Shown piece by piece: positions 1-64,000 of a stretch of DNA of 64,000 nucleotides. Made by a program: the position numbers and the translations under genes. The notes below the pieces were generated by a model that was given only the letters and a program-made list of their open reading frames with translations, ran no database searches and had not been told where the DNA came from. Position 1 is the stretch's first letter. Each line of letters begins with the position of its first letter. The DNA is from an uncultured Spirochaetales bacterium. Lineage in GTDB: Bacteria > Spirochaetota > Spirochaetia > Sphaerochaetales > Sphaerochaetaceae. The DNA is taken from contig CASDXQ010000007.1 in NCBI GenBank assembly GCA_949285145.1, forward strand, positions 1 through 64,000, given 5' to 3'.

Positions 1-134
1 TGCTGTGGATATGATCTAAGCTTAGCATGCTTTGCTGATTCAAATGAAATTTGGTAAAGGTTGTTGCAACATGCGCTTATTTGTTGCATCAAGAATTACA
101 ATCTACAAGCATTCATGAAATCATGTTTTAAGAG

Positions 135-162
135 TTGACAATTTTAAACACTCGATTAAACT
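135..162 (+). promoter_or_regulatory. Promoter of the dprA-like operon, predicted leaderless
   Basis: TTGACA at 135-140 and TAAACT at 157-162 are separated by 16 bp. The -10 hexamer ends seven bases before the ATG at 170, so transcription should begin at or next to the start codon. No Shine-Dalgarno sequence precedes that ATG. The stretch ATTAAACTTGT next to the start is repeated upstream of the gene at 21513. Confidence 0.6.
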
Positions 163-169
163 TGTAGCT

Positions 170-1405
170 ATGGATGAATGGGATCTGTTCAAAGACAAGC
201 TATATTTTGCAAAGGAGGCTGCTGCCTATCTCGGTATCAGTGTGCAGCGGCTCGCAAAGCTCACGAAAGAAGGCAAGGTTCTTCCTCTGAAGAAGAATTC
301 TTCAGGTACGGTGTATCATTTGGATGAACTTGAAAAACGCAAAAGAGAATTATCCATTTTTGATAGTCTTGATAAAAATATTAAGGATGCCGGGATGTTT
401 AAAATAAACACTGCTGTCCGGCAGGAAGCTTTGAATTTCGCTGTGACAATGAATATCCTCAAAGCAAGTGAAAAGAAAGCCAACAGTCTGTTCAATGGTC
501 TTCCGCTTGAATTAATCTGCACTCCAATGAATGAAGAACTATCTAAATGGAGTTCTATTCTGAACTGCAGCGTAACAGATATTGCGGGTTCATATTCGAG
601 AGCAGCAACTGCATTCAGTAATCTGAAAGAAGATGATTGTATAATCAAGTTTGGCGATGATGAATATCCTGAACTTCTGGCAAGAACAGAAGAGGCTCCA
701 CGGTTTTTATATTTACGCGGAAGGACTGAACTTTTACAGAATATAAGAACTGTTGCTCTTGTCGGCAGCCGGCAGGCGGGAGATGATGGTAAAAGGAATA
801 CGGATAGAGTTGCAAGGGTTCTTGGTCAGAATGGAATAATAATAGTATCAGGACTTGCAAAAGGCATAGATGTGACTGCACACAGAAGCGCTCTTGCAAA
901 CGGTTTTGATACTATTGCGGTAATCGGTACCAATTTGAATCAGTATTATCCAAGTGAAAACATGGAAGTTCAGAAACAGGTTGAAAAAGAAGGACTTGTC
1001 ATATCTCAGTTTTCCCCTGCAACAAAGACAGAAAGATGGTTCTTTCCGCTTCGTGATGGCGTTATGAGCGGTTTGTCTCAGGCTACTGTGATTATGGAAG
1101 CTGGTGAAACTTCAGGGGCATTGAAGCAGGCCGCTTTTGCACTGAAACAAGGGCGTCTTGTTCTTATTCCGCAAAATGCCTTTATGCTGGAAACAATTTC
1201 CTGGCCTGCGAGACTGGAGAAGAAGGGAGCTCTGCGTGTCAGGTCTCCAAAAGAGATTATTCAGAAATTATCAGAATATAAAGTTTATAAAAATAATATG
1301 CCGAAAATGGATGATTATTCGCTTTTCATAAATTTGGAAAATGATCAGATGGTTGTCGCAGATACAGAGGGGAATTATTGTGCAGACAGATCAAAGAAAG
1401 ACTGA
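170..1405 (+). CDS. DprA-like (SLOG/Rossmann) protein with N-terminal excisionase-type HTH
   Basis: This 411-residue protein belongs to the DprA/Smf family of ssDNA-binding Rossmann proteins. Residues 11-55 look like a MerR/excisionase-type helix-turn-helix (FAKEAAAYLGIS, then GTVYHLDEL). A linker follows, then the DprA core at about 160-365: DDEYPELL (163-170), LVGSR (197-201), SGLAKGID (227-234), ERWFFPLRDGVMSGLS (288-303) and EAGETSGAL (310-318). Canonical DprA carries a SAM domain at the N-terminus and a winged helix at the C-terminus; neither is obvious here. No topA or competence gene lies nearby. It overlaps a phosphoribosyltransferase gene by 26 nt, so the two are probably translated together. 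That context suggests a conflict or DNA-processing role rather than housekeeping transformation; the role is inference. Confidence 0.85.
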   Translation: MDEWDLFKDKLYFAKEAAAYLGISVQRLAKLTKEGKVLPLKKNSSGTVYHLDELEKRKRELSIFDSLDKNIKDAGMFKINTAVRQEALNFAVTMNILKASEKKANSLFNGLPLELICTPMNEELSKWSSILNCSVTDIAGSYSRAATAFSNLKEDDCIIKFGDDEYPELLARTEEAPRFLYLRGRTELLQNIRTVALVGSRQAGDDGKRNTDRVARVLGQNGIIIVSGLAKGIDVTAHRSALANGFDTIAVIGTNLNQYYPSENMEVQKQVEKEGLVISQFSPATKTERWFFPLRDGVMSGLSQATVIMEAGETSGALKQAAFALKQGRLVLIPQNAFMLETISWPARLEKKGALRVRSPKEIIQKLSEYKVYKNNMPKMDDYSLFINLENDQMVVADTEGNYCADRSKKD

Positions 1406-2159
1406 GTTGTTTGTTTTCTGCATAGACAGCTATCTTGACGGCTTATCCGGGAAAGACTGGCAGGAGAATTTGGCAGTTTTTTGCAGGGAGCTCAGATATG
1501 TCATAATTACCCAGAAAGATAATGTGTGGCAAAAAAAGTATCCTGATTTGCGAATACAGGTTGTACCATACAAAACTATCGGATTATCTTTGTTGAATTA
1601 TCTTGCAGTGAATTTTTCTGTGGAAATTCAAAATATAGTGTTGATATCTGATGATTTCTGGTTTTTGGATAATGAGAACTATCTTTTTTCAAAGAGAATT
1701 TTCATCAATCATGAAGGAATTGATTTCTCATATGGAAAATATCCAGATGAAGTGTATAATGCTCTGTCTGATTTTTTTAATAATTTCAATTCTGACAGTG
1801 CTGCATATTTAGGAGAGAGAATTATTTCTTCTGATACATTGGTCAGCGGCAAACTGATTAGAACAGCATTGAGATATAAAGACAAACAATTACCGGTATT
1901 TGCCGGAGGCAGATATTACTCTCATTCTCATATGCTTTCTTTGTTTGACTTATATTCGTATGCATTAGTTACCAACAAAAGCGAGAAAAGTAAGCTGAAA
2001 AGTTCTTTTGATAGATTTTTTATCCGTATTCTGGAAGCTGAAATAAGGGATTATATGAGACACGGCTATGAGATTGACGGCATATGCTGTGTTCCTGATT
2101 TTAATTCAAATAAAGAAAAAAAACAAATTTTCAGAAATACTCAAAGCAGTTTCGACTGA
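1380..2159 (+). CDS. 5' part of split ComF-type phosphoribosyltransferase gene, HAD-like N-terminal region
   Basis: The likely start is the GTG at 1380, because AGAGGGG at 1366-1372 sits seven bases upstream; an earlier ATG at 1341 has no such site. The N-terminal half has features resembling a HAD phosphatase fold: FCIDSYLDGL near the start, a YVIIT strand, then VLISDDFWFLDNENY. The catalytic DxD pattern is imperfect, so the HAD call is tentative. The end of this reading frame (GYEIDGICCVPDF) is the first strand of a ComF-type PRTase domain, and the frame then runs out at 2159. Removing one A from the A8 tract at 2116-2123 joins it to the next frame. The joined product would be about 419 residues (1380-2640). 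Confidence 0.6.
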   Translation: MQTDQRKTELFVFCIDSYLDGLSGKDWQENLAVFCRELRYVIITQKDNVWQKKYPDLRIQVVPYKTIGLSLLNYLAVNFSVEIQNIVLISDDFWFLDNENYLFSKRIFINHEGIDFSYGKYPDEVYNALSDFFNNFNSDSAAYLGERIISSDTLVSGKLIRTALRYKDKQLPVFAGGRYYSHSHMLSLFDLYSYALVTNKSEKSKLKSSFDRFFIRILEAEIRDYMRHGYEIDGICCVPDFNSNKEKKQIFRNTQSSFD

Positions 2160-2640
2160 ACTTGGAATTGATGACTTGAGTCCGTATCTGAAAAAAGTAA
2201 GAGAGACACTGCCTCAAAAGACCAAGGAAAGTAAAACAGACAGGGAAATGAATGTCAAAGGAGCATTCAAATGTGATGTTTCAATGCATGGAAAGAGAAT
2301 CGTTATTTTTGATGACATCATGACCAGTGGCTCAACCATGAATGAGTGTGCAGATATTTTATTCTCGCAGGGTGCTTCAGAAATTCTATGTGCAGTTCTT
2401 GCTCTTAATCAGTTTGAGAGACAAGCTGATTTTGCTCCTATTATCAGCAGGTTTAAAGACAATTATGTCTTACGTATGAGGAGTTCTGACTGGCGTCCAT
2501 TTTTTACAGCAAAGGATGAAAATAAGACAATAAGCTACAAAAATGTCATGGATGAATTATACGCAGATCTGAATGAGTATGTATTGAAAATGAACAATGC
2601 ATCGGACTTTGATGAAGATGATTTTTCAGACGTCTTTTGA
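2068..2640 (+). CDS. 3' part of the same gene: ComF-like phosphoribosyltransferase domain
   Basis: This frame holds the rest of a ComF-family PRTase domain. ComF-like signatures occur in the usual order: RETLPQKTKESKTDREMNVKGAF, seen as RETLPQ, then REMNVKGAF, followed by the PRPP-binding loop IVIFDDIMTSGSTM and a final helix-strand pair (GASEILCAVLALN). The ATG at 2068 lacks a ribosome binding site and falls inside the preceding coding frame, so independent translation looks unlikely. Real coding sequence in this frame probably begins at about 2120. ComF proteins act in DNA uptake. Here the gene is paired with a DprA-like gene but with no other competence gene, so its substrate and role are unknown. 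Confidence 0.65.
   Translation: MRLTAYAVFLILIQIKKKNKFSEILKAVSTELGIDDLSPYLKKVRETLPQKTKESKTDREMNVKGAFKCDVSMHGKRIVIFDDIMTSGSTMNECADILFSQGASEILCAVLALNQFERQADFAPIISRFKDNYVLRMRSSDWRPFFTAKDENKTISYKNVMDELYADLNEYVLKMNNASDFDEDDFSDVF
2116..2123 (+). other. A8 homopolymer at the frame break in the PRTase gene
   Basis: Eight consecutive A residues follow a G at 2115. With seven A residues the upstream frame would read straight through into KNKFSEILKAVS and on to the intact PRTase domain. The tract could be a phase-variable switch, an RNA polymerase slippage site, a recent null mutation or a sequencing error. Confidence 0.75.
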
Positions 2641-2796
2641 GTAGAACCTATAGATAATTTTAAAAAGAGGAAAAGGTTGAGAGTATCATGAGGTATAAGA
2701 AGAGCAGATGAGGCAAATAGCAATCATATTCCATCTGCAATTCAGTTTTCTCATATGGCGGCAATCTTGTGTCCTTTGCAGCCTGTTATTTTGCAA

Positions 2797-2839
2797 ACAG
2801 ACAGAGATGCATCATTGACCTCTGTCTGTGATATTTTTT
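2797..2839 (+). terminator. Intrinsic terminator after the PRTase gene
   Basis: ACAGACAGAG at 2797-2806 and CTCTGTCTGT at 2820-2829 form a perfect 10-bp stem, followed by a T6 run at 2834-2839. It lies between convergent genes and ends the plus-strand operon. The span 2641-2843 holds nothing else I can identify. Confidence 0.75.
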
Positions 2840-2843
2840 CCTC

Positions 2844-3689
2844 TTATGATTTTACAGCACCAGAGGTCATGCCTGCCATGAAGTATTTCTGGAAGAACAT
2901 GAAGATGATTACAATCGGGATTGCACCCAGAACGCTCATTGCCATCATTTCGTTCCACTCGTATGTGTGCTGTCCCATCAGCAGCTGGATGCCGACCGGA
3001 ACAGTTCTCATATCCTGGGTTTTTGTAAGAGTCAGTGCATACAGGTATTCATTCCAGCACTGCAGGAATGTGTATATTCCCGTGGAGACCATTCCTGGCA
3101 TTGAGATCGGCACGAGTATTCTCCATAAGACAGTTCTGTGTGATCCCCCGTCTATCTGTACAGCTTCATCAAGTGCCTTTGGCAGCGTGTTGAAGTATCC
3201 TGTCATCATTGTTATTGCATATGGCAGGGTGAAAACAAGATAAGTCAGGATAAGTGCATAATATGAATTATAGAGATTGAGGGTTACAACCATGCCGAAA
3301 TAGGGGATGATCAAGGTGATAGGCGGGACAGCCTGTGTGCTCATGATAAACATATTGAGTGCCTTTTTCCCTTTAAAGCTGAAACGGCTGAAAGCATATC
3401 CTGCGAGTATTGCAACTATTAAAGTGAGTATTGTCACGGCACTGGAAACTATAAGGCTGTTTATGAAATATCGTATCTTCTCCGGGTCAGAGAAAATATT
3501 GATATATGCACTTGTGTCGATTTTATCAATGAGCTTCGGCTCAAGTGAGAAGATGTCACTGTTGGATTTGAATGAGCATGAAATCATCCAGATTATAGGC
3601 AGTATTGCGAAAAGGAGCCCTATAACCAGGCAGAAATATAGAAAGACTTTAAGAGCCAGTCTTCTTTTATGTGATCCTGTTACCATCAT
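2844..3689 (-). CDS. Sugar ABC transporter permease, MalG/UgpE type
   Basis: This is a 281-residue integral membrane permease of the carbohydrate uptake-1 family. It has an N-terminal transmembrane helix (residues about 12-34) and further hydrophobic helices. The cytoplasmic EAA loop that docks to the ATPase is visible as EAVQIDGGSHRTVLWRILVP. The start at 3689 (or the ATG three bases later) is preceded by GGGAGG at nine-base spacing. It is the last gene of the minus-strand operon binding protein - permease - permease. No ATP-binding subunit is encoded in the cluster, so a shared MsiK/MalK-like ATPase elsewhere is expected. Confidence 0.9.
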   Translation of the reverse strand: MMVTGSHKRRLALKVFLYFCLVIGLLFAILPIIWMISCSFKSNSDIFSLEPKLIDKIDTSAYINIFSDPEKIRYFINSLIVSSAVTILTLIVAILAGYAFSRFSFKGKKALNMFIMSTQAVPPITLIIPYFGMVVTLNLYNSYYALILTYLVFTLPYAITMMTGYFNTLPKALDEAVQIDGGSHRTVLWRILVPISMPGMVSTGIYTFLQCWNEYLYALTLTKTQDMRTVPVGIQLLMGQHTYEWNEMMAMSVLGAIPIVIIFMFFQKYFMAGMTSGAVKS

Positions 3690-3693
3690 AGTT

Positions 3694-4566
3694 TCAATCC
3701 TCCCTCTGGCTTTGTAATTTAAGATAGAAGAAGCAGAGAATCATGCAGATGACCAGTATGATTACAGCACTGGCACTTGCCCTTGAGAACCGCATGTTCT
3801 CAAATGCCAGCTTATAAGTATATGTTCCCATAACTTCACTTGCATGTATCGGGCCGCCGCCTGTTGTCATCCATACCAGAGACATCTGCTGCATGGTCCA
3901 GATGAAATCAAGCGTGAAAAGGCTCAGTATTACGGGTTTAAGCTGTGGAAGTGTTATTGCAGTGAATTGTCTGAATGCTCCTGCCCCATCAATAGTCGCG
4001 GCTTCATACAGATCTCTTGATATCCCCTGCATCCCGGCAAGAAAACTTACCATATAGAATGGATATCCGCACCAGATGTTGACGAATATCACTGCTGCAA
4101 GTGCGGTTGATGAGCTTCCGAACCAGTCTATAGGCGAATTTTCAAAAAGCAGCTGATTCAGAACTCCGCTGGAATTCAGTATCAGGCGCCAGAGTATTGC
4201 TACGATTGTGACTGTGAGTGTCCATGGCAGAATGAATAAAGCTCTGAATATATTTCTGATTGTCACATTAATATTCTCGCTGTTTATAATGAGGGCAAAA
4301 GCCATACCGAGACAGATATGGGCAACAACTGATACAATCGTGAATATCAGACTGTTGGACAATGCAGTCCAGAAAGTATCATCAGTCAATACATATTTAT
4401 AGTTTTCCAGCCCTGCAAATGCTGGATTTTTACTTGTGATTGCTTTGTCCAGCAGTGAGTAATGAATGATTTCCACCATTGGATATAGCAGAAGAATTGC
4501 AAATAATGCTATGACAGGCAGCAGATACAGGTATGGTGTAAACTGACGCCCTCTGATTTTCTGCAT
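3694..4566 (-). CDS. Sugar ABC transporter permease, MalF/UgpA type
   Basis: This 290-residue inner-membrane permease pairs with the MalG-type protein four bases downstream. It starts with a short basic segment and a first helix at about residues 12-34. The EAA loop is EAATIDGAGAFRQFTAITLP near residue 190-210. The strong site AAAGGAGG precedes the ATG at 4566. The length and helix count are typical of MalF/UgpA-like subunits that lack the large periplasmic loop of E. coli MalF. The substrate cannot be read from the sequence, but the linked kinase and aldolase suggest a sugar that enters glycolysis-like catabolism. Confidence 0.9.
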   Translation of the reverse strand: MQKIRGRQFTPYLYLLPVIALFAILLLYPMVEIIHYSLLDKAITSKNPAFAGLENYKYVLTDDTFWTALSNSLIFTIVSVVAHICLGMAFALIINSENINVTIRNIFRALFILPWTLTVTIVAILWRLILNSSGVLNQLLFENSPIDWFGSSSTALAAVIFVNIWCGYPFYMVSFLAGMQGISRDLYEAATIDGAGAFRQFTAITLPQLKPVILSLFTLDFIWTMQQMSLVWMTTGGGPIHASEVMGTYTYKLAFENMRFSRASASAVIILVICMILCFFYLKLQSQRED

Positions 4567-4583
4567 GTTTGATATACCTCCTT

Positions 4584-4622
4584 TAAAAGAAAGGGAGTGC
4601 AGAGTGAAATCTGCTCCCCCTT
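4584..4622 (-). terminator. Stem-loop between binding-protein and permease genes
   Basis: An imperfect hairpin (AAGGGAG/GCAGA pairing with TCTGC/CCCCCTT, 4591-4622) sits between the two genes and is followed on the minus strand by TTTCTTTT. Such elements commonly let the binding protein be made in excess over the permeases, by attenuation or mRNA stabilisation. Confidence 0.5.
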
Positions 4623-4643
4623 GCTTATTGAACTTACATTCCT

Positions 4644-5906
4644 TTACAGGCCCAATGTGTCATTCCATGAGTCCTGAACATTCTGGAGAGTTTCTTCGAT
4701 ACTCTGTCCCTGTTCAATCATTGCCTGAACTTCTTCACCGAAGATCCTCTGCAGCTCGCTTGCTACAGGCATTCCGATGAATTCATTGATAAGTTCGCAG
4801 TTCTGGAAAATTGCCTGTCCCTGCTGGAATGCGGGATCATCGCTTTCTGCCACAGCAGTCTTATTGCCAGGAAGTCCTGATGCAAGCTCTGCAATCTGTG
4901 CATTGACTTCAGGGGACATAAGATATTCAACGAGCCTCCATGCTTCATCAGGATGTTCGCTGCTTGCACTGACACCGACTCCCCACGGAGCATACATGAG
5001 TCCGGATGTGCCTGTGAAATCATCTGCAACCGGCATTGGAGCAACAGAGAAGTCAAGATCAGGATTCCTGTCGCGCAGAGTGGAGACGAGCGAAAGCCCG
5101 TTTACCATGAATGCGGCACGTTCTGTTGCAAATTCATCTGTCATGTCCTGAGACTGTTTGGACAGCACGCCAGGTGACATGATTCCGGCATTGTAGCAAT
5201 CCAGAATGAACTGAAGCACATCGATAATCTCCTGGTTTCCGACAAGATCCGGGTTGCCGTTTTCATCAAGCATTCTGCCGCCGCTTGCCCATACCCATGT
5301 CATCAGCTGATCCTGGCTTGCAGAAGGGTAGAGGAGCGAGAACGGGAAGATCCATGAATACACATTCTCATCGGGATTCGTGATTTTTTTACCAGCTTCA
5401 AGGAACTCACTTCTTGTTGCCGGAATTTCAACGCCTGCATCCTCAAGGATATCATTGTTGACGAACAGGTAATATACGAAGGTTGTTATGGCCATCATAT
5501 ATGTATCTCCGTTCACTGACACCGGAGCCGCAATGTCTTCTCTTGGGAGATTACCGGAATCAATGTAGTCATCAAGCGGTAAAAGAGCTCCCTGATCCAC
5601 GAGTTCAGAAACCCATGCACCGTCAAGTCCTACAACATCGCTCAAAGTTCCTGTTGCGGCTCCTGTGACCAGCTGATCGTGAGTACTTGAAAAAGGTCCG
5701 CTAACAAGGTTAACTTTAATGTCAGGATTCTGTGCTTCGAATTCATCCATTATCGCACGGAGGGATCCTTCCGGAAGTTCCGGCTCCCACCACTGGATAA
5801 ATTCAATTGTCACAGGCCCGTCGCTGTTCGTTTCCTGAGCACCGTTAGCAAAGCAAAGTGAAACGGACAGCATTACTAATACCATAATGGAAAGAATTTT
5901 TTTCAT
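4644..5906 (-). CDS. Extracellular sugar-binding protein of the ABC transporter
   Basis: This is a 420-residue family 1 solute-binding protein. The start at 5906 is chosen over 5939 because GGGAGGTG lies just upstream and because the longer version would overlap the ROK gene's stop. The signal peptide (KKILSIMVLVMLSVSLC) is followed by FANGAQE, a cleavage-site style I associate with spirochaetal binding proteins; the Cys could also serve as a lipobox. The mature part has the usual features: TIEFIQWWEPE near the N-terminus, then DVVGLDGAWVSEL and a C-terminal PDEAWRLVEYLMSPE segment. It captures the sugar outside the membrane and delivers it to the two permeases encoded downstream. Confidence 0.92.
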   Translation of the reverse strand: MKKILSIMVLVMLSVSLCFANGAQETNSDGPVTIEFIQWWEPELPEGSLRAIMDEFEAQNPDIKVNLVSGPFSSTHDQLVTGAATGTLSDVVGLDGAWVSELVDQGALLPLDDYIDSGNLPREDIAAPVSVNGDTYMMAITTFVYYLFVNNDILEDAGVEIPATRSEFLEAGKKITNPDENVYSWIFPFSLLYPSASQDQLMTWVWASGGRMLDENGNPDLVGNQEIIDVLQFILDCYNAGIMSPGVLSKQSQDMTDEFATERAAFMVNGLSLVSTLRDRNPDLDFSVAPMPVADDFTGTSGLMYAPWGVGVSASSEHPDEAWRLVEYLMSPEVNAQIAELASGLPGNKTAVAESDDPAFQQGQAIFQNCELINEFIGMPVASELQRIFGEEVQAMIEQGQSIEETLQNVQDSWNDTLGL

Positions 5907-5928
5907 CTTCCACCTCCCTTTGATTTTT

Positions 5929-7131
5929 TTATTTGTCATCAGTTTCTATCATTACGTATGGAAACTGCTGCTTCATGAAAATATCTTCTGCCATTTTTGC
6001 ACCTCCCAGCAGCCCTGCAATCGGTCCTGAAGGAGAGAAACAGATAGATACATTTGAAAATCTCAGTTTATGATATTTTTCAACAACCTTTTTCAGGAAA
6101 AGTTCTTCGGAATAAGGTATTGTACATATCTCTCCGCTGATCACAATTGCCGCAGGATTAAGCAGAGGATCAATCTTGTTTATCAGCAGGCTTATTTCTT
6201 CTGCAAACTGATCAATTACTGCGGCTGCCTTGATATTCCCGTTATAAGCAGCTCTGAATGCTTCGTCTATTACCGGAATGCATTTTTCCCTGCATCTGAA
6301 TTCATTGAAATCGACATTTCCGTTTTCTTCTTCTTTTAACATGTATGCCAGTTTCCGTAGTGTACTTGAATGTCCGTTCAGCTTTTTTGAGCCGTTCGAT
6401 GTATCTGCGTAGAACCCGATTTCACCGGCTATATAATTTTCACCACGATACACAGAACCGTTTATCATTATTCCGGCACCTATCTCCATTCCAATATCCA
6501 TTGCAACTATATTGCTGTATTTGTCACCCAGTTCTGCTTTATTTTGAAGAACTGCAAGTTTTACAACGTTGTCAATGAAAACAGTACATGAATATTTTCC
6601 TTCAAGCACTTTGACAATAGGGTAGTTTTCAAACTGCGGGTGGTATATTGCTTTTTCAACAACACCTTTGTCTGGATTCACTATTCCCGGAAATGCGATG
6701 CAGATAGCCTTTATCATATTTGTGGACTTGTGAAGCGTGTTTATGACAAAGTCATCAATTATAGCTGTAAAGCTTTCTCCGATGTCAGCATCAGCGTTCA
6801 TATCAAACTTTATGATTGAATTCGATTTATCAGCTGTAATCAGATTGTTGTAGGCATCTATCGATATCAATATGAAGTCATCGAGACTGGATTCATAAAA
6901 CTGGACACGTCTTTTCTGCGTGTTCATTTTGTATTCGGATGGAATTACGAATTTCTTTTCAACAAGTTCATCCAGTGCCCGGCCTACAGCCGGCAGACTG
7001 ATATTCAGGTCAAGGGAAATCTGTGCTCTGTATGAAGACCCATGTTCCTTCAGGTAATGGAAAACCAGGGACTGGTTGATTACCGACTGGAGGTTTGGCG
7101 TTGCTGTCTGATGCATTGTTATGTAGTCCAT
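5929..7131 (-). CDS. ROK-family transcriptional regulator (NagC/XylR type)
   Basis: This 400-residue regulator has an N-terminal winged helix-turn-helix (about residues 15-75: VFHYLKEHGSSYRAQISLDL then PAVGRALDELVEKKFV). A ROK sugar-kinase-like domain follows, with ICIAFPGIV, VAMDIGMEIGAGI and YIAGEIGF. The zinc-binding cysteine cluster typical of many ROK proteins is only partly visible (FRCREKCIPV). It is the first gene of the minus-strand transport operon and is divergent from the kinase-aldolase pair. A 21-bp palindrome lies between the two start codons, so it probably represses both sides until a pathway sugar or sugar phosphate binds. Confidence 0.88.
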   Translation of the reverse strand: MDYITMHQTATPNLQSVINQSLVFHYLKEHGSSYRAQISLDLNISLPAVGRALDELVEKKFVIPSEYKMNTQKRRVQFYESSLDDFILISIDAYNNLITADKSNSIIKFDMNADADIGESFTAIIDDFVINTLHKSTNMIKAICIAFPGIVNPDKGVVEKAIYHPQFENYPIVKVLEGKYSCTVFIDNVVKLAVLQNKAELGDKYSNIVAMDIGMEIGAGIMINGSVYRGENYIAGEIGFYADTSNGSKKLNGHSSTLRKLAYMLKEEENGNVDFNEFRCREKCIPVIDEAFRAAYNGNIKAAAVIDQFAEEISLLINKIDPLLNPAAIVISGEICTIPYSEELFLKKVVEKYHKLRFSNVSICFSPSGPIAGLLGGAKMAEDIFMKQQFPYVMIETDDK

Positions 7132-7146
7132 ATTTTTTTCCTTGAC

Positions 7147-7167
7147 TTACTAACTTAACATTAGTAA
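7147..7167. promoter_or_regulatory. Palindromic operator, probable ROK-regulator site
   Basis: TTACTAA at 7147-7153 and TTAGTAA at 7161-7167 form a perfect 7-bp inverted repeat around a 7-bp spacer. It lies 16 bp from the ROK gene start and 80 bp from the kinase start. Long A/T-rich dyads are normal for ROK regulators. No second copy was noticed in the window. Confidence 0.6.
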
Positions 7168-7246
7168 CATACTCAGTGTAAGGTTGGTGCCAGAAGCTGT
7201 CAAGAAAATTTTTAAACATTTTTCGGCAGGGCAGGGAGGAGGACAG

Positions 7247-8437
7247 ATGAAAAACAGTAAAGTCGCACTTGGATTCACGGATACAGTGGATTATGAGCTT
7301 GACTGGGATAGTGTGAATCTGAACAGCCTGATAGCACAACTGGGAATCTGCGCTGATGACATAAAATATCATTCATCTGTTTCTTCTCTGAAAGATCTTG
7401 TTTCTTTCATGATATATTTCATGCAAAAGAATGAAGGGTGTGGTCTGTTTATTGATAACGGCGCTCCTGTTTTCGATCTGCTGAAAAAATGTGAATACAC
7501 TGTTTCTCTTGGAGGCACAGCCGTAAGGGCTTCTTCTGTTCTGACAGATGCCGGAATTGAGTGCAATCTGTCACTTTCTTCAATCAACGATATAGTTAAA
7601 AAGAAACTTTCGCCGTTATGCAGGACATGGTGTGCTTTGGACTATGATTATGATGCGCCTCATATTGTCCTGCAGTATCCTTGCGGTGAAGAAATACGTG
7701 GCGCCGGTTTTTGTTTTACAACTTCAAGGGCAAACAGGCTTATTTTCACGTGTGATACATCTAATTCAAATCTGACTGTTCATCAGGGCTTCCTTGACAG
7801 TCTTGAAGGCTGTGATGTATTTGTCATTTCCTCCTTTGAGTTGATTGAAGATGAGAAACTCCTGCTGTCAATACTGTCAGCGGTTGATAAGGCACTTGAT
7901 GAGTATAATGGTATCGTATTTTATGAAGATGCCTGTTTCAAAATAAGAAAACATGCATTGATTGTAAACGATATGCTTTCAAAGCATACACATATACACA
8001 GCATGAATGAAGATGAGTTTGCCTTTTATCTTGGTCAGAAACCGGATCTTCTTGACAGTGACTATATGGAAAACGCACTTCATTCTGTCTATGAAAAAAT
8101 AAAATCGCATATTCTTCTGCTTCATACAAGTAAGTATTGTCTTTTATACGGAAATGGATGTGATGAATTAAAAAGTGCACTTGAAAGTGGTGTTATTCAT
8201 TCAAGTGCAAGATTCGGATACGGAGATAATGTGACGGATAACATTATCGAAGAAATAAGAAACAGTGGAAAATATGATCCTGAAGGTAACTGCTTTACTG
8301 CTGAAATTGAAAAAAAATGCGGATGCATATGTATTCCTTCTTATGAAGTTCACACGGAAAAACCTACAACCATAGGACTTGGCGATACCTTTGTCGGAGG
8401 TTTTGTCCTTGGACTGATAGAAAATATGAAAAGCTGA
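7247..8437 (+). CDS. ADP-dependent sugar kinase (ADP-GK/ADP-PFK family)
   Basis: This 396-residue protein has the hallmarks of ADP-dependent glucokinase/phosphofructokinase, a ribokinase-fold family that uses ADP as phosphoryl donor. SLGGTAVRAS resembles the sugar-binding segment, HSMNEDEFA holds the NxxE motif, and TTIGLGDTFVGGF holds the GxGD motif with the catalytic Asp. The start at 7247 follows GGGAGGAGG; an upstream in-frame start at 7184 has no such site. The family is best known from archaea and animals and is scattered in bacteria. It is followed 14 bp later by a class II aldolase gene, which suggests it makes a bisphosphate or ketose phosphate that the aldolase cleaves. The actual sugar and donor are not shown by sequence. 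Confidence 0.78.
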   Translation: MKNSKVALGFTDTVDYELDWDSVNLNSLIAQLGICADDIKYHSSVSSLKDLVSFMIYFMQKNEGCGLFIDNGAPVFDLLKKCEYTVSLGGTAVRASSVLTDAGIECNLSLSSINDIVKKKLSPLCRTWCALDYDYDAPHIVLQYPCGEEIRGAGFCFTTSRANRLIFTCDTSNSNLTVHQGFLDSLEGCDVFVISSFELIEDEKLLLSILSAVDKALDEYNGIVFYEDACFKIRKHALIVNDMLSKHTHIHSMNEDEFAFYLGQKPDLLDSDYMENALHSVYEKIKSHILLLHTSKYCLLYGNGCDELKSALESGVIHSSARFGYGDNVTDNIIEEIRNSGKYDPEGNCFTAEIEKKCGCICIPSYEVHTEKPTTIGLGDTFVGGFVLGLIENMKS

Positions 8438-8451
8438 TAGGAGGTAAAATC

Positions 8452-9390
8452 ATGCTTGTCACAATGAAGTATCTGCTTGATATTGCAAACGAAGGGAATT
8501 TTGCAGTTCCTGCCCCGAATATTCAGAATGAACTGACAGCCAGAGGTGTTATCAAGGCTGCTGAGAAATGTAATTCTCCCCTGATCATCGATATTGCATA
8601 TCCGATTCACCCCGATATTGATTTTCTGGGTCGTCAGACAAAGATACTTGCAGAACAGTCTCCTATGCCTATCGCAATCAATCTTGACCATGGAGGAAGC
8701 AATTATAAAGAATTTGCACCTTGTCTGGAAGAAGTAATGACTTGCATAAGGGCCGGATTTTCTTCAGTCATGGTTGACCGGTCAAGTCTTCCTTATGAAG
8801 ATAATGTCTCACAGGTGAAACAGGTTGTGGCTTTGGCTCATGCCTTAGGAGTGAGTGTTGAAGCAGAGTTAGGACATGTCGGGTCTGGTGATCATTATGA
8901 TGATAAGAGTGACATGGTTCTTACAGACCCTGCAATGGCGATGAAATTCATCAGGGAAACCGGTGTAGATTGTCTTGCTGTTTCAATCGGAACAGCTCAT
9001 GGACAGTATAAAGGTACACCTCATCTTGATTTTGACAGACTTGAGGCGATAAAAAAGGCAACAGATAATTTTCCTCTGGTGCTCCACGGCGGCAGCGGAA
9101 CAGGAGAGGAAAATCTCCGCAGGGCATGTTCTTCAGGGATAAACAAAGTGAATATTGGCACAGATTTGTTCAAAGCAGGACTTGCTGCTGTAAGGACAGC
9201 AGATCTTGACGGTGGTAAAATCTATGATATATGGGATGTCATTCAGGATGCATGGACAGATGAACTTTGTACGTGGATTGATATTCTCGGCAGTGGTGAT
9301 AAAGCAGGGCTTTATTATGATAATCCATACACATACAGAAAAAATGTGCATGGTTCATATCTGAAAGAAACTGCAACTCAATTTGAATAG
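8452..9390 (+). CDS. Class II fructose/tagatose-bisphosphate-type aldolase
   Basis: This 312-residue zinc aldolase cleaves ketose bisphosphates to dihydroxyacetone phosphate and an aldehyde. Family motifs are clear: PAPNIQNELTARGVI near the N-terminus, INLDHGGS with catalytic Asp and zinc His, EAELGHVGSGDH, SIGTAHGQYKG and LHGGSGTG with zinc histidines, and KVNIGTDLF for phosphate binding. TAGGAGGT precedes the ATG at eight-base spacing. It is the second gene of the ADP-kinase operon, divergent from the sugar transporter. The substrate may be fructose or tagatose bisphosphate or a derivative such as a deoxy or sulfonated sugar; sequence alone does not separate these. Confidence 0.88.
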   Translation: MLVTMKYLLDIANEGNFAVPAPNIQNELTARGVIKAAEKCNSPLIIDIAYPIHPDIDFLGRQTKILAEQSPMPIAINLDHGGSNYKEFAPCLEEVMTCIRAGFSSVMVDRSSLPYEDNVSQVKQVVALAHALGVSVEAELGHVGSGDHYDDKSDMVLTDPAMAMKFIRETGVDCLAVSIGTAHGQYKGTPHLDFDRLEAIKKATDNFPLVLHGGSGTGEENLRRACSSGINKVNIGTDLFKAGLAAVRTADLDGGKIYDIWDVIQDAWTDELCTWIDILGSGDKAGLYYDNPYTYRKNVHGSYLKETATQFE

Positions 9391-9424
9391 TTTTGCAGTT
9401 TTCCAATTCCTCATATATTTTTCA

Positions 9425-9463
9425 GTGCCGGAAGGTATCAACTCTCACCTCCGGTACATTTTA
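9425..9463 (+). terminator. Terminator-like hairpin after the aldolase gene
   Basis: GTGCCGGAAGGT and ACCTCCGGTAC pair with one bulge around a ten-base loop, and ATTTTAT follows. The T-tract is short, so termination may be partial. Confidence 0.5.
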
Positions 9464-9549
9464 TAAGATTAAATATATGCTGAACATATTGCTAACTAAA
9501 CACTATTGATGTTGAAAATGCATCATTTAATTATTATTCTTTTTCTGTG

Positions 9550-9714
9550 ATGTTCAATAAAGATTATGTTCTTGATGAGATTAGGAAGTCCGAACAGTTT
9601 GCAGATGATCAGAAATGTATTCTGGATTACTGCATGAGAGTGAGGCTTGAAAATAAAGAAAGGAAAGAAAGAAATGATAAACAAATTCCAGATGTCAGTG
9701 GAAGACAATGTTGA
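9550..9714 (+). CDS. Possible 54-residue protein overlapping the Fic gene
   Basis: An open frame from the ATG at 9550 encodes 54 mostly charged residues, beginning MFNKDYVLDEIRKSEQ and containing CMRVRLENKERKER. It overlaps the Fic start by 41 nt in another frame. Small genes just upstream of fic genes often encode antitoxins whose inhibitory helix has an (S/T)xxxE(G/N) motif. Here RLEN resembles the end of that motif, but the Ser/Thr is Arg. There is no Shine-Dalgarno site. It could equally be a non-coding leader. Confidence 0.3.
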   Translation: MFNKDYVLDEIRKSEQFADDQKCILDYCMRVRLENKERKERNDKQIPDVSGRQC

Positions 9715-10417
9715 ATTTGCAAAACGTCAGATAGTCGATTCAATTTATAAAGAAGCTCGTGTAGAAGGAATAAATGTAACATTTCCTGAAACCCAGCAGA
9801 TTTATGACGGCTTTCTGGTGAGCAGCCTTTCTTATGAAGATACTACGAAAATAATAAATCTCAAGCATGCCTGGTTCTTTGTTTTCGACAGCCTGGAGTA
9901 TCCGTTTGACTTGAGATACATGAGGCATATCAATGCGATAATTGAAACAAATTTGATCAGAAATGCCGGAGTTGTGAGAAATATAAGTGTCCGCATATCC
10001 GGTACAGACTGGATACCAGAAATCCCGTCGCCGGAGAAAATAAATAGAGAAATAAACAGGATCAGACAGATTGAAAATCCTACAGACAGAAGTCTGGAGC
10101 TGATGCTGTCTGTGATGAGAGGACAGTATTTTGAAGATGGCAACAAGAGAACGGCACAGCTTGTTGCCAATCATGAAATGATAAGCAATGGCTGCGGTAT
10201 CATATCTGTGCCTGTTGATCTTAAAACGGAATTCTCATCTCTTCTTGTGGATTACTATGAGTCTGATGACAGTAAACTGATAAAAGAGTTCCTCTATGAT
10301 GCCTGTATCTCCGGCTTTACAAGGGGATGCCGGCTTTCTGACGAGGAGATTGCCACACAGAGAGAGGAAGATGCAAAAGCCATTGATGAGTTTCTGAAAA
10401 AGAAAGGGGACAAGTGA
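9674..10417 (+). CDS. Fic-domain protein with altered catalytic motif
   Basis: This 247-residue Fic/DOC-family protein would normally transfer AMP or another group to a target protein. The start at 9674 has AGGA nine bases upstream; a TTG at 9647 is an alternative. The Fic loop, usually HxFx(D/E)GNGR, reads GQYFEDGNKRTAQL here. The catalytic His position is therefore Gln, and the second Gly is Lys, as in many GNKR Fic proteins. Near the N-terminus ARVEGINVTFPET resembles the inhibitory (S/T)xxxE(G/N) helix, but the Ser/Thr is Glu. The transferase is therefore probably inactive or has unusual chemistry. Its neighbours are accessory genes. Confidence 0.82.
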   Translation: MINKFQMSVEDNVEFAKRQIVDSIYKEARVEGINVTFPETQQIYDGFLVSSLSYEDTTKIINLKHAWFFVFDSLEYPFDLRYMRHINAIIETNLIRNAGVVRNISVRISGTDWIPEIPSPEKINREINRIRQIENPTDRSLELMLSVMRGQYFEDGNKRTAQLVANHEMISNGCGIISVPVDLKTEFSSLLVDYYESDDSKLIKEFLYDACISGFTRGCRLSDEEIATQREEDAKAIDEFLKKKGDK

Positions 10418-10442
10418 AGACTTCATAGTCTTTTTCTTGTCC
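10408..10442 (+). terminator. Hairpin terminator at the end of the Fic gene
   Basis: GGACAAG at 10408-10414 pairs with CTTGTCC at 10436-10442. Inside it, AGACT and AGTCT pair around TCAT and are followed by T5. The stem starts inside the last codons of the Fic gene. Confidence 0.55.
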
Positions 10443-10506
10443 TTCGAAGTCGATGGAATAGAGGCTGTTCTGTTGTATTGGCTTCTATAATGAGGGGAAT
10501 GTAATT

Positions 10507-12030
10507 TCATTTTAGCCTGAGTTTCTGATTCCTGCTGTTCAGTTTCCCGGGAACTGTATATTCCACCAGTTCTTCTGAAATCAGTTCTCTCAGGACATCA
10601 CGCAAAGAAGCACTCACATATTTGTATCCCAGCAGTTTCGTTATCTCTGATGCAGACAGCTCTTCATGTTCTTTCAGAAAATCCAAAGCAGAATCTCTGA
10701 GATCATTTTTTGATCTGCGCATTTTGTGTTTTTCCTCTGCTGTATCCGTTATGATATTCTGATAGCAGGCTTTAAACTTTTCATGAACAGGTAAAATCAC
10801 TGTCAGATAGCTTCTTTCTGCATCTGTCTCAAAAACAGGCAGAGGGGATCCGTTTGCTTCCATCGCTTTCAGAACCGTGGGTATTCCCGTATTTCTTCCT
10901 TCTACCATATGAAGTTCTTTCAGAAAATCTCCGATTCTTCTGTTCCTGTATCGCCTTGATACCATCTTCCTGTTTTTCAAGTCCTCATCCGTTATGGTTC
11001 TGTCTGGCCCCGGAATGCTTGTTATTTCCATCTTCTCCGGTGTGATGGTTACTGTTATCGGCTCTCCGATCTGATATGACTTATGATATACGGCATTGGA
11101 GAGTACTTCCTCCACAGCTGCATAGGGATAGTTGAAAAAACGCTCTGCCTCCGCCTTGTTTCCGACTTTGTAGATCCTTTCTTTGATAATATAGTTTTTG
11201 ATATAGCTGAGTGCATCTCTCAGCTGTTTATCAAGCGGCCCTGTAAATATCTGTTCGGTCATTCCTTCGCCAGTCGGATCCGGTTTGTCCACTACTTCAA
11301 TTCTTGCATAACGGAAAAAATTATCCGGACGCTCATTAAAGAACATTAGTCCGACATTCAATGGTTTCATCATTTCAGAAGGGCCTCCGACAAGATGCAT
11401 GTCAACTGCTGTCTCCAATGTGCTCCTGAACAGGGAAGCCTGATATAAATCGCTTTTCACCGCATGCAGATATTCTGACATAAGACTCGGACGCATATCT
11501 GCGATATCTGCTCTCATGTTTATGCGGTCATCGAACGGAATATCTCCTGCAAGCATGAAAAGCTCTTTTTCCTCTGCAGCGCTGGCTTTCACGGTGCTTG
11601 CAAGTTTTCTTATATAATATGCCTTATCTCCCTTTTTTTCTGTTTTGTTTACGGGAAAATGTACCGGGCATTTGTATGGTCTGTTTTCTCCGCCAGGTAC
11701 CCAGATCACCATGATTTCTTTTCCGTCAAATTGTGTCTGTTTTGCAACCGGCAGATATCTGGGTTCAATCAGATTGCATTTTTCCAGCAACTCTTTGTTG
11801 ATTCTGTCAACAGATGATTTATCAAGACCTGTTATCGGAAATACAGGCATTCCGTTTTCTTCCTCTATACCGATGATGATATATCCGCCGCCCCAGTTTT
11901 CTATATCATTTGCAAACGCACAGATTGTGTGGAGAATTGGCTGTGGATTCCAGTCTTTCTTATATTCCACTCTTGCATTTTCCACGACTTTTCTGCGGAT
12001 AAGATCTTCAATGCTAATTGGCAGGGCCAT
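10507..12030 (-). CDS. AlbA_2 (Schlafen-type) / HATPase-fold putative transcriptional regulator
   Basis: This 507-residue protein has the common three-part layout of RecG-like regulators. The N-terminal AlbA_2 domain includes EDLIRRKVVENARVEYKKDW, seen as ENARVEYKKDW, and GGGYIIIGIEEENG (residues about 10-130). The central-to-C-terminal HATPase_c_4 region includes EEVLSNAVYHKSYQIGEP and RNRRIGDFLKELHMVEGR. A winged helix closes the protein (SASEITKLLGYKYVSASLRD). AGGAG stands nine bases before the ATG. Many relatives sit beside phage or toxin-antitoxin genes. Here a 20-bp palindrome lies directly upstream and may be its autoregulatory operator. The true ligand and targets are unknown. Confidence 0.85.
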   Translation of the reverse strand: MALPISIEDLIRRKVVENARVEYKKDWNPQPILHTICAFANDIENWGGGYIIIGIEEENGMPVFPITGLDKSSVDRINKELLEKCNLIEPRYLPVAKQTQFDGKEIMVIWVPGGENRPYKCPVHFPVNKTEKKGDKAYYIRKLASTVKASAAEEKELFMLAGDIPFDDRINMRADIADMRPSLMSEYLHAVKSDLYQASLFRSTLETAVDMHLVGGPSEMMKPLNVGLMFFNERPDNFFRYARIEVVDKPDPTGEGMTEQIFTGPLDKQLRDALSYIKNYIIKERIYKVGNKAEAERFFNYPYAAVEEVLSNAVYHKSYQIGEPITVTITPEKMEITSIPGPDRTITDEDLKNRKMVSRRYRNRRIGDFLKELHMVEGRNTGIPTVLKAMEANGSPLPVFETDAERSYLTVILPVHEKFKACYQNIITDTAEEKHKMRRSKNDLRDSALDFLKEHEELSASEITKLLGYKYVSASLRDVLRELISEELVEYTVPGKLNSRNQKLRLK

Positions 12031-12046
12031 AGTTCTTTCTCCTCTG

Positions 12047-12112
12047 ACTTGAGATTTAACTTGATATTTATTTTAGTAAATCGCAAGTTAAGTATCAAGT
12101 TAAATCTCAAGT
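12047..12112. promoter_or_regulatory. Large palindrome with iterated CAAGTTAA boxes upstream of the AlbA_2 gene
   Basis: A perfect 20-bp inverted repeat (arms 12047-12066 and 12093-12112) is separated by 26 bp and begins 17 bp above the AlbA_2 gene start. Each arm contains two CAAGTTAA-type boxes. On the plus strand three CAAGTTAA units occur about 12 bp apart from 12083 to about 12118. This looks like a multi-site operator for a dimeric or oligomeric DNA-binding protein. Confidence 0.65.
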
Positions 12113-12164
12113 TAAATATGTTTTTGCGTGAAAAAGTAAATACGGGTTCTGTTAACAGTATCAT

Positions 12165-12536
12165 TTGAATTTGAAAAGTATTCCTGATCCTGAATACCTT
12201 CTTAGAAAAGCATCTCCTGTCAAATATAAGGAACTTGTTGACTGGGAAACATGCATGCCAAGTCTCCGCCTTTTCAGTTATGCTGTTTTTGTAAGAATAT
12301 CCGTCCAGCATCTGAGAAAGGTTGCATGGATTCTGTTTAATGAAGATAAGATGCCTTCTGTGCATGAATACGGGAATATAGATTGGGTAAATTTGTATGA
12401 GACAGAACTGAATTTGTTTTTCCAGTCAGAAACCGTATACGTTCTGAATACACTTATTTTCTGTATGGTCGATTATAATCCCCTGCATTTCTTCTCAAAG
12501 ATTCACCGGCATTCACAAAAATATGATGTGATTTGA
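12165..12536 (+). CDS. Hypothetical protein, about 123 residues
   Basis: An open frame beginning at TTG 12165 (or TTG 12171) gives a protein with a non-random composition, rich in aromatic residues and without long low-complexity stretches (YKELVDWETCMPSLRLFSY, NIDWVNLYETELNLFF). I recognise no family. There is no ribosome binding site. TATCAT at 12159-12164 lies directly upstream, six bases before the TTG at 12171, the same spacing seen at the predicted leaderless starts. It may be a remnant of a larger gene. The gap after it, 12537-12637, holds only the next promoter. Confidence 0.35.
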   Translation: MNLKSIPDPEYLLRKASPVKYKELVDWETCMPSLRLFSYAVFVRISVQHLRKVAWILFNEDKMPSVHEYGNIDWVNLYETELNLFFQSETVYVLNTLIFCMVDYNPLHFFSKIHRHSQKYDVI

Positions 12537-12601
12537 ATAAAAACACATGTATAAGCTTCTTTGCAAGTCCGTGCCCGATATGATTTCCGTCTGTCCTGCT
12601 G

Positions 12602-12631
12602 TTGGTTTTTATCTTCTCCTGGTGCTATAGT
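12602..12631 (+). promoter_or_regulatory. Extended -10 promoter of yqeC, predicted leaderless
   Basis: TGCTATAGT (12623-12631) is an extended -10 whose hexamer ends exactly six bases before the ATG at 12638. TTGGTT at 12602-12607 is a fair -35 with 18-bp spacing. No Shine-Dalgarno site is present. The same TGCTATAGT occurs before the gene at 37577. Confidence 0.65.
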
Positions 12632-12637
12632 TAATCC

Positions 12638-13288
12638 ATGAGTCTGATAAAAACAATCGGAGATTATCTTATTGGCGACAACGGTGGTGTTGTCTCCATT
12701 ACAGGGGCCGGAGGCAAGACCAGCACACTCAAGGCACTTGGTAAGATACAGAGTCCGAAGACTTTTGATTATGATGCCGATTATGCTTTCACCGATGAAG
12801 GCGATGCCCTGCTGCATGAGCCGGAAAAAGGGCAGTCCGTCTTTTATGCACAGCGTGCGCTGATGGATCCGAAGAAACTTGTCTCTCCGCGTACTGATGT
12901 GCTTTCGCTTCTCATCAAGCGCTATGATGTCACAATAATAGAAGCAGACGGTGCAAAAGGACTGCCTCTCAAATACCACAGCGACAGGGATCCCGTGATT
13001 GTGGATGAAACCACAGCCGTTCTTGCCATCATGGGTGCATCTTCTTACGGCGATATTGTGGACAACAGCTGTTTCGGCTATGAAAGCACTGCACCTGTTG
13101 ATATGAAATTCATCAACTATCTTATAAAAGATGGTCAGGGTGCACTTAAGGGGATGAGGGGCCGCGCTCTGCTTCTCATCAATCAGGCGGATGAGAAAAC
13201 GCTTCCGCTTGATGAATTTATCTCTCCGGTTCCCATCATAATGGGATCCGTGAAAGAAGACAGGATCTATGGAAGAAAGGATATTTGA
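12638..13288 (+). CDS. yqeC: YqeC, selenium-dependent hydroxylase accessory protein
   Basis: This 216-residue protein matches the YqeC family of putative accessory proteins for selenium-dependent molybdenum hydroxylases. The N-terminus has an NTP-binding loop (SITGAGGKTSTLKAL), followed by the family segment IIEADGAKGLPLKYH near the middle and LLLINQADEKTLPL in the C-terminal third. It overlaps the following xdhC-yqeB fusion by 20 nt. The family is predicted to help mature or insert the labile-selenium cofactor in purine or xanthine hydroxylases. No hydroxylase gene lies in this window, so its partner must be elsewhere. Confidence 0.85.
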   Translation: MSLIKTIGDYLIGDNGGVVSITGAGGKTSTLKALGKIQSPKTFDYDADYAFTDEGDALLHEPEKGQSVFYAQRALMDPKKLVSPRTDVLSLLIKRYDVTIIEADGAKGLPLKYHSDRDPVIVDETTAVLAIMGASSYGDIVDNSCFGYESTAPVDMKFINYLIKDGQGALKGMRGRALLLINQADEKTLPLDEFISPVPIIMGSVKEDRIYGRKDI

Positions 13289-14780
13289 AAAAGCAGCCTT
13301 ATGCGAGAAAAAGAACATGGCTTTCGCGCTTGTCACGATAGCGGGAGTGAAGGGAACCGTACCGCGTAAGAGCGGTCGCATGCTTGTTGATGAAAAAGGA
13401 AATACGGTATCAACGATAGGCGGCTATGAAATAGAGAGGAAATGTGCTGAAGCTGCGCAGCAATGCATTGCGGATGGTAAAAGCCGCATGACTGCCATCC
13501 ATGTCAGGGATAAAGGAGAGATGAGTGTAATGATAGATGTCGTGAACAGAATCAAAAAAGCTTATATAATCGGGTTCGGTCATGTGGGACAGGCTGTTGC
13601 CGGGTGTCTTTACAGACTCGGTTATGCCATATACATCTATGATGACAGCCCTGATACGGTTTATGAGAATGCTGTCGAAGTGAATATCGGCTATGAGAAG
13701 CTTTCCTCTCTCTGCCTTGATGAGCACTCGTGTCTCATCATCACAACATCTGAAAAGGATTATGCACTTGAAAGCATTGACTGGTCCCGTGCCTTCTATG
13801 TCGGTGCGATCAGTTCAAGAAGCCGCATTGCTGCAAAACGTTCAGATGCATCTTCTCCATTATGCATTCCGATGGGTTATGACACAGGTGCCGAGACACC
13901 TGAGGAGATTGCAGTTTCGGTTGCTGCCGAAGTAATGAAGTTCTATAACAGGACAGGGGGCTTTTCCCTTTATGAAAGGCGACGCCGGCTTGTTGTTGTG
14001 CGCGGTGCGGGAGACCTTGCAACCGGAACAGTCATACGTCTGACAAGAGCGGGCTATGATGTGCTCTGTCTTGAAATTGACAAGCCGACGCAGGTCAGAC
14101 GCAATGTAAGTTTTGCAGAGGCCGTGTATGAGAAAGAGTGGACTGTTGACGGTCTTACTTGCCGTCTCATAGATTCCTGGAGGGAATGCTTCAGGGCTTT
14201 TGATGAAGGAGTTGTCCCGCTTCTGACAGATGAAAGCGGGGAGTGCATAAAACAGCTTGGGCCTTCTGTCGTGATTGATGCCGTAATTGCAAAGAAGAAT
14301 CTCGGTACGCATATTGACATGGCTCCTCTCACAATAGCACTGGGTCCCGGTTTTGAAGCCGGACGTGATGCTGATGTTGTAATTGAGACGAAGAGAGGAC
14401 ACAATCTTGGAAAGATAATCACCAGAGGATATGCCGAAGCAAATACGGGTGTGCCGGGAATTATCGGCGGTTATGGCAAAGAGAGAGTCATAAGAAGTTC
14501 CGCAAGCGGAATTTTCAAAGGAATGAAGACATTCGGCGATATCGTCGAAGAGGGGGATGTCGTCGCCTATGTCGGTGATGTGCCGCAGCATACGCTTATA
14601 AGCGGGATGATCAGGGGAATGCTTCATGACGGCCTTGAAGTGAGTGAAGGTTTCAAGATCGCCGATGTGGATCCGCGCGGCAGCGGGGTGGACTATACCT
14701 CTGTCTCCGACAAGGCCCGCTGTATCGCAGGCAGTGTCCTTGAAGTTGTTGATTCTTATTTTGCAAAGGGATTATTCTAG
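13269..14780 (+). CDS. XdhC/CoxI-YqeB fusion, molybdenum hydroxylase maturation protein
   Basis: This 503-residue protein joins two accessory domains. Residues 1-230 resemble XdhC/CoxI: GTVPRKSGRMLVDEKG, the IGGYEIERKCAEAA segment, then a Rossmann domain (IIGFGHVGQAVAGCLYRLGY) with YVGAISSRSR. Residues 235-503 resemble YqeB (EF2563 family): VVVRGAGDLATGTVIRLTRA, ALGPGFEAGRDADVVIET and TRGYAEANTGVPGIIGGYG. XdhC proteins hand sulfurated molybdenum cofactor to xanthine-dehydrogenase-type enzymes, and YqeB is linked to selenium-dependent members. The two are often encoded separately, so the fusion supports one pathway. The ATG at 13269 lies within yqeC, which implies coupled translation. Confidence 0.85.
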   Translation: MEERIFEKAALCEKKNMAFALVTIAGVKGTVPRKSGRMLVDEKGNTVSTIGGYEIERKCAEAAQQCIADGKSRMTAIHVRDKGEMSVMIDVVNRIKKAYIIGFGHVGQAVAGCLYRLGYAIYIYDDSPDTVYENAVEVNIGYEKLSSLCLDEHSCLIITTSEKDYALESIDWSRAFYVGAISSRSRIAAKRSDASSPLCIPMGYDTGAETPEEIAVSVAAEVMKFYNRTGGFSLYERRRRLVVVRGAGDLATGTVIRLTRAGYDVLCLEIDKPTQVRRNVSFAEAVYEKEWTVDGLTCRLIDSWRECFRAFDEGVVPLLTDESGECIKQLGPSVVIDAVIAKKNLGTHIDMAPLTIALGPGFEAGRDADVVIETKRGHNLGKIITRGYAEANTGVPGIIGGYGKERVIRSSASGIFKGMKTFGDIVEEGDVVAYVGDVPQHTLISGMIRGMLHDGLEVSEGFKIADVDPRGSGVDYTSVSDKARCIAGSVLEVVDSYFAKGLF

Positions 14781-14794
14781 GTGAAAGGTGTTTT

Positions 14795-16084
14795 ATGGAT
14801 AAGGAAGCTGAATACAGGAATGTGAGAAATGCCGCACTGAGGCTTGCCTCTCTCTCCGATGAAGAGAGGTCTGCCATGCTTTTGAAAATGGCTGCGGCTT
14901 TTGAAGAGAATAAAGAGAGAATATTCAGGGCAAACAGGGAAGACATTGAAAAAGCCGGGAAAGACGGTATCAGCAACGCGCTTCTGCACCGCCTTGTGCT
15001 TGATGAGTCAAAGCTTGCATCGGCAATAGAAGGAGTGAAGTCTGTCGCTTCACAGAAATGCCCTCTGCATGAGGTGAGGGAAAAGAGGCTGCTTGATGAA
15101 GGTCTTGTCCTTGAAAAGGTGACATTTCCCCTCGGTGTCATAGGAATGGTTTTTGAAGCGCGTCCTGATGCGCTGATCCAGATTGTCTCTCTTGCCATTA
15201 AGTCAGCAAACGGAATAATCCTCAAGGGAGGAAAGGAGGCATCATTAACCAACAGCACGCTTTATGAAATCATAAGGGAAACACTGGACGGTGCTGGTTC
15301 CGTGATGCTGCTTTCCAGCCACAGTGATGTAGATACGATGCTTAAAATGGAAGGTTATATAGATCTCATCATACCGCGCGGATCCAATAAGTTCGTCCGC
15401 TATTGCATGGATAATACACATATACCGGTGATGGGGCATGCTGATGGCATATGCACTGTTTATGTCGACTCTTGTGCCGATATGGACACGGCAGTGAATG
15501 TGTGCACCGACAGCAAGGTGCAGTATCCTGCAGCATGCAATGCGGCTGAGACCATACTTGTCCACAAGGATGCGGCAGAGACATTTATTCCGCTTTTTGC
15601 CTCCTCGCTTGAGCAGTACGGTGTCACAATACATGCGGATGAGCGATCATTGCCGCTTTTGAAGGATTATAGCGGAAAGGTTATGAAGGCATGTGAAGAT
15701 GATTTCCACACTGAATTCCTTTCTCTTGAACTTGCCATGAAAGTTGTGGACAGCATTGATGAGGCAATCTCCCACATAGCAGAACATTCTTCCCATCATA
15801 CCGATGCGATAGTGACTTGTGATGATACAAACCGCGAACGCTTCTTCAATGAAGTTGATTCTGCCGATGTGTTCAGCAACTGTTCGACCCGCTTTGCCGA
15901 CGGCTACCGTTTCGGTCTCGGTGCTGAGGTGGGAATCTCAACCGGCAAGCTCCATGCCCGCGGTCCTGTAGGGCTTGAAGGTCTCACCACAACAAAGTGG
16001 CTGCTTTCGGGAAACGGACAGATTGTCAGATCCTACACAGGCAGGGATGCCCGCCACTTCATTCATAAGGATCTTCTGCCATGA
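14795..16084 (+). CDS. proA: Gamma-glutamyl phosphate reductase
   Basis: This 429-residue enzyme makes glutamate-5-semialdehyde from gamma-glutamyl phosphate with NADPH, the second step of proline synthesis. Aldehyde-dehydrogenase-fold motifs include GVIGMVFEARPDALIQI, ILKGGKEA, LIIPRGSNKFVRY, VMGHADGICTVYVD and the catalytic-cysteine stretch VQYPAACNAAETILV. The C-terminal RFGLGAEVGISTGKLHARGP is also diagnostic. The length is normal for ProA. Its stop overlaps the proB start by four bases (ATGA). The order proA-proB is the reverse of the more common proBA. Confidence 0.96.
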   Translation: MDKEAEYRNVRNAALRLASLSDEERSAMLLKMAAAFEENKERIFRANREDIEKAGKDGISNALLHRLVLDESKLASAIEGVKSVASQKCPLHEVREKRLLDEGLVLEKVTFPLGVIGMVFEARPDALIQIVSLAIKSANGIILKGGKEASLTNSTLYEIIRETLDGAGSVMLLSSHSDVDTMLKMEGYIDLIIPRGSNKFVRYCMDNTHIPVMGHADGICTVYVDSCADMDTAVNVCTDSKVQYPAACNAAETILVHKDAAETFIPLFASSLEQYGVTIHADERSLPLLKDYSGKVMKACEDDFHTEFLSLELAMKVVDSIDEAISHIAEHSSHHTDAIVTCDDTNRERFFNEVDSADVFSNCSTRFADGYRFGLGAEVGISTGKLHARGPVGLEGLTTTKWLLSGNGQIVRSYTGRDARHFIHKDLLP

Positions 16085-17196
16085 GGGATTTTTCAGCTGT
16101 CAGACGGATTGTCATAAAAGTCGGCACAAATCTCCTTTCAAGCGGTGACGGCATTGATGCCGGGCGCATAAGGATGATCTGCGCACAGATAAGCGAACTG
16201 AAGAACATGGGCTATCAGGTGATACTTGTGACAAGCGGTGCAATAGGTCTGGGTGCGAAGGAGCTGGGACATAAGAACAAGGTGGTCCACATTCCGATGA
16301 GGCAGGCGTGCGCTGCAATCGGACAGCCTGTTCTCATGAGCTATTACAGGGAGGCTTTCAGTGAGTTCGGCATCATTCCCGCACAGGTTCTGCTTACACG
16401 CAATGACATGAACAACAGGAAGACATACAACAATCTCCGAGCTTCAGTCGCGACTCTGCTGTCAATGGGAGTCGTTCCCGTATTCAATGAAAACGATACA
16501 GTCTCAACTGCAGAAATCGGAACAGCATTCGGCGATAATGACAGGATGAGCGCAATGGTCGCATCCAAGATGGATGCATCTCTCCTCATCCTCCTGACTG
16601 ACATCGACGGACTTTATACCGGCAATCCGAAAAAAGACAAGGATGCTGTTCTCATCAGCGAAGTTGATGAGATCACTGATTCCATCATGTCTTTCGCAAA
16701 AGGGGCGGGAAGCACTTTCTCAACCGGCGGCATGAAGACAAAACTGCTTGCTGCCAGGATCGCATCGGTTGCCAGCTGTGCAACAGTGATCGCTTCCGGC
16801 TACAGGGACAATGTCCTTGTGGATATCCTGAAAGGAGAGGATGTCGGTACTTATATCCATCCATCGATAAGACTTACCCAGAGGCAGAGGTGGATACTCA
16901 ACAATTCGCATCAGGGAGCTGTCATCATTGATGACGGTGCCGCAGAAGCACTGAAAAAACACAGAAGTCTGTTACCGAGCGGAGTTACAGGTGTTTCTGG
17001 TGTATTCGAAGAAGGGGATGTGATACAGGTGTTGAAGAGTGACGGAACTCTTTTCGGCAAGGCTGTCAGTGCATTCGACAGCACAGCCATTGCCCTCATG
17101 ATGGGCAAGAGGACAAGCGAGATCAGCCGTGAGCACAGAGACTACTGTATATTCCGTCCTGAAGACTTGGTGGTGAGCGATGATAGCACATTATAA
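16081..17196 (+). CDS. proB: Glutamate 5-kinase with PUA domain
   Basis: This 371-residue kinase phosphorylates the gamma-carboxyl of glutamate to start proline synthesis. The amino-acid kinase domain (1-260) has IVIKVGTNLL, VTSGAIGLGAKELG, FNENDTVSTAEIGTAFGDND and STGGMKTKLLAA. A C-terminal PUA domain (about 280-371) includes GAVIIDDGAAEALKKHRSLL, seen as IDDGAAEALKKH, and LPSGVTGVSG. The full two-domain length matches bacterial ProB. Feedback control by proline is expected from the family, not shown here. It shares a four-base overlap with proA. Confidence 0.96.
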   Translation: MRDFSAVRRIVIKVGTNLLSSGDGIDAGRIRMICAQISELKNMGYQVILVTSGAIGLGAKELGHKNKVVHIPMRQACAAIGQPVLMSYYREAFSEFGIIPAQVLLTRNDMNNRKTYNNLRASVATLLSMGVVPVFNENDTVSTAEIGTAFGDNDRMSAMVASKMDASLLILLTDIDGLYTGNPKKDKDAVLISEVDEITDSIMSFAKGAGSTFSTGGMKTKLLAARIASVASCATVIASGYRDNVLVDILKGEDVGTYIHPSIRLTQRQRWILNNSHQGAVIIDDGAAEALKKHRSLLPSGVTGVSGVFEEGDVIQVLKSDGTLFGKAVSAFDSTAIALMMGKRTSEISREHRDYCIFRPEDLVVSDDSTL

Positions 17197-18115
17197 GGTG
17201 GTACAGAGAAGACAGGATGTGGGGATGCGTATTTCCTCACTGTACAGACAGCAGCAGCTGTCAATCGGAATACTTGATACCGGCAGCATCGATGAGCTCA
17301 AAAGCGCGCTGGACTGGTACTGCCAGAACATGAACTGCACCCTGCATGTCATAACGCTTGAAGATACATTCGAAGATGAGGGCCTTGGTGATTCATATCC
17401 TGACATAACATTCATCTGTTTCAAATCCCTTGTCCCCCTGGGAGAGATGATCAATGCGTTTGCTTCTGAATGCTATGCATCCTATTTTCTTGTAGTGAGA
17501 AGCGATATGCAGATACTTGGATTTGACGGAAGCGCACTGCTCCGGATCATGGCGGACAAGAGTCATCCTGCGATGATCACTCCTGTCATGCTCAACAGCG
17601 ATATGGAAGTCCTTCCGACGATCAGGGCACCGTTTCTTAAAGGAAAGGAACTGGATCCTCTTTCCTTCATGCCCGACATAACGCCCGGAACGCTTAGTGC
17701 GAATCTTTATCCCGTCATGGGACTTGCTCTCTATGACAGGGCGTTATTCCAGAGACTCAGGGGCTATGATGAAGAAGTGGACAGCGAATTTTTCCAGCTG
17801 ATGGATCTCGGAAACCGCACACATCTTTACGGCTTTCCGATTTTCACCTGCAGCGATTTTGCCGTCCGTTTTCTGAACAAGCATTCAATCATCGAAGACA
17901 GATCCGCCTGCGGCGGAATGAACAGGGTCTATACAAAAGCGCTTTCCGTCCACCGTATTGCGGGAAAGAACGTGATCGAGAAATACAAGCCGTATGTCGA
18001 CAAGCAGCTTCTGAAGAATGAGGTGAAGACGAAGCAGGTCATCCTCCAGAAAACTGATTACTTCACGCTGATAAAGGAATGGAAGAATGCAGGGGAAGAG
18101 GGAGAGAGACAGTGA
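17180..18115 (+). CDS. Conserved hypothetical protein with GT-A glycosyltransferase-like features
   Basis: This 311-residue protein resembles family 2 (GT-A) glycosyltransferases without clear catalytic motifs. YFLVVRSDMQILGFDG looks like the strand leading to a DxD-type acceptor site, and LALYDRALFQRLRGYDEEV resembles the segment in which GT2 enzymes describe the acceptor loop. No signal peptide or transmembrane helix is visible. It overlaps proB by 17 nt and the amidase by four, so it belongs to the same transcript. A second start at 17225 is possible. It may act in envelope polysaccharide synthesis, but this is weak inference. Confidence 0.6.
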   Translation: MIAHYKVVQRRQDVGMRISSLYRQQQLSIGILDTGSIDELKSALDWYCQNMNCTLHVITLEDTFEDEGLGDSYPDITFICFKSLVPLGEMINAFASECYASYFLVVRSDMQILGFDGSALLRIMADKSHPAMITPVMLNSDMEVLPTIRAPFLKGKELDPLSFMPDITPGTLSANLYPVMGLALYDRALFQRLRGYDEEVDSEFFQLMDLGNRTHLYGFPIFTCSDFAVRFLNKHSIIEDRSACGGMNRVYTKALSVHRIAGKNVIEKYKPYVDKQLLKNEVKTKQVILQKTDYFTLIKEWKNAGEEGERQ

Positions 18116-18825
18116 AGAGGCTTCTTCTTCTCATAATTCTCATCATCTCCTGCCTTGCCCATGCGGCTGCTGATCCCTTCACTGGGCATGTATCTCTTGT
18201 CATCCTTGATGCCGGCCACGGCGGAAAGGATCCGGGTGCCGGTGCAAACGGTCTTGAGGAAAAGGATATCACCCTTGAAATCGTGTTGAAAATCAGGGAT
18301 GAGCTCCTGAGCAGAGGGTACGGTGTTCTCCTCACACGTGATACAGATACATATCTTGACCTCAGGGAAAGGACGGATGCCGCAAATTCCGCAGACTTCG
18401 ATATGGACGGCTTTCCTGTTTTCATTTCCGTGCATATCAACTCCGCATCTTCCTCATCCGCATCCGGCTTTGAGGTGTATGTCAAAAGGAGTGCTCATGA
18501 CGTTGCAATGCTCTCTCCGTCTTCCAGTGACAGGCTGATGCTCAAATACTCCGGTTACGATAATTCCACTCTCAACGATATGCTGAACAGGACAAACCTG
18601 CGTCTTGCTTCCCTTATCTGTTCCGGTTTTGAGAAGGAGTTTCCGCTTGTGAACATGAGAGGTGTCAAAAGCGAGGATTTCTATGTGCTGAACACTGCAT
18701 GGATGCCGGCAGTCCTGATAGAGGTGCTTTTCATTTCAAATCCGGACGATGCCCGCATGATGACAGATGATGTCTTCCAGAGATCCCTTGCTTCCGTCAT
18801 AGCAGATGCGCTTGACAATCTTTGA
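18112..18825 (+). CDS. N-acetylmuramoyl-L-alanine amidase (Amidase_3)
   Basis: This 237-residue exported amidase cuts the bond between muramic acid and the stem peptide. The GTG at 18112 is preferred because AGGGAGAGAG lies just upstream and the next residues form a signal peptide (KRLLLLIILIISCLAHAAA). Amidase_3 zinc ligands are visible: His in LDAGHGGKDPGA, Glu in GLEEKDITLE and His in FISVHINSAS. The catalytic Glu near the C-terminus fits AVLIEVLFISN. It overlaps the previous gene by four bases (GTGA). It probably acts in cell separation or wall turnover in the periplasm. Confidence 0.92.
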   Translation: MKRLLLLIILIISCLAHAAADPFTGHVSLVILDAGHGGKDPGAGANGLEEKDITLEIVLKIRDELLSRGYGVLLTRDTDTYLDLRERTDAANSADFDMDGFPVFISVHINSASSSSASGFEVYVKRSAHDVAMLSPSSSDRLMLKYSGYDNSTLNDMLNRTNLRLASLICSGFEKEFPLVNMRGVKSEDFYVLNTAWMPAVLIEVLFISNPDDARMMTDDVFQRSLASVIADALDNL

Positions 18826-18833
18826 TGCCGCTA

Positions 18834-18862
18834 TTAACTAAACTTCTCTTATAGGCTATCCT
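18834..18862 (+). promoter_or_regulatory. Promoter of pdxA-like gene, predicted leaderless
   Basis: TATCCT at 18857-18862 ends six bases before the ATG at 18869. TTAACT at 18834-18839 is a weak -35 with 17-bp spacing. No ribosome binding site precedes the start. Confidence 0.45.
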
Positions 18863-18868
18863 TTGATC

Positions 18869-19888
18869 ATGATGAGCAGATATCTTGTGGTTCCCATGGG
18901 GGAAGCTGCGGGAATAAGTCCCGAGCTTATAATAAAAGCTTTGAATGATGAGAAACGCAGAGCCTTCGGCCGTGTGATAGTCGTCGGTGACAAGGCTCTT
19001 TTCAGAAAAGTCTCAAAGGATATCGACATTCCTCTGCCTTTCACCTGTTTCGTGGAAAGTGACGCGGAGCTTGTCACTGCAATAGCTGCAGGGGAAGAGA
19101 CTGTTTTCTATAATCTCAGATGCATTGATCTTGACAGTTTCAGCTACGGACAACTTTCTGCGGATACGGGCATGGCATGCTATGCCGTAACCGCAAAAGC
19201 TGTGAATCTGATACAGAATTCATATGCAAGCGTGCTTGTGACTCCTCCGCTTGATGCCCGTTCTCTTGCCATGGCCGGAATTGAGACCACAAATTATGAA
19301 TCGATGATCACGACTCTTGCGGAATGCAACAGAGGTGTGGCGATGCTTGATGCGGGAGGCGTGAAGATATTCAGCCACACGCATCACATGAGCATAAGGG
19401 ACTCTCTTGAGACCGTGAGATTCGAGCTGATTCTCGACACGATAATAAAAGTAGACTCGCTGACTCAGGACAAATCCGTATTCGATCTTGATAAGCCGCT
19501 GGCAATCGCAAGTGCGAATCCGATACATGCGGATTCGCTGAAATATGAAAAAGAGGAGATGGAGGCGATCATGCCTGCAGTCGCCAAGGCAGGCGAGATC
19601 GGCATAAATATTGTCGGGCCCGTAAGTGCTGATCATCTGATGCACCGCGCAAGCAAGGGACTTTACCGGGCGGTGATAGCAATTTTCCATGACCAGGCTC
19701 ATATCGCGGCGATGTCTCTGGACTTTGAGCATACCGTCACGGTGAACTGGGGATGGCCGTTTCTCGCCGTTCGTGTTGACAGGGGCTCCATGATTGAAAG
19801 GGCAGGAAAGGGAATCATGAAACCGTATTCTCTTGTCCAGGCCATGACAGTTGCCCGGCAGTATATAAAACAGGGAGTCATAAGTTGA
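18869..19888 (+). CDS. PdxA-like 4-hydroxythreonine-4-phosphate dehydrogenase family protein
   Basis: This 339-residue protein has PdxA-family landmarks: VPMGEAAGISPELI at the N-terminus (in place of GDPAGIGPE), LVTPPLDARSLAMAG, SHTHHMSIRDSLE with a likely metal His, NPIHADSLKYEKEE (in place of NPHAGEGG) and IFHDQAHIAAMSL (in place of YHDQG). Several motif residues differ from enzymes of vitamin B6 synthesis, so it may be one of the PdxA-like dehydrogenases acting on other hydroxy-acid phosphates. The ATG at 18869 is taken as the start. A lipoprotein gene begins at its stop codon. Confidence 0.75.
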   Translation: MMSRYLVVPMGEAAGISPELIIKALNDEKRRAFGRVIVVGDKALFRKVSKDIDIPLPFTCFVESDAELVTAIAAGEETVFYNLRCIDLDSFSYGQLSADTGMACYAVTAKAVNLIQNSYASVLVTPPLDARSLAMAGIETTNYESMITTLAECNRGVAMLDAGGVKIFSHTHHMSIRDSLETVRFELILDTIIKVDSLTQDKSVFDLDKPLAIASANPIHADSLKYEKEEMEAIMPAVAKAGEIGINIVGPVSADHLMHRASKGLYRAVIAIFHDQAHIAAMSLDFEHTVTVNWGWPFLAVRVDRGSMIERAGKGIMKPYSLVQAMTVARQYIKQGVIS

Positions 19889-21006
19889 GAAAGAAAGTGC
19901 TTCTCTTCATTCTTGCCGTTACTCTTTTCCTGAGCTCATGCTCGACAAGCGTGAGCGTAAGTTACAACCGTCCCAGTGAGATCAACATGAGCCGTTACAG
20001 GAATATCGCTGTTGCTTCGACAGTCCCGTTCAAAGGATTCCGCTCTCCCGGCTTTTATGTAAGGGCTGTGGATGATGCTGCGGCATTCGGCGCTCATGTG
20101 AGAAGTTCGTATGATGAAGAACTTGCATCCGAGGTTGCATCATATGCGACCGCTTCACTTGTCAGCAGTCTGTCCTCTACAGGATTCTTCAACATCATAT
20201 CCTCATCTGCCGCTGACGACATGATCAGCAGAAGCCGGATGGGTTTTTCAATCCGTGATGATATTGACTGCTATGGTGTCGATGCCTTCATAATCCCGCG
20301 CATCGTATCAATGGATATGAACGAATATCTCTCGTCGGAGCGTTTTTACCACTACGATTATTCACGGGTTGACCAGGATGGGAATCCCGTCCGCATTGCA
20401 GACTACAGATACTATCTTACCCAGAGTGCAAGCATTGTCTATTCCTATACTGTGATAGATGCCGGCACAATGACTGTCTATGCGTCGAAAAATTTTTCCG
20501 ACAAGGTTGAGAATACCACAGAAGTCACCAGTTTCGGTTTCAGCACTCCTGATCCGGCATCATATTTCCGCCTGATGGTGGACAATATAACAGCTGCAGC
20601 CGCTTTCCAGCTTGCTCCAAGCCGGGCTGATGCGGATATGAAGCTGATGGACAACAAACCTGAAAACAAAAAGTCTGAAGCTGCGTATGATCATGTGAAG
20701 GACGGTGATCTGCATTCGGCATTGCAGATATTCCTCAGTGTATGGGATGCAGATGCCCATCTTCCATCCGGCTATAACTGTGCTCTCCTGCTTGCTGCGT
20801 GCGGTGATATTCCTGCTGCTGTGGATCTGCTTCATGAGGTGCAGACGCTGTATGGCGGAAACAGCGATCTGTCAGATCTCCTTGCCGCACTTGAAGAGAT
20901 GAACAGAAATAATGAGGCGGCACAGTCCCAGATGGACGGCAGTGCTCCGTATATAAACTATGCTGACAGCTCCACCAGCATATTTGCACTGGTGATGGGA
21001 GAGTGA
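19885..21006 (+). CDS. Putative lipoprotein, unknown function
   Basis: This 373-residue protein begins with a clear lipoprotein signal (LLFILAVTLFLSSC), so it is predicted to be lipid-modified and anchored. The segment MSRYRNIAVASTVPF and the later helix-strand pattern resemble the CsgG/LpoB-like alpha-beta fold used by some outer-membrane lipoproteins; this is tentative. The C-terminal third (DGDLHSALQIFLSVWDADAH, seen as DLHSALQIFLSVWD, then GYNCALLLAACGD) looks like a pair of TPR-type helices. Translation begins at TTG 19885, with AGGGAG at 19872-19877, and overlaps the pdxA-like stop. Confidence 0.75.
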   Translation: MRKKVLLFILAVTLFLSSCSTSVSVSYNRPSEINMSRYRNIAVASTVPFKGFRSPGFYVRAVDDAAAFGAHVRSSYDEELASEVASYATASLVSSLSSTGFFNIISSSAADDMISRSRMGFSIRDDIDCYGVDAFIIPRIVSMDMNEYLSSERFYHYDYSRVDQDGNPVRIADYRYYLTQSASIVYSYTVIDAGTMTVYASKNFSDKVENTTEVTSFGFSTPDPASYFRLMVDNITAAAAFQLAPSRADADMKLMDNKPENKKSEAAYDHVKDGDLHSALQIFLSVWDADAHLPSGYNCALLLAACGDIPAAVDLLHEVQTLYGGNSDLSDLLAALEEMNRNNEAAQSQMDGSAPYINYADSSTSIFALVMGE

Positions 21007-21327
21007 GTGATGATAATTGCGACAATGGATGATGGGACTGAACTGGTGAAAGGCAGAAAGTATGCGCATCTTGCATGCGGTGCTTCCTCTGTTCTCACGA
21101 TGAAGACAAGAAGATTCGCAGAAGGAGACGGAGCAAAGCTTTTCGAGACTCTCAAGCGATATGTCTCATCAGGTGATTTTGATGCAATTCTGGTCTCCGG
21201 TGCGGATAAAATGCTTCAGGGTGCGGGAAGTGATGCTGTGTGCTGGATGCTGGATCATGCCCGGGATGATGATTCTTTTCTTCTGGTTTTGAGCGGAATC
21301 AACGAAAACTTAATAAAAATTAAGTAA
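21007..21327 (+). CDS. Hypothetical protein, 106 residues
   Basis: This frame follows the lipoprotein gene directly. It encodes a soluble alpha/beta-looking protein with FDAILVSGADKMLQGAG and SFLLVLSGINENL segments. I recognise no family, and no signal peptide or helix pair is evident. Either of the first two ATG codons (21007 lies at the stop junction) could be used. It is probably co-transcribed with the lipoprotein and ends just before a strong terminator. Confidence 0.65.
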   Translation: MMIIATMDDGTELVKGRKYAHLACGASSVLTMKTRRFAEGDGAKLFETLKRYVSSGDFDAILVSGADKMLQGAGSDAVCWMLDHARDDDSFLLVLSGINENLIKIK

Positions 21328-21378
21328 TTATAAGAAAAAAAATATTAAAAATAGCCTGTATGCAGAAATAAAAACAGA

Positions 21379-21419
21379 AAAATGAAGGTAAATGGCTGCA
21401 TTTTACCTTCATTTTCCAT
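21379..21419 (+). terminator. Intrinsic terminator, perfect 14-bp stem
   Basis: AAAATGAAGGTAAA (21379-21392) pairs exactly with TTTACCTTCATTTT (21402-21415) around a nine-base loop. The stem carries A and T runs on both flanks, so it could stop transcription in either direction. Apart from this and the next promoter, 21328-21512 holds nothing recognisable. Confidence 0.75.
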
Positions 21420-21476
21420 TATTTTATTGAACTTTCAGGCTCTTCTTCATGCTTTGAGTCCGTATTTTGTTTTTTC

Positions 21477-21506
21477 TTGCTTTTTTTCTGTGCACGAAAT
21501 TAAACT
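21477..21506 (+). promoter_or_regulatory. Promoter of cpsB-like gene, predicted leaderless
   Basis: TTGCTT (21477-21482) and TAAACT (21501-21506) are 18 bp apart, and the -10 ends six bases before the ATG at 21513. No Shine-Dalgarno site is present. Confidence 0.6.
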
Positions 21507-21512
21507 TGTCTT

Positions 21513-22163
21513 ATGACCTTGATAGACATTCACACCCATCTGTTGCCTAAAGTCGATGACAGCAGAATGAAGAAATATAAGTTCTCATCGATGATGGCCA
21601 GATACAAGGAGGCTGGAATAGACAGAATAGTCTTCTCGCCTCATATTGACGACCCGTATGTTGATACGAAAAGGGACAGGATCGAAAGCACTTACGGGTG
21701 GGCGAGGGAAAAGGCTCTCAAAGCCGGAATTGAATGCTATCTGGGCAGCGAGTTTTTCATCCGTGATCAGAAGGAGCTCGGCTTCATTCCTCATTTCGGA
21801 ACGCATGTGCTGTGTGAGACTGACACAACATTTGCTCCTGCCGCCTATCTTGATACGGTGAGACGGATTCGTGACATGGGATATACAGTCATACTTGCCC
21901 ATGTGGAGCGCTATAAGTTCCTGACTCCCGGATGTGAGCTTTTCCAGATTCTCCACGAGGAGCTTGGCTGCATGGTGCAGGTCAATGCAAGAGGCGCCAG
22001 AAGCGAAAACGGCAGGATCTGGATGAAAAGCGGTCTTGTTGATTTCATAGCAACAGACAATCACGGGGAGGAGTCTTTACCCCTCGATCTGTACGAGATA
22101 CTCGGCCAGTATCCGTATGTGGCAAGGAAAATGGATGCCTTTGTCCGGAACAATCTGGACTGA
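21513..22163 (+). CDS. CpsB/YwqE-type PHP-fold tyrosine phosphatase
   Basis: This 216-residue PHP-domain protein matches the CpsB/Wzb-like manganese-dependent phosphotyrosine phosphatases. Metal-binding motifs occur in the family order: IDIHTHLLPKVDD, FSPHIDDPY, LGSEFFI, LAHVERYKFL and ATDNHGEES. Such enzymes normally dephosphorylate a BY-kinase that controls capsule or exopolysaccharide chain length. No BY-kinase or polysaccharide gene is adjacent, so the substrate here is open. It appears to be a single-gene unit, with its own promoter and a terminator 24 bp after its stop. Confidence 0.87.
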   Translation: MTLIDIHTHLLPKVDDSRMKKYKFSSMMARYKEAGIDRIVFSPHIDDPYVDTKRDRIESTYGWAREKALKAGIECYLGSEFFIRDQKELGFIPHFGTHVLCETDTTFAPAAYLDTVRRIRDMGYTVILAHVERYKFLTPGCELFQILHEELGCMVQVNARGARSENGRIWMKSGLVDFIATDNHGEESLPLDLYEILGQYPYVARKMDAFVRNNLD

Positions 22164-22186
22164 GATATCTGAACTGATAAGCAAAT

Positions 22187-22208
22187 AAAATGGGGAATCC
22201 CATTTTTT
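22187..22208 (+). terminator. Terminator or attenuator directly before the RloA-like gene
   Basis: AAAATGGG (22187-22194) pairs with CCCATTTT (22199-22206) around GAAT, and Ts run to 22208. The last T abuts the AGGAGG ribosome binding site of the next gene, so any transcript reaching that gene from upstream of 22187 must pass this hairpin. Confidence 0.65.
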
Positions 22209-22221
22209 AGGAGGTAAGCAT

Positions 22222-23463
22222 ATGTTGCTGAATATGACTATTGCGAACTTCAAGTCCGTAAAGTCCCCTCAGAAGATCAGCTTTGAGGCACTGAGGGATA
22301 ACCGCCTTCCCGAAAGCAAGGTTGTTGTCATCAACGACAAGCTGAAGGCAATCAAGACAAGCGCGATCATCGGACCCAACGGTGCGGGAAAAAGCTCATT
22401 TGTCCGTGCGCTTGAAGTCCTTAACAGGGTTGTGACCAGTCCTGACGAGAATGAAAATCCTCTTGCAGGAGCCCTTTCCGGCACTGTTTTCGCATATGGT
22501 GTGGAAAAGACAAAACCGGCTGAGATAGAGATAGAGGTTCTGTTGTCAAAAGGCGACTACAGCGAGGAGAATCCGACTGTGATCGCCCGCTACCGCTTCG
22601 TAGCAAACAAGGACAGAATCTATGAAGAGACTCTCTATCATGTGGTCAACGGTTCAAAGAAACTCATGTTCGAGCGCAGGTATGTAGAAAGCGAGAATGT
22701 CTATGCATACCGTTATGGAAAGATGTACAGAGGGGAGAAAAAGCGTCTTGCAGGAAAAATCGCCGACACGGCCAGCTTCCTCGGCATGGCTGCCAGAAAG
22801 GGAGGTGAGACCTGTTCAATGCTTTACTCCTGGTTCACAGACAGTCTGCACATCCTTCCGATGGGCGTTTCCTCCGCAACGGAAAGCTACATAGCCGAAA
22901 TGCTCACAAAGCATCCAGGCTGGAGGGAACAGCTTTCCAATTTCTTCTGGGCTGTCGACATTACGGATATCCGCCGTGTCGGAGTGAGGGAAGACGGAAA
23001 GGTTGTCTTCACCCACGTGTACATCAATGACAAGAAGGCTGACGGATATTCAAACCTTTTCACTCTGGAGTCTCTTTCACTCAGACGTCTTACGGCTCTT
23101 GCCGTTGCTTTCTTTGAATGCTTCACAAGCCACAAGACTCTTGTTGTAGATGACTTCGGCATGCTGCTTCATCCTGATGTGCTCTGTCACATTGTGGAAA
23201 TATTCGAAGCCTGCAACAAGGAAAGCCAGATGCTGGTTGTTGACTGCAATCCGTCCCTGCTCAAGGAAGGCCTGCTGAGACGCGACGGTGTCTGGTTTGC
23301 ACAGAAGAACCACGAATCAAGCACAGAGTATTACTCGCTTGCGGATTTCAAGGCTTCACGCGGCAAGGCGAATACAAGAGAGAAGTATCTGCAGGGTGCT
23401 TACGGTTCTCTGCCGATTACCAGCGAGTTCTACTTCGTTAATGATGAAAAGGAGGCTGACTGA
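22222..23463 (+). CDS. RloA/AbiLi-like AAA ATPase (OLD/SMC-type)
   Basis: This 413-residue ATPase begins with NMTIANFKSVKSPQKISFE, typical of AAA_21/OLD-type proteins. The Walker A is AIIGPNGAGKSSFVRALE. A signature-like helix reads TLESLSLRRLTALAVAFFE. The Walker B is TLVVDDFGMLLHPD, where the usual catalytic Glu after the Asp is Asp. The final switch region is VVDCNPSLL. AGGAGG sits eight bases before the ATG. It is followed without a gap by a RloB-like gene, the pairing known from RloAB loci in restriction islands and from the lactococcal AbiL abortive-infection system as I recall it. A phage-defence role is plausible but untested. Confidence 0.82.
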   Translation: MLLNMTIANFKSVKSPQKISFEALRDNRLPESKVVVINDKLKAIKTSAIIGPNGAGKSSFVRALEVLNRVVTSPDENENPLAGALSGTVFAYGVEKTKPAEIEIEVLLSKGDYSEENPTVIARYRFVANKDRIYEETLYHVVNGSKKLMFERRYVESENVYAYRYGKMYRGEKKRLAGKIADTASFLGMAARKGGETCSMLYSWFTDSLHILPMGVSSATESYIAEMLTKHPGWREQLSNFFWAVDITDIRRVGVREDGKVVFTHVYINDKKADGYSNLFTLESLSLRRLTALAVAFFECFTSHKTLVVDDFGMLLHPDVLCHIVEIFEACNKESQMLVVDCNPSLLKEGLLRRDGVWFAQKNHESSTEYYSLADFKASRGKANTREKYLQGAYGSLPITSEFYFVNDEKEAD

Positions 23464-24035
23464 TGGCTACACGCAAAAGAAACAGTACGGAATCAAGAAG
23501 GACATTGCTCCTTGTTACAGCCACTGAAGCTGAAGCTCTAAATGCGAAAGACCTGAAGCATCTGATCTCTTTCACCGCAAGGGAGAAGAACAGAAACAAA
23601 TATGATGTCGCTTTTGCTCTTTTCGGTTTTGACGACGTGAATACCAGCATTGAGGAAGTCAGGGAAGCACAGGAGGCATGTGCCGGCAGAAGAATACAGC
23701 TGTGCTATTTCAATCCATGTTTCTCTCTCTGGCTGTATATGCATCTTGGAAAGCCGCAGAGTTTCATTTCCGATGCTTCTGTATTCGAGAGTGAAGTCAG
23801 AAAAGCGATACAGGGACTTGAGTGGACACCGGAATATCTTCTTACAGACGGGCTGAATCTCCACATGAAACTGTTCCCGCGTCATTCGCTTGCCGACCAG
23901 AACGCAAGAGATTACAACAAGCTTGCGATACAGGCGACAGGAGAGAAGGCGACTACAATGCCGGAGCTTAACAAGATGATTACTGAAGTATGCGGACAGG
24001 CTGACATGTCTCACAATACAAAGGTATTCAAATAA
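23463..24035 (+). CDS. RloB/AbiLii-like protein, divergent
   Basis: This 190-residue protein resembles the RloB family, thought to have a Toprim-like nuclease fold. It starts on the A of the RloA-like stop codon. The typical CEGExTE motif near the N-terminus is replaced here by LLVTATEAEALN, and the DKDD-type motif by LFGFDDVN. The conserved middle (CYFNPCFSLWLYMHLG) is well kept. Loss of part of the acidic cluster suggests weak or altered catalysis. It is the second half of an ATPase-effector pair and is followed three bases later by a membrane LuxR regulator gene. Confidence 0.75.
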   Translation: MATRKRNSTESRRTLLLVTATEAEALNAKDLKHLISFTAREKNRNKYDVAFALFGFDDVNTSIEEVREAQEACAGRRIQLCYFNPCFSLWLYMHLGKPQSFISDASVFESEVRKAIQGLEWTPEYLLTDGLNLHMKLFPRHSLADQNARDYNKLAIQATGEKATTMPELNKMITEVCGQADMSHNTKVFK

Positions 24036-24038
24036 GGT

Positions 24039-24950
24039 ATGGAAGCCAGCATTGCACTGCTTACCGAAATCTTGGCCCTATGTATCATAAGCATTGACTT
24101 AGGGCTGAGCATTGTTTACAGAAAACTCATCCGCCAGAGGCGCTCTGCGGCGATGATAGTGTTCTGCGCGACCAGTCTCGGCCTTATTTTCTTTCAGCTG
24201 CTCGATTCCTGGTCCGCTCTGTCATTCTCTCCGCCTGTTTATGATATCCTGCGCTATATCTGGATGGTGGTCGTGATAGCAGACGGTGCATTCCTTCTGT
24301 CTTTTGTGCCTTATTTCACAACATGGATAATTGCACATCCATGGAGGAATCCCTATAAGACGGTGTTTTTCATCTGCTCTCTTGTCTTTACGGGCGTGAG
24401 CATAGCCGACCTTGTATGTGACAGCGTGATTCTCAACCGTACCGCCTTTCTGATCTGTCTGTTCGTCGTTGTCTTCTGTCTGGCCGTGATGATTAGAAAC
24501 CGGAAAGGAATAGAGGACAGGGATGTGCGGCACATGATTCTCACAATTGTCATAGTGGGTCTGTGCCTGCTTCCTTTCATCATGGCGAGTTTCTTCATTG
24601 ACTACATAAGGACAATCGCATCCCAGGTGCTGATCCTGGCCTATGCGATAGTCATTCTTGTCTTCCTTTTCCTGTCTGTCAGCAGAAAACTCAGCGAAGA
24701 GAAGCAGATTGTAGAGAAGGAGGAAGAAAATGGAGGCTCAGCCGTTGACCTTTCCTTCTATCATATAACGGAAAGGGAGGAGGAGATAATCGGGCTGATC
24801 TGCGAAGGCTGCACGAACAAGGAGATTGCACAGAAGCTCACACTGAGTGTAAATACGGTCAGCAATCATATTACGAATATATTCGACAAGACGGGAGTCA
24901 GAAGCAGGATCGATCTGCTGAATCTCGTAAGACGGGGGATCTGGAACTGA
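24039..24950 (+). CDS. Membrane-bound LuxR-family transcriptional regulator
   Basis: This 303-residue protein has about seven hydrophobic helices in residues 5-215, followed by a coiled linker (KLSEEKQIVEKEEENGG) and a C-terminal LuxR/FixJ helix-turn-helix. The DNA-binding domain has the expected pattern: ITEREEEIIGLICEGCTNKE, then EIAQKLTLSVNTVSNHITNI. A membrane-embedded sensor joined to a LuxR domain suggests it reads a lipophilic or envelope signal. The gene begins three bases after the RloB-like stop, so it is likely part of the same transcript and could control the pair; that link is inference. Confidence 0.8.
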   Translation: MEASIALLTEILALCIISIDLGLSIVYRKLIRQRRSAAMIVFCATSLGLIFFQLLDSWSALSFSPPVYDILRYIWMVVVIADGAFLLSFVPYFTTWIIAHPWRNPYKTVFFICSLVFTGVSIADLVCDSVILNRTAFLICLFVVVFCLAVMIRNRKGIEDRDVRHMILTIVIVGLCLLPFIMASFFIDYIRTIASQVLILAYAIVILVFLFLSVSRKLSEEKQIVEKEEENGGSAVDLSFYHITEREEEIIGLICEGCTNKEIAQKLTLSVNTVSNHITNIFDKTGVRSRIDLLNLVRRGIWN

Positions 24951-25045
24951 TACGGATCCTCTTCTTTTAAAGACACTCCCGGCTGCGATTTTCTGAAACA
25001 AAGGAGGTGCTGCAGCATCAGACAGGCTGCGGTGGTGAAATTCAG

Positions 25046-25870
25046 ATGCTTGAGTATGATTCTTTCAGCTATGCATATAAAGGACTTTATACAGATTGCG
25101 CACCGGTCATCAAAGCGGCAAGATCATTCACAATGCTGCATGACAGGACGGCGAAAGAGTGCGTGCTGTGCATTCACGGCTATGCCGGATACCCCGGGGA
25201 GCTTGTTTCCCCTGCTCAGGCTCTCTACAAGGCAGGATATGACGTGTATGTGCCGCGTCTGCCGGGAATGGGGACAAGCGGAAATGATTTCAAGAATACA
25301 ACACGTTTTGACTGGATGATTTTCATAACGAAGATCATTGAAAGGCTCAAGGAAGACTACAACAGGATAAATCTTCTTGCCCATTCAATGGGATGCCTCA
25401 TTGCGGTTATCTCCTCTTTTGATGATTACATCGGCAAACTCGTGCTTGCCATGCCAGCATTCAGCATTCCATCGCTGGACAAGAGCGTGCTGACAGATGC
25501 GCTTAAGGCTGGCGATGACTATCCTGTACACTGGCACAGCGACGCACGCTATAATCTTCATTATGAAAATGCTCCGTGTGATGATGAGATTCTGGGCAGG
25601 GAATATTACTCGCACATGTATCCTTCCCAGCTTATCGAAATGGAAGTCCTGCGTGCAAATGCGCTCAGCCAGTTTGCGTTTCTGGAAAAGCCTGCGCTCG
25701 TGCTTGCATCTCACTCTGATGCTGTTGTCGATTATTCATGGACAGAACTTTATCCCGGCATAGCTGAGATCAGATGGATAGAAGGGGCGACTCATTATGT
25801 TTTTTATGATATTGATCCGGAATGTGAAAAGCAGGCAGTTGCCGCATCCATCGAGTTTTTCAGATGGTGA
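25046..25870 (+). CDS. Alpha/beta hydrolase, carboxylesterase/monoacylglycerol lipase type
   Basis: This 274-residue hydrolase resembles Est30/MGL-type esterases. The oxyanion segment is LCIHGYAGYPGELV, the nucleophile elbow is LLAHSMGCLIAV with Ser, a probable acid Asp lies in SHSDAVVDY, and the catalytic His is in EGATHYVFYD. No signal peptide is visible, so it is probably cytoplasmic. The start is uncertain. The ATG at 25046 has GGTGGTGA upstream, while a perfect AAGGAGG at 25001-25007 has no start codon at a usable distance. It follows the LuxR gene by 95 bp. Confidence 0.82.
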   Translation: MLEYDSFSYAYKGLYTDCAPVIKAARSFTMLHDRTAKECVLCIHGYAGYPGELVSPAQALYKAGYDVYVPRLPGMGTSGNDFKNTTRFDWMIFITKIIERLKEDYNRINLLAHSMGCLIAVISSFDDYIGKLVLAMPAFSIPSLDKSVLTDALKAGDDYPVHWHSDARYNLHYENAPCDDEILGREYYSHMYPSQLIEMEVLRANALSQFAFLEKPALVLASHSDAVVDYSWTELYPGIAEIRWIEGATHYVFYDIDPECEKQAVAASIEFFRW

Positions 25871-25912
25871 GTTCCGCTTTTCTTTTTTTAATGACTTTTC
25901 CTTTGAGGTCTG

Positions 25913-25941
25913 TTGTGCAATATCTGTTAAAACAATAATAT
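25913..25941 (+). promoter_or_regulatory. Promoter of the gltX-glyQS-tyrS operon
   Basis: TTGTGC (25913-25918) and TAATAT (25936-25941) are 17 bp apart. Start of transcription near 25948 gives a leader of about 27 nt that contains the TGGAGAA ribosome binding site. Confidence 0.55.
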
Positions 25942-25974
25942 GAACTAACTATTTTTGCTTAATGGAGAATAAAA

Positions 25975-27456
25975 ATGGAAGTTCGAGTACGCTATGCCCC
26001 GTCGCCAACTGGGTTACAGCATATCGGAGGAGTGCGCACGGCACTATACAATTATTTTTTCGCAAAGAGTCAGGGCGGAAAATTCATACTCCGCATAGAG
26101 GACACAGACAGGGAGCGTTATTCAGATGAATCGCTTCAGGATCTTTATGATACGCTGGACTGGCTCGGTATCAGATGGGATGAAGGTCCTGTCGTAGGAG
26201 GCCCGTGCGGTCCTTACATCCAGTCGGAAAGGCTGGAACTTTACCAGAAGTATGCAAAGCAGCTTGTGGATGAGGGGAAAGCATACTACTGCTACTGTAC
26301 TCCGGAACGTCTTGAAGAAGTCAGAAAGCAGCAGATCGCCTCAAAAAGCCAGTATCAGGGATATGACAGACACTGCGCCAATCTCAGCGAAGAGGAGAGA
26401 AAGGCAGCACAGGCAAGCGGAATCAGACCTGTGATCAGGCTGCGCGTGCCTACAGAAGGAAAAACCACTTTCCATGATGTTCTCATGGGAGATATAACAC
26501 GGCGCAACCGCGATGTGTCTCCTGATCCCATCCTTCTCAAGTCAGATGGATATCCCACATATCATCTGGCAAATGTGATTGATGATCATCTGATGGGAAT
26601 CACTCATATCATGAGAGCCCAGGAATGGATTCCATCCGGCCCGCTTCATATCCTGCTCTATCAGGCATTCGGATGGCAGCCACCGGTATATTGCCATCTT
26701 CCGATGGTCTGCGGCAAGGACGGCCAGAAGCTCAGCAAGAGACATGGAGACACTGCGGTACGCGATTTCCGTGCCAAAGGCTATCTGCCCGAAGCCATTC
26801 TCAATTATGTCACGCTTGTCGGCTGGTCTCTTGACGGACAGACAGAGTTCTTCACAAGAGAGGAGCTTGAGAAATGTTTTGTCCTTGAGAACATACATGT
26901 CTCATCAGGTACTTTCGATTACAAGAAACTGGACTGGTTCAACGGTCAGTACATAAGGAAAAAAAGCGATGATGAAATAGTGTCTCTCATTACGCCTTAT
27001 CTCCAGCAGGCCGGATTCATCAGCAGCGATGTGAGTGCAGATGAGAAAGAGAAACTCTATAAGCTTGCACCTCCGCTGAGGGAGAGAATGAAGGTACTCT
27101 CAGACTGCGTTCCGCTTTCCGCGTTCCTTTTCAGGGATGAACCATGCACAGATATCAGCCAGTACATCGCCAAAGGCATGGACGAAAGCAGCGCAAAGGA
27201 AGCATTCCTGCGCGGCAGTGATATCGTCATTGCAAATGAAAAGGCGGGAAAAAGCTTCAGCGAGACGGAAGAGGATGTCAGGAAGCTTTCAGAAGAACTC
27301 GGCGTGAAGCTCAACGGTATATTCCAGCCGGTCAGGGTCGCCATCACCAACAGTACGGTATCACTTCCTCTTCATGACTCGATCTCGCTGCTGGGTCTTG
27401 AGGAGACGGAGAGGAGAATTGAAAGGGCAAAGGCTCTTTTCACACAGGAGGATTAA
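25975..27456 (+). CDS. gltX: Glutamyl-tRNA synthetase
   Basis: This 493-residue class I synthetase charges tRNA-Glu. The HIGH-type motif is in PSPTGLQHIGGVRTALYN and the KMSKS-type motif is KLSKRHGDTA. The N-terminal RVRYAPSPTG and the catalytic FILRIEDTDRERY follow the family exactly. The C-terminal helical anticodon-binding region is complete. No separate glutaminyl-tRNA synthetase is in the window. If none exists, GltX may also charge tRNA-Gln for GatCAB amidation; that cannot be told here. It heads a three-gene synthetase operon. Confidence 0.96.
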   Translation: MEVRVRYAPSPTGLQHIGGVRTALYNYFFAKSQGGKFILRIEDTDRERYSDESLQDLYDTLDWLGIRWDEGPVVGGPCGPYIQSERLELYQKYAKQLVDEGKAYYCYCTPERLEEVRKQQIASKSQYQGYDRHCANLSEEERKAAQASGIRPVIRLRVPTEGKTTFHDVLMGDITRRNRDVSPDPILLKSDGYPTYHLANVIDDHLMGITHIMRAQEWIPSGPLHILLYQAFGWQPPVYCHLPMVCGKDGQKLSKRHGDTAVRDFRAKGYLPEAILNYVTLVGWSLDGQTEFFTREELEKCFVLENIHVSSGTFDYKKLDWFNGQYIRKKSDDEIVSLITPYLQQAGFISSDVSADEKEKLYKLAPPLRERMKVLSDCVPLSAFLFRDEPCTDISQYIAKGMDESSAKEAFLRGSDIVIANEKAGKSFSETEEDVRKLSEELGVKLNGIFQPVRVAITNSTVSLPLHDSISLLGLEETERRIERAKALFTQED

Positions 27457-27458
27457 CT

Positions 27459-28802
27459 ATGGCAGAAGAAAAACAGGTTGTTACAATGGATAAAATCATT
27501 TCACTTTGCAGAAGAAGAGGTTTCATCTTCCAGTCAAGCGAAATATACGGCGGACTGAACGGCGCATACGATTACGGCCCGCTGGGTGTTGATCTCAAGA
27601 ACAATATCCGCGATTTCTGGTGGAAGGAGATGACGCAGATGCATGACAACATTGTCGGTCTTGATGCGTCGATCCTCATGCATCCGCGCGTATGGGAAGC
27701 TTCAGGACATGTTTCGAATTTTTCAGATCCGATGGTTGACTGCAAGGTCTGCAAGTCCCGTTTCCGCGCGGATCAGATCGATCTGAATGCGCCATGTCCG
27801 GTGTGCGGCAACAGGGACAGTTTCACCGAACCGAGAAATTTCAATCTGATGTTCGAGACTCATATCGGTGCGAACAAGGACAGCGCGTCAGTTGTCTATC
27901 TCCGTCCCGAGACTGCACAGGGCATTTACGTTGACTTCAAGAACGTGCTTCAGTCTTCCCGTGTGAAACTGCCTTTCGGCATCGCACAGGTCGGCAAGTC
28001 ATTCAGAAACGAGATCACCACAAAGAATTTCATATTCCGTTCCTGTGAATTCGAGCAGATGGAAATGCAGTTCTTCTGCAAGCCGGGCACTGAAGATCAG
28101 TGGTTTCCGTACTGGAGGGAGCAGAGAATGGAATTCTATCACAAGATGGGTATCCATCCAGAGCACCTCAGATGGCATCAGCACGGCCCGGATGAGCTTG
28201 CCTTCTATGCTAAGGATGCTTATGACATCCAGTTCCTCTTCCCGATGGGATGGCAGGAACTTGAGGGTGTGCACTCCAGAACTGATTATGATCTTACACA
28301 GCATCAGAAGTTCAGCGGAAAGGATCTCACATATCTTGATCCTGAGACAAATGAGCGCTATATCCCGTATGTTGTCGAGACTTCTGCAGGACTTACACGT
28401 AATGTGCTAATGGCTCTCAGCGATGCATATGATGAGGAAATGACACCTGAAGGTGATGTGAGAACGGTTCTTCATTTCCACCCTGCAATCGCACCTGTCA
28501 AGGTTGCTGTTCTTCCTCTTGTCAAGAAAGACGGACTTGGAGAGTATGCGTCAAAGCTTGAGCATGAGCTCAGGGACGATTTCGTCACATTCTATGACCA
28601 GAGCGGAGCCATCGGCAGAAGATACAGGAGAATGGATGAAATCGGTACTCCTTACTGTGTCACAGTTGATTACCAGACTCTTGAAGATCAGAGCGTGACT
28701 GTACGTTTCCGCGACAGCATGAGGCAGGAGAGGGTCAGTGTCTCATCACTCGTTTCCTTCATCCGGGATGCGATGAAATCCTACAAGAGAGTTGAGGGCT
28801 GA
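27459..28802 (+). CDS. glyQS: Glycyl-tRNA synthetase, dimeric class II type
   Basis: This 447-residue enzyme is of the single-chain (alpha-2) glycyl-tRNA synthetase type. It starts two bases after gltX. SLCRRRGFIFQSSEIYGGL and YDYGPLGVDLKNNIRDFWW mark the N-terminus. A zinc-ribbon-like insertion shows CKVCKSRF and CPVCGNRD (paired CxxC). Class II motif 2 is QVGKSFRNEITT, and motif 3 falls in VVETSAGLTRNVLMAL. The C-terminal anticodon-binding domain begins near KVAVLPLVKKDG. Confidence 0.95.
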   Translation: MAEEKQVVTMDKIISLCRRRGFIFQSSEIYGGLNGAYDYGPLGVDLKNNIRDFWWKEMTQMHDNIVGLDASILMHPRVWEASGHVSNFSDPMVDCKVCKSRFRADQIDLNAPCPVCGNRDSFTEPRNFNLMFETHIGANKDSASVVYLRPETAQGIYVDFKNVLQSSRVKLPFGIAQVGKSFRNEITTKNFIFRSCEFEQMEMQFFCKPGTEDQWFPYWREQRMEFYHKMGIHPEHLRWHQHGPDELAFYAKDAYDIQFLFPMGWQELEGVHSRTDYDLTQHQKFSGKDLTYLDPETNERYIPYVVETSAGLTRNVLMALSDAYDEEMTPEGDVRTVLHFHPAIAPVKVAVLPLVKKDGLGEYASKLEHELRDDFVTFYDQSGAIGRRYRRMDEIGTPYCVTVDYQTLEDQSVTVRFRDSMRQERVSVSSLVSFIRDAMKSYKRVEG

Positions 28803-28804
28803 AC

Positions 28805-30055
28805 ATGAACAAGGCTTTACAGGTATTATTTGACAGAGGTTTTGTGAAAGACTGCACAGATCTTGACCAGCTTTCCGATCTGATGGATCAGGGGCCGGTT
28901 ACTTTCTATCTCGGTGTGGATCCTTCAGGTGCATCAATGCATATCGGGCATACAGTCCCTGTATATGCGATGAGACATCTGCAGGAGCACGGCAATAACC
29001 CTATTGCGCTGGTAGGCGGCGGAACCGGGCTTATCGGGGATCCGTCAGGCAAGACCGAGATGAGGAAACTGCTGACACTGGAACAGGTTCAGTCCAATGC
29101 GCAATCACTTAGAAACCAGTTTGCCAGGATTGTCGATTTCTCGGACAATGTACCATCAGGTTACGGCCATGCAATCATGCGGAACAACGCCGACTGGCTT
29201 GTCGGTCTCAATTACATTGAATTCCTCCGTGACATCGGCAGATATTTCTCTGTAAACCGCATGCTTACATTTGAAGGAACGAAGCAGCGTCTTGAAAGGG
29301 GGCTGAGCTTCATTGAATTCAACTATCAGCTGCTGCAGTCATATGATTTCTACATGCTCAACAAGAATGAAGGCTGCCGCCTTCAGATCGGCGGTGCAGA
29401 CCAGTGGGGCAATATCGTGAGCGGTATTGATCTCATCAACAGGATGGACGGGCCCCAGTGCTTTGGCCTTACTTTCAACCTCATCATGAGAGCTGACGGC
29501 AAGAAGATGGGCAAGAGCGAGAAGGGTGCGATCTTCCTTGATAAGAACCTTTGTTCCGTATATGACTTCTATCAGTACTGGAGAAATGTTCCTGATGCCG
29601 ATGTGATAAAGTTCATGAAGCTTTTCACCTTCATGCCGCTTGATGAAATCCGTGAGTATGATGATCCTGCAAGGAACATCAATGATGCAAAGGAGCGTCT
29701 CGCATTTGAACAGACGAAGATCATTCACGGCGAGGAGGAGGCGCTCAGGGCAAGGGAGGCGGCAAAGGCGCTTTTCAGCGGGGCAGCCACAAACAGAGAA
29801 GGTATTCCGACTGTCAGTGTTGAGAAGAGCGAGCTTGAAGCCGGACTCGGCCTGCTTTCCGCAATGGTCAGGGCCGGGCTGTGCAAGTCGAACAGCGAAG
29901 CCCGTACAATCGTAGTGCAGGGCGGTGCTGAAGTAAACGGCGTGAAGATATCAGATTCACGCTGCCAGCTTACCTTGAATGATCTTGATGAGAGGGGTGA
30001 AATCATGCTCAAGTGCGGAAAGAAGAAATTCTGCCGCCTTGTAGTTGCATCCTGA
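28805..30055 (+). CDS. tyrS: Tyrosyl-tRNA synthetase
   Basis: This 416-residue class I synthetase starts two bases after glyQS. The HIGH motif is ASMHIGHTVPVY and the KMSKS motif is KKMGKSEKGAIFLD. YNYQLLQSYDF-type tyrosine recognition appears as FNYQLLQSYDFYML, with IGGADQWGNIVSGIDL after it. A C-terminal S4-like RNA-binding domain (LCKSNSEARTIVVQGGAEVN) completes the protein. A terminator follows. Confidence 0.96.
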   Translation: MNKALQVLFDRGFVKDCTDLDQLSDLMDQGPVTFYLGVDPSGASMHIGHTVPVYAMRHLQEHGNNPIALVGGGTGLIGDPSGKTEMRKLLTLEQVQSNAQSLRNQFARIVDFSDNVPSGYGHAIMRNNADWLVGLNYIEFLRDIGRYFSVNRMLTFEGTKQRLERGLSFIEFNYQLLQSYDFYMLNKNEGCRLQIGGADQWGNIVSGIDLINRMDGPQCFGLTFNLIMRADGKKMGKSEKGAIFLDKNLCSVYDFYQYWRNVPDADVIKFMKLFTFMPLDEIREYDDPARNINDAKERLAFEQTKIIHGEEEALRAREAAKALFSGAATNREGIPTVSVEKSELEAGLGLLSAMVRAGLCKSNSEARTIVVQGGAEVNGVKISDSRCQLTLNDLDERGEIMLKCGKKKFCRLVVAS

Positions 30056-30084
30056 AGTCTTTCAGATCATCTTTGAATCAATGC

Positions 30085-30116
30085 AAATGCGCTCTGTTTT
30101 TCAGGGCGCATTTTTT
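30085..30116 (+). terminator. Intrinsic terminator of the tRNA-synthetase operon
   Basis: AAATGCGC (30085-30092) and GCGCATTT (30106-30113) form a stem, with CTG/CAG adding inner pairs around a T5 loop. A T6 run ends at 30116. Confidence 0.8.
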
Positions 30117-30166
30117 CTTTCAATATGAAATGTCTTTTTATCACAAAACACAGTGCGGCTTTGTGT

Positions 30167-30172
30167 TAAGCT
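30167..30172 (+). promoter_or_regulatory. -10 box of thioredoxin-ccdA pair, predicted leaderless
   Basis: TAAGCT ends seven bases before the ATG at 30180. No Shine-Dalgarno site lies upstream. No good -35 is visible, so confidence is modest. Confidence 0.4.
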
Positions 30173-30179
30173 TGCAGTC

Positions 30180-30842
30180 ATGAAGAAAAGAATTGTGCAG
30201 ATTGCTTCGGTCATAATAATCATTGTCGTACTTGCAGTTATATATATCGTGAAGCAGAATAATGTCAGCGAGGCTTTGAGCGAACCGGTTTTGAACGTGA
30301 ATATAAATACAGATTCTGCCGGCAGTACGGAAGCTGCGGCTGAAAGTGTATCTGTTTCTGCTGAGTCTTCCGGTACAGCAGGTATTGCTGCCGCTGATGA
30401 AAGTACATTGGAAAGTGTTCAGGAAACTGCCGTGCAGGCCGATCCTTTGTTCGTTACGGAAATTGATGAGGAGTCCCTGCGCAGTTCAGGTATTCCCGTG
30501 ATGATTCAGTTTTTCTCCACCACATGTATCCCCTGCATGTCCATGATGGATGATCTGAGAACTTTTTATGCCGAGAACTACGGACGGGTGAAAGTAATCG
30601 CTCTTAATGTCAATGAATATCCTGAAGCTGCGATGATGTATCCTGTCTCTGTGGTGCCGACTCAGCTGTTTTTCACTGCACAGGGCGAGAATTATATTCC
30701 ATCTGACAGAATCCGTGCTTCGGTCGGCAACTTCGCAGCATATACATACAAAAATACAGGCGAGATCGCGTATGTTGTGCATCAGGGTATTCTGACACAG
30801 TCTCAGATGAAAAGAATAACCGATGAGGCGGGAGTAATGTGA
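30180..30842 (+). CDS. Membrane-anchored thioredoxin-like protein
   Basis: This 220-residue protein has an N-terminal transmembrane anchor (QIASVIIIIVVLAVIYIV), a Ser/Ala/Glu-rich linker and a thioredoxin fold from about residue 100. The active site is FSTTCIPCMSMMDDL (CIPC). The cis-proline region reads YPVSVVPTQLFF. It is expected to act outside the cytoplasmic membrane as a disulfide reductase fed by the CcdA-like protein encoded next. The start at 30180 is preferred over 30153 because a -10 box sits between them. The gene ends inside the start region of ccdA. Confidence 0.88.
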   Translation: MKKRIVQIASVIIIIVVLAVIYIVKQNNVSEALSEPVLNVNINTDSAGSTEAAAESVSVSAESSGTAGIAAADESTLESVQETAVQADPLFVTEIDEESLRSSGIPVMIQFFSTTCIPCMSMMDDLRTFYAENYGRVKVIALNVNEYPEAAMMYPVSVVPTQLFFTAQGENYIPSDRIRASVGNFAAYTYKNTGEIAYVVHQGILTQSQMKRITDEAGVM

Positions 30843-31531
30843 TGTTTGAGAATTTTCTGAATGATTTCAGCCGTCTGATCAATCCTGAAAGCCCGTTTGT
30901 CTATCTTGTCGTGTTTGCGGGCGGTCTTCTTTCCTCATTCCTTCCATGTTCACTTTCATCCCTTCCTCTTGTCATAAGCTATGTATCTGCAGGCAGGAGG
31001 GATACGAAAAGTTCATTCAGGCTTTCACTTGTATTCGCACTCGGACTCACCCTTACATTCACTTTTCTGTCGGTTCTGGCTCTGGCTCTGGGTGAGCTGG
31101 CAGGAAATGCCGGACGCCTGTGGTATCTGATCCTCGCGCTTCTGATGCTGCTGATGGGTCTGCAGATGCTTGGGATTTTCACATTCATTCCTGCAAGTTA
31201 TCTGCAGACCAGAAATACAAGAAAAGGGTACATGGGTGCGTTTCTTTCAGGCATTCTGTCAGGTGTGTTCTCATCTCCATGTTCAACTCCGGTACTGGTT
31301 GCAATCCTGTCAGTGGCAAGCATGTCGGAGAGTATGGCTTTTGCGGCCATGATGCTTTTATGCTATTCAGCCGGATACAGCATTCTTTCAGTACTGGCAG
31401 GGACATTTGTCGGCTTTGTCTCAAAGCTGAGTGAAAGCGGATCGTACAGAAAACTGAGCCGGATTATTGAGATATTTCTCGGCTCAGCCATTCTTATTCT
31501 TGCTTTCTATCTTTTCTATCAGGCTTTCTGA
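30842..31531 (+). CDS. CcdA/DsbD-beta-like membrane electron transporter
   Basis: This 229-residue six-helix membrane protein passes electrons from cytoplasmic thioredoxin to extracytoplasmic thiol proteins. The paired-cysteine hallmark is visible in SFLPCSLSSLPLV and FSSPCSTPVLVAI. GGGAG lies upstream of the ATG at 30842, which shares one base with the preceding stop. Together with the thioredoxin-like gene it forms a two-protein redox relay. Confidence 0.9.
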   Translation: MFENFLNDFSRLINPESPFVYLVVFAGGLLSSFLPCSLSSLPLVISYVSAGRRDTKSSFRLSLVFALGLTLTFTFLSVLALALGELAGNAGRLWYLILALLMLLMGLQMLGIFTFIPASYLQTRNTRKGYMGAFLSGILSGVFSSPCSTPVLVAILSVASMSESMAFAAMMLLCYSAGYSILSVLAGTFVGFVSKLSESGSYRKLSRIIEIFLGSAILILAFYLFYQAF

Positions 31532-32568
31532 CGTCCGAGGGAACGGCGCAGAATTTCAAGATTCATGTCATAAGGTTCCCTTATTATTCCGCATTCCGTT
31601 ATTATGCCTGTTATGTTCTGGTGAGGAGTGACATCAAAGCTCGGGTTGTATACTCCGATTTCATCCGGTGCGACTTTTGTTCCGTTTACCATTGTGACTT
31701 CACTCCTGTCTCTTTCCTCAATCGGGATGAGATCTCCGCTTTGTGTGCTGAAGTCAATGGTTGTGGTCGGGGCTGCAGAGTAGAAAGGTACACCGTAGTG
31801 CTTGCAGATGACTGAAAGCGCAAAAGTACCGAGTTTGTTTGCTACATCTCCGTTTGCAGTTATCCTGTCTGCTCCAAGTATGACCAGATCTATTTTTCCG
31901 TCCCTTATCAGAGTCGCCGCAGCACTGTCAGGAATGAGGGCGGCAGGAATTTCAGCCCTGACAAGCTCCCATGCCGTCAGACGGGCACCCTGGAGGCGCG
32001 GTCTTGTCTCGTCAGCATATACAAAGATGTCCTTGCCTTCATAGAATGCTGTCTTGATCACACCAAGCGCTGTACCCCAGCCGCAGGTCGCAAGTGCACC
32101 TGTATTGCAATGTGTGAGAATAGTTGCGTGGGGTTTGATTAAAGAACTTCCGATCTCTCCGATCTTCCTGTTCATCGCAATATCCTCACTGACAATGCTC
32201 TGTGCATCTTCTCTTATCGCATTGAGGTTGAATGAGGAATCAAAAGCTGTTCTCCTGACTCTGTTGACAGCCCATTCGAGATTGACGGCTGTAGGGCGTG
32301 CCTGAATCAGATGGTCGCAGAGCTTGTTGAATTTCTCATCATCACCGCCAGCTTCCTTTGCAGCAAAAAAGACACCGTATCCTGCAGCACCTCCTATTGC
32401 AGGGGCTCCACGCACTACCATGTCCTTTATGGCGAAAAACACATCCTCGACATTCCTGCAGATGAATTCTTTTTCTTCACATGGCAGAAGGCGCTGATCA
32501 AGCAGAACGAGCTCGTCATCCTTCATTTCGAGAGCCTTGAAATTTTCATCAATCATCATGGTCTTCAC
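31519..32568 (-). CDS. mtnA: S-methyl-5-thioribose-1-phosphate isomerase
   Basis: This 349-residue enzyme isomerises methylthioribose-1-phosphate to methylthioribulose-1-phosphate. Family motifs include VRGAPAIGGAAGYGVF, ARPTAVNLEWAVNRV, ILTHCNTGALATCGWGTALG with the catalytic Cys, YADETRPRLQGARLTAWEL and ILGADRITANGDVANKLGTF with the catalytic Asp. It overlaps the upstream MTA deaminase gene by four bases. Other methionine-salvage genes (mtnB, C, D, E) are not in the window. The last 13 bases overlap the convergent ccdA gene. Confidence 0.95.
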   Translation of the reverse strand: MKTMMIDENFKALEMKDDELVLLDQRLLPCEEKEFICRNVEDVFFAIKDMVVRGAPAIGGAAGYGVFFAAKEAGGDDEKFNKLCDHLIQARPTAVNLEWAVNRVRRTAFDSSFNLNAIREDAQSIVSEDIAMNRKIGEIGSSLIKPHATILTHCNTGALATCGWGTALGVIKTAFYEGKDIFVYADETRPRLQGARLTAWELVRAEIPAALIPDSAAATLIRDGKIDLVILGADRITANGDVANKLGTFALSVICKHYGVPFYSAAPTTTIDFSTQSGDLIPIEERDRSEVTMVNGTKVAPDEIGVYNPSFDVTPHQNITGIITECGIIREPYDMNLEILRRSLGRQKA

Positions 32569-33830
32569 TCCTTCTTAAGTTTTTCCCATCTTTTGTGAAC
32601 TTTGGAAATTATATACTCTTCATCAAGCGTGGTGAGCCTGCCTTTTTCAAGCAGACATCTTCCGTTCACGTAAACAGAGTCGATATTTGAGGAATCAAGA
32701 GAAAACACGAGAGCAGAAAAAATGTCGTTTACTGGACACATATTGCATGCATGTGTGCTGATAAGCGTTATGTCAGCTCTCTTTCCTTCTTCCAGTGTAC
32801 CTATGTATTTGTCTGCCTTAAGAGCTTTTGCGCTGTTTACTGTCGCCATTTTCAGCACTTCGTAAGGCGGAAGTGCTGCAACATCCAGCGTGCTTGCGGT
32901 GCTGATCATTGCCGCAAGCCGCATTTCCTTGATCATGGAAAGATTGTTATTGGAGCTTGCGCCGTCTGTCCCGAGTCCCACATTTGCACCGAGCGAAATG
33001 AACCGGCTTACAGGGGCTATGCCGGAAGCAAGCTTGCAGTTTGACGAGGGATTGTGGATTATCGACACATCTTTTCCGGCAAGCAGTCTCACTTCCTCAT
33101 CCTGCAGCCATACGCCGTGTGCAACATAGCATGGAACATCAAAGAAACCGAGTCTGTCGAGATAGAATGCAGGCAAATGCCCATTGTCATTAAGACAATC
33201 CTCCATTTCCTTACGTGTCTCGCTGAGATGTGTGTTTACAACGGCATCATGTTCTTTTGCCCAGGCGGCTGCATAACGGTATGTTCCCGCACTGCATGTA
33301 TAGATCGCGTGAACGGCAATATCTCTTCTGAGAAGGTTTTCATCAATTTCTTTGTCAAGGCGGATGTCTGACAGTCTTTTTCGCGTTTCATCCTCATCTC
33401 CGAAAAGGGTGAGGGAGAGGAATCCTCTGATACCGGCTTCCTTACAGGCTCTTGCCGTCATCCACTGATGAAAGTACATGTCTGCGAATGATGTGCATCC
33501 GGATTTTATGAGTTCGCATAATCCCAGAAGTGAGCCGTAGTATATATCTTCATCATCCATTCTGTCTTCAATTGGGAATATCTGGCTGAGCCATTCCTGA
33601 AGATTAGAACATGTATCCTTGTAGTTTCTCATGTATGTCATGGAAAGATGCGTATGCGCATTTATGAATCCGGGAAGTGCTGTAAGCCCTGTGCAGTCCC
33701 TTTCCTCATCTCCATGCAGATCAGGAGCTATCTTTCTGATAAATCCGTTTTCGATAAGAATGTCGGATCTGAAGATCTTTTTTTCTTCTGTCATCGGGAT
33801 GACAGTCAGGTTTTTAAGTACAGTTTTCAT
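32565..33830 (-). CDS. mtaD: 5'-Methylthioadenosine/S-adenosylhomocysteine deaminase
   Basis: This 421-residue amidohydrolase is of the MtaD/SsnA/TrzN group. Metal ligands fit PGFINAHTHLSMTY, YVAHGVWLQDEEV and the Asp in GLGTDGASSNNNLSMI. NTHLSETRKEME carries another conserved His. It probably deaminates methylthioadenosine or S-adenosylhomocysteine to the inosine form. Its four-base overlap with mtnA supports methylthioadenosine as a substrate. The start at 33830 has no Shine-Dalgarno site but is preceded by an extended -10 on the minus strand. Confidence 0.88.
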   Translation of the reverse strand: MKTVLKNLTVIPMTEEKKIFRSDILIENGFIRKIAPDLHGDEERDCTGLTALPGFINAHTHLSMTYMRNYKDTCSNLQEWLSQIFPIEDRMDDEDIYYGSLLGLCELIKSGCTSFADMYFHQWMTARACKEAGIRGFLSLTLFGDEDETRKRLSDIRLDKEIDENLLRRDIAVHAIYTCSAGTYRYAAAWAKEHDAVVNTHLSETRKEMEDCLNDNGHLPAFYLDRLGFFDVPCYVAHGVWLQDEEVRLLAGKDVSIIHNPSSNCKLASGIAPVSRFISLGANVGLGTDGASSNNNLSMIKEMRLAAMISTASTLDVAALPPYEVLKMATVNSAKALKADKYIGTLEEGKRADITLISTHACNMCPVNDIFSALVFSLDSSNIDSVYVNGRCLLEKGRLTTLDEEYIISKVHKRWEKLKKE

Positions 33831-33837
33831 ATGTAAA

Positions 33838-33846
33838 ATGATAGCA
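33838..33846 (-). promoter_or_regulatory. Extended -10 promoter of mtaD-mtnA, predicted leaderless
   Basis: On the minus strand TGCTATCAT ends seven bases before the ATG at 33830. It matches the TGCTATAGT boxes at 12623 and 37561 in seven of nine bases. Confidence 0.55.
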
Positions 33847-33906
33847 CAGATGATGGTGCAGTTGGAGATGAAAAAGGGGAAGCTGAAAAATATTTCTTTC
33901 CTGATT

Positions 33907-33939
33907 GAAAAAAAGAGCGGGGGAACGCATGCTCCCCCG
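33907..33939 (-). terminator. Intrinsic terminator of the acyl-CoA synthetase gene
   Basis: CGGGGGA (33918-33924) and TCCCCCG (33933-33939) form a GC-rich stem with an eight-base loop. On the minus strand it is followed by CTC and a T7 run. Confidence 0.8.
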
Positions 33940-33967
33940 GAAGAAAAAGTCAGTCTTGAGAAAGATA

Positions 33968-35680
33968 TTATTTTGCGACTGTGTTTCGCTTGATTTTCTT
34001 TGTTGTCGTCATGTCCATGGGCTTGTCAAGGATCGTGATTTTCTCAATCTTCTTGTAACCTACAAGCGAGCGGTTGACCTGTGTGACAGTCTCTTCGATA
34101 TCTTTCCTGATATCGTCACTGCTCATGTTCCTCTCTTTGTAATAATCGCCATTAGGATATATGACAGCTTCAATTGCCTCGCATGGAACATCCTTCTTCT
34201 GCTGGTAACCGCGTACAAGAATCTGCTCGACATTCTCGCAAGTCTGGAAAGCATCTTCGATCTCTTCTGGATAAACATTCTTTCCGCCTTCGGTTACGAT
34301 GATGTTCTTTGCTCTTCCCTTGAGGATGAAGTATCCATCTTTATCCTTGATTGCAAGATCGCCTGTCCTGAGGTATCCGTTTTCATCAAAGAGTGCCTTT
34401 GTATTCTCCTCATCTTTGTAATAGCCGGTAGTCACATTCGGTCCTTTTACCCTGATTTCTCCGATACCATCCTCATTGGGATCTGCGATTATGATGTCCA
34501 TCATCGGAAGAGCGACACCGATTGATTCAACCTTGAATTTTTTCACGGGGTTGAGCGTAAGAACAGGTGCAGTCTCCGTAAGTCCGTACCCCTGCAGGAA
34601 ATCGAGACCCATCTGCTGGTACTGTCTGAATACGTCCGGAGAAAGAGGACCTGCACCGCAGATGAGGAATTTGTTGTTGTCCATTCCGATTGCCGAGAGA
34701 ATCTTTTTATTGAAGAACCCCTTCAGCGGAACGAGTCCGAAGTTCTTCTTGAACCATCCGTTTACAGCCATTGCGGTTCTGACCACGGCATATGTCAGTC
34801 TGCCTTTTGCCTTCACCTGCTTCATGATGCCTGCAAGGAGCTTGTTGTAAAGAAGGGGGATTCCCATGAAGATTGTCACATGCCCCTGCTTCATGTCATT
34901 GACCATGCGTGAAACAATGATACCGTGACCGAAGACACATTCCGCGCCGAATTTGACAGTCTCAAGCAGAACTGTTGTGCATGAATATGAATGGTGAAGG
35001 GGAAGAAGAGCGTACAGGACATCGTTTTCCGATACATCCATATTTGCCCCGGCAGCCCAGACATCGGAAACAATGTTCCTGTTTGTCATCATAGCACCTT
35101 TTTCATTGCCTGTTGTTCCGGAAGTGAAAAGGATTGCTGCAAGTGCTTCACAGTCTGTCGATGCACATGGGTAGACCTTGCTGCTTTCCGTTTCGAGAAC
35201 ATTCTCAACTCCGTCGATGTGTCCTTTCAGAGTCATCATTCCCTTTAATCCCATGAACCATTCATTGTCCTGTGGAATCTTGGTGATGACATCAAAATCC
35301 GCGATGATGAACACAGCGTCGGCAAAAGCCGCAAGAGAGCAGACTCTTTCAATTTTAAGCTGATTGTCTATAGGAACGACCACGGCGCCGATATAGTTGA
35401 CAGCCAGATAAGACATGGCCCACTGGATTGAGTTCTTGCCGTTGATCACGACTTTCTCACCGGCTTTCACACCGGCTTCGATGAGTCTGGCGGCAATTGC
35501 CTTGATATGTGCATCTACCTCAGAATAAGTGTATGTCTTTCTGTGCGGGTCGAATACCGTGAAACATGGACGTGATGGAAAGCGGGAGAGCGAAATGGCG
35601 AACATCTGATAGATTGTCGGCCATTCTCCGTCAAAATACTTGCCTCTGTAAGTGCTTAATTCACTCTGGATATCAGTCAT
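33968..35680 (-). CDS. AMP-dependent acyl-CoA synthetase (long-chain fatty acid ligase type)
   Basis: This 570-residue ANL-superfamily enzyme activates a carboxylic acid through an acyl-adenylate. The P-loop-like motif is AILFTSGTTGNEKGAMMT. Further motifs are GYGLTETAPVLTLNP, the adenylate-binding YLRTGDLAIKDKDGYF and FILKGRAKNIIV with KNVYPEEIE. The C-terminal lysine motif is in MDMTTTKKIKRN. Long-chain fatty acids are the likeliest substrates by overall resemblance. A perfect palindrome at 35735-35758 lies upstream and overlaps its promoter, which suggests control by a dimeric repressor. Confidence 0.88.
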   Translation of the reverse strand: MTDIQSELSTYRGKYFDGEWPTIYQMFAISLSRFPSRPCFTVFDPHRKTYTYSEVDAHIKAIAARLIEAGVKAGEKVVINGKNSIQWAMSYLAVNYIGAVVVPIDNQLKIERVCSLAAFADAVFIIADFDVITKIPQDNEWFMGLKGMMTLKGHIDGVENVLETESSKVYPCASTDCEALAAILFTSGTTGNEKGAMMTNRNIVSDVWAAGANMDVSENDVLYALLPLHHSYSCTTVLLETVKFGAECVFGHGIIVSRMVNDMKQGHVTIFMGIPLLYNKLLAGIMKQVKAKGRLTYAVVRTAMAVNGWFKKNFGLVPLKGFFNKKILSAIGMDNNKFLICGAGPLSPDVFRQYQQMGLDFLQGYGLTETAPVLTLNPVKKFKVESIGVALPMMDIIIADPNEDGIGEIRVKGPNVTTGYYKDEENTKALFDENGYLRTGDLAIKDKDGYFILKGRAKNIIVTEGGKNVYPEEIEDAFQTCENVEQILVRGYQQKKDVPCEAIEAVIYPNGDYYKERNMSSDDIRKDIEETVTQVNRSLVGYKKIEKITILDKPMDMTTTKKIKRNTVAK

Positions 35681-35734
35681 AAATTGTAAACCCTCGGAAA
35701 AAAATAATAGCCATATTATGCTATGTGCTTAATA

Positions 35735-35758
35735 TGACAAAATTGATTTGTTTTGTCA
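35735..35758. promoter_or_regulatory. Palindromic operator overlapping the acyl-CoA synthetase promoter
   Basis: TGACAAAA (35735-35742) and TTTTGTCA (35751-35758) form a perfect 8-bp dyad with an 8-bp spacer. On the minus strand its distal arm is part of a consensus TTGACA -35 element, so binding would block the synthetase promoter. The interval is very A/T-rich. Confidence 0.55.
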
Positions 35759-35824
35759 ATAAAAAACTATTTTTTATTTTGTAAAGATTTATATATATAG
35801 TTAAAAAGTACTATTATGAGTCTT

Positions 35825-35853
35825 TTCGCTATTTTGCATTTCTGTAATATAAT
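35825..35853 (+). promoter_or_regulatory. Promoter of cysK
   Basis: A consensus TATAAT is at 35848-35853. The best -35 at 17-bp spacing is the weak TTCGCT at 35825-35830. Transcription would start near 35860 and leave a leader of about 18 nt holding GGAGG. Confidence 0.5.
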
Positions 35854-35877
35854 CATTGATGAAGAGGAGGAATGATT

Positions 35878-36798
35878 ATGATTCACGAATCGCTTCTTTC
35901 ACTGGTCGGATGCACTCCGCATGTCAGGATAAGCAGAATATGTACGGAAGGTGCACAAGTTTATGTAAAGTGTGAACGTTTCAATCCCGTGGGGTCAAGC
36001 AAGGACCGGGCTGCCTTGCATATGATCGAGAAGGCAGAGGAGCGCGGCATTCTGAAAAAAGGTTCTGTGATAATTGAGCCGACAAGCGGGAACACCGGAA
36101 TCGCACTTTCCTTCATCGCGGCGATAAAAGGATATGAATGCATCATTGTGATGCCGGATACAATGAGTGTTGAGAGGCAGCGCATGATCAAGGCGTTTGG
36201 AAGCAGGGTTGTCCTGACGGACGGGAAGCTGGGTATGAAAGGCGCAATAGAGGAAGCTGAGAAGATTGCGCTTGCAATGAATGGTGCTTTCATTCCGATG
36301 CAGTTTGACAACAAAGACAATGTTCTTGCCCATTATGAGACTACTGCCTGTGAGATCGAGAGTGATTTCGGCGGCAGTCTTGACAAAATAGTGTTCCCTG
36401 TCGGCAGTGGCGGAAGCATAACGGGAACTGCGCGTTATTTCAGGGAAAAAGGATATAAGACAAGGTTCATTGCGGTTGAACCATCCGCCTCTCCTGTTCT
36501 TTCCGGCGGAAAACCCGGACGGCATTCCATCCAGGGAACAGGTGCTGGGTTTGTCCCTTCAATATACGATGCATCAGTGGTTGATGAAATTGTGTGCGTC
36601 AGTGATGATGAGGCTTTCGGGATGACCAGGTGTCTTGCACGTATGGAGGGCATATTTGCCGGCATTTCATCAGGCGCTGCATTGAGCGGTGCCCTTAAAA
36701 CAGCGCAGGCAGGAGAGAAAATACTTGTATTTCTGCCCGATTCAGGAGAAAGATATCTGTCAATGTCTTTCTGGGAAGAGAACGGGATCGCCGATTAA
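35878..36798 (+). CDS. cysK: Cysteine synthase (O-acetylserine sulfhydrylase)
   Basis: This 306-residue PLP enzyme condenses O-acetylserine with sulfide. The PLP lysine is in RFNPVGSSKDRAALHMIE (SSKDR in place of the usual SVKDR), seen as GSSKDRAALHM. The substrate loop is PTSGNTGIALSF, the phosphate-binding loop PVGSGGSITGTARYF, and the C-terminal motif PDSGERYLSM. The start at 35878 is favoured over 35872 because GGAGG is then seven bases away. No cysE is adjacent. The 3' end overlaps the convergent HAD gene by 39 nt. Confidence 0.93.
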   Translation: MIHESLLSLVGCTPHVRISRICTEGAQVYVKCERFNPVGSSKDRAALHMIEKAEERGILKKGSVIIEPTSGNTGIALSFIAAIKGYECIIVMPDTMSVERQRMIKAFGSRVVLTDGKLGMKGAIEEAEKIALAMNGAFIPMQFDNKDNVLAHYETTACEIESDFGGSLDKIVFPVGSGGSITGTARYFREKGYKTRFIAVEPSASPVLSGGKPGRHSIQGTGAGFVPSIYDASVVDEIVCVSDDEAFGMTRCLARMEGIFAGISSGAALSGALKTAQAGEKILVFLPDSGERYLSMSFWEENGIAD

Positions 36799-37530
36799 CT
36801 CTTTTATATCGTTGTAAATCACATCTGCATATTTCTCAAGTGTGTCACGCTTTCCGTAGCCTGTCATGACTGCGACAACATATCCTGCATGTGCGGCTTT
36901 CGCATATTCCATATCGACAATGGAATCCCCGACTATGCAGATCTCATCACTTTCCAGGCCGTAGAGAGCTTCAAACTGTCTTATTGATTCAATGTGCGGC
37001 TTCTGTCTGCAGTTTGATTCTTTTGTCCTCAGGAATTTTACATACTGATCAGTCCTTGAAATATCCAGGAAGGCTTTTGTGTTGCTTGTGATATCATTTG
37101 TGACAAGACCTATGACTATGCCTTTCTCATCAAGACGGCTGAATAAATCGGTAAGATAAGTGAAGTCCATGCTCTTCAGCTTGTAAATAAGCCGTGTGCT
37201 CTGTCCGTTGAGCATCGGTTTGAGGATTGACCACAGCTTGAACGGATTGATTGCGTTCCTGATACAGAAACTCAGGATCCTGAAGAAAATCCTCGCAACC
37301 TTGTCGTGGTTGAAAAGAAAACCGTCAGGGTAATGATTTCCTTTGTTGTCAACGCCGACAATTTCATATATTTCCTGTCTTGCTCTTTTCCCGTTCTTCA
37401 CACTGAATGTCTTCAGAATTGTATCAACATAATCTTTGACTACAGGACCCCATACCTGCGAATAGTTGTACAGGGTTCCGTCTTTGTCGAATATTATTCC
37501 TTTTATGCTGTGACTTGAATTCCCGGCCAT
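36760..37530 (-). CDS. HAD-family phosphatase (phosphoglycolate phosphatase-like)
   Basis: This 256-residue hydrolase has HAD motif I in IIFDKDGTLYNYSQVW, motif II in IGLVTNDITSN, and motifs III/IV in CRQKPHIESIRQF with ICIVGDSIVDMEYAKAAHAG. A helical cap domain sits between motifs I and II. The start at 37530 is preferred over 37620 or 37575, because the earlier starts run into the promoter and coding region of the divergent glycosylase gene and a -10-like box lies six bases upstream. Its substrate is probably a small sugar or glycolate phosphate. Confidence 0.82.
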   Translation of the reverse strand: MAGNSSHSIKGIIFDKDGTLYNYSQVWGPVVKDYVDTILKTFSVKNGKRARQEIYEIVGVDNKGNHYPDGFLFNHDKVARIFFRILSFCIRNAINPFKLWSILKPMLNGQSTRLIYKLKSMDFTYLTDLFSRLDEKGIVIGLVTNDITSNTKAFLDISRTDQYVKFLRTKESNCRQKPHIESIRQFEALYGLESDEICIVGDSIVDMEYAKAAHAGYVVAVMTGYGKRDTLEKYADVIYNDIKELIGDPVLFPERH

Positions 37531-37536
37531 ATCTGA

Positions 37537-37542
37537 AGTGTA
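37537..37542 (-). promoter_or_regulatory. -10 box of the HAD phosphatase gene, predicted leaderless
   Basis: On the minus strand TACACT ends six bases before the ATG at 37530. It lies 21 bp from the divergent -10 at 37564, so the two promoters overlap. Confidence 0.45.
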
Positions 37543-37560
37543 CAACCAATAGCAGACTTG

Positions 37561-37569
37561 TGCTATAGT
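37561..37569 (+). promoter_or_regulatory. Extended -10 promoter of the SMUG gene, predicted leaderless
   Basis: TGCTATAGT ends seven bases before the ATG at 37577. There is no Shine-Dalgarno site. Confidence 0.6.
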
Positions 37570-37576
37570 TTCCATT

Positions 37577-38293
37577 ATGTATACATCTTCAATTGAACGC
37601 CGTACGGAGAAATTCATCACTGATGCGGCCGGTATCAGCTTCAGGACAGACTGTTTTGTATATAATCCTGTGTCCTATGCCTATGACGTATTCCGCAAAT
37701 ATGAGAATATGGCTCTTTCAGGCAGCAACCGTGTGCTGTTCATCGGCATGAATCCGGGGCCTGATGGCATGATGCAGCTCGGTGTTCCCTTCGGTGCCCT
37801 GTCCATGGTCACAGGCTATCTTGATCTGGATGGGGTTGTTGAAAAGCCGGCAAAAGAGCATGAAAGAAAAAAAATACTTGGGTTCTCTGTCAGGAAAGAC
37901 GAACCGAGCGGAAAGGCATTCTGGTCGATGATAAGGAAAGCCTTTCCTGACAGGAATGATTTCTTTTCCTTCGCATCTGTTCAGAATTTCTGTCCGCTTG
38001 CTTTCCTGAAGAGGGAAAGCGGTGCAAACCTGACACCGGACAAACTTCTGAAAGAGGACAGGCATGTGCTTGAGCATCTGTGTCTTGACTATTTCGGATA
38101 CCTTCTTGACGAACTTGATGTGGAAACAGTCGTTGCTGTTGGAAACTATGTGGAGAAAATGATGACTGTCCTTGGCTTTCCCCATATAGTGAAAATCATG
38201 CATCCATCTCCTGTGAATCCCAGAGCTCATGAAGTGTGGGCAGATGAGGGAAAAGCGGTAATAGAATATCTTGAAAAGGAGAAAGTGTTTTGA
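37577..38293 (+). CDS. SMUG1-type single-strand-selective uracil-DNA glycosylase
   Basis: This 238-residue protein matches the SMUG1 family, which removes uracil and oxidised pyrimidines from DNA. The active-site segment is LFIGMNPGPDGMMQLGVPFG. FSVRKDEPSGKAFW, QNFCPLAFL and SGANLTPDKLL follow in the SMUG order, and the second catalytic motif is MHPSPVNPRA. SMUG1 is best known from animals and is scattered in bacteria. It is followed by ispE with a four-base overlap, an unrelated partner. Confidence 0.9.
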   Translation: MYTSSIERRTEKFITDAAGISFRTDCFVYNPVSYAYDVFRKYENMALSGSNRVLFIGMNPGPDGMMQLGVPFGALSMVTGYLDLDGVVEKPAKEHERKKILGFSVRKDEPSGKAFWSMIRKAFPDRNDFFSFASVQNFCPLAFLKRESGANLTPDKLLKEDRHVLEHLCLDYFGYLLDELDVETVVAVGNYVEKMMTVLGFPHIVKIMHPSPVNPRAHEVWADEGKAVIEYLEKEKVF

Positions 38294-39144
38294 CTGAAAT
38301 AACCCGTAATTCATATGCAAAGGTGAATATCGGTCTGAGAATTCTCGGCCGGAGACCTGATGGCTTTCATGATATTGATACTTACTTTCATCTTATTGAT
38401 CTGCACGATGTGATTCATCTTTCATTCAGCAAATCATCCTGTCTCTCGATAAACATCACAGGCAATGAATCGTATCTTGAAGAAGGGAAGACGGATCTGA
38501 TGGAAAAAAGCGCACGGCTGTTTTCCCTGCTTTCAGGCATTTCCTTCCATCTTGAGATCGCAATAGAAAAAAACATTCCCTTTCAGGCCGGACTTGGCGG
38601 CGGCTCCGGAAATGCGGCTTCCGTTCTTGATGCACTGAATGAACTTTGTTCATTTCCATTCAGCCGGAGCGAGCTGGAGAGAGTTTCCCTCTCTCTGGGC
38701 TCGGATGTTCCTTTTTTCCTCTGCGGCTGTGCTGCGGCACATGGACAGGGAAGAGGCGAGCTGCTTTCTCCTGTTGTTCCTGTATCATGCCCTGCACTTG
38801 TTGTACAGCATTCCGGTGACAGGGTCGATACTTCGCTTGCATTCCGTCAGCTTGACATGAACGGAAAGCGCAGGCTGAGTCCGCTTGCACCCTGGACCAC
38901 CGACATCAGGTGCTGGAAGGATCTTTACACGAATGATTTTGACGCGATACAGCCTGTTCTGGAAAACAGCGGATATCTGAATGAACGGGAAAAAGCAGTT
39001 TACGCATCGACTTCCGGTTCCGGTTCAAGCCAGATCCTGCTTTATGATAATAACTGTGAGTTAAACAAGGCTCATGACCGTTTCCGCGCTTTGGGCAGTT
39101 GTTTTACAGTTTGGAAGACAAATCTCAGAAATAATATTCACTAA
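38290..39144 (+). CDS. ispE: 4-Diphosphocytidyl-2-C-methyl-D-erythritol kinase
   Basis: This 284-residue GHMP kinase phosphorylates CDP-methylerythritol in the MEP isoprenoid pathway. The N-terminal signature is SYAKVNIGLRILGRRPDGFH, and the GHMP glycine loop is PFQAGLGGGSGNAASVL. LGSDVPFFLCGCAAAHGQGR follows. The TTG at 38290, with AGGAGA upstream, is the start and overlaps the glycosylase stop. Presence of this gene implies MEP-pathway isoprenoid synthesis. Confidence 0.94.
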   Translation: MTEITRNSYAKVNIGLRILGRRPDGFHDIDTYFHLIDLHDVIHLSFSKSSCLSINITGNESYLEEGKTDLMEKSARLFSLLSGISFHLEIAIEKNIPFQAGLGGGSGNAASVLDALNELCSFPFSRSELERVSLSLGSDVPFFLCGCAAAHGQGRGELLSPVVPVSCPALVVQHSGDRVDTSLAFRQLDMNGKRRLSPLAPWTTDIRCWKDLYTNDFDAIQPVLENSGYLNEREKAVYASTSGSGSSQILLYDNNCELNKAHDRFRALGSCFTVWKTNLRNNIH

Positions 39145-39217
39145 AAGTTGTGTTTTTTATTGAAGAATATGGCTGAGAGTAGTAAAATAACATCTGAAAG
39201 AGTATTTAGGTGCATAT

Positions 39218-39499
39218 ATGGAAGTTACAGACATAAAAATCCGGCTAGTATCCGAGACAGATCAGTTGAGAGCTTTTGCTACAGTGGTTTTTGATTCTGT
39301 TCTCGTCGTTCATAATATCAAGGTTATTTCTACTGGTGATAAGCTGATAATAGCAATGCCTTCCCGACTTGTAAGTAATGGGGAATTCAAGGATGTTGTC
39401 CATCCTATATCCAGCGAATTCAGAAATGAACTTGCCTCCCAGGTTCTGGATGCGTATGAAAAGGCAAGGTGCGCCAGGTCTGATAAAAGCATCAGGTAA
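39218..39499 (+). CDS. spoVG: SpoVG family regulator
   Basis: This 93-residue protein matches SpoVG from start to end: MEVTDIKIRLVSETDQLRAF, then VHNIKVISTGDKLIIAMPSR and FKDVVHPISSEFR. In Borrelia SpoVG is a sequence-specific nucleic-acid-binding regulator, and its gene heads the same neighbourhood (L25, pth, tilS, ftsH). AGGTG stands five bases before the ATG. The gene is followed by about 260 bp of structured non-coding sequence and then tRNA-Gln. Confidence 0.95.
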   Translation: MEVTDIKIRLVSETDQLRAFATVVFDSVLVVHNIKVISTGDKLIIAMPSRLVSNGEFKDVVHPISSEFRNELASQVLDAYEKARCARSDKSIR

Positions 39500-39544
39500 G
39501 AGCTTTACATATACTGACTGTTCTGATATAAATTTAGTGCCTGA

Positions 39545-39725
39545 AAGCCTGTGACGTCTAAACATGAAACGAAAAGCATGTAAGGCGGCCGCACAGGGAA
39601 ACTGTTGTCTTTCTGCAGCATAAAGCCGGGTCAAGGCATTGCCGGTTCAGGCCGCGGTAAGGCTCTCGGAAGAGATGAATCTCTTTAAGACAGAATACAG
39701 GCGCGGCGGAGAAATTCATCCGCAT
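39545..39725 (+). ncRNA. Candidate structured RNA between spoVG and tRNA-Gln
   Basis: No convincing reading frame covers this stretch, but nested helices do. GCCTGT (39547-39552) pairs with ACAGGC (39697-39702), GTCT (39556-39559) with AGAC (39688-39691), ACATG (39562-39566) with CATGT (39577-39581), GCGGCC (39585-39590) with GGCCGC (39650-39655), AGAGA with TCTCT around a TGAA loop (39671-39684), and GCGGA (39706-39710) with TCCGC (39719-39723). This is a closed multi-branch layout. It fits no RNA family I can name. It could be a leader or a processed RNA. Confidence 0.4.
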
Positions 39726-39757
39726 GAGGTTCAGAACAGCAGTTTCGCAAAAGGTAC

Positions 39758-39829
39758 TGGGAAGTCGCCAAGTGGTTAAGGCTCTGGTTTTTGGTGCCGG
39801 CATCGCAGGTTCGAATCCTGCCTTCCCAG
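39758..39829 (+). tRNA. tRNA-Gln (TTG anticodon)
   Basis: A full cloverleaf is visible. The acceptor stem is TGGGAAG/CTTCCCA, the D stem GCC/GGC, and the anticodon loop TTTTGGT with TTG at the centre. The T arm is GCAGG-TTCGAAT-CCTGC and the discriminator is G. CCA is not encoded. A T6 run follows at once. The position matches the spirochaetal spoVG-rplY neighbourhood. Confidence 0.93.
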
Positions 39830-39976
39830 CTTTTTTGTCTTCGCTGGCACATGAGATGCCGTTTTTCTCTATTGCAATGAAACCTTGAACTCTGATATAG
39901 TTATCCGGTGCGCCGCAGGGCGTGCGTAAATCCATGGTAATTGGTTTTTACCAATGAGAGTACAAGGAGTAATGAT

Positions 39977-40612
39977 ATGTCTGATGAGAAAATGAGCCTC
40001 AAGGCTAAAGCAAGGACAACAGATTTCGGCAGCGCTGGCAGCCGCCGTCTTCTCCGTGCCGGTTACATTCCTGCTGTAATTTACGGGAAGCAGGCACCGG
40101 TTCACTGCGCAGTAGGTGCAAAGGAATTCATGATGAAGATGCATTCTTTCACAGGTTCCACTCTTATTGCACTGGATGTTGATGGAACAGAACACAGAGT
40201 ATTCATCAAGAGTTTCCAGGAGAATCTTCTCAAAGGGATTGTCAACCACATTGATTTCTATGAAGTCACTGCCGGCGTCAAGGTAAGGGCAAAGGTCATG
40301 ATCGAACTTGTCGGAACTCCGACCGGTGTCAGAAACGGCGGTGTCCTTGATCAGGTTCTTCATGAAATCGATATCGAATGCTTCCCGAGAGATCTTCCAT
40401 CTGTCATTCAGGCTGATGTTTCAGCTCTTGATCTCAATGAAGGTATCCGCGTAAGTCAGCTTGTTGTTCCTGAGACAATCAAGATCCATACACCTGGAGA
40501 CGAAACTGTCGCAACAGTGAAACCTGTAAAGGTAGAGGCAGCTCCTGTAGCAGATGAATCAGCTGATGCATCAGCGGATGCGGCAGCAACAGCATCTTCT
40601 GCAAACGCCTGA
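39977..40612 (+). CDS. rplY: 50S ribosomal protein L25/general stress protein Ctc
   Basis: This 211-residue protein is the long (Ctc/TL5) form of L25, which binds 5S rRNA. The N-terminal domain has LKAKARTTDFGSAGSRRLLR and GYIPAVIYGKQ. The C-terminal beta domain includes VELVGTPTGVRNGGVL-like sequence, seen as IELVGTPTGVRNGGVLDQVL. It ends in an Ala/Asp/Ser-rich tail of about 25 residues. The start at 39977 follows AAGGAG at seven-base spacing; an upstream start at 39941 has no such site. Confidence 0.94.
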   Translation: MSDEKMSLKAKARTTDFGSAGSRRLLRAGYIPAVIYGKQAPVHCAVGAKEFMMKMHSFTGSTLIALDVDGTEHRVFIKSFQENLLKGIVNHIDFYEVTAGVKVRAKVMIELVGTPTGVRNGGVLDQVLHEIDIECFPRDLPSVIQADVSALDLNEGIRVSQLVVPETIKIHTPGDETVATVKPVKVEAAPVADESADASADAAATASSANA

Positions 40613-40616
40613 TGGT

Positions 40617-41189
40617 ATGTTGATAATCTTTGGACTTGGGAATCCGGGTCCGGAGTATGAAGGCACACGTCACAATGCAGGTGTGGAAACACTTGAGAAA
40701 CTGGCAGCATCTTACCGCGCAAAGCTGGTAAGACGCTGTTTTTCTTCTTACAGGACATGCATCATAACTTCGGAATGCGGAAATAAGGCGCGTCTTGTTT
40801 TTCCACTGACTTACATGAACGGGTCAGGGAAAACTGTTCCCCGGGTAGTGAAGGAAAATGATGAGGTCATTGTCATCTGCGATCAGATGGATCTTCCACC
40901 AGGCCGTGTCCGTCTGCGTGCATCAGGATCTTCAGCTGGACATAACGGTCTGAAGTCAATGATGGCTTATCTTCCCGGGAATTTCAAAAGACTTTATATC
41001 GGAGTCGGCCGTCCCGTGGAGGGAACAAGTGTGGTGGATCATGTGCTTTCCATATACAGCGATGACGACAGAAAGCTGGTTGATGCTGCGCAGATGGAAG
41101 CTGTGAAATGCCTGAGACGCTATATTGACGGAGAGGATTTCAGCAGATGTGCACAGGATCTGAATTCATTCAGGGGTGATCTGCAGTGA
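40617..41189 (+). CDS. pth: Peptidyl-tRNA hydrolase
   Basis: This 190-residue enzyme releases tRNA from stalled peptidyl-tRNA. The catalytic region is GLGNPGPEYEGTRHNAGVET with the active His. LTYMNGSGKTVP, DQMDLPPGRVRLRASGS and AGHNGLKSMMAYL follow. The ATG at 40617 is four bases after the rplY stop. An in-frame upstream start at 40554 would lie inside rplY and add unrelated sequence. Confidence 0.94.
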   Translation: MLIIFGLGNPGPEYEGTRHNAGVETLEKLAASYRAKLVRRCFSSYRTCIITSECGNKARLVFPLTYMNGSGKTVPRVVKENDEVIVICDQMDLPPGRVRLRASGSSAGHNGLKSMMAYLPGNFKRLYIGVGRPVEGTSVVDHVLSIYSDDDRKLVDAAQMEAVKCLRRYIDGEDFSRCAQDLNSFRGDLQ

Positions 41190-42445
41190 CGCCTCTTGAG
41201 TCTGTTTCCTCTTTTTTTGAACGGTATCCGGAGTACGGAGGACAGCAGATAACACTTGCCTTTTCAGGCGGTTATGATTCACTGTGCCTTCTTGCCTGTC
41301 TTTCTCATCTCGGCTTCAGTGTGCAGCCTGTCTACGTTAATCATAATCTGAGAGGGAGGAAGGAGCTTTCTGATGAAATTGAAGTGAACAGGGCTAACTG
41401 TGCCGTATTTGGCTGTACTCTTGAGGTAATCACCATTGAGAAGGGAAAGATTGATTCATATGCACGTGATCATGGTCTGACATGTGAGGCCGCCGCCCGT
41501 TCACTGCGTTATGAGATATTATCCCGTTTTCCTCTTGTCGCCACTGCTCATAATAAGGATGATCAGGTAGAGAGCCTGATGATGAAACTTATTTCCGGTG
41601 GCACTTTTCTCTCTCTTGCCGGAATAAGGGAAAAAAGAGGGGGAATAATACGCCCGCTTCTTGAATGTGCACGAAGCGAGATTGAGTCATACGTCAACTC
41701 ACTTCATCTCTCTCCAAGTAGTGACAGCACAAATGATGAGCTGTTCTGCTTCAGGAACAAGGTGCGTTTCCTTGTAACACCGTACCTGGATTCCAGTGTG
41801 AAGAAAAGACTTCTGAATATATCAAAAAACATTCAGATAATTGAAGATAATGCAGAAACAATATCTGTAGATGAGATTTCAGGCTATTATCGTGTGTCGA
41901 GAGAGAGATTTTTGAATGCGTCTTCCATATCAAGGCTGAAATGCATTTACAGTATATATTCCATCTTCGACCCCGGACGTCTCAGTGATGCGGAGGTCAG
42001 GCATATCGTAGACTCTTGCCTGGATGGCAGAAGCTATGATTCGTACTTTTTTCATATGCGCTGCACTGCTGATGAAATACGCTTCTATCATCTGAAAACA
42101 TGGTTCGCTTTGCCTTTCGTAAAAGGAACTTTTCTGCCGCATGGGCTCATGCTTGATGAAAGCTGTGCTGCTGATGCCCTGTGCATTGATATGAGGAAGA
42201 TTCATTTTCCCGCACTGATCAGGCTGAGCGGTGAAGATGACACCATAGTCCTTTCCGGGCACAGCGTCAGAGTTGCCGGGCTTTGTGCTTCATACAAGTG
42301 TCCTTATGCATTTGTGCTCCAGGACATGGACGGGATAAAGGCAGTATGGGCACGATGTTTTGGCGGGCGCAACAGGATTTCAGACACACTAAAAAGTCCG
42401 CAGTGGAAAAACCTTCCAGGTCTGGAGATGACGAAAAAACACTGA
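41186..42445 (+). CDS. tilS: tRNA(Ile)-lysidine synthetase
   Basis: This 419-residue enzyme modifies C34 of the tRNA-Ile that reads AUA. The PP-loop is LAFSGGYDSLCLLACL, with VYVNHNLRGRKELSDE after it and ATAHNKDDQVESLMMKLISG as the second motif. A C-terminal TilS substrate-binding region follows. The GTG start at 41186 overlaps the pth stop by four bases. TilS is essential in most bacteria. Its place between pth and ftsH matches the Borrelia order. Confidence 0.92.
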   Translation: MTPLESVSSFFERYPEYGGQQITLAFSGGYDSLCLLACLSHLGFSVQPVYVNHNLRGRKELSDEIEVNRANCAVFGCTLEVITIEKGKIDSYARDHGLTCEAAARSLRYEILSRFPLVATAHNKDDQVESLMMKLISGGTFLSLAGIREKRGGIIRPLLECARSEIESYVNSLHLSPSSDSTNDELFCFRNKVRFLVTPYLDSSVKKRLLNISKNIQIIEDNAETISVDEISGYYRVSRERFLNASSISRLKCIYSIYSIFDPGRLSDAEVRHIVDSCLDGRSYDSYFFHMRCTADEIRFYHLKTWFALPFVKGTFLPHGLMLDESCAADALCIDMRKIHFPALIRLSGEDDTIVLSGHSVRVAGLCASYKCPYAFVLQDMDGIKAVWARCFGGRNRISDTLKSPQWKNLPGLEMTKKH

Positions 42446-42529
42446 CTGCGCCTTGCATGTGAAGCATATAAATATTATATTTAGGAACAATTAAGCATTT
42501 TTGCTTTGAATGTGTTTAATGGAAAAAAT

Positions 42530-44563
42530 ATGGACGAATATAAAGACGACGAAAAGAAAGATCTGAAAGAGGAACCGGGTGCTGAAAAACAGGACAGAAA
42601 ACCTGAGGACGGCATCAGGGATGAGGACAGAAAGGACGAGGGCTCAAAGGAAAACAAGAGCGGGAAGAAGACAAAAAAAGACAATGTCTACGATCAGTAC
42701 CGTTACTGGGGCAGCGATAATAACGACAAAGATTCCAAGATCAAGCTGAACGGCCGCAACAGATTCACGCTGTTTATTTTCCTTGCGCTGATCATTTCTT
42801 TTGCATTCCTCTTTTTCAATCAGGGTTCCGGGCAAAGGGCAACGGAGGTTTCCTATTCTGCTTTCAAGACGGCTCTTGATTCAGGTTCTGTCACACAGGT
42901 TGATATACAGGATGAGTCCGAGATCTCATTCATTACGTCAAATGGCTTCTATGGGGTTGCGAGAATACCGTACTATGATTCTTCTCTCATGGATGAGCTT
43001 GAGAAAATGAATGTTGACATCGCAGGATCTGTTGCAGATGTTTCCATATGGGTTCTGCTTCTCAATCTCCTGCCCTGGATAATCTTCCTCGTGATCATTT
43101 TCTCAATGTACAGACAGGTCGGTGCTGCCGGAGGTTCCAGAATGATGGGACAGTTCGGCAAGAGCCATGCGACGCAGTATTCGGCAAAGGATAACAAAGT
43201 CCTTTTCAAAGATGTTGCAGGCCAGAAAGAAAGCAAGTATGAACTTCAGGAAGTCGTGGATTTCCTGAAGAATCCGGAGCGTTATGTCAAGATAGGTGCG
43301 AAGATTCCAAAAGGTGTCCTGCTCGTCGGTCCTCCGGGAACGGGAAAAACACTTCTTGCCCGTGCTGTTGCAGGAGAGGCAGGTGTGAGCTTTTTCCATA
43401 CATCAGGTTCTGATTTCGTTGAAATGTTCGTCGGTATGGGTGCTGCACGTGTCAGGGATCTTTTTGAGACAGGCCGCAAGAATGCACCATGCATCATATT
43501 CATTGATGAGATTGATGCGGTTGGAAGAAGCCGTGGCTCAGGACTTGGCGGCGGACATGATGAGAGGGAACAGACTCTCAACCAGATACTTGTGGAGATG
43601 GACGGTTTCTCGACTGATCCCGGGGTTATCGTAATGGCTGCGACAAACAGACCGGATGTTCTTGATCCCGCGCTTCTGCGTCCGGGCAGATTCGACCGTC
43701 AGGTCACGGTTGATCTGCCGGATGTTCAGGAAAGACTTGATATACTGCGCATTCACTCGGCGAAAGTCAAATGCGAACCCGGCATTGATCTTGAGCGTGT
43801 TGCCCGCGCAACCCCCGGTTCTTCCGGTGCGGATCTGGCTAACCTCGTGAACGAAGCTGCATTGTATGCAGCCCGTTCAAAAAGGGAAATGGTCAGCATG
43901 GATGATTTCGAGAAAGCCAGAGACAAGATGATTCTCGGTGTCGCAAGAGAAAGCAAGTTCATGACAGCAGAAGAGAAAAAAGCTACAGCGTACCATGAGG
44001 CAGGACACACCCTGCTGCATTATTACCTCAAGCATGTTGATCCTCTTCATAAGGTTACGATCATTCCTCACGGCAATGCTCTCGGTCTTACCATTTCACT
44101 TCCGGAAAAAGATCAGTATACGCTCAGGGCGGGATATCTGAAGGACAGGATTGTCATCTGCATGGGCGGCTATGTCGCTGAGGACATAGTCTATGGAGAG
44201 ACAACTACCGGAACTTCAAATGATATCAAGCAGGCTACGAGCATTGCACGCAGAATGGTTACAGAGTGGGGCATGAGCGATCTCGGCTTCATCCATCTTT
44301 CCAATGAGGGTGAACCTCTGTTCCTTGGTCGTGAGATAACGCAGCATAAAGATTTCTCGGATGCCACAGCGAAGAGAATTGATGAGGAAACTGAAAAGAT
44401 CCTTGATGAATGCCTGAAGACGACCAGGGAAATCCTTACCGCACACAGAGACCAGCTTGACAAGCTTACCGACGCTCTTTGCGAGAAGGAAACTCTTGAT
44501 GATGCCCAGATCAGGGAACTTCTCGGATTTAAACCTGAACATCATGAATCGGAGCTTGTCTGA
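42530..44563 (+). CDS. ftsH: FtsH ATP-dependent zinc metalloprotease
   Basis: This 677-residue membrane protease has two transmembrane helices (about residues 80-100 and 165-190) flanking a periplasmic domain. The AAA module has [33 protein letters not shown] and [15 protein letters not shown], with the second region of homology RPGRFDRQV. The protease site is [14 protein letters not shown]. About 80 highly charged residues rich in Lys, Asp and Glu precede the first helix, which is longer than the short N-terminus of E. coli FtsH. The ATG at 42530 is preferred to the TTG at 42506. The stop overlaps the lepA start. Confidence 0.94.
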
Positions 44564-46380
44564 TGGCACTCAGTACTGCATATAAAAGAAATTTCTGCAT
44601 TATCGCGCATATTGATCACGGCAAGAGCACTCTTGCTGACAGATTCATAGAAAAAGCCCGTATTGTCACGTCACGCGGTCCTGTTCAGACTCAGCTTCTG
44701 GACAGCATGGATATAGAGAGAGAGCGTGGCATTACAATAAAAAGTCAGGCTGTTACAATACCTTATCATGCTGCTGACGGGCACGATTATGAGCTGAATC
44801 TTGTAGATACACCGGGACATGTGGACTTTACATATGAGGTTTCCCGCGCGATTTCGTCATGCGAAGGAGCTCTGCTGCTGATTGATGCATCTCAGGGAGT
44901 GGAAGCTCAGACGCTTGCCAATCTTTATCTTGCCATGGAACATAATCTTGAGATAATTCCTGTTATCAACAAGATAGATCTTCCATCTGCCGACATTCCT
45001 TCATGTCTTCACCAGATTGATCATGATCTCGGGCTGGATCCGGATGCGGCCTGTTTTGTTTCCGCAAAAACCGGAGAGGGTGTCGATTCTCTTTTTGAAG
45101 CAATCGTCAATCAGATACCGGCCCCTGAAGGCAGGGATGAAGATCCGCTCAAGGCTCTTATCTTTGACAGCCATTATGATTCATACAGGGGTGTTATAGT
45201 TCATTGCCGTCTTTTTGACGGAATGCTCAAGACAGGCGATGAAATCCGTTTCATGCACTCCGATGCCGTATATAAAATTGAAGACTGCGGCATATTCCAG
45301 CTTCAGCTTGTATCAAAAGGCGAACTTCATGCAGGCGATGTAGGTTATTTCATTGCCGGAATAAAAAACATAAGTGATATAAGAGTCGGCGATACTGTGA
45401 CGAGCTTGAAAAATCCGGCAGAATCCCCGCTGGAAGGATTCAAGGAAGTCAAGCCGGTTGTCTTTTCATCAATTTATCCTGTTGACAGCAATGACTATGA
45501 AGAACTGCAGGATGCCATCGACCGCCTTAAGCTCAATGATGCAAGTCTTGTTTATGAAAAGGACAGTTCTGCTGCGCTCGGGTTCGGCTTCAGATGCGGG
45601 TTCCTCGGTCTGCTTCATCTTGAAGTGATCCAGGAAAGGATTGAGAGGGAATTTGATCTTTCGATTGTTTTCACCTCTCCTTCTGTCCGCTATATCGTGC
45701 ATATGAAAAACGGTGATACTCTGAGTATCGATAATCCGCTGGAATATCCGGATGTGATGAAGATAGAAAGCGTTGAGGAGCCATATATAAGGGCAAACAT
45801 CATCACTCCGACTTCATATGTGGGGCCTATCATTTCCCTTTGTCTAGAGAAAAGAGGGTATCAGACAAACATGAATTATCTGGATGAGAAGAGAGTCGAG
45901 CTGATTTATGAGATGCCTCTTGCTGAGGTTCTGTTTGATTTCTATGACAGATTGAAGAGCATATCAAGAGGATATGCATCATTCGATTACGAAGTGATTG
46001 ACTATAAGAAGACGGATCTTGTACGTCTTGATATTCTTGTCAACGGGGAACCGGTTGATGCGCTTTCCCAGCTGGTGTTCAAAGATAATGCACAGTCAAG
46101 GGGCAGACAGGTTTGTGAACGTCTTAAAGATGAGATACCCCGCCAGCAGTTCAAGATAGCGATTCAGGGCGCTATCGGCGGTACGATCATCTCAAGAGAA
46201 ACGATTTCAGCCTACAGAAAGGATGTCACTGCAAAGTGTTATGGCGGTGATATTTCCAGAAAGAGAAAACTGCTTGAGAAACAGAAAGAAGGAAAGAAGC
46301 GCATGAAGATGGTCGGCAATGTTGAAATTCCTCAGAGTGCTTTCCTTGCCGTCCTGAAGACGGAGGATGACAAGAACTGA
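44563..46380 (+). CDS. lepA: Elongation factor 4 (LepA)
   Basis: This 605-residue translational GTPase back-translocates ribosomes or aids initiation. G-domain motifs are CIIAHIDHGKSTLADRF, RERGITIKSQAV, LVDTPGHVDFTYEV and VINKIDLPSA. The LepA-specific C-terminal domain ends with RKRKLLEKQKEGKKRMKMVG, seen here in full family form. It starts on the A shared with the ftsH stop (TGATGG) and is near the family's usual 600 residues. Confidence 0.96.
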   Translation: MALSTAYKRNFCIIAHIDHGKSTLADRFIEKARIVTSRGPVQTQLLDSMDIERERGITIKSQAVTIPYHAADGHDYELNLVDTPGHVDFTYEVSRAISSCEGALLLIDASQGVEAQTLANLYLAMEHNLEIIPVINKIDLPSADIPSCLHQIDHDLGLDPDAACFVSAKTGEGVDSLFEAIVNQIPAPEGRDEDPLKALIFDSHYDSYRGVIVHCRLFDGMLKTGDEIRFMHSDAVYKIEDCGIFQLQLVSKGELHAGDVGYFIAGIKNISDIRVGDTVTSLKNPAESPLEGFKEVKPVVFSSIYPVDSNDYEELQDAIDRLKLNDASLVYEKDSSAALGFGFRCGFLGLLHLEVIQERIEREFDLSIVFTSPSVRYIVHMKNGDTLSIDNPLEYPDVMKIESVEEPYIRANIITPTSYVGPIISLCLEKRGYQTNMNYLDEKRVELIYEMPLAEVLFDFYDRLKSISRGYASFDYEVIDYKKTDLVRLDILVNGEPVDALSQLVFKDNAQSRGRQVCERLKDEIPRQQFKIAIQGAIGGTIISRETISAYRKDVTAKCYGGDISRKRKLLEKQKEGKKRMKMVGNVEIPQSAFLAVLKTEDDKN

Positions 46381-46381
46381 T

Positions 46382-47248
46382 ATGCTTTCTCTCTCTTCCT
46401 TCCGGATGCTTGCAATGATCAGGGAAAATCCCTCATTGATCTGCTTGTCAGAGAAAACGGGATTATCAGTCCAGACTGTCAGGAGAACACTTGAAGCAGT
46501 TGATAAGGAGTATGATTGCCAGCTGTTCAGCAGTTTCTCATCTGAATCAGCAGAGCTTTCGGATGCAGGTGATGTGTATGCTGCAGCAGCACAGAAAATC
46601 ATCAGAATCCTTTCTGATGCTGATGCAAGGGCAGAGAAGATAATACGTGAGCGCCGCAATGCAGTTGTTGTCGGTTCTGTTTCGAAAAGCCTCGATAAAA
46701 GACTCAGGAATCTTGATGGTTTCAGATTAAGGAATGTGTTTTTTGATATAACAGACACTAATGCCGGGGATTCAATGAGAAATCTGGGAAAGTCCCTTGA
46801 TATGGTTATAGGTTTCTATGATGATGCCCTTCTGAAGCGATATAAGCTGGAAGCACTGACTTTCTCTGATAAGGCAATGGCTGTTGCGGCTTCCTCCTCA
46901 TCTTCTGTATCCAGAAAAAAGCATCTGGATATCGAGGACATATATGAGCACAGGCTTTACGTGCCGCGCAAGGGTTTTTCCCGTCGCATTGACAATTTTG
47001 TAAACGATATAAAAGATTTTCATCCGCGGATTGAAATTATGAATGCTGAATCATATTCGCCCGAACTCATGAGAAAAATCAGAGAGGATGATGATTTTCT
47101 GCTTGCATCACAGGATATGGATCTTTCTGGTTATTCACTTAAATGCATTCCTGTAGACTGGAATTATAAAATCAGTTACGGTCTGCTTTACAGTGCAAAA
47201 TGTGAAAAAGCAGTACAGGTCGTTGATTCTCTGTTGTCAGATGATTGA
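46382..47248 (+). CDS. LysR-like transcriptional regulator
   Basis: This 288-residue protein has an N-terminal winged helix-turn-helix (SFRMLAMIRENPSLICLSEK then TGLSVQTVRRTLEAVDKEYD), with DCQLFSSFSSESAELSDAG in place of the usual LysR LF.R....v.LT.aG line. The effector domain is weaker than in standard LysR proteins (MVIGFYDDALLKRYKLEALTFS, seen as LKRYKLEALTF). The start is uncertain: ATG 46382 is just after the lepA stop, while ATG 46367 lies inside lepA. The target is unknown. The 172-bp gap after it is A/T-rich and shows only the galM promoter. Confidence 0.65.
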   Translation: MLSLSSFRMLAMIRENPSLICLSEKTGLSVQTVRRTLEAVDKEYDCQLFSSFSSESAELSDAGDVYAAAAQKIIRILSDADARAEKIIRERRNAVVVGSVSKSLDKRLRNLDGFRLRNVFFDITDTNAGDSMRNLGKSLDMVIGFYDDALLKRYKLEALTFSDKAMAVAASSSSSVSRKKHLDIEDIYEHRLYVPRKGFSRRIDNFVNDIKDFHPRIEIMNAESYSPELMRKIREDDDFLLASQDMDLSGYSLKCIPVDWNYKISYGLLYSAKCEKAVQVVDSLLSDD

Positions 47249-47408
47249 TTATAATCTGACTGATTTTTGTGATTATTGCAGGCTGAAACAATTTGTTTGA
47301 AATATAAATATCAGATAAATATTCCTTTTAAGGAATGATTAATTTTAATAAATATTAATTTGTTCATTCAGTTTCTTTTTCACTCTGTTATCCCGTGACG
47401 TTTTGGTT

Positions 47409-47414
47409 TATACT
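47409..47414 (+). promoter_or_regulatory. -10 box of galM-udk, predicted leaderless
   Basis: TATACT ends six bases before the ATG at 47421. The six bases between (TCCTCC) cannot act as a Shine-Dalgarno sequence. Confidence 0.55.
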
Positions 47415-47420
47415 TCCTCC

Positions 47421-48407
47421 ATGGCTATTAATACATCAACATTCGGACATCTTGCCGACGGGCAGGAAATCAAAAAGATCACTATAAAAGAAGAAAGCGG
47501 AGTGCAGGTCTCGATTCTCACTTTCGGTGCGGTAATTCAGGAATTTCTCGTTCCATGCAGAGGCGGAATGAGAAATATCGTTTTTTCCTCTCCCTCTCTT
47601 GATGACTATATCTCAGATGGGTCATACAAAGGACAGATTGTAGCGCCGTATGCAAACAGAATTTCCGGTGCCCGGTTTGTTCTGGATGGCAATGAATATC
47701 TTCTTGATAAGAACAACGGAGAAAATAATCTTCACAGCGGAAGCGCCAACCTGGGACAGAAGGTGTGGAACATTATCTTTCAGACAGACAATTCTGTTGT
47801 TCTCAACTGCGCTCATAAAGACGGAGATGGAGGTTTTCCCGGAAATATAGGAGTCACAGTCGCATATCTGCTTGAAAACGGACGGCTTACCATTTCTTAT
47901 ACAATGTCTTCGGACAGAAAGTGTGTTGTAAATCCGACAAATCATGCTTATTTCAATCTTAAGGGCGACGGATCGTCTGTTCTGGATCATAAGATCAGGA
48001 TTGAGGCAGATAAAGTCGTGATGGTTGATGAAAGTCTTATTCCGACCTCGCTTGTTCCTGTGAAAGGAACTGATTTCGATTTCACTGCATTCCATGAAAT
48101 CGGAGAAAGAAGGGGTGGCAGATATGATCACTGTTTTGTCTTCAATGCGGCCCGCAGAGCTGAAGCGGTATGCGATGGTCTGTCTCTTACTGTGGATACA
48201 GATCGTCCGGGAATGCAGCTTTACACCGGTGAATTCAATCCGTCGTGCAAGTGTATGTGGCCGGCATCCGGTGCATTTTGTGCATTTGCCCTGGAAACAA
48301 GCGAGTATCCTGATGCTGTCAACAGGAAAGATTTCCCTTCTGCGGTGCTTGAGGCCGGGCATGTATTTAAAACAAGAACATCCTATACAGTCAGAGAGGT
48401 TGAGTGA
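47421..48407 (+). CDS. galM: Aldose 1-epimerase (mutarotase)
   Basis: This 328-residue enzyme interconverts alpha and beta aldohexoses. Family features are VSILTFGAVIQEFLVP, VAPYANRISGARFVLDG, LHSGSANLGQKVWNI, VVNPTNHAYFNLKGDG with the catalytic His, and LYTGEFNPS near the C-terminus, where family members carry a catalytic Glu. The ATG at 47421 is chosen because a -10 box sits directly upstream. The first TTG at 47403 would overlap that box. The udk gene follows with a one-base overlap. Confidence 0.9.
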   Translation: MAINTSTFGHLADGQEIKKITIKEESGVQVSILTFGAVIQEFLVPCRGGMRNIVFSSPSLDDYISDGSYKGQIVAPYANRISGARFVLDGNEYLLDKNNGENNLHSGSANLGQKVWNIIFQTDNSVVLNCAHKDGDGGFPGNIGVTVAYLLENGRLTISYTMSSDRKCVVNPTNHAYFNLKGDGSSVLDHKIRIEADKVVMVDESLIPTSLVPVKGTDFDFTAFHEIGERRGGRYDHCFVFNAARRAEAVCDGLSLTVDTDRPGMQLYTGEFNPSCKCMWPASGAFCAFALETSEYPDAVNRKDFPSAVLEAGHVFKTRTSYTVREVE

Positions 48408-49021
48408 TGAATGTTAAGCTGATCGGAATCACAGGAGGCTCCGGATCCGGTAAAAGCACGGTTGTGCGTAAAATATATGAAGCCCATCCTGATGCTGTCT
48501 GCATTGAACAGGACAATTATTACAAAAGTGCATCTTATATAAACAACGACAATATCACCGCATACAATTTTGATCATCCTGATGCTTTTGATATGGATCT
48601 GATGATGCAGAATCTGATGGATCTTAAAAATGGGAAAGCGATTGAGATGCCACAGTATGATTTCGTCCACCATCAGAGAAAGGATGAGACTGTGCATATC
48701 GAGCCGAAGAAAATAATCATTGTGGACGGCCTGATGGTTCTTTACGACAAGAGAATCCGTGATCTGCTTGATCTGAAACTTTATGTCGATACTCCCGCAG
48801 ACATACGTTTTGTCAGAAGGCTCATGAGAGATATAAGCGAAAGGGGCAGAACTGTTGACTCTGTTGTGGAACAGTATGTCAATGTTGTCCGTCCCGGCCA
48901 TATGAATTTCATAGAGCCGTGCAAGGAATATGCTGATCTGATCATACCTGAAGGCGGGTACAATCAGAATGCTCTGGATGTTCTGATAAATTATGTTCAG
49001 ATGCTGGCGGGAAAGAATTAG
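48407..49021 (+). CDS. udk: Uridine/cytidine kinase
   Basis: This 204-residue P-loop kinase phosphorylates uridine or cytidine. The Walker A is IGITGGSGSGKSTVVRKI. The base-binding EQDNYYKSA and the catalytic-loop PDAFDMDLM follow, and the lid region is RRLMRDISERGRT with the arginines expected for uridine kinases. YDFVHHQRKDETV is also conserved. AGAGGT lies six bases before the ATG at 48407. Confidence 0.92.
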   Translation: MNVKLIGITGGSGSGKSTVVRKIYEAHPDAVCIEQDNYYKSASYINNDNITAYNFDHPDAFDMDLMMQNLMDLKNGKAIEMPQYDFVHHQRKDETVHIEPKKIIIVDGLMVLYDKRIRDLLDLKLYVDTPADIRFVRRLMRDISERGRTVDSVVEQYVNVVRPGHMNFIEPCKEYADLIIPEGGYNQNALDVLINYVQMLAGKN

Positions 49022-49117
49022 TTAACATCACTGACTAAATATAATTATTTATAAAGGCAGAAATTATATTCTTGCTTTCTTTATTTGTTCATCAAATTGC
49101 AGACATGGATTTCCGAT

Positions 49118-49408
49118 TTACCGGTCTTTTTTTCTTTTTCTGTATATGATGAATCCATTGCGTATCGAGCTGAAACTCCATTTATCAGGAACCTCATCCG
49201 GGCCGCCGAGAAAGAAACGCGAGCAGCGAAGTATCCGGGCAGTCCCCATAATGCTTCCTCTGATTATGCCGAATCTCATTACAGCCTTTTCGAAGTAAGA
49301 AGAGCAGGAAGGTGTATAGCGGCATTTGCATGGCCCGAGCATGGGAGATATGCAGAATTTATAGATGTAAAGCGGGAAAAGAAAAGCTTTTCGAAGTATG
49401 TTCTTCAT
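49118..49408 (-). CDS. yidD: YidD membrane protein insertion efficiency factor
   Basis: This 96-residue protein is recognised by the YidD core: YKFCISPMLGPCKCRYTPSC, then SSYFEKAVMRFG, RILRCSRFFLGGPDEVP. It helps YidC-mediated insertion of membrane proteins. In many genomes yidD lies between rnpA and yidC near rpmH. Here it stands alone between udk and a response regulator, on the opposite strand to both. TAAATT on the minus strand ends six bases before its ATG, and no Shine-Dalgarno site is visible. Confidence 0.9.
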   Translation of the reverse strand: MKNILRKAFLFPLYIYKFCISPMLGPCKCRYTPSCSSYFEKAVMRFGIIRGSIMGTARILRCSRFFLGGPDEVPDKWSFSSIRNGFIIYRKRKKDR

Positions 49409-49414
49409 ATTCTA

Positions 49415-49420
49415 AATTTA
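49415..49420 (-). promoter_or_regulatory. -10 box of yidD, predicted leaderless
   Basis: On the minus strand TAAATT ends six bases before the ATG at 49408. No -35 is convincing. Confidence 0.35.
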
Positions 49421-49501
49421 CAATGTCGTATCCGGCTATATAAAGGTGACGTTTGTGATTGTACATGAATTTGTAATTTAGATGAAGAGAAAACGATTAT
49501 G

Positions 49502-49530
49502 TTGATTTTTATTCTCTGCAGAATTATATC
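49502..49530 (+). promoter_or_regulatory. Promoter of the two-component operon, predicted leaderless
   Basis: TTGATT (49502-49507) and TATATC (49525-49530) have ideal 17-bp spacing. The -10 ends exactly six bases before the ATG at 49537. Confidence 0.65.
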
Positions 49531-49536
49531 AATTGT

Positions 49537-50247
49537 ATGAAGCTGATATATGTGGTTGAAGATCATGATGTCATAAAAGATGGTGTTGTGCAGTATCTTT
49601 CGATAAACGGGTATGAAGCAAAAGGTTTCGGAGATCTTGCTTCAGTCAGAAATGCCATTGCATCTCGTCTTCCTGATCTCATCATACAGGATGTGATGCT
49701 GCCTGATGGCGACGGATTCATGTTCATAAAGGAAATAAAGCAGCGTCATCCGATGCTGCCTGTCATATTCATGACAGCAAGAACGGAGGAATCGGACAGA
49801 ATACTCGGTTTTGAAATCGGTGCTGATGATTATATTTCAAAACCTTTCAGCCCGAAGGAACTCGTCCTGCGGGTCAATGTACTTTTCAGACGGATCGAAG
49901 GCTCCTCAGGCAGGCAGACATCTGACAGCAGACTTTCTTTTGAGGACGGAGAGAATGTCCTTGTCATTGACATGGATGAGCATCGTCTTGTAATCAATGG
50001 AAAAGAGATTTCTCTTACTGCAGCGGAATGGAAGATAGTCACTTTCCTTGCGCAGAACGAAGGCCGCCTGATTTCAAGAGGACTCATACTTGAAAAATGT
50101 TTCGACTATTCATTTGAAAGCTACGAGAGAGTGGTTGATACCCATATCAAGAATATAAGGGCTAAGCTGCGTCCGGGAAACTGGATTGAAACTGTCAGAG
50201 GTTACGGATACAGGTTTTCAGCTCCTTTTTCAGGAGAAAAAGGGTGA
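49537..50247 (+). CDS. OmpR-family response regulator
   Basis: This 236-residue protein has a receiver domain with the acidic pair in VVEDHDVIKD, the phospho-acceptor Asp in LIIQDVMLPDGDGFMF and the Lys in ADDYISKPFSPKEL. The C-terminal winged helix (ISLTAAEWKIVTFLAQNEGR, then YERVVDTHIKNIRAKLRPG) is the OmpR/PhoB type. It overlaps the histidine-kinase gene by four bases and should be its partner. The target genes are not apparent nearby. Confidence 0.92.
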   Translation: MKLIYVVEDHDVIKDGVVQYLSINGYEAKGFGDLASVRNAIASRLPDLIIQDVMLPDGDGFMFIKEIKQRHPMLPVIFMTARTEESDRILGFEIGADDYISKPFSPKELVLRVNVLFRRIEGSSGRQTSDSRLSFEDGENVLVIDMDEHRLVINGKEISLTAAEWKIVTFLAQNEGRLISRGLILEKCFDYSFESYERVVDTHIKNIRAKLRPGNWIETVRGYGYRFSAPFSGEKG

Positions 50248-51731
50248 AAAGGAAAGCCGACGGACTGCTTTTTTTCAGAATATTCTTTACAGTGCTGGGT
50301 ATTTCAGCGCTGATTGTACTGTGCGAGCTGGCGGTTTTTTTCTCAACGATAATGAAAATGGGAAACAGATGGACGGAATACATAGCCCGCGACTATGTTC
50401 AGACACTGGTTTCCCTTCTTGATGGAAAGGAGAGCCTGAGTGCTGAAGATGTGTATGAGGCAATTGTAGCTGCTTCTGATGACAGTATTTCCGGTTTGCT
50501 GATCCGCAGTTTTGCCGACGATGCGATCTATATGTACGGCGGCCTTCCTGAAAATGGCCAGGGCCGCATAAGCAGAAAGCTTTCAGAAGTCGTTGATACC
50601 GGCTGGCATTCTTTTGAGAAAAACAACCCTGTATATGTTCTATCGCTTGCTGAAAATGAGAATGGCGGCTATTCACATATGCTTTCCGCTTTAGGTACCG
50701 GAAGCGGAGGCCGGACATCTGTGACCTACAGTGTTCCTTCTTTCATCGGTGAAAATGACATTGCAGCAACTGTGTTCATTGAACACAATGAAGATTTGCT
50801 TGTCGGTCTTGATCTTCTGATCTTTGACATGTACTCATTCGGCCCGACCAGTTTTGTCCTTGATACGATACTGCTTACTGCAATCTGGCTTATTCCTCTG
50901 AGTCTTGTAATTGCAGTTGCTGCTTCTTTTGTCTTTTCCCGCCGGACCTCTGATTCCGTTGGAGACATTCTCAGTGCCCTGCGCAGAATGGCTGACGGTG
51001 ATTTTGACGTAAGCATAAGGAAGCAGAAAACGTATGAGCTGAATGAAATCGGCAACTCGATTGTTGAATTGTCGCACCAGCTTGAGAAGAACAGAAGAAG
51101 CCGTGATGAATGGATACGTTCAATTGCTCATGATCTGAATACGCCTCTGACTAGCATGAATATGATCATTCAGGCAATTGAAGACGGCATTTACGAAGCG
51201 GATGGGAAAACGATCGCTTCTCTTAAAAATGAAGTTGAAACACTTACCAGACGTGTCCTTTCCGTAAGATACTATGTCTCACTCCTGAACTATGATTCTG
51301 AAGTGAGGAAGGATGAAATAAACGCGGCAAAGTGTGTGGAGCAGGTTGTTTCTCTCTGTCCTTCACCCGGGAGGATTTCCATTGAAATCGGCGCGGATGA
51401 AATGATACATGCTGATTCAGACCTTTTCTCTCATGCGCTTGGAGAGGTGATCAGCAATGCGCTTGAATACGGAAGCAAAGATGAGCAGATCTCTGTCAGG
51501 GCTGAAAACAATACAGTTTACGTCACTGACAAGGGCAGGCTGAGCAATACTGATGCCTCCATCTTGTTTGAACCATGGGCAAGAGGTGATGAATCGCGTC
51601 ACGAAGGCGGTTCTGGACTTGGCCTGCCGATAGCAGGACAGATTGCCTCTCTGCATGGAGGATATGCCTCCATAAGACAGGATGGTTCTCATGTTGTTGT
51701 CGCTCTCAATTTCGGTCCAGTTCAAGGCTGA
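50244..51731 (+). CDS. Sensor histidine kinase
   Basis: This 495-residue kinase has a first transmembrane helix at about residues 10-35 and a second at about 205-235, flanking an extracytoplasmic sensor domain of roughly 170 residues. A HAMP-like linker follows (DILSALRRMADGDFDVSIRK). The H-box is IRSIAHDLNTPLTSMN, the N-box EVISNALEYGSK, and the G-box GGSGLGLPIAGQIA. The GTG start at 50244 overlaps the regulator gene. The last 26 bases overlap the convergent phosphodiesterase gene. Confidence 0.92.
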   Translation: MKRKADGLLFFRIFFTVLGISALIVLCELAVFFSTIMKMGNRWTEYIARDYVQTLVSLLDGKESLSAEDVYEAIVAASDDSISGLLIRSFADDAIYMYGGLPENGQGRISRKLSEVVDTGWHSFEKNNPVYVLSLAENENGGYSHMLSALGTGSGGRTSVTYSVPSFIGENDIAATVFIEHNEDLLVGLDLLIFDMYSFGPTSFVLDTILLTAIWLIPLSLVIAVAASFVFSRRTSDSVGDILSALRRMADGDFDVSIRKQKTYELNEIGNSIVELSHQLEKNRRSRDEWIRSIAHDLNTPLTSMNMIIQAIEDGIYEADGKTIASLKNEVETLTRRVLSVRYYVSLLNYDSEVRKDEINAAKCVEQVVSLCPSPGRISIEIGADEMIHADSDLFSHALGEVISNALEYGSKDEQISVRAENNTVYVTDKGRLSNTDASILFEPWARGDESRHEGGSGLGLPIAGQIASLHGGYASIRQDGSHVVVALNFGPVQG

Positions 51732-52257
51732 ACAGCTGTCTGCCGTTTTCCAGAGATGATATTCTGAGGATGCCATTGTCATATTCTCCATAGCTGGATG
51801 GGAATCCTCCTTTCGGAATGCTGGCCGAGCCGGGGTTGAAAATGAAAATTCCGTTCTGTTTTCTTGCTGTCGGGATGTGGGTGTGGCCATAGAGGAAAAC
51901 AGAGCCTTCAGCCATTGGAGGAAGGTTTTCCTCATTGTAAATATGTCCGTGAGACATGATGAATGTTCGCTGATCGCACTGTACGACAGATGTAGTGCTC
52001 ATTATTGGAAAAGAGAGCACCATCTGATCGACCTCCGCATCACAGTTTCCTCTGACAGCTATCATCTTTTCTTTCAGGCTGTTTAGAAGCGGAATGACGG
52101 CTTTGGGGTTATAAGATGATGGAAGATCGTTCCTCGGACCGTGATAAAGTGCGTCACCAAGCATTATGACATGCCTGTATCCTGATGCAAGCCGGACAAT
52201 TTTCTGTGTGCTTTCAAGTGCTCCGTGGATATCGGAAACAATAAGAAATTCTTTCAA
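51706..52257 (-). CDS. YfcE/MJ0936-type metallophosphodiesterase
   Basis: This 183-residue calcineurin-fold enzyme shows all metal motifs: LIVSDIHGALE, VIMLGDALYHGPRN, AVRGNCDAEVD, IMSHGHIYN and LYGHTHIPTA. YfcE-type enzymes hydrolyse phosphodiesters, but their cell substrate is unclear. SD-like GGGAGGTGAATC precedes the ATG. TrmL is encoded directly upstream, so the two form a minus-strand pair. Confidence 0.92.
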   Translation of the reverse strand: MKEFLIVSDIHGALESTQKIVRLASGYRHVIMLGDALYHGPRNDLPSSYNPKAVIPLLNSLKEKMIAVRGNCDAEVDQMVLSFPIMSTTSVVQCDQRTFIMSHGHIYNEENLPPMAEGSVFLYGHTHIPTARKQNGIFIFNPGSASIPKGGFPSSYGEYDNGILRISSLENGRQLFSLELDRN

Positions 52258-52270
52258 GATTCACCTCCCG

Positions 52271-52744
52271 TCATCTTTCCAGAAAAGGAAAGCCGAGCTG
52301 TCTGTAATATTCATAAGCTGCCACAGCTGCACAGTTTGCAAGATTCAGGCATCTGACATCATTGCGGATGGGGATTTTCCAGCATGAGCCGGAGTATCTG
52401 CTGATTATCTGCTGTGACAGACCGCATGATTCCTTTCCAAATATGAAACAAGTGTCATGGCTTCTGTCTGCCTTGAATTCATAGAAATTTTTCTGCGCGT
52501 GGGCTGAGAAGAATATAAGTTCGTCATTTTCTCCCCTGTCTGCAAGGAAAGCATCAAAGGATGGATACTCCTTTATGCTGACATCATGCCAGTAGTCCAC
52601 TCCTGCACGTTTAAGACTCCTGTCATCGGTTCTGAAACCCAGAGGGTGTATGAGGATCAGATCTGTTGATGTCACTGCACATGTTCTTGCAATATTTCCT
52701 GTGTTCTGAGGTATTTCAGGCTCAACAAGTACAATCGATAGCAT
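52271..52744 (-). CDS. trmL: tRNA (cytidine/uridine-34-2'-O)-methyltransferase
   Basis: This 157-residue SPOUT methyltransferase modifies the wobble base of certain leucine tRNAs. The N-terminal motif is LVEPEIPQNTGNIARTCAVT, followed by IHPLGFRTDDRSLKRAGVDYW-like sequence, seen as LGFRTDDRSLKRAGVDYW. The knot motifs are IFGKESCGLS and IPIRNDVRCLNLANCAAVAA. The size is typical of TrmL. No Shine-Dalgarno site is visible; TAGAAT lies ten bases before the ATG on the minus strand. Confidence 0.93.
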   Translation of the reverse strand: MLSIVLVEPEIPQNTGNIARTCAVTSTDLILIHPLGFRTDDRSLKRAGVDYWHDVSIKEYPSFDAFLADRGENDELIFFSAHAQKNFYEFKADRSHDTCFIFGKESCGLSQQIISRYSGSCWKIPIRNDVRCLNLANCAAVAAYEYYRQLGFPFLER

Positions 52745-52796
52745 AACAGTGCAGATTCTAGCCTATTTTCTCTCTTGATGATAGTATTTGTCTGCT

Positions 52797-53609
52797 ATGA
52801 ATCTTATTGAATCGATAAAGGTGATTATACTTGGAATAATTCAGGGCATTACAGAATGGCTCCCTGTCTCTTCAACAGGTCATATGCTGCTTTTTGACCA
52901 GATAATGCCGCTGAAATTAAGCAGTTCATTCATTTCCGTTTTCATGGTGGTTGTTCAGCTGGGATCAATCATGGCTGTTGTCGTACTCTATTTTGGCGAG
53001 CTGTGGCCATTGAAGAAAGACAGAAGTGAGACCGTGAGAACACTGCATCTCTGGCTTAAAGTCATGATTGCCACAATACCTGCCGGCATTGCAGGACTTC
53101 TTCTGGATAATGTCATTGATGAAAAACTTTCTTCATGGCCGGTAATAGCTGCAGCTCTTTTCATCTATGGTGTGCTGTATCTTTTTCTTGAAAAAAAAAC
53201 AGGGGCAAAAGTGAGAGTCAGAAGTATCGATGAGCTTACGATTAAAGACAGTATATTCATGGGTCTGTTCCAGATGCTTGCCCTGATACCGGGAACATCC
53301 CGCTCAGGTTCCACAATACTTGGCGGTCTGATCGGAGGAATAAGCCGTCCGGTTGCAGCGAAGTTCAGCTTTTTCATGGCTATTCCCGTGATGGCGGGAG
53401 CGTCTCTTCTGAGACTGGTGAAATCCGGTTTTTCCTTTTCTGCTGCAGAGTGGGGATATCTTGCGCTAGGATCAGCTGTGGCTTTCATTGTTTCTCTTGC
53501 CGCGATAAAAGGTCTCATGAGCTATGTGAGAGAACATGATTTCTCAATATTCGGCGTGTACAGGATAATACTGTCTGTGATTGTCGTGATTTATTTCACT
53601 GTTTTCTGA
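52797..53609 (+). CDS. uppP: Undecaprenyl-diphosphatase (BacA type)
   Basis: This 270-residue polytopic membrane enzyme recycles the lipid carrier for peptidoglycan synthesis. Family signatures are GIIQGITEWLPVSSTGHM with the catalytic Glu and His region, and ALIPGTSRSGSTILGGLIGG with the essential Arg. The ATG at 52797 is taken as the start. TAGTAT or TATTTG just upstream may be the -10, which would leave little or no leader. The 3' end overlaps the convergent dinB gene by 14 bp. Confidence 0.94.
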   Translation: MNLIESIKVIILGIIQGITEWLPVSSTGHMLLFDQIMPLKLSSSFISVFMVVVQLGSIMAVVVLYFGELWPLKKDRSETVRTLHLWLKVMIATIPAGIAGLLLDNVIDEKLSSWPVIAAALFIYGVLYLFLEKKTGAKVRVRSIDELTIKDSIFMGLFQMLALIPGTSRSGSTILGGLIGGISRPVAAKFSFFMAIPVMAGASLLRLVKSGFSFSAAEWGYLALGSAVAFIVSLAAIKGLMSYVREHDFSIFGVYRIILSVIVVIYFTVF

Positions 53610-54765
53610 TATCAATGAGGGAGCTTGCTTTTGTGATGCGGGCTCCCTTTTTATTTATTGAGAGAATTGTTCTTTCAAGCTGTCTTTTTTTCTGTGAGAC
53701 ATCGTTGAAGAGCTCTCCCTGTTCAATTTCATCGCCTTCATACATCTGGTAAAGTCCGACACCGAGGAGGCGCACTCCGCCTCCTTTGTATTTTGACAGG
53801 AAGAGCTTTCTTGCCATCAGGAAAATGTCTTCCGAATTGTAAATGCCATCCTGCGGCGTTGTCTGGACGCTTACTGTCGTGAAGTCTGCGTAACGTATCT
53901 TTATTCCGACTGTGCGTCCCACAAAATGTTCATCAAGGGACCGGAAGCTTACTTCCTGGCTCAGCTCAAGAAGAACGCAGTCAATTGCATCCTGGCTTAT
54001 GAGATCAGGGTAGAAGGTTTTCTCACTTGAGATTGAGTGGCTTCTGCTGTCTGATGAATAGATTCCCGGATCAATGCCTCTCGCGATTTTGTATAGATAA
54101 CTGCCTCCTTTTATGCCGAAAAGCCCCTGAAGCCTTTCCTGTGAAAGTTCTCTCATATCGCTTACGCTTCTGATATTGCAGCGTATGAGCTTGTCATAGG
54201 TCACTTTCCCGATTCCCCAGAGCTTTCTCAGCCCTACGGCATCAACGAAACGGCATTCCATGCCCGTAGGCACTATTGTCAGTCCGTCAGGTTTTCTGTA
54301 GTCAGATGCGAGTTTTGCGATGAAACGGGATGAACCGACACCGACTGAAATTGTAAGGCCGGTTTCATTTCTGACCCTTTCTTTCAGCAGCATGGCTGCA
54401 TCTTTCGCACTTGAATAGAGTCTTTCAGTTCCGCTCATATCAAGATAGGCTTCATCAATGGAGGCCTGGATGAATGATGGAGCCATGTCCCTGATTATTG
54501 CCATGACTTCTTTTGATTTTTCGCTGTACCGTTTCATGCGTCCGTGAATGACGACTGCCTGAGGGCAGAGTTTCATTGCGCTTGTCATCGGCATTGCGGA
54601 ATGAACACCGTATTTTCTCGCTTCATATGAACAGGTTGATACAACGCTGCGCGGGCCTTCATGTCCGATGATGAGCGGTTTCCCTTTCAGGGCAGGATTG
54701 TCAAGCACTTCCACCGCTGCGAAGAATGCATCAAGATCGACATGGAAAAACAGATCCTCAGCCAT
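53596..54765 (-). CDS. dinB: DNA polymerase IV (Y family)
   Basis: This 389-residue translesion polymerase has FHVDLDAFFAAVE with the first catalytic Asp, SIDEAYLDMSGTERLY with the second acidic pair, and SVGVGSSRFIAKLASDYRKP. A helix-hairpin-helix thumb (LWGIGKVTYDKLI) and a little-finger domain follow. It ends IDIRKQ without an obvious beta-clamp motif. AGGAG precedes the start at 54765, which overlaps the ddl stop by eight bases. No LexA-type operator is seen, because it lies inside a cell-wall operon. Confidence 0.93.
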   Translation of the reverse strand: MAEDLFFHVDLDAFFAAVEVLDNPALKGKPLIIGHEGPRSVVSTCSYEARKYGVHSAMPMTSAMKLCPQAVVIHGRMKRYSEKSKEVMAIIRDMAPSFIQASIDEAYLDMSGTERLYSSAKDAAMLLKERVRNETGLTISVGVGSSRFIAKLASDYRKPDGLTIVPTGMECRFVDAVGLRKLWGIGKVTYDKLIRCNIRSVSDMRELSQERLQGLFGIKGGSYLYKIARGIDPGIYSSDSRSHSISSEKTFYPDLISQDAIDCVLLELSQEVSFRSLDEHFVGRTVGIKIRYADFTTVSVQTTPQDGIYNSEDIFLMARKLFLSKYKGGGVRLLGVGLYQMYEGDEIEQGELFNDVSQKKRQLERTILSINKKGARITKASSLIDIRKQ

Positions 54766-55735
54766 ACAGTCTCCTGAGCTTTTTGTCTTTCTCATGTTTT
54801 GCAATCGCACTTTCCAGCATTATGGCGATTACGCAGGAGAAGCCTCCCAGTTCATTTGAGAGAATATTGAAATGACTTGTCGGTGTGCTTCCAGGTATGG
54901 TATTCACCTCATTAAGGTAGATCATCCCTTCCTTGTCCATGAAGAAATCAACACGCATGTAAAGACTGCCTTCAAGGGCTGTGAAAGCTTGAGAGGCAAG
55001 AGCATGCAGTCTGTGTACTGTTTCCTGTGTCAGGTTTTCATTGTCTTTTGCTTCTACGGTATGTGTGACAGCAGCCGAATACTTATTCTCATAATCCGTG
55101 TAGGGTTTGTCCGCGATCACCTCCAGAGGTCCTGCTGTCAGAATTCTGCCGTCCTTATCCTTGATCACCAGACATTCAAATTCTCTCAGCGGCGATATCC
55201 TTTTCTGTACAAGAACGGTATCATCATAGGCAAAAGCTTCTTCAAGTGCATTTGCGAGACTGTTTCTGTCACAGCTGAAAACACCGATCGAAGAGCCGCC
55301 TTCATTGATTTTGACAATGAAAGAGTCTTCCTGAGTCATGAAATTTTCAAGCATCATCCTTTCAGTTTCTTTTTCGTCGCGGTGAAGTCCTATCGTCGGA
55401 ACAAGTGGAATGGAATGATAATGCAAGATTTCATGCTGTTTCAGCTTGTTCATTCCGATGCTGCTTGTAAACACTTTCTCACTCACGTATGGCTTTCCGA
55501 TCAGTTCCAGAAGTCCCTGTATGCAGCCGTCTTCTCCGAGTCGGCCGTGCATGACGGGGTAGGCTATGTCATAGTCGCATTGAAATAGCTGAAGAGGTAT
55601 ATCTCCTGATGGGGGAAGCAGCAGTTCTTTCACTTCATGTCCCATTTCCTCAAGCACATTCCTGACGGTCTGGGCACTTCTGAGACTTATATTGTGTTCG
55701 AGGCTCCGTCCCCCTTTTATAAGCAGGATTTTCAT
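54758..55735 (-). CDS. ddl: D-alanine--D-alanine ligase
   Basis: This 325-residue ATP-grasp enzyme makes the D-Ala-D-Ala end of peptidoglycan precursors. LIKGGRSLEHNISLRSAQTV is the N-terminal signature. VMHGRLGEDGCIQGLLELIG follows, then the ATP-binding FIVKINEGGSSIGV and the metal site MRVDFFMDKEG with YLNEVNTIPG. GGAGGGT stands upstream of the ATG at 55735; the upstream start at 55783 lies inside murE. It overlaps murE by four bases. Confidence 0.94.
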   Translation of the reverse strand: MKILLIKGGRSLEHNISLRSAQTVRNVLEEMGHEVKELLLPPSGDIPLQLFQCDYDIAYPVMHGRLGEDGCIQGLLELIGKPYVSEKVFTSSIGMNKLKQHEILHYHSIPLVPTIGLHRDEKETERMMLENFMTQEDSFIVKINEGGSSIGVFSCDRNSLANALEEAFAYDDTVLVQKRISPLREFECLVIKDKDGRILTAGPLEVIADKPYTDYENKYSAAVTHTVEAKDNENLTQETVHRLHALASQAFTALEGSLYMRVDFFMDKEGMIYLNEVNTIPGSTPTSHFNILSNELGGFSCVIAIMLESAIAKHEKDKKLRRLYG

Positions 55736-57162
55736 CTTATACCCTCCTGTGCGGCTTTCAGTATCTCTTCTTTTTCGTTCCACTTCCGTTTGTGTGTATG
55801 ATAGTCAATGGTTTTCTGATTTCCCAGTCCGAGTGAGAAGATTATGTCATTCTCTCCGGATATCTGAAAGGCTTTCAGCAATGCATCCTCTCTTTTTTCA
55901 ATCAGGAAAACCTGCGTGTCCTTTGTTTTTATTCCCTTCAGGATATCTTCGCTTATTCTGGCAAATCCTTCCTCCCTGGGATCATCTTCCGTAATTATGA
56001 GTGCACGGCATGCAGAGGCTGCTGCAGTACCCATTGCTGCGCGTTTTGACACATCACGGCAGCCTGATGCGCCGAATACTGCAATGAATGTCTTATCCGG
56101 ATATATTTTCCTGAAGGAGGAGAAAAGGGAGGAAAACGCGTCAGGAGTGTGTGCAAAATCAATGACCGCTATCCTTCCTTTTATATTCAGTCTCTCAATA
56201 CGGCCTGCAGGAGTCCTGATGTCAGCAAGAAGCGGCAGGACATCGTCAGCTCCGAGTCCTGTAATATCCTGTACGGCAACAGCTGCAAGATATGCGTTAT
56301 CCAGAGCGAAGTCTTCAGGATACGGGAACGAATATGTTTTCCCATTATACTGGAAAAACAGTCTGTCTGCGGTGCATCCCGTGATTTCAGGATGATCCGG
56401 CATGATTGTTCTGAAACCTTTCATCCGACCGCCCAGCACGTTGTCCTGATAAATCACTGTTTTACCGTCGCAGCGGCGTGCGAGGTTGAGCTTTGCGCTG
56501 TAGTAATTCTCAAGCGTTTCATGAAATTCCAGGTGATCACTAGAGACCTTTGTATAGACGCACTGTGTGTAACGGATTGAATTGAGACGGTCATAGCGGG
56601 AACTCAGGGCATGGCTTGCAGCTTCGATGATGAAATAATCCACATTGTTCTCATATGCCTTATTCAGGATGGAATGTATGTGAAATGCTTCCGGAGTGGT
56701 GTTCGGATACGGATTTTCGGCAAGCCCGCTGCCATCATCAATGTACACTGTTGATATGAGTCCGGTTTTGAAGCCCGAAGCTTTCAGAAGCTGATAGATG
56801 TAAAACGATGTCGATGTCTTGCCGTCTGTTCCTGTAACACCTATTATCCTGAGTTTGTCGCTGACTTTGTTGAAAAACAGATATGATGCATAAGCATAAA
56901 CTGATCTTATATTCCTGTCAGTCACGATATAATCCGTATTCTTATTGGAGCATGGTCTGTCAGTCACCACCAGAGCAGCTCCGTTCTCCACGGCATCGTC
57001 TATATAGTTCCTGCCGCTGCCGTGGACACCTTCAAATGCGAAGAACGCAGAACCTTCAATACAGTCTCGTGAATCATAACACAGACTGGTGATCTGGCCG
57101 TCCTGTCTGTTTTTTATGAACTGTCCACCGATTGCGGAAAAGAGTGTTTCATGGCTGAACAT
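55732..57162 (-). CDS. murE: UDP-N-acetylmuramoyl-tripeptide ligase (MurE)
   Basis: This 476-residue Mur ligase adds the third residue of the stem peptide. Motifs are the ATP loop GVTGTDGKTSTSFY, ASHALSSRYDRLNSI, and TNPTPE-like sequence seen as PYPNTTPEAFHIHS. The C-terminal specificity motif reads DDPREEGF, where diaminopimelate-adding enzymes normally have DNPR. DDPR occurs, as I recall, in Thermotoga MurE, which uses lysine, and Borrelia-type walls contain ornithine, so the third residue here may not be diaminopimelate. The start at 57162 is preferred to 57198 because a -10 box ends six bases upstream. Confidence 0.9.
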   Translation of the reverse strand: MFSHETLFSAIGGQFIKNRQDGQITSLCYDSRDCIEGSAFFAFEGVHGSGRNYIDDAVENGAALVVTDRPCSNKNTDYIVTDRNIRSVYAYASYLFFNKVSDKLRIIGVTGTDGKTSTSFYIYQLLKASGFKTGLISTVYIDDGSGLAENPYPNTTPEAFHIHSILNKAYENNVDYFIIEAASHALSSRYDRLNSIRYTQCVYTKVSSDHLEFHETLENYYSAKLNLARRCDGKTVIYQDNVLGGRMKGFRTIMPDHPEITGCTADRLFFQYNGKTYSFPYPEDFALDNAYLAAVAVQDITGLGADDVLPLLADIRTPAGRIERLNIKGRIAVIDFAHTPDAFSSLFSSFRKIYPDKTFIAVFGASGCRDVSKRAAMGTAAASACRALIITEDDPREEGFARISEDILKGIKTKDTQVFLIEKREDALLKAFQISGENDIIFSLGLGNQKTIDYHTHKRKWNEKEEILKAAQEGIR

Positions 57163-57168
57163 GTTTTT

Positions 57169-57174
57169 ATGATA
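57169..57174 (-). promoter_or_regulatory. -10 box of murE-ddl-dinB, predicted leaderless
   Basis: On the minus strand TATCAT ends six bases before the ATG at 57162. It overlaps the region of the divergent promoter at 57185-57213. Confidence 0.5.
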
Positions 57175-57184
57175 ATCATTTTGC

Positions 57185-57213
57185 TTGTTTATTGCCATCC
57201 GATCTTTTATATT
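57185..57213 (+). promoter_or_regulatory. Promoter of the beta-barrel-like gene, predicted leaderless
   Basis: TTGTTT (57185-57190) and TATATT (57208-57213) have 17-bp spacing, and the -10 ends exactly six bases before the ATG at 57220. Confidence 0.6.
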
Positions 57214-57219
57214 AATCGC

Positions 57220-58266
57220 ATGAGGAAATTTCTGCTCTCAATTCTTTTACTGAGTGCTGCAGCCGGTATTCTGTGTGCATCTGCAGGCAGTGTCGTGATG
57301 CCGGGGCGCTACAGCGCTTTTGCAGCAATGGCTGGAAGATTTGTCAATGTCTTTGCCAATCCTGCGGCGTTGACTTTCTCAAAAGAAAGTGACGGCACTT
57401 TCCTCATGAGTGTCAACTATTATGACGAACAGTATCCCGCACTCTATGAAAGAGGGGAAAAACTCAGTTTCTTCAATACAGCAGATTCGTCTGTTACTGT
57501 TTCTTTCGGCGGACGTAACGTACAGCTCACGGCAGCTCTTGGATTCGATCTGGAAAACAGACAGTACAATGGCAGCATGCTTACGTTTGACATGCTTTAT
57601 AAAATGCATTTCCAGCTTGATGCGGCATACAGCATCGGCCCTGTATCAGGCGGTGTGAGGCTGAAAGGCGGAAGTTCCCTCATAAGAGATGAAAAGAAGA
57701 TTGATTCTGCAGGAGATATCTTTTCGAACTTTTTCTTTTCTGAATTCGAAAGCATGAATGACAGCGAGTATTTTTCGATCGGTGCCGGTCTGATGTGGCA
57801 TGAGGACTATTTTACACTTGGTCTCTATATTGACAAGATACTGAGTACGGAAGCAGGAGAACTGAATATAGGATGGAAGCAGATAAGCGATACGATGAGT
57901 ATCGGGGTTTCTGCATATCTGCCGCGTTTCAACAGCCACGGCGATCTTCATGTCATCAGGCCATATCTCATGCTGCAGGCCGGAGATATCACATCAAGGA
58001 ACAGCTACGTTTTCTTTGGCGCTGAACTTTGTCTCCAGCTGCTGCCGGATGTCAATCTCTGCTTTGGAACAGGTATCACGAATTACAGAAATGCAGAAGC
58101 CGGATACAGTCATATCACAAAGCGTATCCATGATTATTCCATTGAGCTTGAGATTTCATCTTTTGCCGTAAGCTTGAAAACCAGTGTCCCGGTTGCATAT
58201 TACACAGGCGACACATCTCAGCCTGTGAGCTTCACGCTTTCAATGCGTTATAATCCGCAGGTGTGA
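57220..58266 (+). CDS. Exported beta-rich protein, probable outer-membrane barrel
   Basis: This 348-residue protein begins with a signal peptide (KFLLSILLLSAAAGILCASA). The rest alternates polar and hydrophobic residues in strand-like stretches such as TVSFGGRNVQLTAALGFDL, YSIGPVSGGVRLKGGSSLI-like turns, and VSFTLSMRYNPQV at the end. Short turns separate paired strands. That pattern suggests an outer-membrane beta-barrel, and the protein ends in a short hydrophobic strand. No named family is recognised. It is monocistronic and divergent from murE. Confidence 0.65.
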   Translation: MRKFLLSILLLSAAAGILCASAGSVVMPGRYSAFAAMAGRFVNVFANPAALTFSKESDGTFLMSVNYYDEQYPALYERGEKLSFFNTADSSVTVSFGGRNVQLTAALGFDLENRQYNGSMLTFDMLYKMHFQLDAAYSIGPVSGGVRLKGGSSLIRDEKKIDSAGDIFSNFFFSEFESMNDSEYFSIGAGLMWHEDYFTLGLYIDKILSTEAGELNIGWKQISDTMSIGVSAYLPRFNSHGDLHVIRPYLMLQAGDITSRNSYVFFGAELCLQLLPDVNLCFGTGITNYRNAEAGYSHITKRIHDYSIELEISSFAVSLKTSVPVAYYTGDTSQPVSFTLSMRYNPQV

Positions 58267-58293
58267 GGGGAACATTCTGATACGGAATCCGGA

Positions 58294-58323
58294 TAAAAAA
58301 AGGAAGGCTGAAGAGCCTTCCTT
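58294..58323 (-). terminator. Terminator of the repeat-rich membrane protein gene
   Basis: AAGGAAGGCT (58300-58309) pairs exactly with AGCCTTCCTT (58314-58323) around GAAG. On the minus strand a T7 run follows the stem. Confidence 0.8.
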
Positions 58324-58341
58324 CCTGAAGAGACGTTTTTC

Positions 58342-59493
58342 TTACAGACCAGCTTCTGCCATTCTGACAAGAGATGCTGCATCTGCCTGACTGCCGCTGA
58401 GAGTTGCACAGGAAAATTCAATTCCTTTCAATCTGCTTTCCTTTGCATTTATCATCGATGCGGTTTCCTCTTCGTTTGCGAATGAGAATATGAGTGCATA
58501 GTCTTTATCTCTGTCAAAGATGAAAGCATTGCTGGAAAATAGTGTGCAGAGAACGTTTTCACTGATGCTGTCTGTTTTTCTTATCAGAACCAGCGTTATG
58601 TCATTACCGAGCTCATTTGCCTCTCTGCATTCCTCTGCAAGCACTTCCTCAAAACCGAGCATCTTCGTCTCCGCTGCAGAGCCTTCAGCTGCCTGCACCG
58701 GAACTTCTTTCTCAACAATTCTTTCAACAGGAACTTCCTTTTCGACGATCTTCTCAACCGGAACTTCAATTGGCACTTCCTTGATGATCTCAATCGGAAT
58801 CTCCTTGATGATCTCCTTGATCTGAGCACCTGCGGCTGCTGTGCTGTCTTCAGCCTTTGAGGGAACTTCCCTGATGACTTCCTTGATGACTTCGACAGGA
58901 ACCTCTACAATTTTCTCAACTTCCTTTACGACCTCAACCGGGACTTCCTTGATGACTTCGACAGGAACTTCGATTCTTTCCGGCTGTGCACTGCCTGTAC
59001 CGTCAGAAACCCTGACTTCCCTGATCACCTCACGGACAACAGGAACTTCTTTCTCGATCTCCTTTATGACTTCAACCGGGACTTCTCTGATGACTTCCTT
59101 GACAACGGGAACTTCTCTTATGATTTCTCCTGCCGCTGCCGTCTGTTTCGGCTCTACCTGATCATAGGCCTTTGCAGCATCAATGCTGACGTTCATCGGA
59201 TCATCCTTTGCCGGAGCCTCAAAGGGCTTTGTATAGGCATTAGGAGGAAGCTTGTCAACCTGATCCTTGAACTCATCTTCATTTCTCTTTGCAATCATGA
59301 CACCGATCTGTATGAGAATCAGGCCGATCAGAACAGGGAACAGCTTTATGAGCACAGAGTATATCTGTTCTTCTGTAACCTGATAGGTCGGAACAATGTA
59401 ATTAAGGAAGATCAGAGCAAAAATTGCAATGACAGCAAAAGAAATGACAACACTTGTTATAACAAGCTTTGCCGTACTCTTCGGTTTCGGCAT
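58342..59493 (-). CDS. Membrane protein with long EVPVEVIKE repeat region
   Basis: This 383-residue protein has two N-terminal transmembrane helices (about 10-33 and 45-66). From about residue 125 to 275 it is built of short repeats of the form EVPVE(V/K)I(K/V)E and VREVIREV, giving an extended or coiled acidic-basic rod. A compact C-terminal domain of about 105 residues (GFEEVLAEECREANELGND, ITLVLIRKTDS, ALIFSFANEEE) resembles a degenerate nucleotide-cyclase/GGDEF-like fold without a catalytic motif; this is tentative. GGAGGTG precedes the start. The repeat resembles TonB-like or spacer regions that cross an envelope space. Confidence 0.65.
   Translation of the reverse strand: MPKPKSTAKLVITSVVISFAVIAIFALIFLNYIVPTYQVTEEQIYSVLIKLFPVLIGLILIQIGVMIAKRNEDEFKDQVDKLPPNAYTKPFEAPAKDDPMNVSIDAAKAYDQVEPKQTAAAGEIIREVPVVKEVIREVPVEVIKEIEKEVPVVREVIREVRVSDGTGSAQPERIEVPVEVIKEVPVEVVKEVEKIVEVPVEVIKEVIREVPSKAEDSTAAAGAQIKEIIKEIPIEIIKEVPIEVPVEKIVEKEVPVERIVEKEVPVQAAEGSAAETKMLGFEEVLAEECREANELGNDITLVLIRKTDSISENVLCTLFSSNAFIFDRDKDYALIFSFANEEETASMINAKESRLKGIEFSCATLSGSQADAASLVRMAEAGL
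58690..59130 (-). repeat. Degenerate in-frame coding repeats (EVPVE unit)
   Basis: Multiple imperfect repeats of roughly 12-36 bp, such as GGAACTTC followed by CTTGATGA, tile this stretch on the plus strand. They stay in frame and encode the EVPVE/KEV rod, so they are coding repeats and not an array. Repeat-number change between strains is possible. Confidence 0.7.
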
Positions 59494-59566
59494 AACGTAT
59501 TCACCTCCGGCTTAACATATATACATTAAGTCACACATATTGATATTATACAAGTCAAGATCAGAT

Positions 59567-60046
59567 ATGACAACAAAAAAACTGCTTTTACCCATTTTAA
59601 TATTTCTTGTTCTCTTCTGTCTTCTTTTTTCATTTTTCGGCAGAAGCGGATATCTTGTGAACAGGAGCCTTGAAAACTATCTTGACGGACTTCTTCAGGA
59701 GGAAGAGGAAAAGAAGCTTTCCCTTGCATCGCTTGAAGAGAGAAAGAACAGTCTGTCTTCTCTCTCTGCGCTCAATGACATCGCCCTGTCGCTTGGCTAT
59801 AACAACGACGGCGACGTGGTGTATTATTTTGAAACTCCGGATGAGATAGAAAGAAATTCTTCCGTTCCTGAAGAAGATGAAGATGTCCTTTTTGAAGGAC
59901 TTGAAACGTGGATCCTCGCACTGATCTCGCTTGCGGCAACTTCCCTCATCATGCTTTGCCTTGCATTTGCCCGCCGTCACGGAGGATCTGATGATGCTGA
60001 AAAAACAGGAAAATACGGCGGCCATTATGATGAATTCGACTGGTAG
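59567..60046 (+). CDS. Hypothetical two-helix membrane protein with coiled coil
   Basis: This 159-residue protein has a transmembrane helix at about residues 6-25, a charged coiled-coil-like stretch (LQEEEEKKLSLASLEERKNS), an acidic linker and a second helix at about 122-143. The first half is reminiscent of FtsB/DivIC-type cell-division proteins, but the second helix is not. No family is recognised. It starts at 59567 without a clear ribosome binding site; TATTAT at 59544-59549 is a possible -10. It is divergent from the repeat-rich gene and eight bases before tsaC. Confidence 0.6.
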   Translation: MTTKKLLLPILIFLVLFCLLFSFFGRSGYLVNRSLENYLDGLLQEEEEKKLSLASLEERKNSLSSLSALNDIALSLGYNNDGDVVYYFETPDEIERNSSVPEEDEDVLFEGLETWILALISLAATSLIMLCLAFARRHGGSDDAEKTGKYGGHYDEFDW

Positions 60047-60054
60047 GAGGAGAG

Positions 60055-60618
60055 ATGGAGATTTTCTATAACGATGTATCATCACTTGAGGCAGTCGCCG
60101 CTCTTTTGAAAAACGGATGTACCGGTGTTATTCCTGCTGATACCATTTACGGCATTTCCGCGCTTGCATGCCAGAGTACGGCAGAGCGGATTTATGAGAT
60201 AAAGAAGCGACCTGCAAACAAAAGTCTGATCATGCTTTCAGATGCTGACTACCTCAGGAACTGCGGTTTGTATGATGTCCCCGCTGTCCTTTATGATCTC
60301 TGGCCATGCAGTCTGACTGCAGTGCTTTCCTGCCGTGACGGCGGAACGCAGGCCGTCAGGGTTCCGTCAGATGATTTCATTCTCGCTCTTGTAAGGCAGA
60401 GCGGACCGATCTGGTCGACGAGCGTGAATGTCTCAGGCCGTCCATGCATGAATCATGCTGATGAAATCATCGAAGCTTTTGCCGGAGAGCTTGACTTTGT
60501 CGTAAGAAAAAGAGCTGAAGGAGCTTCTTCCGTTCCTTCAACTCTTGTTGACTGCAGCGTGAAGCCATACCGGCTGCTCAGGCAGGGATCATACGATGCG
60601 TCAGTCCTGCTTTATTGA
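60055..60618 (+). CDS. tsaC: Threonylcarbamoyl-AMP synthase (Sua5/YrdC family)
   Basis: This 187-residue protein has the YrdC/Sua5 domain that makes threonylcarbamoyl-AMP for t6A37 modification of ANN-reading tRNAs. Motifs are CTGVIPADTIYGISALACQS, IYEIKKRPANKSLIML with the KRP signature, and WSTSVNVSGRPCMNHADEI. TAGGAGGAGAG precedes the ATG. The short single-domain length is TsaC type, not Sua5 type. The tail overlaps the convergent DUF1015 gene by 18 bp. Confidence 0.9.
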   Translation: MEIFYNDVSSLEAVAALLKNGCTGVIPADTIYGISALACQSTAERIYEIKKRPANKSLIMLSDADYLRNCGLYDVPAVLYDLWPCSLTAVLSCRDGGTQAVRVPSDDFILALVRQSGPIWSTSVNVSGRPCMNHADEIIEAFAGELDFVVRKRAEGASSVPSTLVDCSVKPYRLLRQGSYDASVLLY

Positions 60619-61911
60619 CCTGGCTTCCATGTAGTATCTCTTTTCCTCTGCATGCCCGATGGAGAATGTCTTGCGAGGGAAGGCTCCGTCTCTGATGATC
60701 GCATCGAAGAATGTTTCTTTTGAGATATCAGGGAGTATGACTGCTATGTTCCCTTCTTTTTCTGCAATATCCCGGGCAACAGATGCTCCGTGTATGTAAT
60801 CTACGCCGCAGCCTTCAGGAAGATTGTCTATGCATTCCTGTATCAGGCTTGCACTGAGTGCCTGCTTTGCTTTCTTCATTCTGTAGACAAAACAGTCTTC
60901 GCCGGTCAGCACTGCGAATTTGAGACATCCGCTGTCTTTTTCAAGTTCCTTCTGCGCATCTTCAAGAGTGGGGACTTTGTCTTTTGTTATCGAACCGCCC
61001 CTGCGGCTCAGCAGCGAGTCGAAGGCCGGAAGCTTCATATTGAAGAATACTCTGTGTATTGCCTCAAACTGAAGTGCGGGGTCAAAAATATTTTCTATCT
61101 CCACAAGTGCGTAACGGCATGGGTTGTCAAGAGCTTCTTTCCCTTTTTCTTTTTTCATGTCCTCGTAAATGCTTTTCGCAGTTGCAAGCGAGTGGTTGCC
61201 GTCTCCCATCGCATAAAGCAGCGGGTTTGCCTTGTCCAGAGCCTTGTACAGAATGCTTATACCGTCCGCCACCGCTTTTATATCCTCATCGCTGTTGACG
61301 AGATAGCCTTTTATGTGACCGCCGCCCTTCATGAGATCCGTATCGTAAATGCATTCAAGTTCTGCGCGTCTGGCAACCAGAGGTTCTATGACGAGCCGTC
61401 TGGCATCATTGATCAGAACCATGATATGAGGAAGTTCAAGGCTCGCGTTTCTCCTTATCTCCTTTCTTGGCGGAATGCGGGAGAGAATTGTTCCCTCTGT
61501 CGCTCTTATAAGCGATCTGCTGTCAGATGCGTATGAATATTTTTCGAGATCAAGCGATGCCATAAGACCGTAACGCGTTCCGCTCATTGTCGTTCTCTCG
61601 ACAAGGATGAACGAATCGGGATAGCAGTCGAAAAGGCCAATCTTCAGATAATTGTCCATTGCGGCATTGATGCTTCTGATTCTCTGTTGCTTGTCTTCAT
61701 CCTCAAGATAGCATTCAGGGAAAATCAGCCTGGAAGTTGAGGGAACGTCTGCTGTGAGGACTTCCACATCATTCCAGTATTCTTTCTGACTTGTGAACTG
61801 ATCGCATGCGACGACAGCCCATTTGTAATAATCGATGTCTTTTTTGGGAAGCAGAATGTCGCTTGTGCTTATGGCATAACTCCTCAGCTGTTCTTTTATG
61901 CTTTCTCTCAT
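60601..61911 (-). CDS. DUF1015 family protein
   Basis: This 436-residue protein matches DUF1015, a family of unknown function common in anaerobes. Typical segments are NAMDNYLKIGLFDCYPDSFI-like sequence (seen as YLKIGLFDCYPDSFILVER), TEGTILSRIPPRKEIR, LYAMGDGNHSLATAKSIYE and RYALVEIENIFDPALQFEAI. The GDGNHS motif is the most conserved part. GGAGGACAT precedes the ATG. In other genomes the family often sits near serine metabolism genes; here it does not. Confidence 0.88.
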   Translation of the reverse strand: MRESIKEQLRSYAISTSDILLPKKDIDYYKWAVVACDQFTSQKEYWNDVEVLTADVPSTSRLIFPECYLEDEDKQQRIRSINAAMDNYLKIGLFDCYPDSFILVERTTMSGTRYGLMASLDLEKYSYASDSRSLIRATEGTILSRIPPRKEIRRNASLELPHIMVLINDARRLVIEPLVARRAELECIYDTDLMKGGGHIKGYLVNSDEDIKAVADGISILYKALDKANPLLYAMGDGNHSLATAKSIYEDMKKEKGKEALDNPCRYALVEIENIFDPALQFEAIHRVFFNMKLPAFDSLLSRRGGSITKDKVPTLEDAQKELEKDSGCLKFAVLTGEDCFVYRMKKAKQALSASLIQECIDNLPEGCGVDYIHGASVARDIAEKEGNIAVILPDISKETFFDAIIRDGAFPRKTFSIGHAEEKRYYMEARSIKQD

Positions 61912-61973
61912 ATGTCCTCCGTATTTCTAATGGTAAGACAGCTTTCAGTATGGTACAAGGATAAAATCATGGC

Positions 61974-61979
61974 TAGAAT
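61974..61979 (+). promoter_or_regulatory. -10 box of the thiamine pyrophosphokinase gene, predicted leaderless
   Basis: TAGAAT ends exactly six bases before the ATG at 61986. No convincing -35 is present. No TPP riboswitch is seen, and the leader has no room for one. Confidence 0.5.
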
Positions 61980-61985
61980 ATCTGC

Positions 61986-62636
61986 ATGGATGACAGATGT
62001 TCTCTTGTGTTCACCGGAGGAGAAGGGCCGGTTTCAAAGCCTGTTTTATTTGACAGATTCCATTACAGCCGGATAATTGCAGCTGACAGCGGATATGATA
62101 CAGCTGTCAGTCTTGCAATGAAAGCCGATGATGTCGTAGGCGACTTCGATTCAAGCGCATATAAGGCGGAGCTGGCCGCAATGGGCTTTTCCGCCTGTCC
62201 CAGAGACAAGGATTATTCAGACAGTGAACTGGCACTGATGCGTGTCAGCACACCATGCTACGATCTTGCAGGAGGAGGCGGTGCAAGGCTTGATCATCTT
62301 ATGTCCCTGACAGGACTTTTCCCCCGTTACGGATATCCGCGTTTCTGGTTCACACGTACCGATCTCCTCATTACTCTTGACAACTGCAGGGCTTCTTTCT
62401 CCCTTCCTCTGGAAAGCGACATAAGCTTTCTCACGCTTGAACAAGGAGCATATGTGTCATGTCTCCAGCTTGTGTGGCCGCTTGATTCTTTTCTCCTGTC
62501 CCGCACGGCGATCAGCCTTTCCAACAGAAACAGTGAAAAGGATCTGGAAATCAGCACGGAAGGCATTGTCCTGTGCCGTGTCGGCATGGAAAATGCAGAT
62601 TGTGTGACAGAAAGCTTCAAAATGGAACGCAATTAG
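61986..62636 (+). CDS. Thiamine pyrophosphokinase
   Basis: This 216-residue protein belongs to the TPK family, which converts thiamine to thiamine diphosphate. Motifs are IIAADSGYDTAVSL, DDVVGDFDSSAYKAE with the GDFDS core, FSACPRDKDYSDSELAL and LAGGGGARLDHLMSL with the Arg-Asp-His signature. The usual C-terminal beta domain is complete. No other thiamine gene is adjacent, so the cell may depend on thiamine salvage, at least by this route. Confidence 0.92.
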   Translation: MDDRCSLVFTGGEGPVSKPVLFDRFHYSRIIAADSGYDTAVSLAMKADDVVGDFDSSAYKAELAAMGFSACPRDKDYSDSELALMRVSTPCYDLAGGGGARLDHLMSLTGLFPRYGYPRFWFTRTDLLITLDNCRASFSLPLESDISFLTLEQGAYVSCLQLVWPLDSFLLSRTAISLSNRNSEKDLEISTEGIVLCRVGMENADCVTESFKMERN

Positions 62637-62638
62637 GT

Positions 62639-62644
62639 TATTAT
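62639..62644 (+). promoter_or_regulatory. -10 box before the small membrane protein gene, predicted leaderless
   Basis: TATTAT lies at 62639-62644 and ends seven bases before the ATG at 62652. The gap from the TPK stop is only 15 bp, so this may instead be read through. Confidence 0.35.
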
Positions 62645-62651
62645 TCAGTAT

Positions 62652-62990
62652 ATGCTGCAGTTCAGAAGAATACTTGCATTCTCATCCAGAATACATACGT
62701 ACATCATGGTACTGTATCTTTTTTTTGCATTGCTGTTCTCACTTACCTTCTTCATAACAGTCAGCGAGGATCTTGTGAGACTTCTGTCTTTCCTGATGAC
62801 TGTCACGTCATGGCTGATCATTTTTGAAGGCGTCTGGATAATCCTTGCAAGTATTTACCAGCTTTTCTATACAAGGGTATTTGCTTTTTTCCCGGTGATA
62901 CTCACCTTGATACGGTGTGCTGTGACAATTGCATGTGCTGCTTTTCTGGACAGCATAAATGTAGCCATCATGTACGGAATCTCAATATAG
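62652..62990 (+). CDS. Small hydrophobic membrane protein, unknown
   Basis: This 112-residue protein has about four hydrophobic helices (near residues 15-40, 45-65, 75-95 and 95-110) with short connecting loops. No family is recognised, and no signal peptide is separable. It lies between TPK and chorismate mutase on the same strand and may be co-transcribed with the latter, whose ribosome binding site overlaps the end of this gene. Its role is unknown. Confidence 0.65.
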   Translation: MLQFRRILAFSSRIHTYIMVLYLFFALLFSLTFFITVSEDLVRLLSFLMTVTSWLIIFEGVWIILASIYQLFYTRVFAFFPVILTLIRCAVTIACAAFLDSINVAIMYGISI

Positions 62991-63002
62991 AGGAGGGCGA
63001 AG

Positions 63003-63371
63003 ATGAAGAACAGTTATGCAGTACGAGGGGCGACTACTGTTGAAATGGACAGCCCGGCAGCAATGGATGAGGCTGTATGCGAGCTTTTTGATGAGATGCT
63101 CAAACGTAATGGACTGGATACAGATGAGATTGTCTGCATAATTGCATCCCAGACATCTGATCTGAAGACAAAGAATACGGCAACATGCCTGAGAAAAACC
63201 GGCAAGTGTGATGATATTCCTCTTTTCTGTGTCCAGGAGGCCGAGATAAACGGCATGATGCCGCGTGTCATCAGACTTATGCTTCTTATCGGGCATGAAA
63301 AAACAAATGAGGCGAGAATGGTGTACCTCCGGCGTGCTGCCGCACTGCGGCCTGATCTGAAAAAGGAATGA
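63003..63371 (+). CDS. aroH: Chorismate mutase, AroH class
   Basis: This 122-residue protein matches the monofunctional AroH-type chorismate mutase, which converts chorismate to prephenate. The N-terminal VRGATTVEMDSPAAMDEAV, with the Arg of the active site, and PLFCVQEAEINGMMPRVIRLM in the C-terminal half follow the family closely. The middle is diverged: TSDLKTKNTATCLRKTG replaces the usual TxDLxxxxPAxAxR. AGGAGGGCGAAG precedes the ATG. No other shikimate gene is in the window. Confidence 0.85.
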   Translation: MKNSYAVRGATTVEMDSPAAMDEAVCELFDEMLKRNGLDTDEIVCIIASQTSDLKTKNTATCLRKTGKCDDIPLFCVQEAEINGMMPRVIRLMLLIGHEKTNEARMVYLRRAAALRPDLKKE

Positions 63372-63455
63372 AAAAGAGAAAAATGAAAATTTTTTTCTCA
63401 AACATATTGCCAAGATAGAAAAGATTGTGTATGTTAAACCTCGTTGCTGAGAAAT

Positions 63456-63528
63456 GCCGACTTAGCTCAGCTGGCAGAGCAGCTGATTTGTAATCAGCCG
63501 GTCGTTGGTTCAAATCCGACAGTCGGCT
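63456..63528 (+). tRNA. tRNA-Thr (TGT anticodon)
   Basis: A complete cloverleaf is visible. The acceptor stem is GCCGACT/AGTCGGC, the D arm contains AGCTCAGCTGGCAGAGC, the anticodon arm is GCTGA-TTTGTAA-TCAGC with TGT centred, and the T arm is GTTGG-TTCAAAT-CCGAC with the discriminator T. CCA is not encoded. Confidence 0.95.
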
Positions 63529-63534
63529 CAATCG

Positions 63535-63568
63535 AAAGGCTGTTACAGCGATGTAGCAGCCTTTTTTT
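63535..63568 (+). terminator. Terminator after tRNA-Thr
   Basis: AAAGGCTG (63535-63542) pairs with CAGCCTTT (63557-63564), and the T run continues to 63568. Confidence 0.8.
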
Positions 63569-63601
63569 GATGCAACAAAAACTAACTATCCTGCTGTTTC
63601 G

Positions 63602-63630
63602 TTGACATGCACCGTGCTAGTTAGTATTAT
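63602..63630 (+). promoter_or_regulatory. Strong promoter of the 56-residue basic protein
   Basis: A consensus TTGACA (63602-63607) and TATTAT (63625-63630) have 17-bp spacing. Predicted transcription starts near 63637 and leaves a leader of about 30 nt with GGAGG. Confidence 0.75.
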
Positions 63631-63666
63631 AGTTTCAGTTTTGAGAATTCTGGAGGACGAAGAGAT

Positions 63667-63837
63667 ATGGCAGGTAATGTTTCTAAGAACGCTCACCGTG
63701 AAGGTGCCAAGATCTTAATGAGCAGATGGGGCGGTGTAATCAAGATGAAGAGTGTTTTCGAAAATGGAAAACTCCGCCACTATGCTGTATGCGAGAAAAG
63801 CGGCAATACTGCCCGCAAGGCAAAGGATCTGATGTAA
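63667..63837 (+). CDS. Small basic protein, 56 residues, unknown
   Basis: This frame has the strongest promoter in the window, a GGAGG site ten bases before the ATG, and its own terminator. It encodes a basic protein of 56 residues (MAGNVSKNAHREGAKILMSR, followed by GGVIKMKSVF, and ending GNTARKAKDLM). High Lys/Arg content and the monocistronic unit suggest an abundant nucleic-acid- or ribosome-binding protein. It does not match L28, L33, S21 or other small ribosomal proteins I checked by eye. It could be a lineage-specific ribosome or nucleoid protein. Confidence 0.75.
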   Translation: MAGNVSKNAHREGAKILMSRWGGVIKMKSVFENGKLRHYAVCEKSGNTARKAKDLM

Positions 63838-63862
63838 TCATAATCACTGATCTTTCATATTG

Positions 63863-63885
63863 AGCCCGGTCACGGGCTTTTTTTG
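63863..63885 (+). terminator. Terminator of the small basic protein gene
   Basis: AGCCCG (63863-63868) and CGGGCT (63873-63878) form a stem with a GTCA loop and a following T run. The final 115 bases of the window show no gene I can support; a minus-strand frame open to the edge ends at about 63918 but is too short to judge. Confidence 0.85.
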
Positions 63886-64000
63886 TTCTTCCTGCAATTG
63901 TTCTGATGTCAGATCTGTCAGATATAAAAAAGTCCAGCTGGTAAACATGTATCAGCATCTTCCCCATGGTCAGCATTCCTGCATGAACGGGCTGCAAGCA

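Follow-up and report, generated by a model that had tools for sequence, protein, structure and literature searches.

A probable ShosTA-type toxin–antitoxin pair of gut spirochaetes with a predicted operator and a repeatedly broken toxin gene

Introduction

A DprA-like gene that overlaps a phosphoribosyltransferase (PRTase) gene in a gut spirochaete raises the question of whether the two serve DNA uptake or belong to a conflict system. The pair lies at the start of the window, by which we mean the whole 64,000-nucleotide stretch of DNA that was analysed; its base 1 is the first base of contig C7 in a 61-contig, 2.06-Mb genome. A first-pass annotation, made from the letters alone, had suggested a self-contained system, perhaps for phage defence, and pointed to similar pairs in earlier surveys. 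Such pairs do exist. The first-pass annotation overlooked that this kind of system, ShosTA, is already described and structurally solved (PMC9122126; PDB 8zva-8zvd and 9vzo), and that E. coli carrying a DprA-PRTase pair is protected from phages T7 and lambda (PMC9122126). In the related RqlHI system the PRTase domain of RqlH is toxic and RqlI counters it (PMC4670107). According to PMC12593503, which cites Pu et al. 2025, ShosT is both a PRTase and a pyrophosphatase and disturbs purine metabolism; DNA is duplicated and cells filament and die, and one trigger is T7 Gp0.7. Leptospira interrogans, likewise a spirochaete, already has a ShosTA call from DefenseFinder (PMC11201134).

Results

The operon encodes a ShosA-like antitoxin and a PRTase in a broken frame

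The first gene (170–1405, forward strand) encodes a protein of 411 residues, 98.5% identical to its counterpart in the sister species G015, with a DprA/SLOG domain at residues 158–357 (PF02481, E = 3e-59). Its best PADLOC profile is ShosA (E = 8.3e-69), followed at a distance by PsyrA (E = 6.6e-30). A search of PDB with the antitoxin profile matched DprA (3uqz) as well as the solved ShosA structures 8zva (E = 3.9e-29) and 9vzo (E = 4.2e-29). The excisionase-type helix-turn-helix (HTH) that had been noted at its N-terminus corresponds to positions 212–343 and matches HTH_17 below the Pfam cut-off (PF12728, residues 15–58, E = 2.3e-4). We nevertheless regard this HTH as credible, because the region is strongly conserved in relatives of 57–67% identity; the protein of phage phiOH2 is among the relatives that conserve it.

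The second gene is a PRTase, as the first-pass annotation had read it, and the two-gene operon is real. The first open frame of the PRTase gene spans 1341/1380–2159. Translation likely starts at the GTG at 1380, which is preceded by a ribosome-binding site (GAGGGGAA), and with this start the two genes overlap by 26 nt. The 5' piece (1380–2159, forward strand) carries HAD-like motifs of a degenerate HAD-like region and the beginning of the PRTase; it is 92% identical to the intact toxin of locus L003 and ends early. Compared with that orthologue, the frame changes at an A-run at 2116–2123. The 3' piece (2124–2640, forward strand) lies in another frame, inside the open reading frame 2068–2640, and holds the PRTase domain (PF00156, E = 1.8e-8) with a canonical PRPP loop, DDIMTSGST, at 2311–2337. 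The DDxxTxGxT positions of this loop are invariant across 10 homologues. In the sister species G015, on the contig that carries L003, the gene is unbroken and encodes 419 residues.

The toxin gene of the window genome is thus interrupted at 2116–2123, with intact copies in relatives. With its toxin frame disrupted, the copy in the window is most probably a remnant that makes the antitoxin alone, unless the break is an assembly error; we infer that it no longer yields a working toxin. Programmed frameshifting at the A-run is disfavoured, as intact relatives have a single frame and none shows a similar arrangement. Phase variation at the A-run is likewise unsupported, since lesions in other genomes sit at other sites.

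Fold comparison links the toxin to ShosT

We used the intact L003 orthologue to characterize the toxin family. PADLOC matched it to PsyrT (E = 6.4e-19) and ShosT (E = 1.3e-10); the same two profiles matched the 3' piece from the window (E = 1.2e-15 and 3.5e-9, respectively). The PsyrT match is limited to profile positions 545–685 of 689. Confidence in the structure model of the L003 toxin is low to moderate (pLDDT 66, pTM 0.58). In a fold search with this model the top three PDB matches were ShosT structures (8zvc, 8zvb and 8zvd; E = 1.7e-9 to 5.8e-9), with TM-scores of only about 0.3 and 11–12% identity in the fold alignment, and after them came ComF and other PRTases. ShosT was absent among the best 60 matches when the toxin sequence profiles A1 and A4 were searched against PDB sequences, so the link between the toxin and ShosT rests on the fold comparison and PADLOC.

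Taken with an antitoxin homologous to ShosA, an adjoining helicase-free PRTase whose intact orthologue matches ShosT (the weak point being that the PsyrT profile scores higher) and a complete PRPP-binding loop, these results lead us to read the pair as a divergent ShosTA-type toxin–antitoxin, an abortive-infection module of a gut spirochaete, with a probability of roughly 0.85. The self-contained conflict or defence system that had been proposed is therefore supported, in the form of a ShosTA-type pair predicted from PADLOC and fold matches.

A putative degenerate HAD-like region precedes the PRTase

The first-pass annotation had also described a HAD-like N-terminal region in the PRTase protein. 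Plasmid homologues L011 and L012 carry a HAD domain at the Pfam level (HAD_2, E about 1e-17), and profile-to-profile comparison aligns the toxin family with the L011–L013 homologues at 99.7% probability, over a stretch that runs from around HAD motif IV across the PRTase. The same alignment reaches the HAD domain at its end only, and a Pfam scan of the L003, L005 and L009 toxins gave no HAD match. In the L003 model the N-terminus is Rossmann-like. A motif-IV-like SDD is kept in spirochaete toxins. In motif I (DxD) the nucleophile is lost: none of the aligned spirochaete toxins has the first Asp, for which they carry another residue, and the Firmicute L009 alone retains it. The motifs suggest, with moderate confidence, that the region is a degenerate HAD domain. 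The earlier description thus has moderate support: the distant DprA-linked homologues (L011–L013) have classical motifs, and in the spirochaete proteins a degenerate version can be traced.

A conserved inverted repeat overlaps the predicted promoter

The predicted forward-strand promoter of the operon has a -35 box (TTGACA, 135–140) and a -10 box (TAAACT, 157–162) that ends 7 nt before the antitoxin ATG, an arrangement common to 15/15 loci of the family. A predicted operator, an inverted repeat with arms at 128–137 and 146–155 and an 8-nt spacer (128–155 overall), lies over the -35 box. A block of roughly the form TYAAGNGTTG-acaatnnt-MAACNCTTGA, overlapping a TTGACA-like -35 box, was found upstream of all fifteen antitoxin genes, as was a -10-like hexamer 5–8 nt before the ATG. 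The Firmicute L009 shares the repeat, with perfect 11/11 arms and an 8-nt spacer. Inverted-repeat tests on single sequences were mostly non-significant, and significance was reached only in a fixed-register cross-genome test, where arm pairing rose to 72% at the operator centre against a mean of 31% (sd 9) over 325 registers. The degenerate operator pattern occurs once in the window genome, and the region upstream of the phiOH2 pair shows no clear repeat of the same form.

The HTH-DprA protein probably represses its own operon by binding this repeat; autorepression is the simplest reading because the antitoxin bears an excisionase-type HTH. Given where the -10 box lies, the spirochaete mRNA may well be leaderless, in contrast to L009 and phiOH2, for which a leader containing a ribosome-binding site is predicted.

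The toxin decays repeatedly and the antitoxin does not

Across 139 family genomes (the order holds an equal number), the toxin is present in 15, belonging to 2 of 22 genera, and full-length HTH-DprA is found in exactly the same 15 genomes; all other DprA hits in the family represent ordinary DprA and leave the HTH uncovered. A phylum-wide sample of 393 genomes added a single genome outside the family, with a hit to the PRTase part alone. In the Firmicute family of L009 the count was 2/350, and a scan of viral_contigs with the toxin alignment returned two weak partial matches.

Reading of the individual loci showed that the antitoxin gene is intact in all fifteen, whereas the toxin gene is broken in seven (Fisher p = 0.006, an approximate value because the test treats as independent loci that are not fully so). 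Apart from the frame break at the A-run in the window genome (G000), the lesions are an IS200-type insertion in G009 (Y1_Tnp, E = 3e-39), in-frame stops in G037 and G046, frameshifts in G028 and G060, and an interruption at a contig break in G062, the least certain case. The neighbourhood is common to G068 and G060, and likewise to G050 and G046, with the toxin intact in the first and broken in the second member of each pair; since the partners are intact, the lesions in G060 and G046 are recent and separate. Comparison of the window genome with G015 gives the antitoxin a dN/dS of 0.05 and the two toxin pieces values of 0.27 and 0.19. Repeated loss of one partner and never of the other is what is predicted for a toxin and its antitoxin.

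The break in the window could instead be an error of a metagenome-type assembly, the gene being intact in the living cell. In favour of this, the break lies inside a homopolymer and a single assembly was read. Against this, random error would not be expected to strike 7/15 toxin genes and 0/15 antitoxin genes of the same length, and in the other genomes the damage takes the form of stops, frameshifts and an IS200-type insertion, at different places. We therefore hold an assembly error to be unlikely, if far from negligible, and genuine decay of the toxin gene to be the better account.

The pair occupies a variable, partly defence-rich site

The window begins with the end of a multicopy repeat (1–107), at the contig edge and 62 bp before the antitoxin ATG. 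Further copies lie at C10:1–102 and C12:62438–62540 of the same genome and at contig ends in G015 (C3, C23 and C25) and G009 (C4). At the sister locus in G015, unrelated sequence takes the place of 1–107. The repeat is probably an insertion sequence that inserted 62 bp before the ATG, and it leaves promoter and operator whole.

The segment 107–9532 is 95% identical to G015, whereas the DNA beyond it is 89–90% identical in both G015 and G013. G013 has no such segment at the matching place and carries other genes there, including AbiH. In G015 the stretch just upstream of the intact pair (6201–7774 of L045) holds an AbiH abortive-infection gene (PF14253, E = 2e-49) together with an XRE-type regulator, and genes for a Phd-type antitoxin and for a Fic protein are likewise near the G015/G013 site. 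The site of the pair is variable and partly defence-rich. A defence-island setting, one of the checks proposed in the first-pass annotation, thus applies to G015 and G013 with their nearby defence genes; as a rule for all homologues it is only partly true, since most neighbourhoods are not defence islands, which counts against the ShosTA reading, and other genomes have housekeeping neighbours, for example LeuRS- and UvrA-like genes by open-reading-frame reading.

Several further genes were observed in these regions. The boundary of the variable spot lies near 9505–9532. Just downstream of this boundary, the window encodes a Fic-family protein (9647–10417), which matches PF02661 (E = 5e-6) and, weakly, PDC-S04. 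The strand opposite to the Fic gene encodes a Schlafen/AlbA_2 protein (10507–12030) whose C-terminal domain is RecG-like. At 22222–24035 an AAA ATPase gene (AbiLi profile, E = 3e-61) is directly followed by one for a RloB-like protein (PF13707, E = 3e-9; AbiLii, E = 3e-5), which looks like an AbiL/RloAB-type defence pair. In G045 (L050) the ShosTA-like operon is preceded, at a distance of about 320 bp, by a BrnT ribonuclease-toxin gene (7008–7298; PF04365, E = 3e-24).

Discussion

The ShosTA assignment has to be weighed against two other functions suggested by the domain content. One is competence or recombination, with a DprA and a ComF-like PRTase for DNA uptake that have been displaced from the other competence genes. 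The antitoxin does match TIGR00732 (DprA, E = 9.5e-55), and the L003 toxin matches comF (E = 3.4e-13) and GntX (E = 9.9e-16), but the DprA and comF scores fall short of their curated thresholds (TIGR00732, 185.2 of 191.15 bits; comF, 50 of 233.55 bits), so neither match is at equivalog level. Within the available sequence, which begins at window base 1, no competence gene adjoins the pair. The window genome has comEC on contig C10 and a second, ordinary DprA on C14, which bears out the earlier remark that no competence gene is near, and in the neighbourhoods examined homologues are not consistently beside comEC, comEA or topA. A role in DNA uptake is also hard to reconcile with a pair that is patchy (15/139) and whose PRTase partner is often broken, and we consider it highly improbable. 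The other candidate is a PsyrTA/RqlHI-type system, in which the toxin joins a RecQ-like helicase to a PRTase at its C-terminus. Among PADLOC profiles PsyrT does score best on the PRTase part, and PsyrA matches the antitoxin. The PsyrT match, however, covers only the end of that profile, intact toxins of about 419 residues gave no helicase domain in a Pfam scan, and ShosA matches the antitoxin far better than PsyrA does. Such a system is accordingly improbable here, and we keep to the ShosTA-type reading.

The spirochaete pair resembles ShosTA in its adjoining genes for a DprA-like antitoxin and a PRTase, in having ShosA as best profile and ShosT as best fold match, and in its PRPP loop. It differs in the conserved operator and in the additional N-terminal HTH of the antitoxin, which lies outside the ShosA profile match (this begins at residue 143), and in that the toxin is very divergent and, in the window genome, broken. 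With PsyrTA and RqlHI it shares a homologous PRTase domain and a DprA-like partner, without the RecQ-like helicase domain of their toxins. RqlI, like the antitoxin described here, has an HTH (PMC4670107); that of RqlI is C-terminal, whereas ours is N-terminal. A limited literature search found no description of an N-terminal HTH with a conserved operator, nor of the decay asymmetry.

By analogy with its ShosTA relatives, we infer that the spirochaete subfamily acts as they do, with transcriptional autoregulation added. The DprA/SLOG domain of the antitoxin would hold the toxin in check, and its N-terminal HTH would act as a repressor at the inverted repeat that covers the -35 box. On phage infection or DNA stress the PRPP-using phosphoribosyltransferase toxin would be released, and it would then upset nucleotide pools, cause DNA damage and arrest the cell. 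More tentatively, and as a possibility that we would not yet call probable, the family may form a distinct ShosTA branch: the N-terminal-HTH DprA would be a dedicated autorepressor at a repeat common to the spirochaetes and the Firmicute, and the DprA domain, on sensing phage or DNA stress, would bring about both derepression of the operon and release of a toxin with a pseudo-enzyme HAD.

These results extend ShosTA to a little-studied family of gut spirochaetes and offer a concrete candidate DNA site for the control of such a defence pair. They also add a genomic line of evidence that does not depend on expression assays, in that the predicted toxic partner is repeatedly broken and the predicted antitoxin never.

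Similar pairs occur on mobile elements. The plasmid pairs of Priestia, Sinorhizobium and Bradyrhizobium (L011–L013) share with ours a DprA neighbour and the homologous PRTase half, and in L011 and L012 the HAD domain is on the same protein as the PRTase. The Sinorhizobium and Bradyrhizobium proteins have a classical HAD motif I (FDLDMT), in contrast to the spirochaete toxins with their replaced first Asp. The pair of Geobacillus phage phiOH2 (L014) consists, as here, of an HTH-DprA (410 residues) followed by a PRTase (401 residues). Unlike ours it is phage-borne, its toxin ends in a zinc-ribbon match, and its mRNA has a predicted leader with a ribosome-binding site. The phiOH2 genes (2308–4774) adjoin terminase genes, which shows that the module travels on phages.
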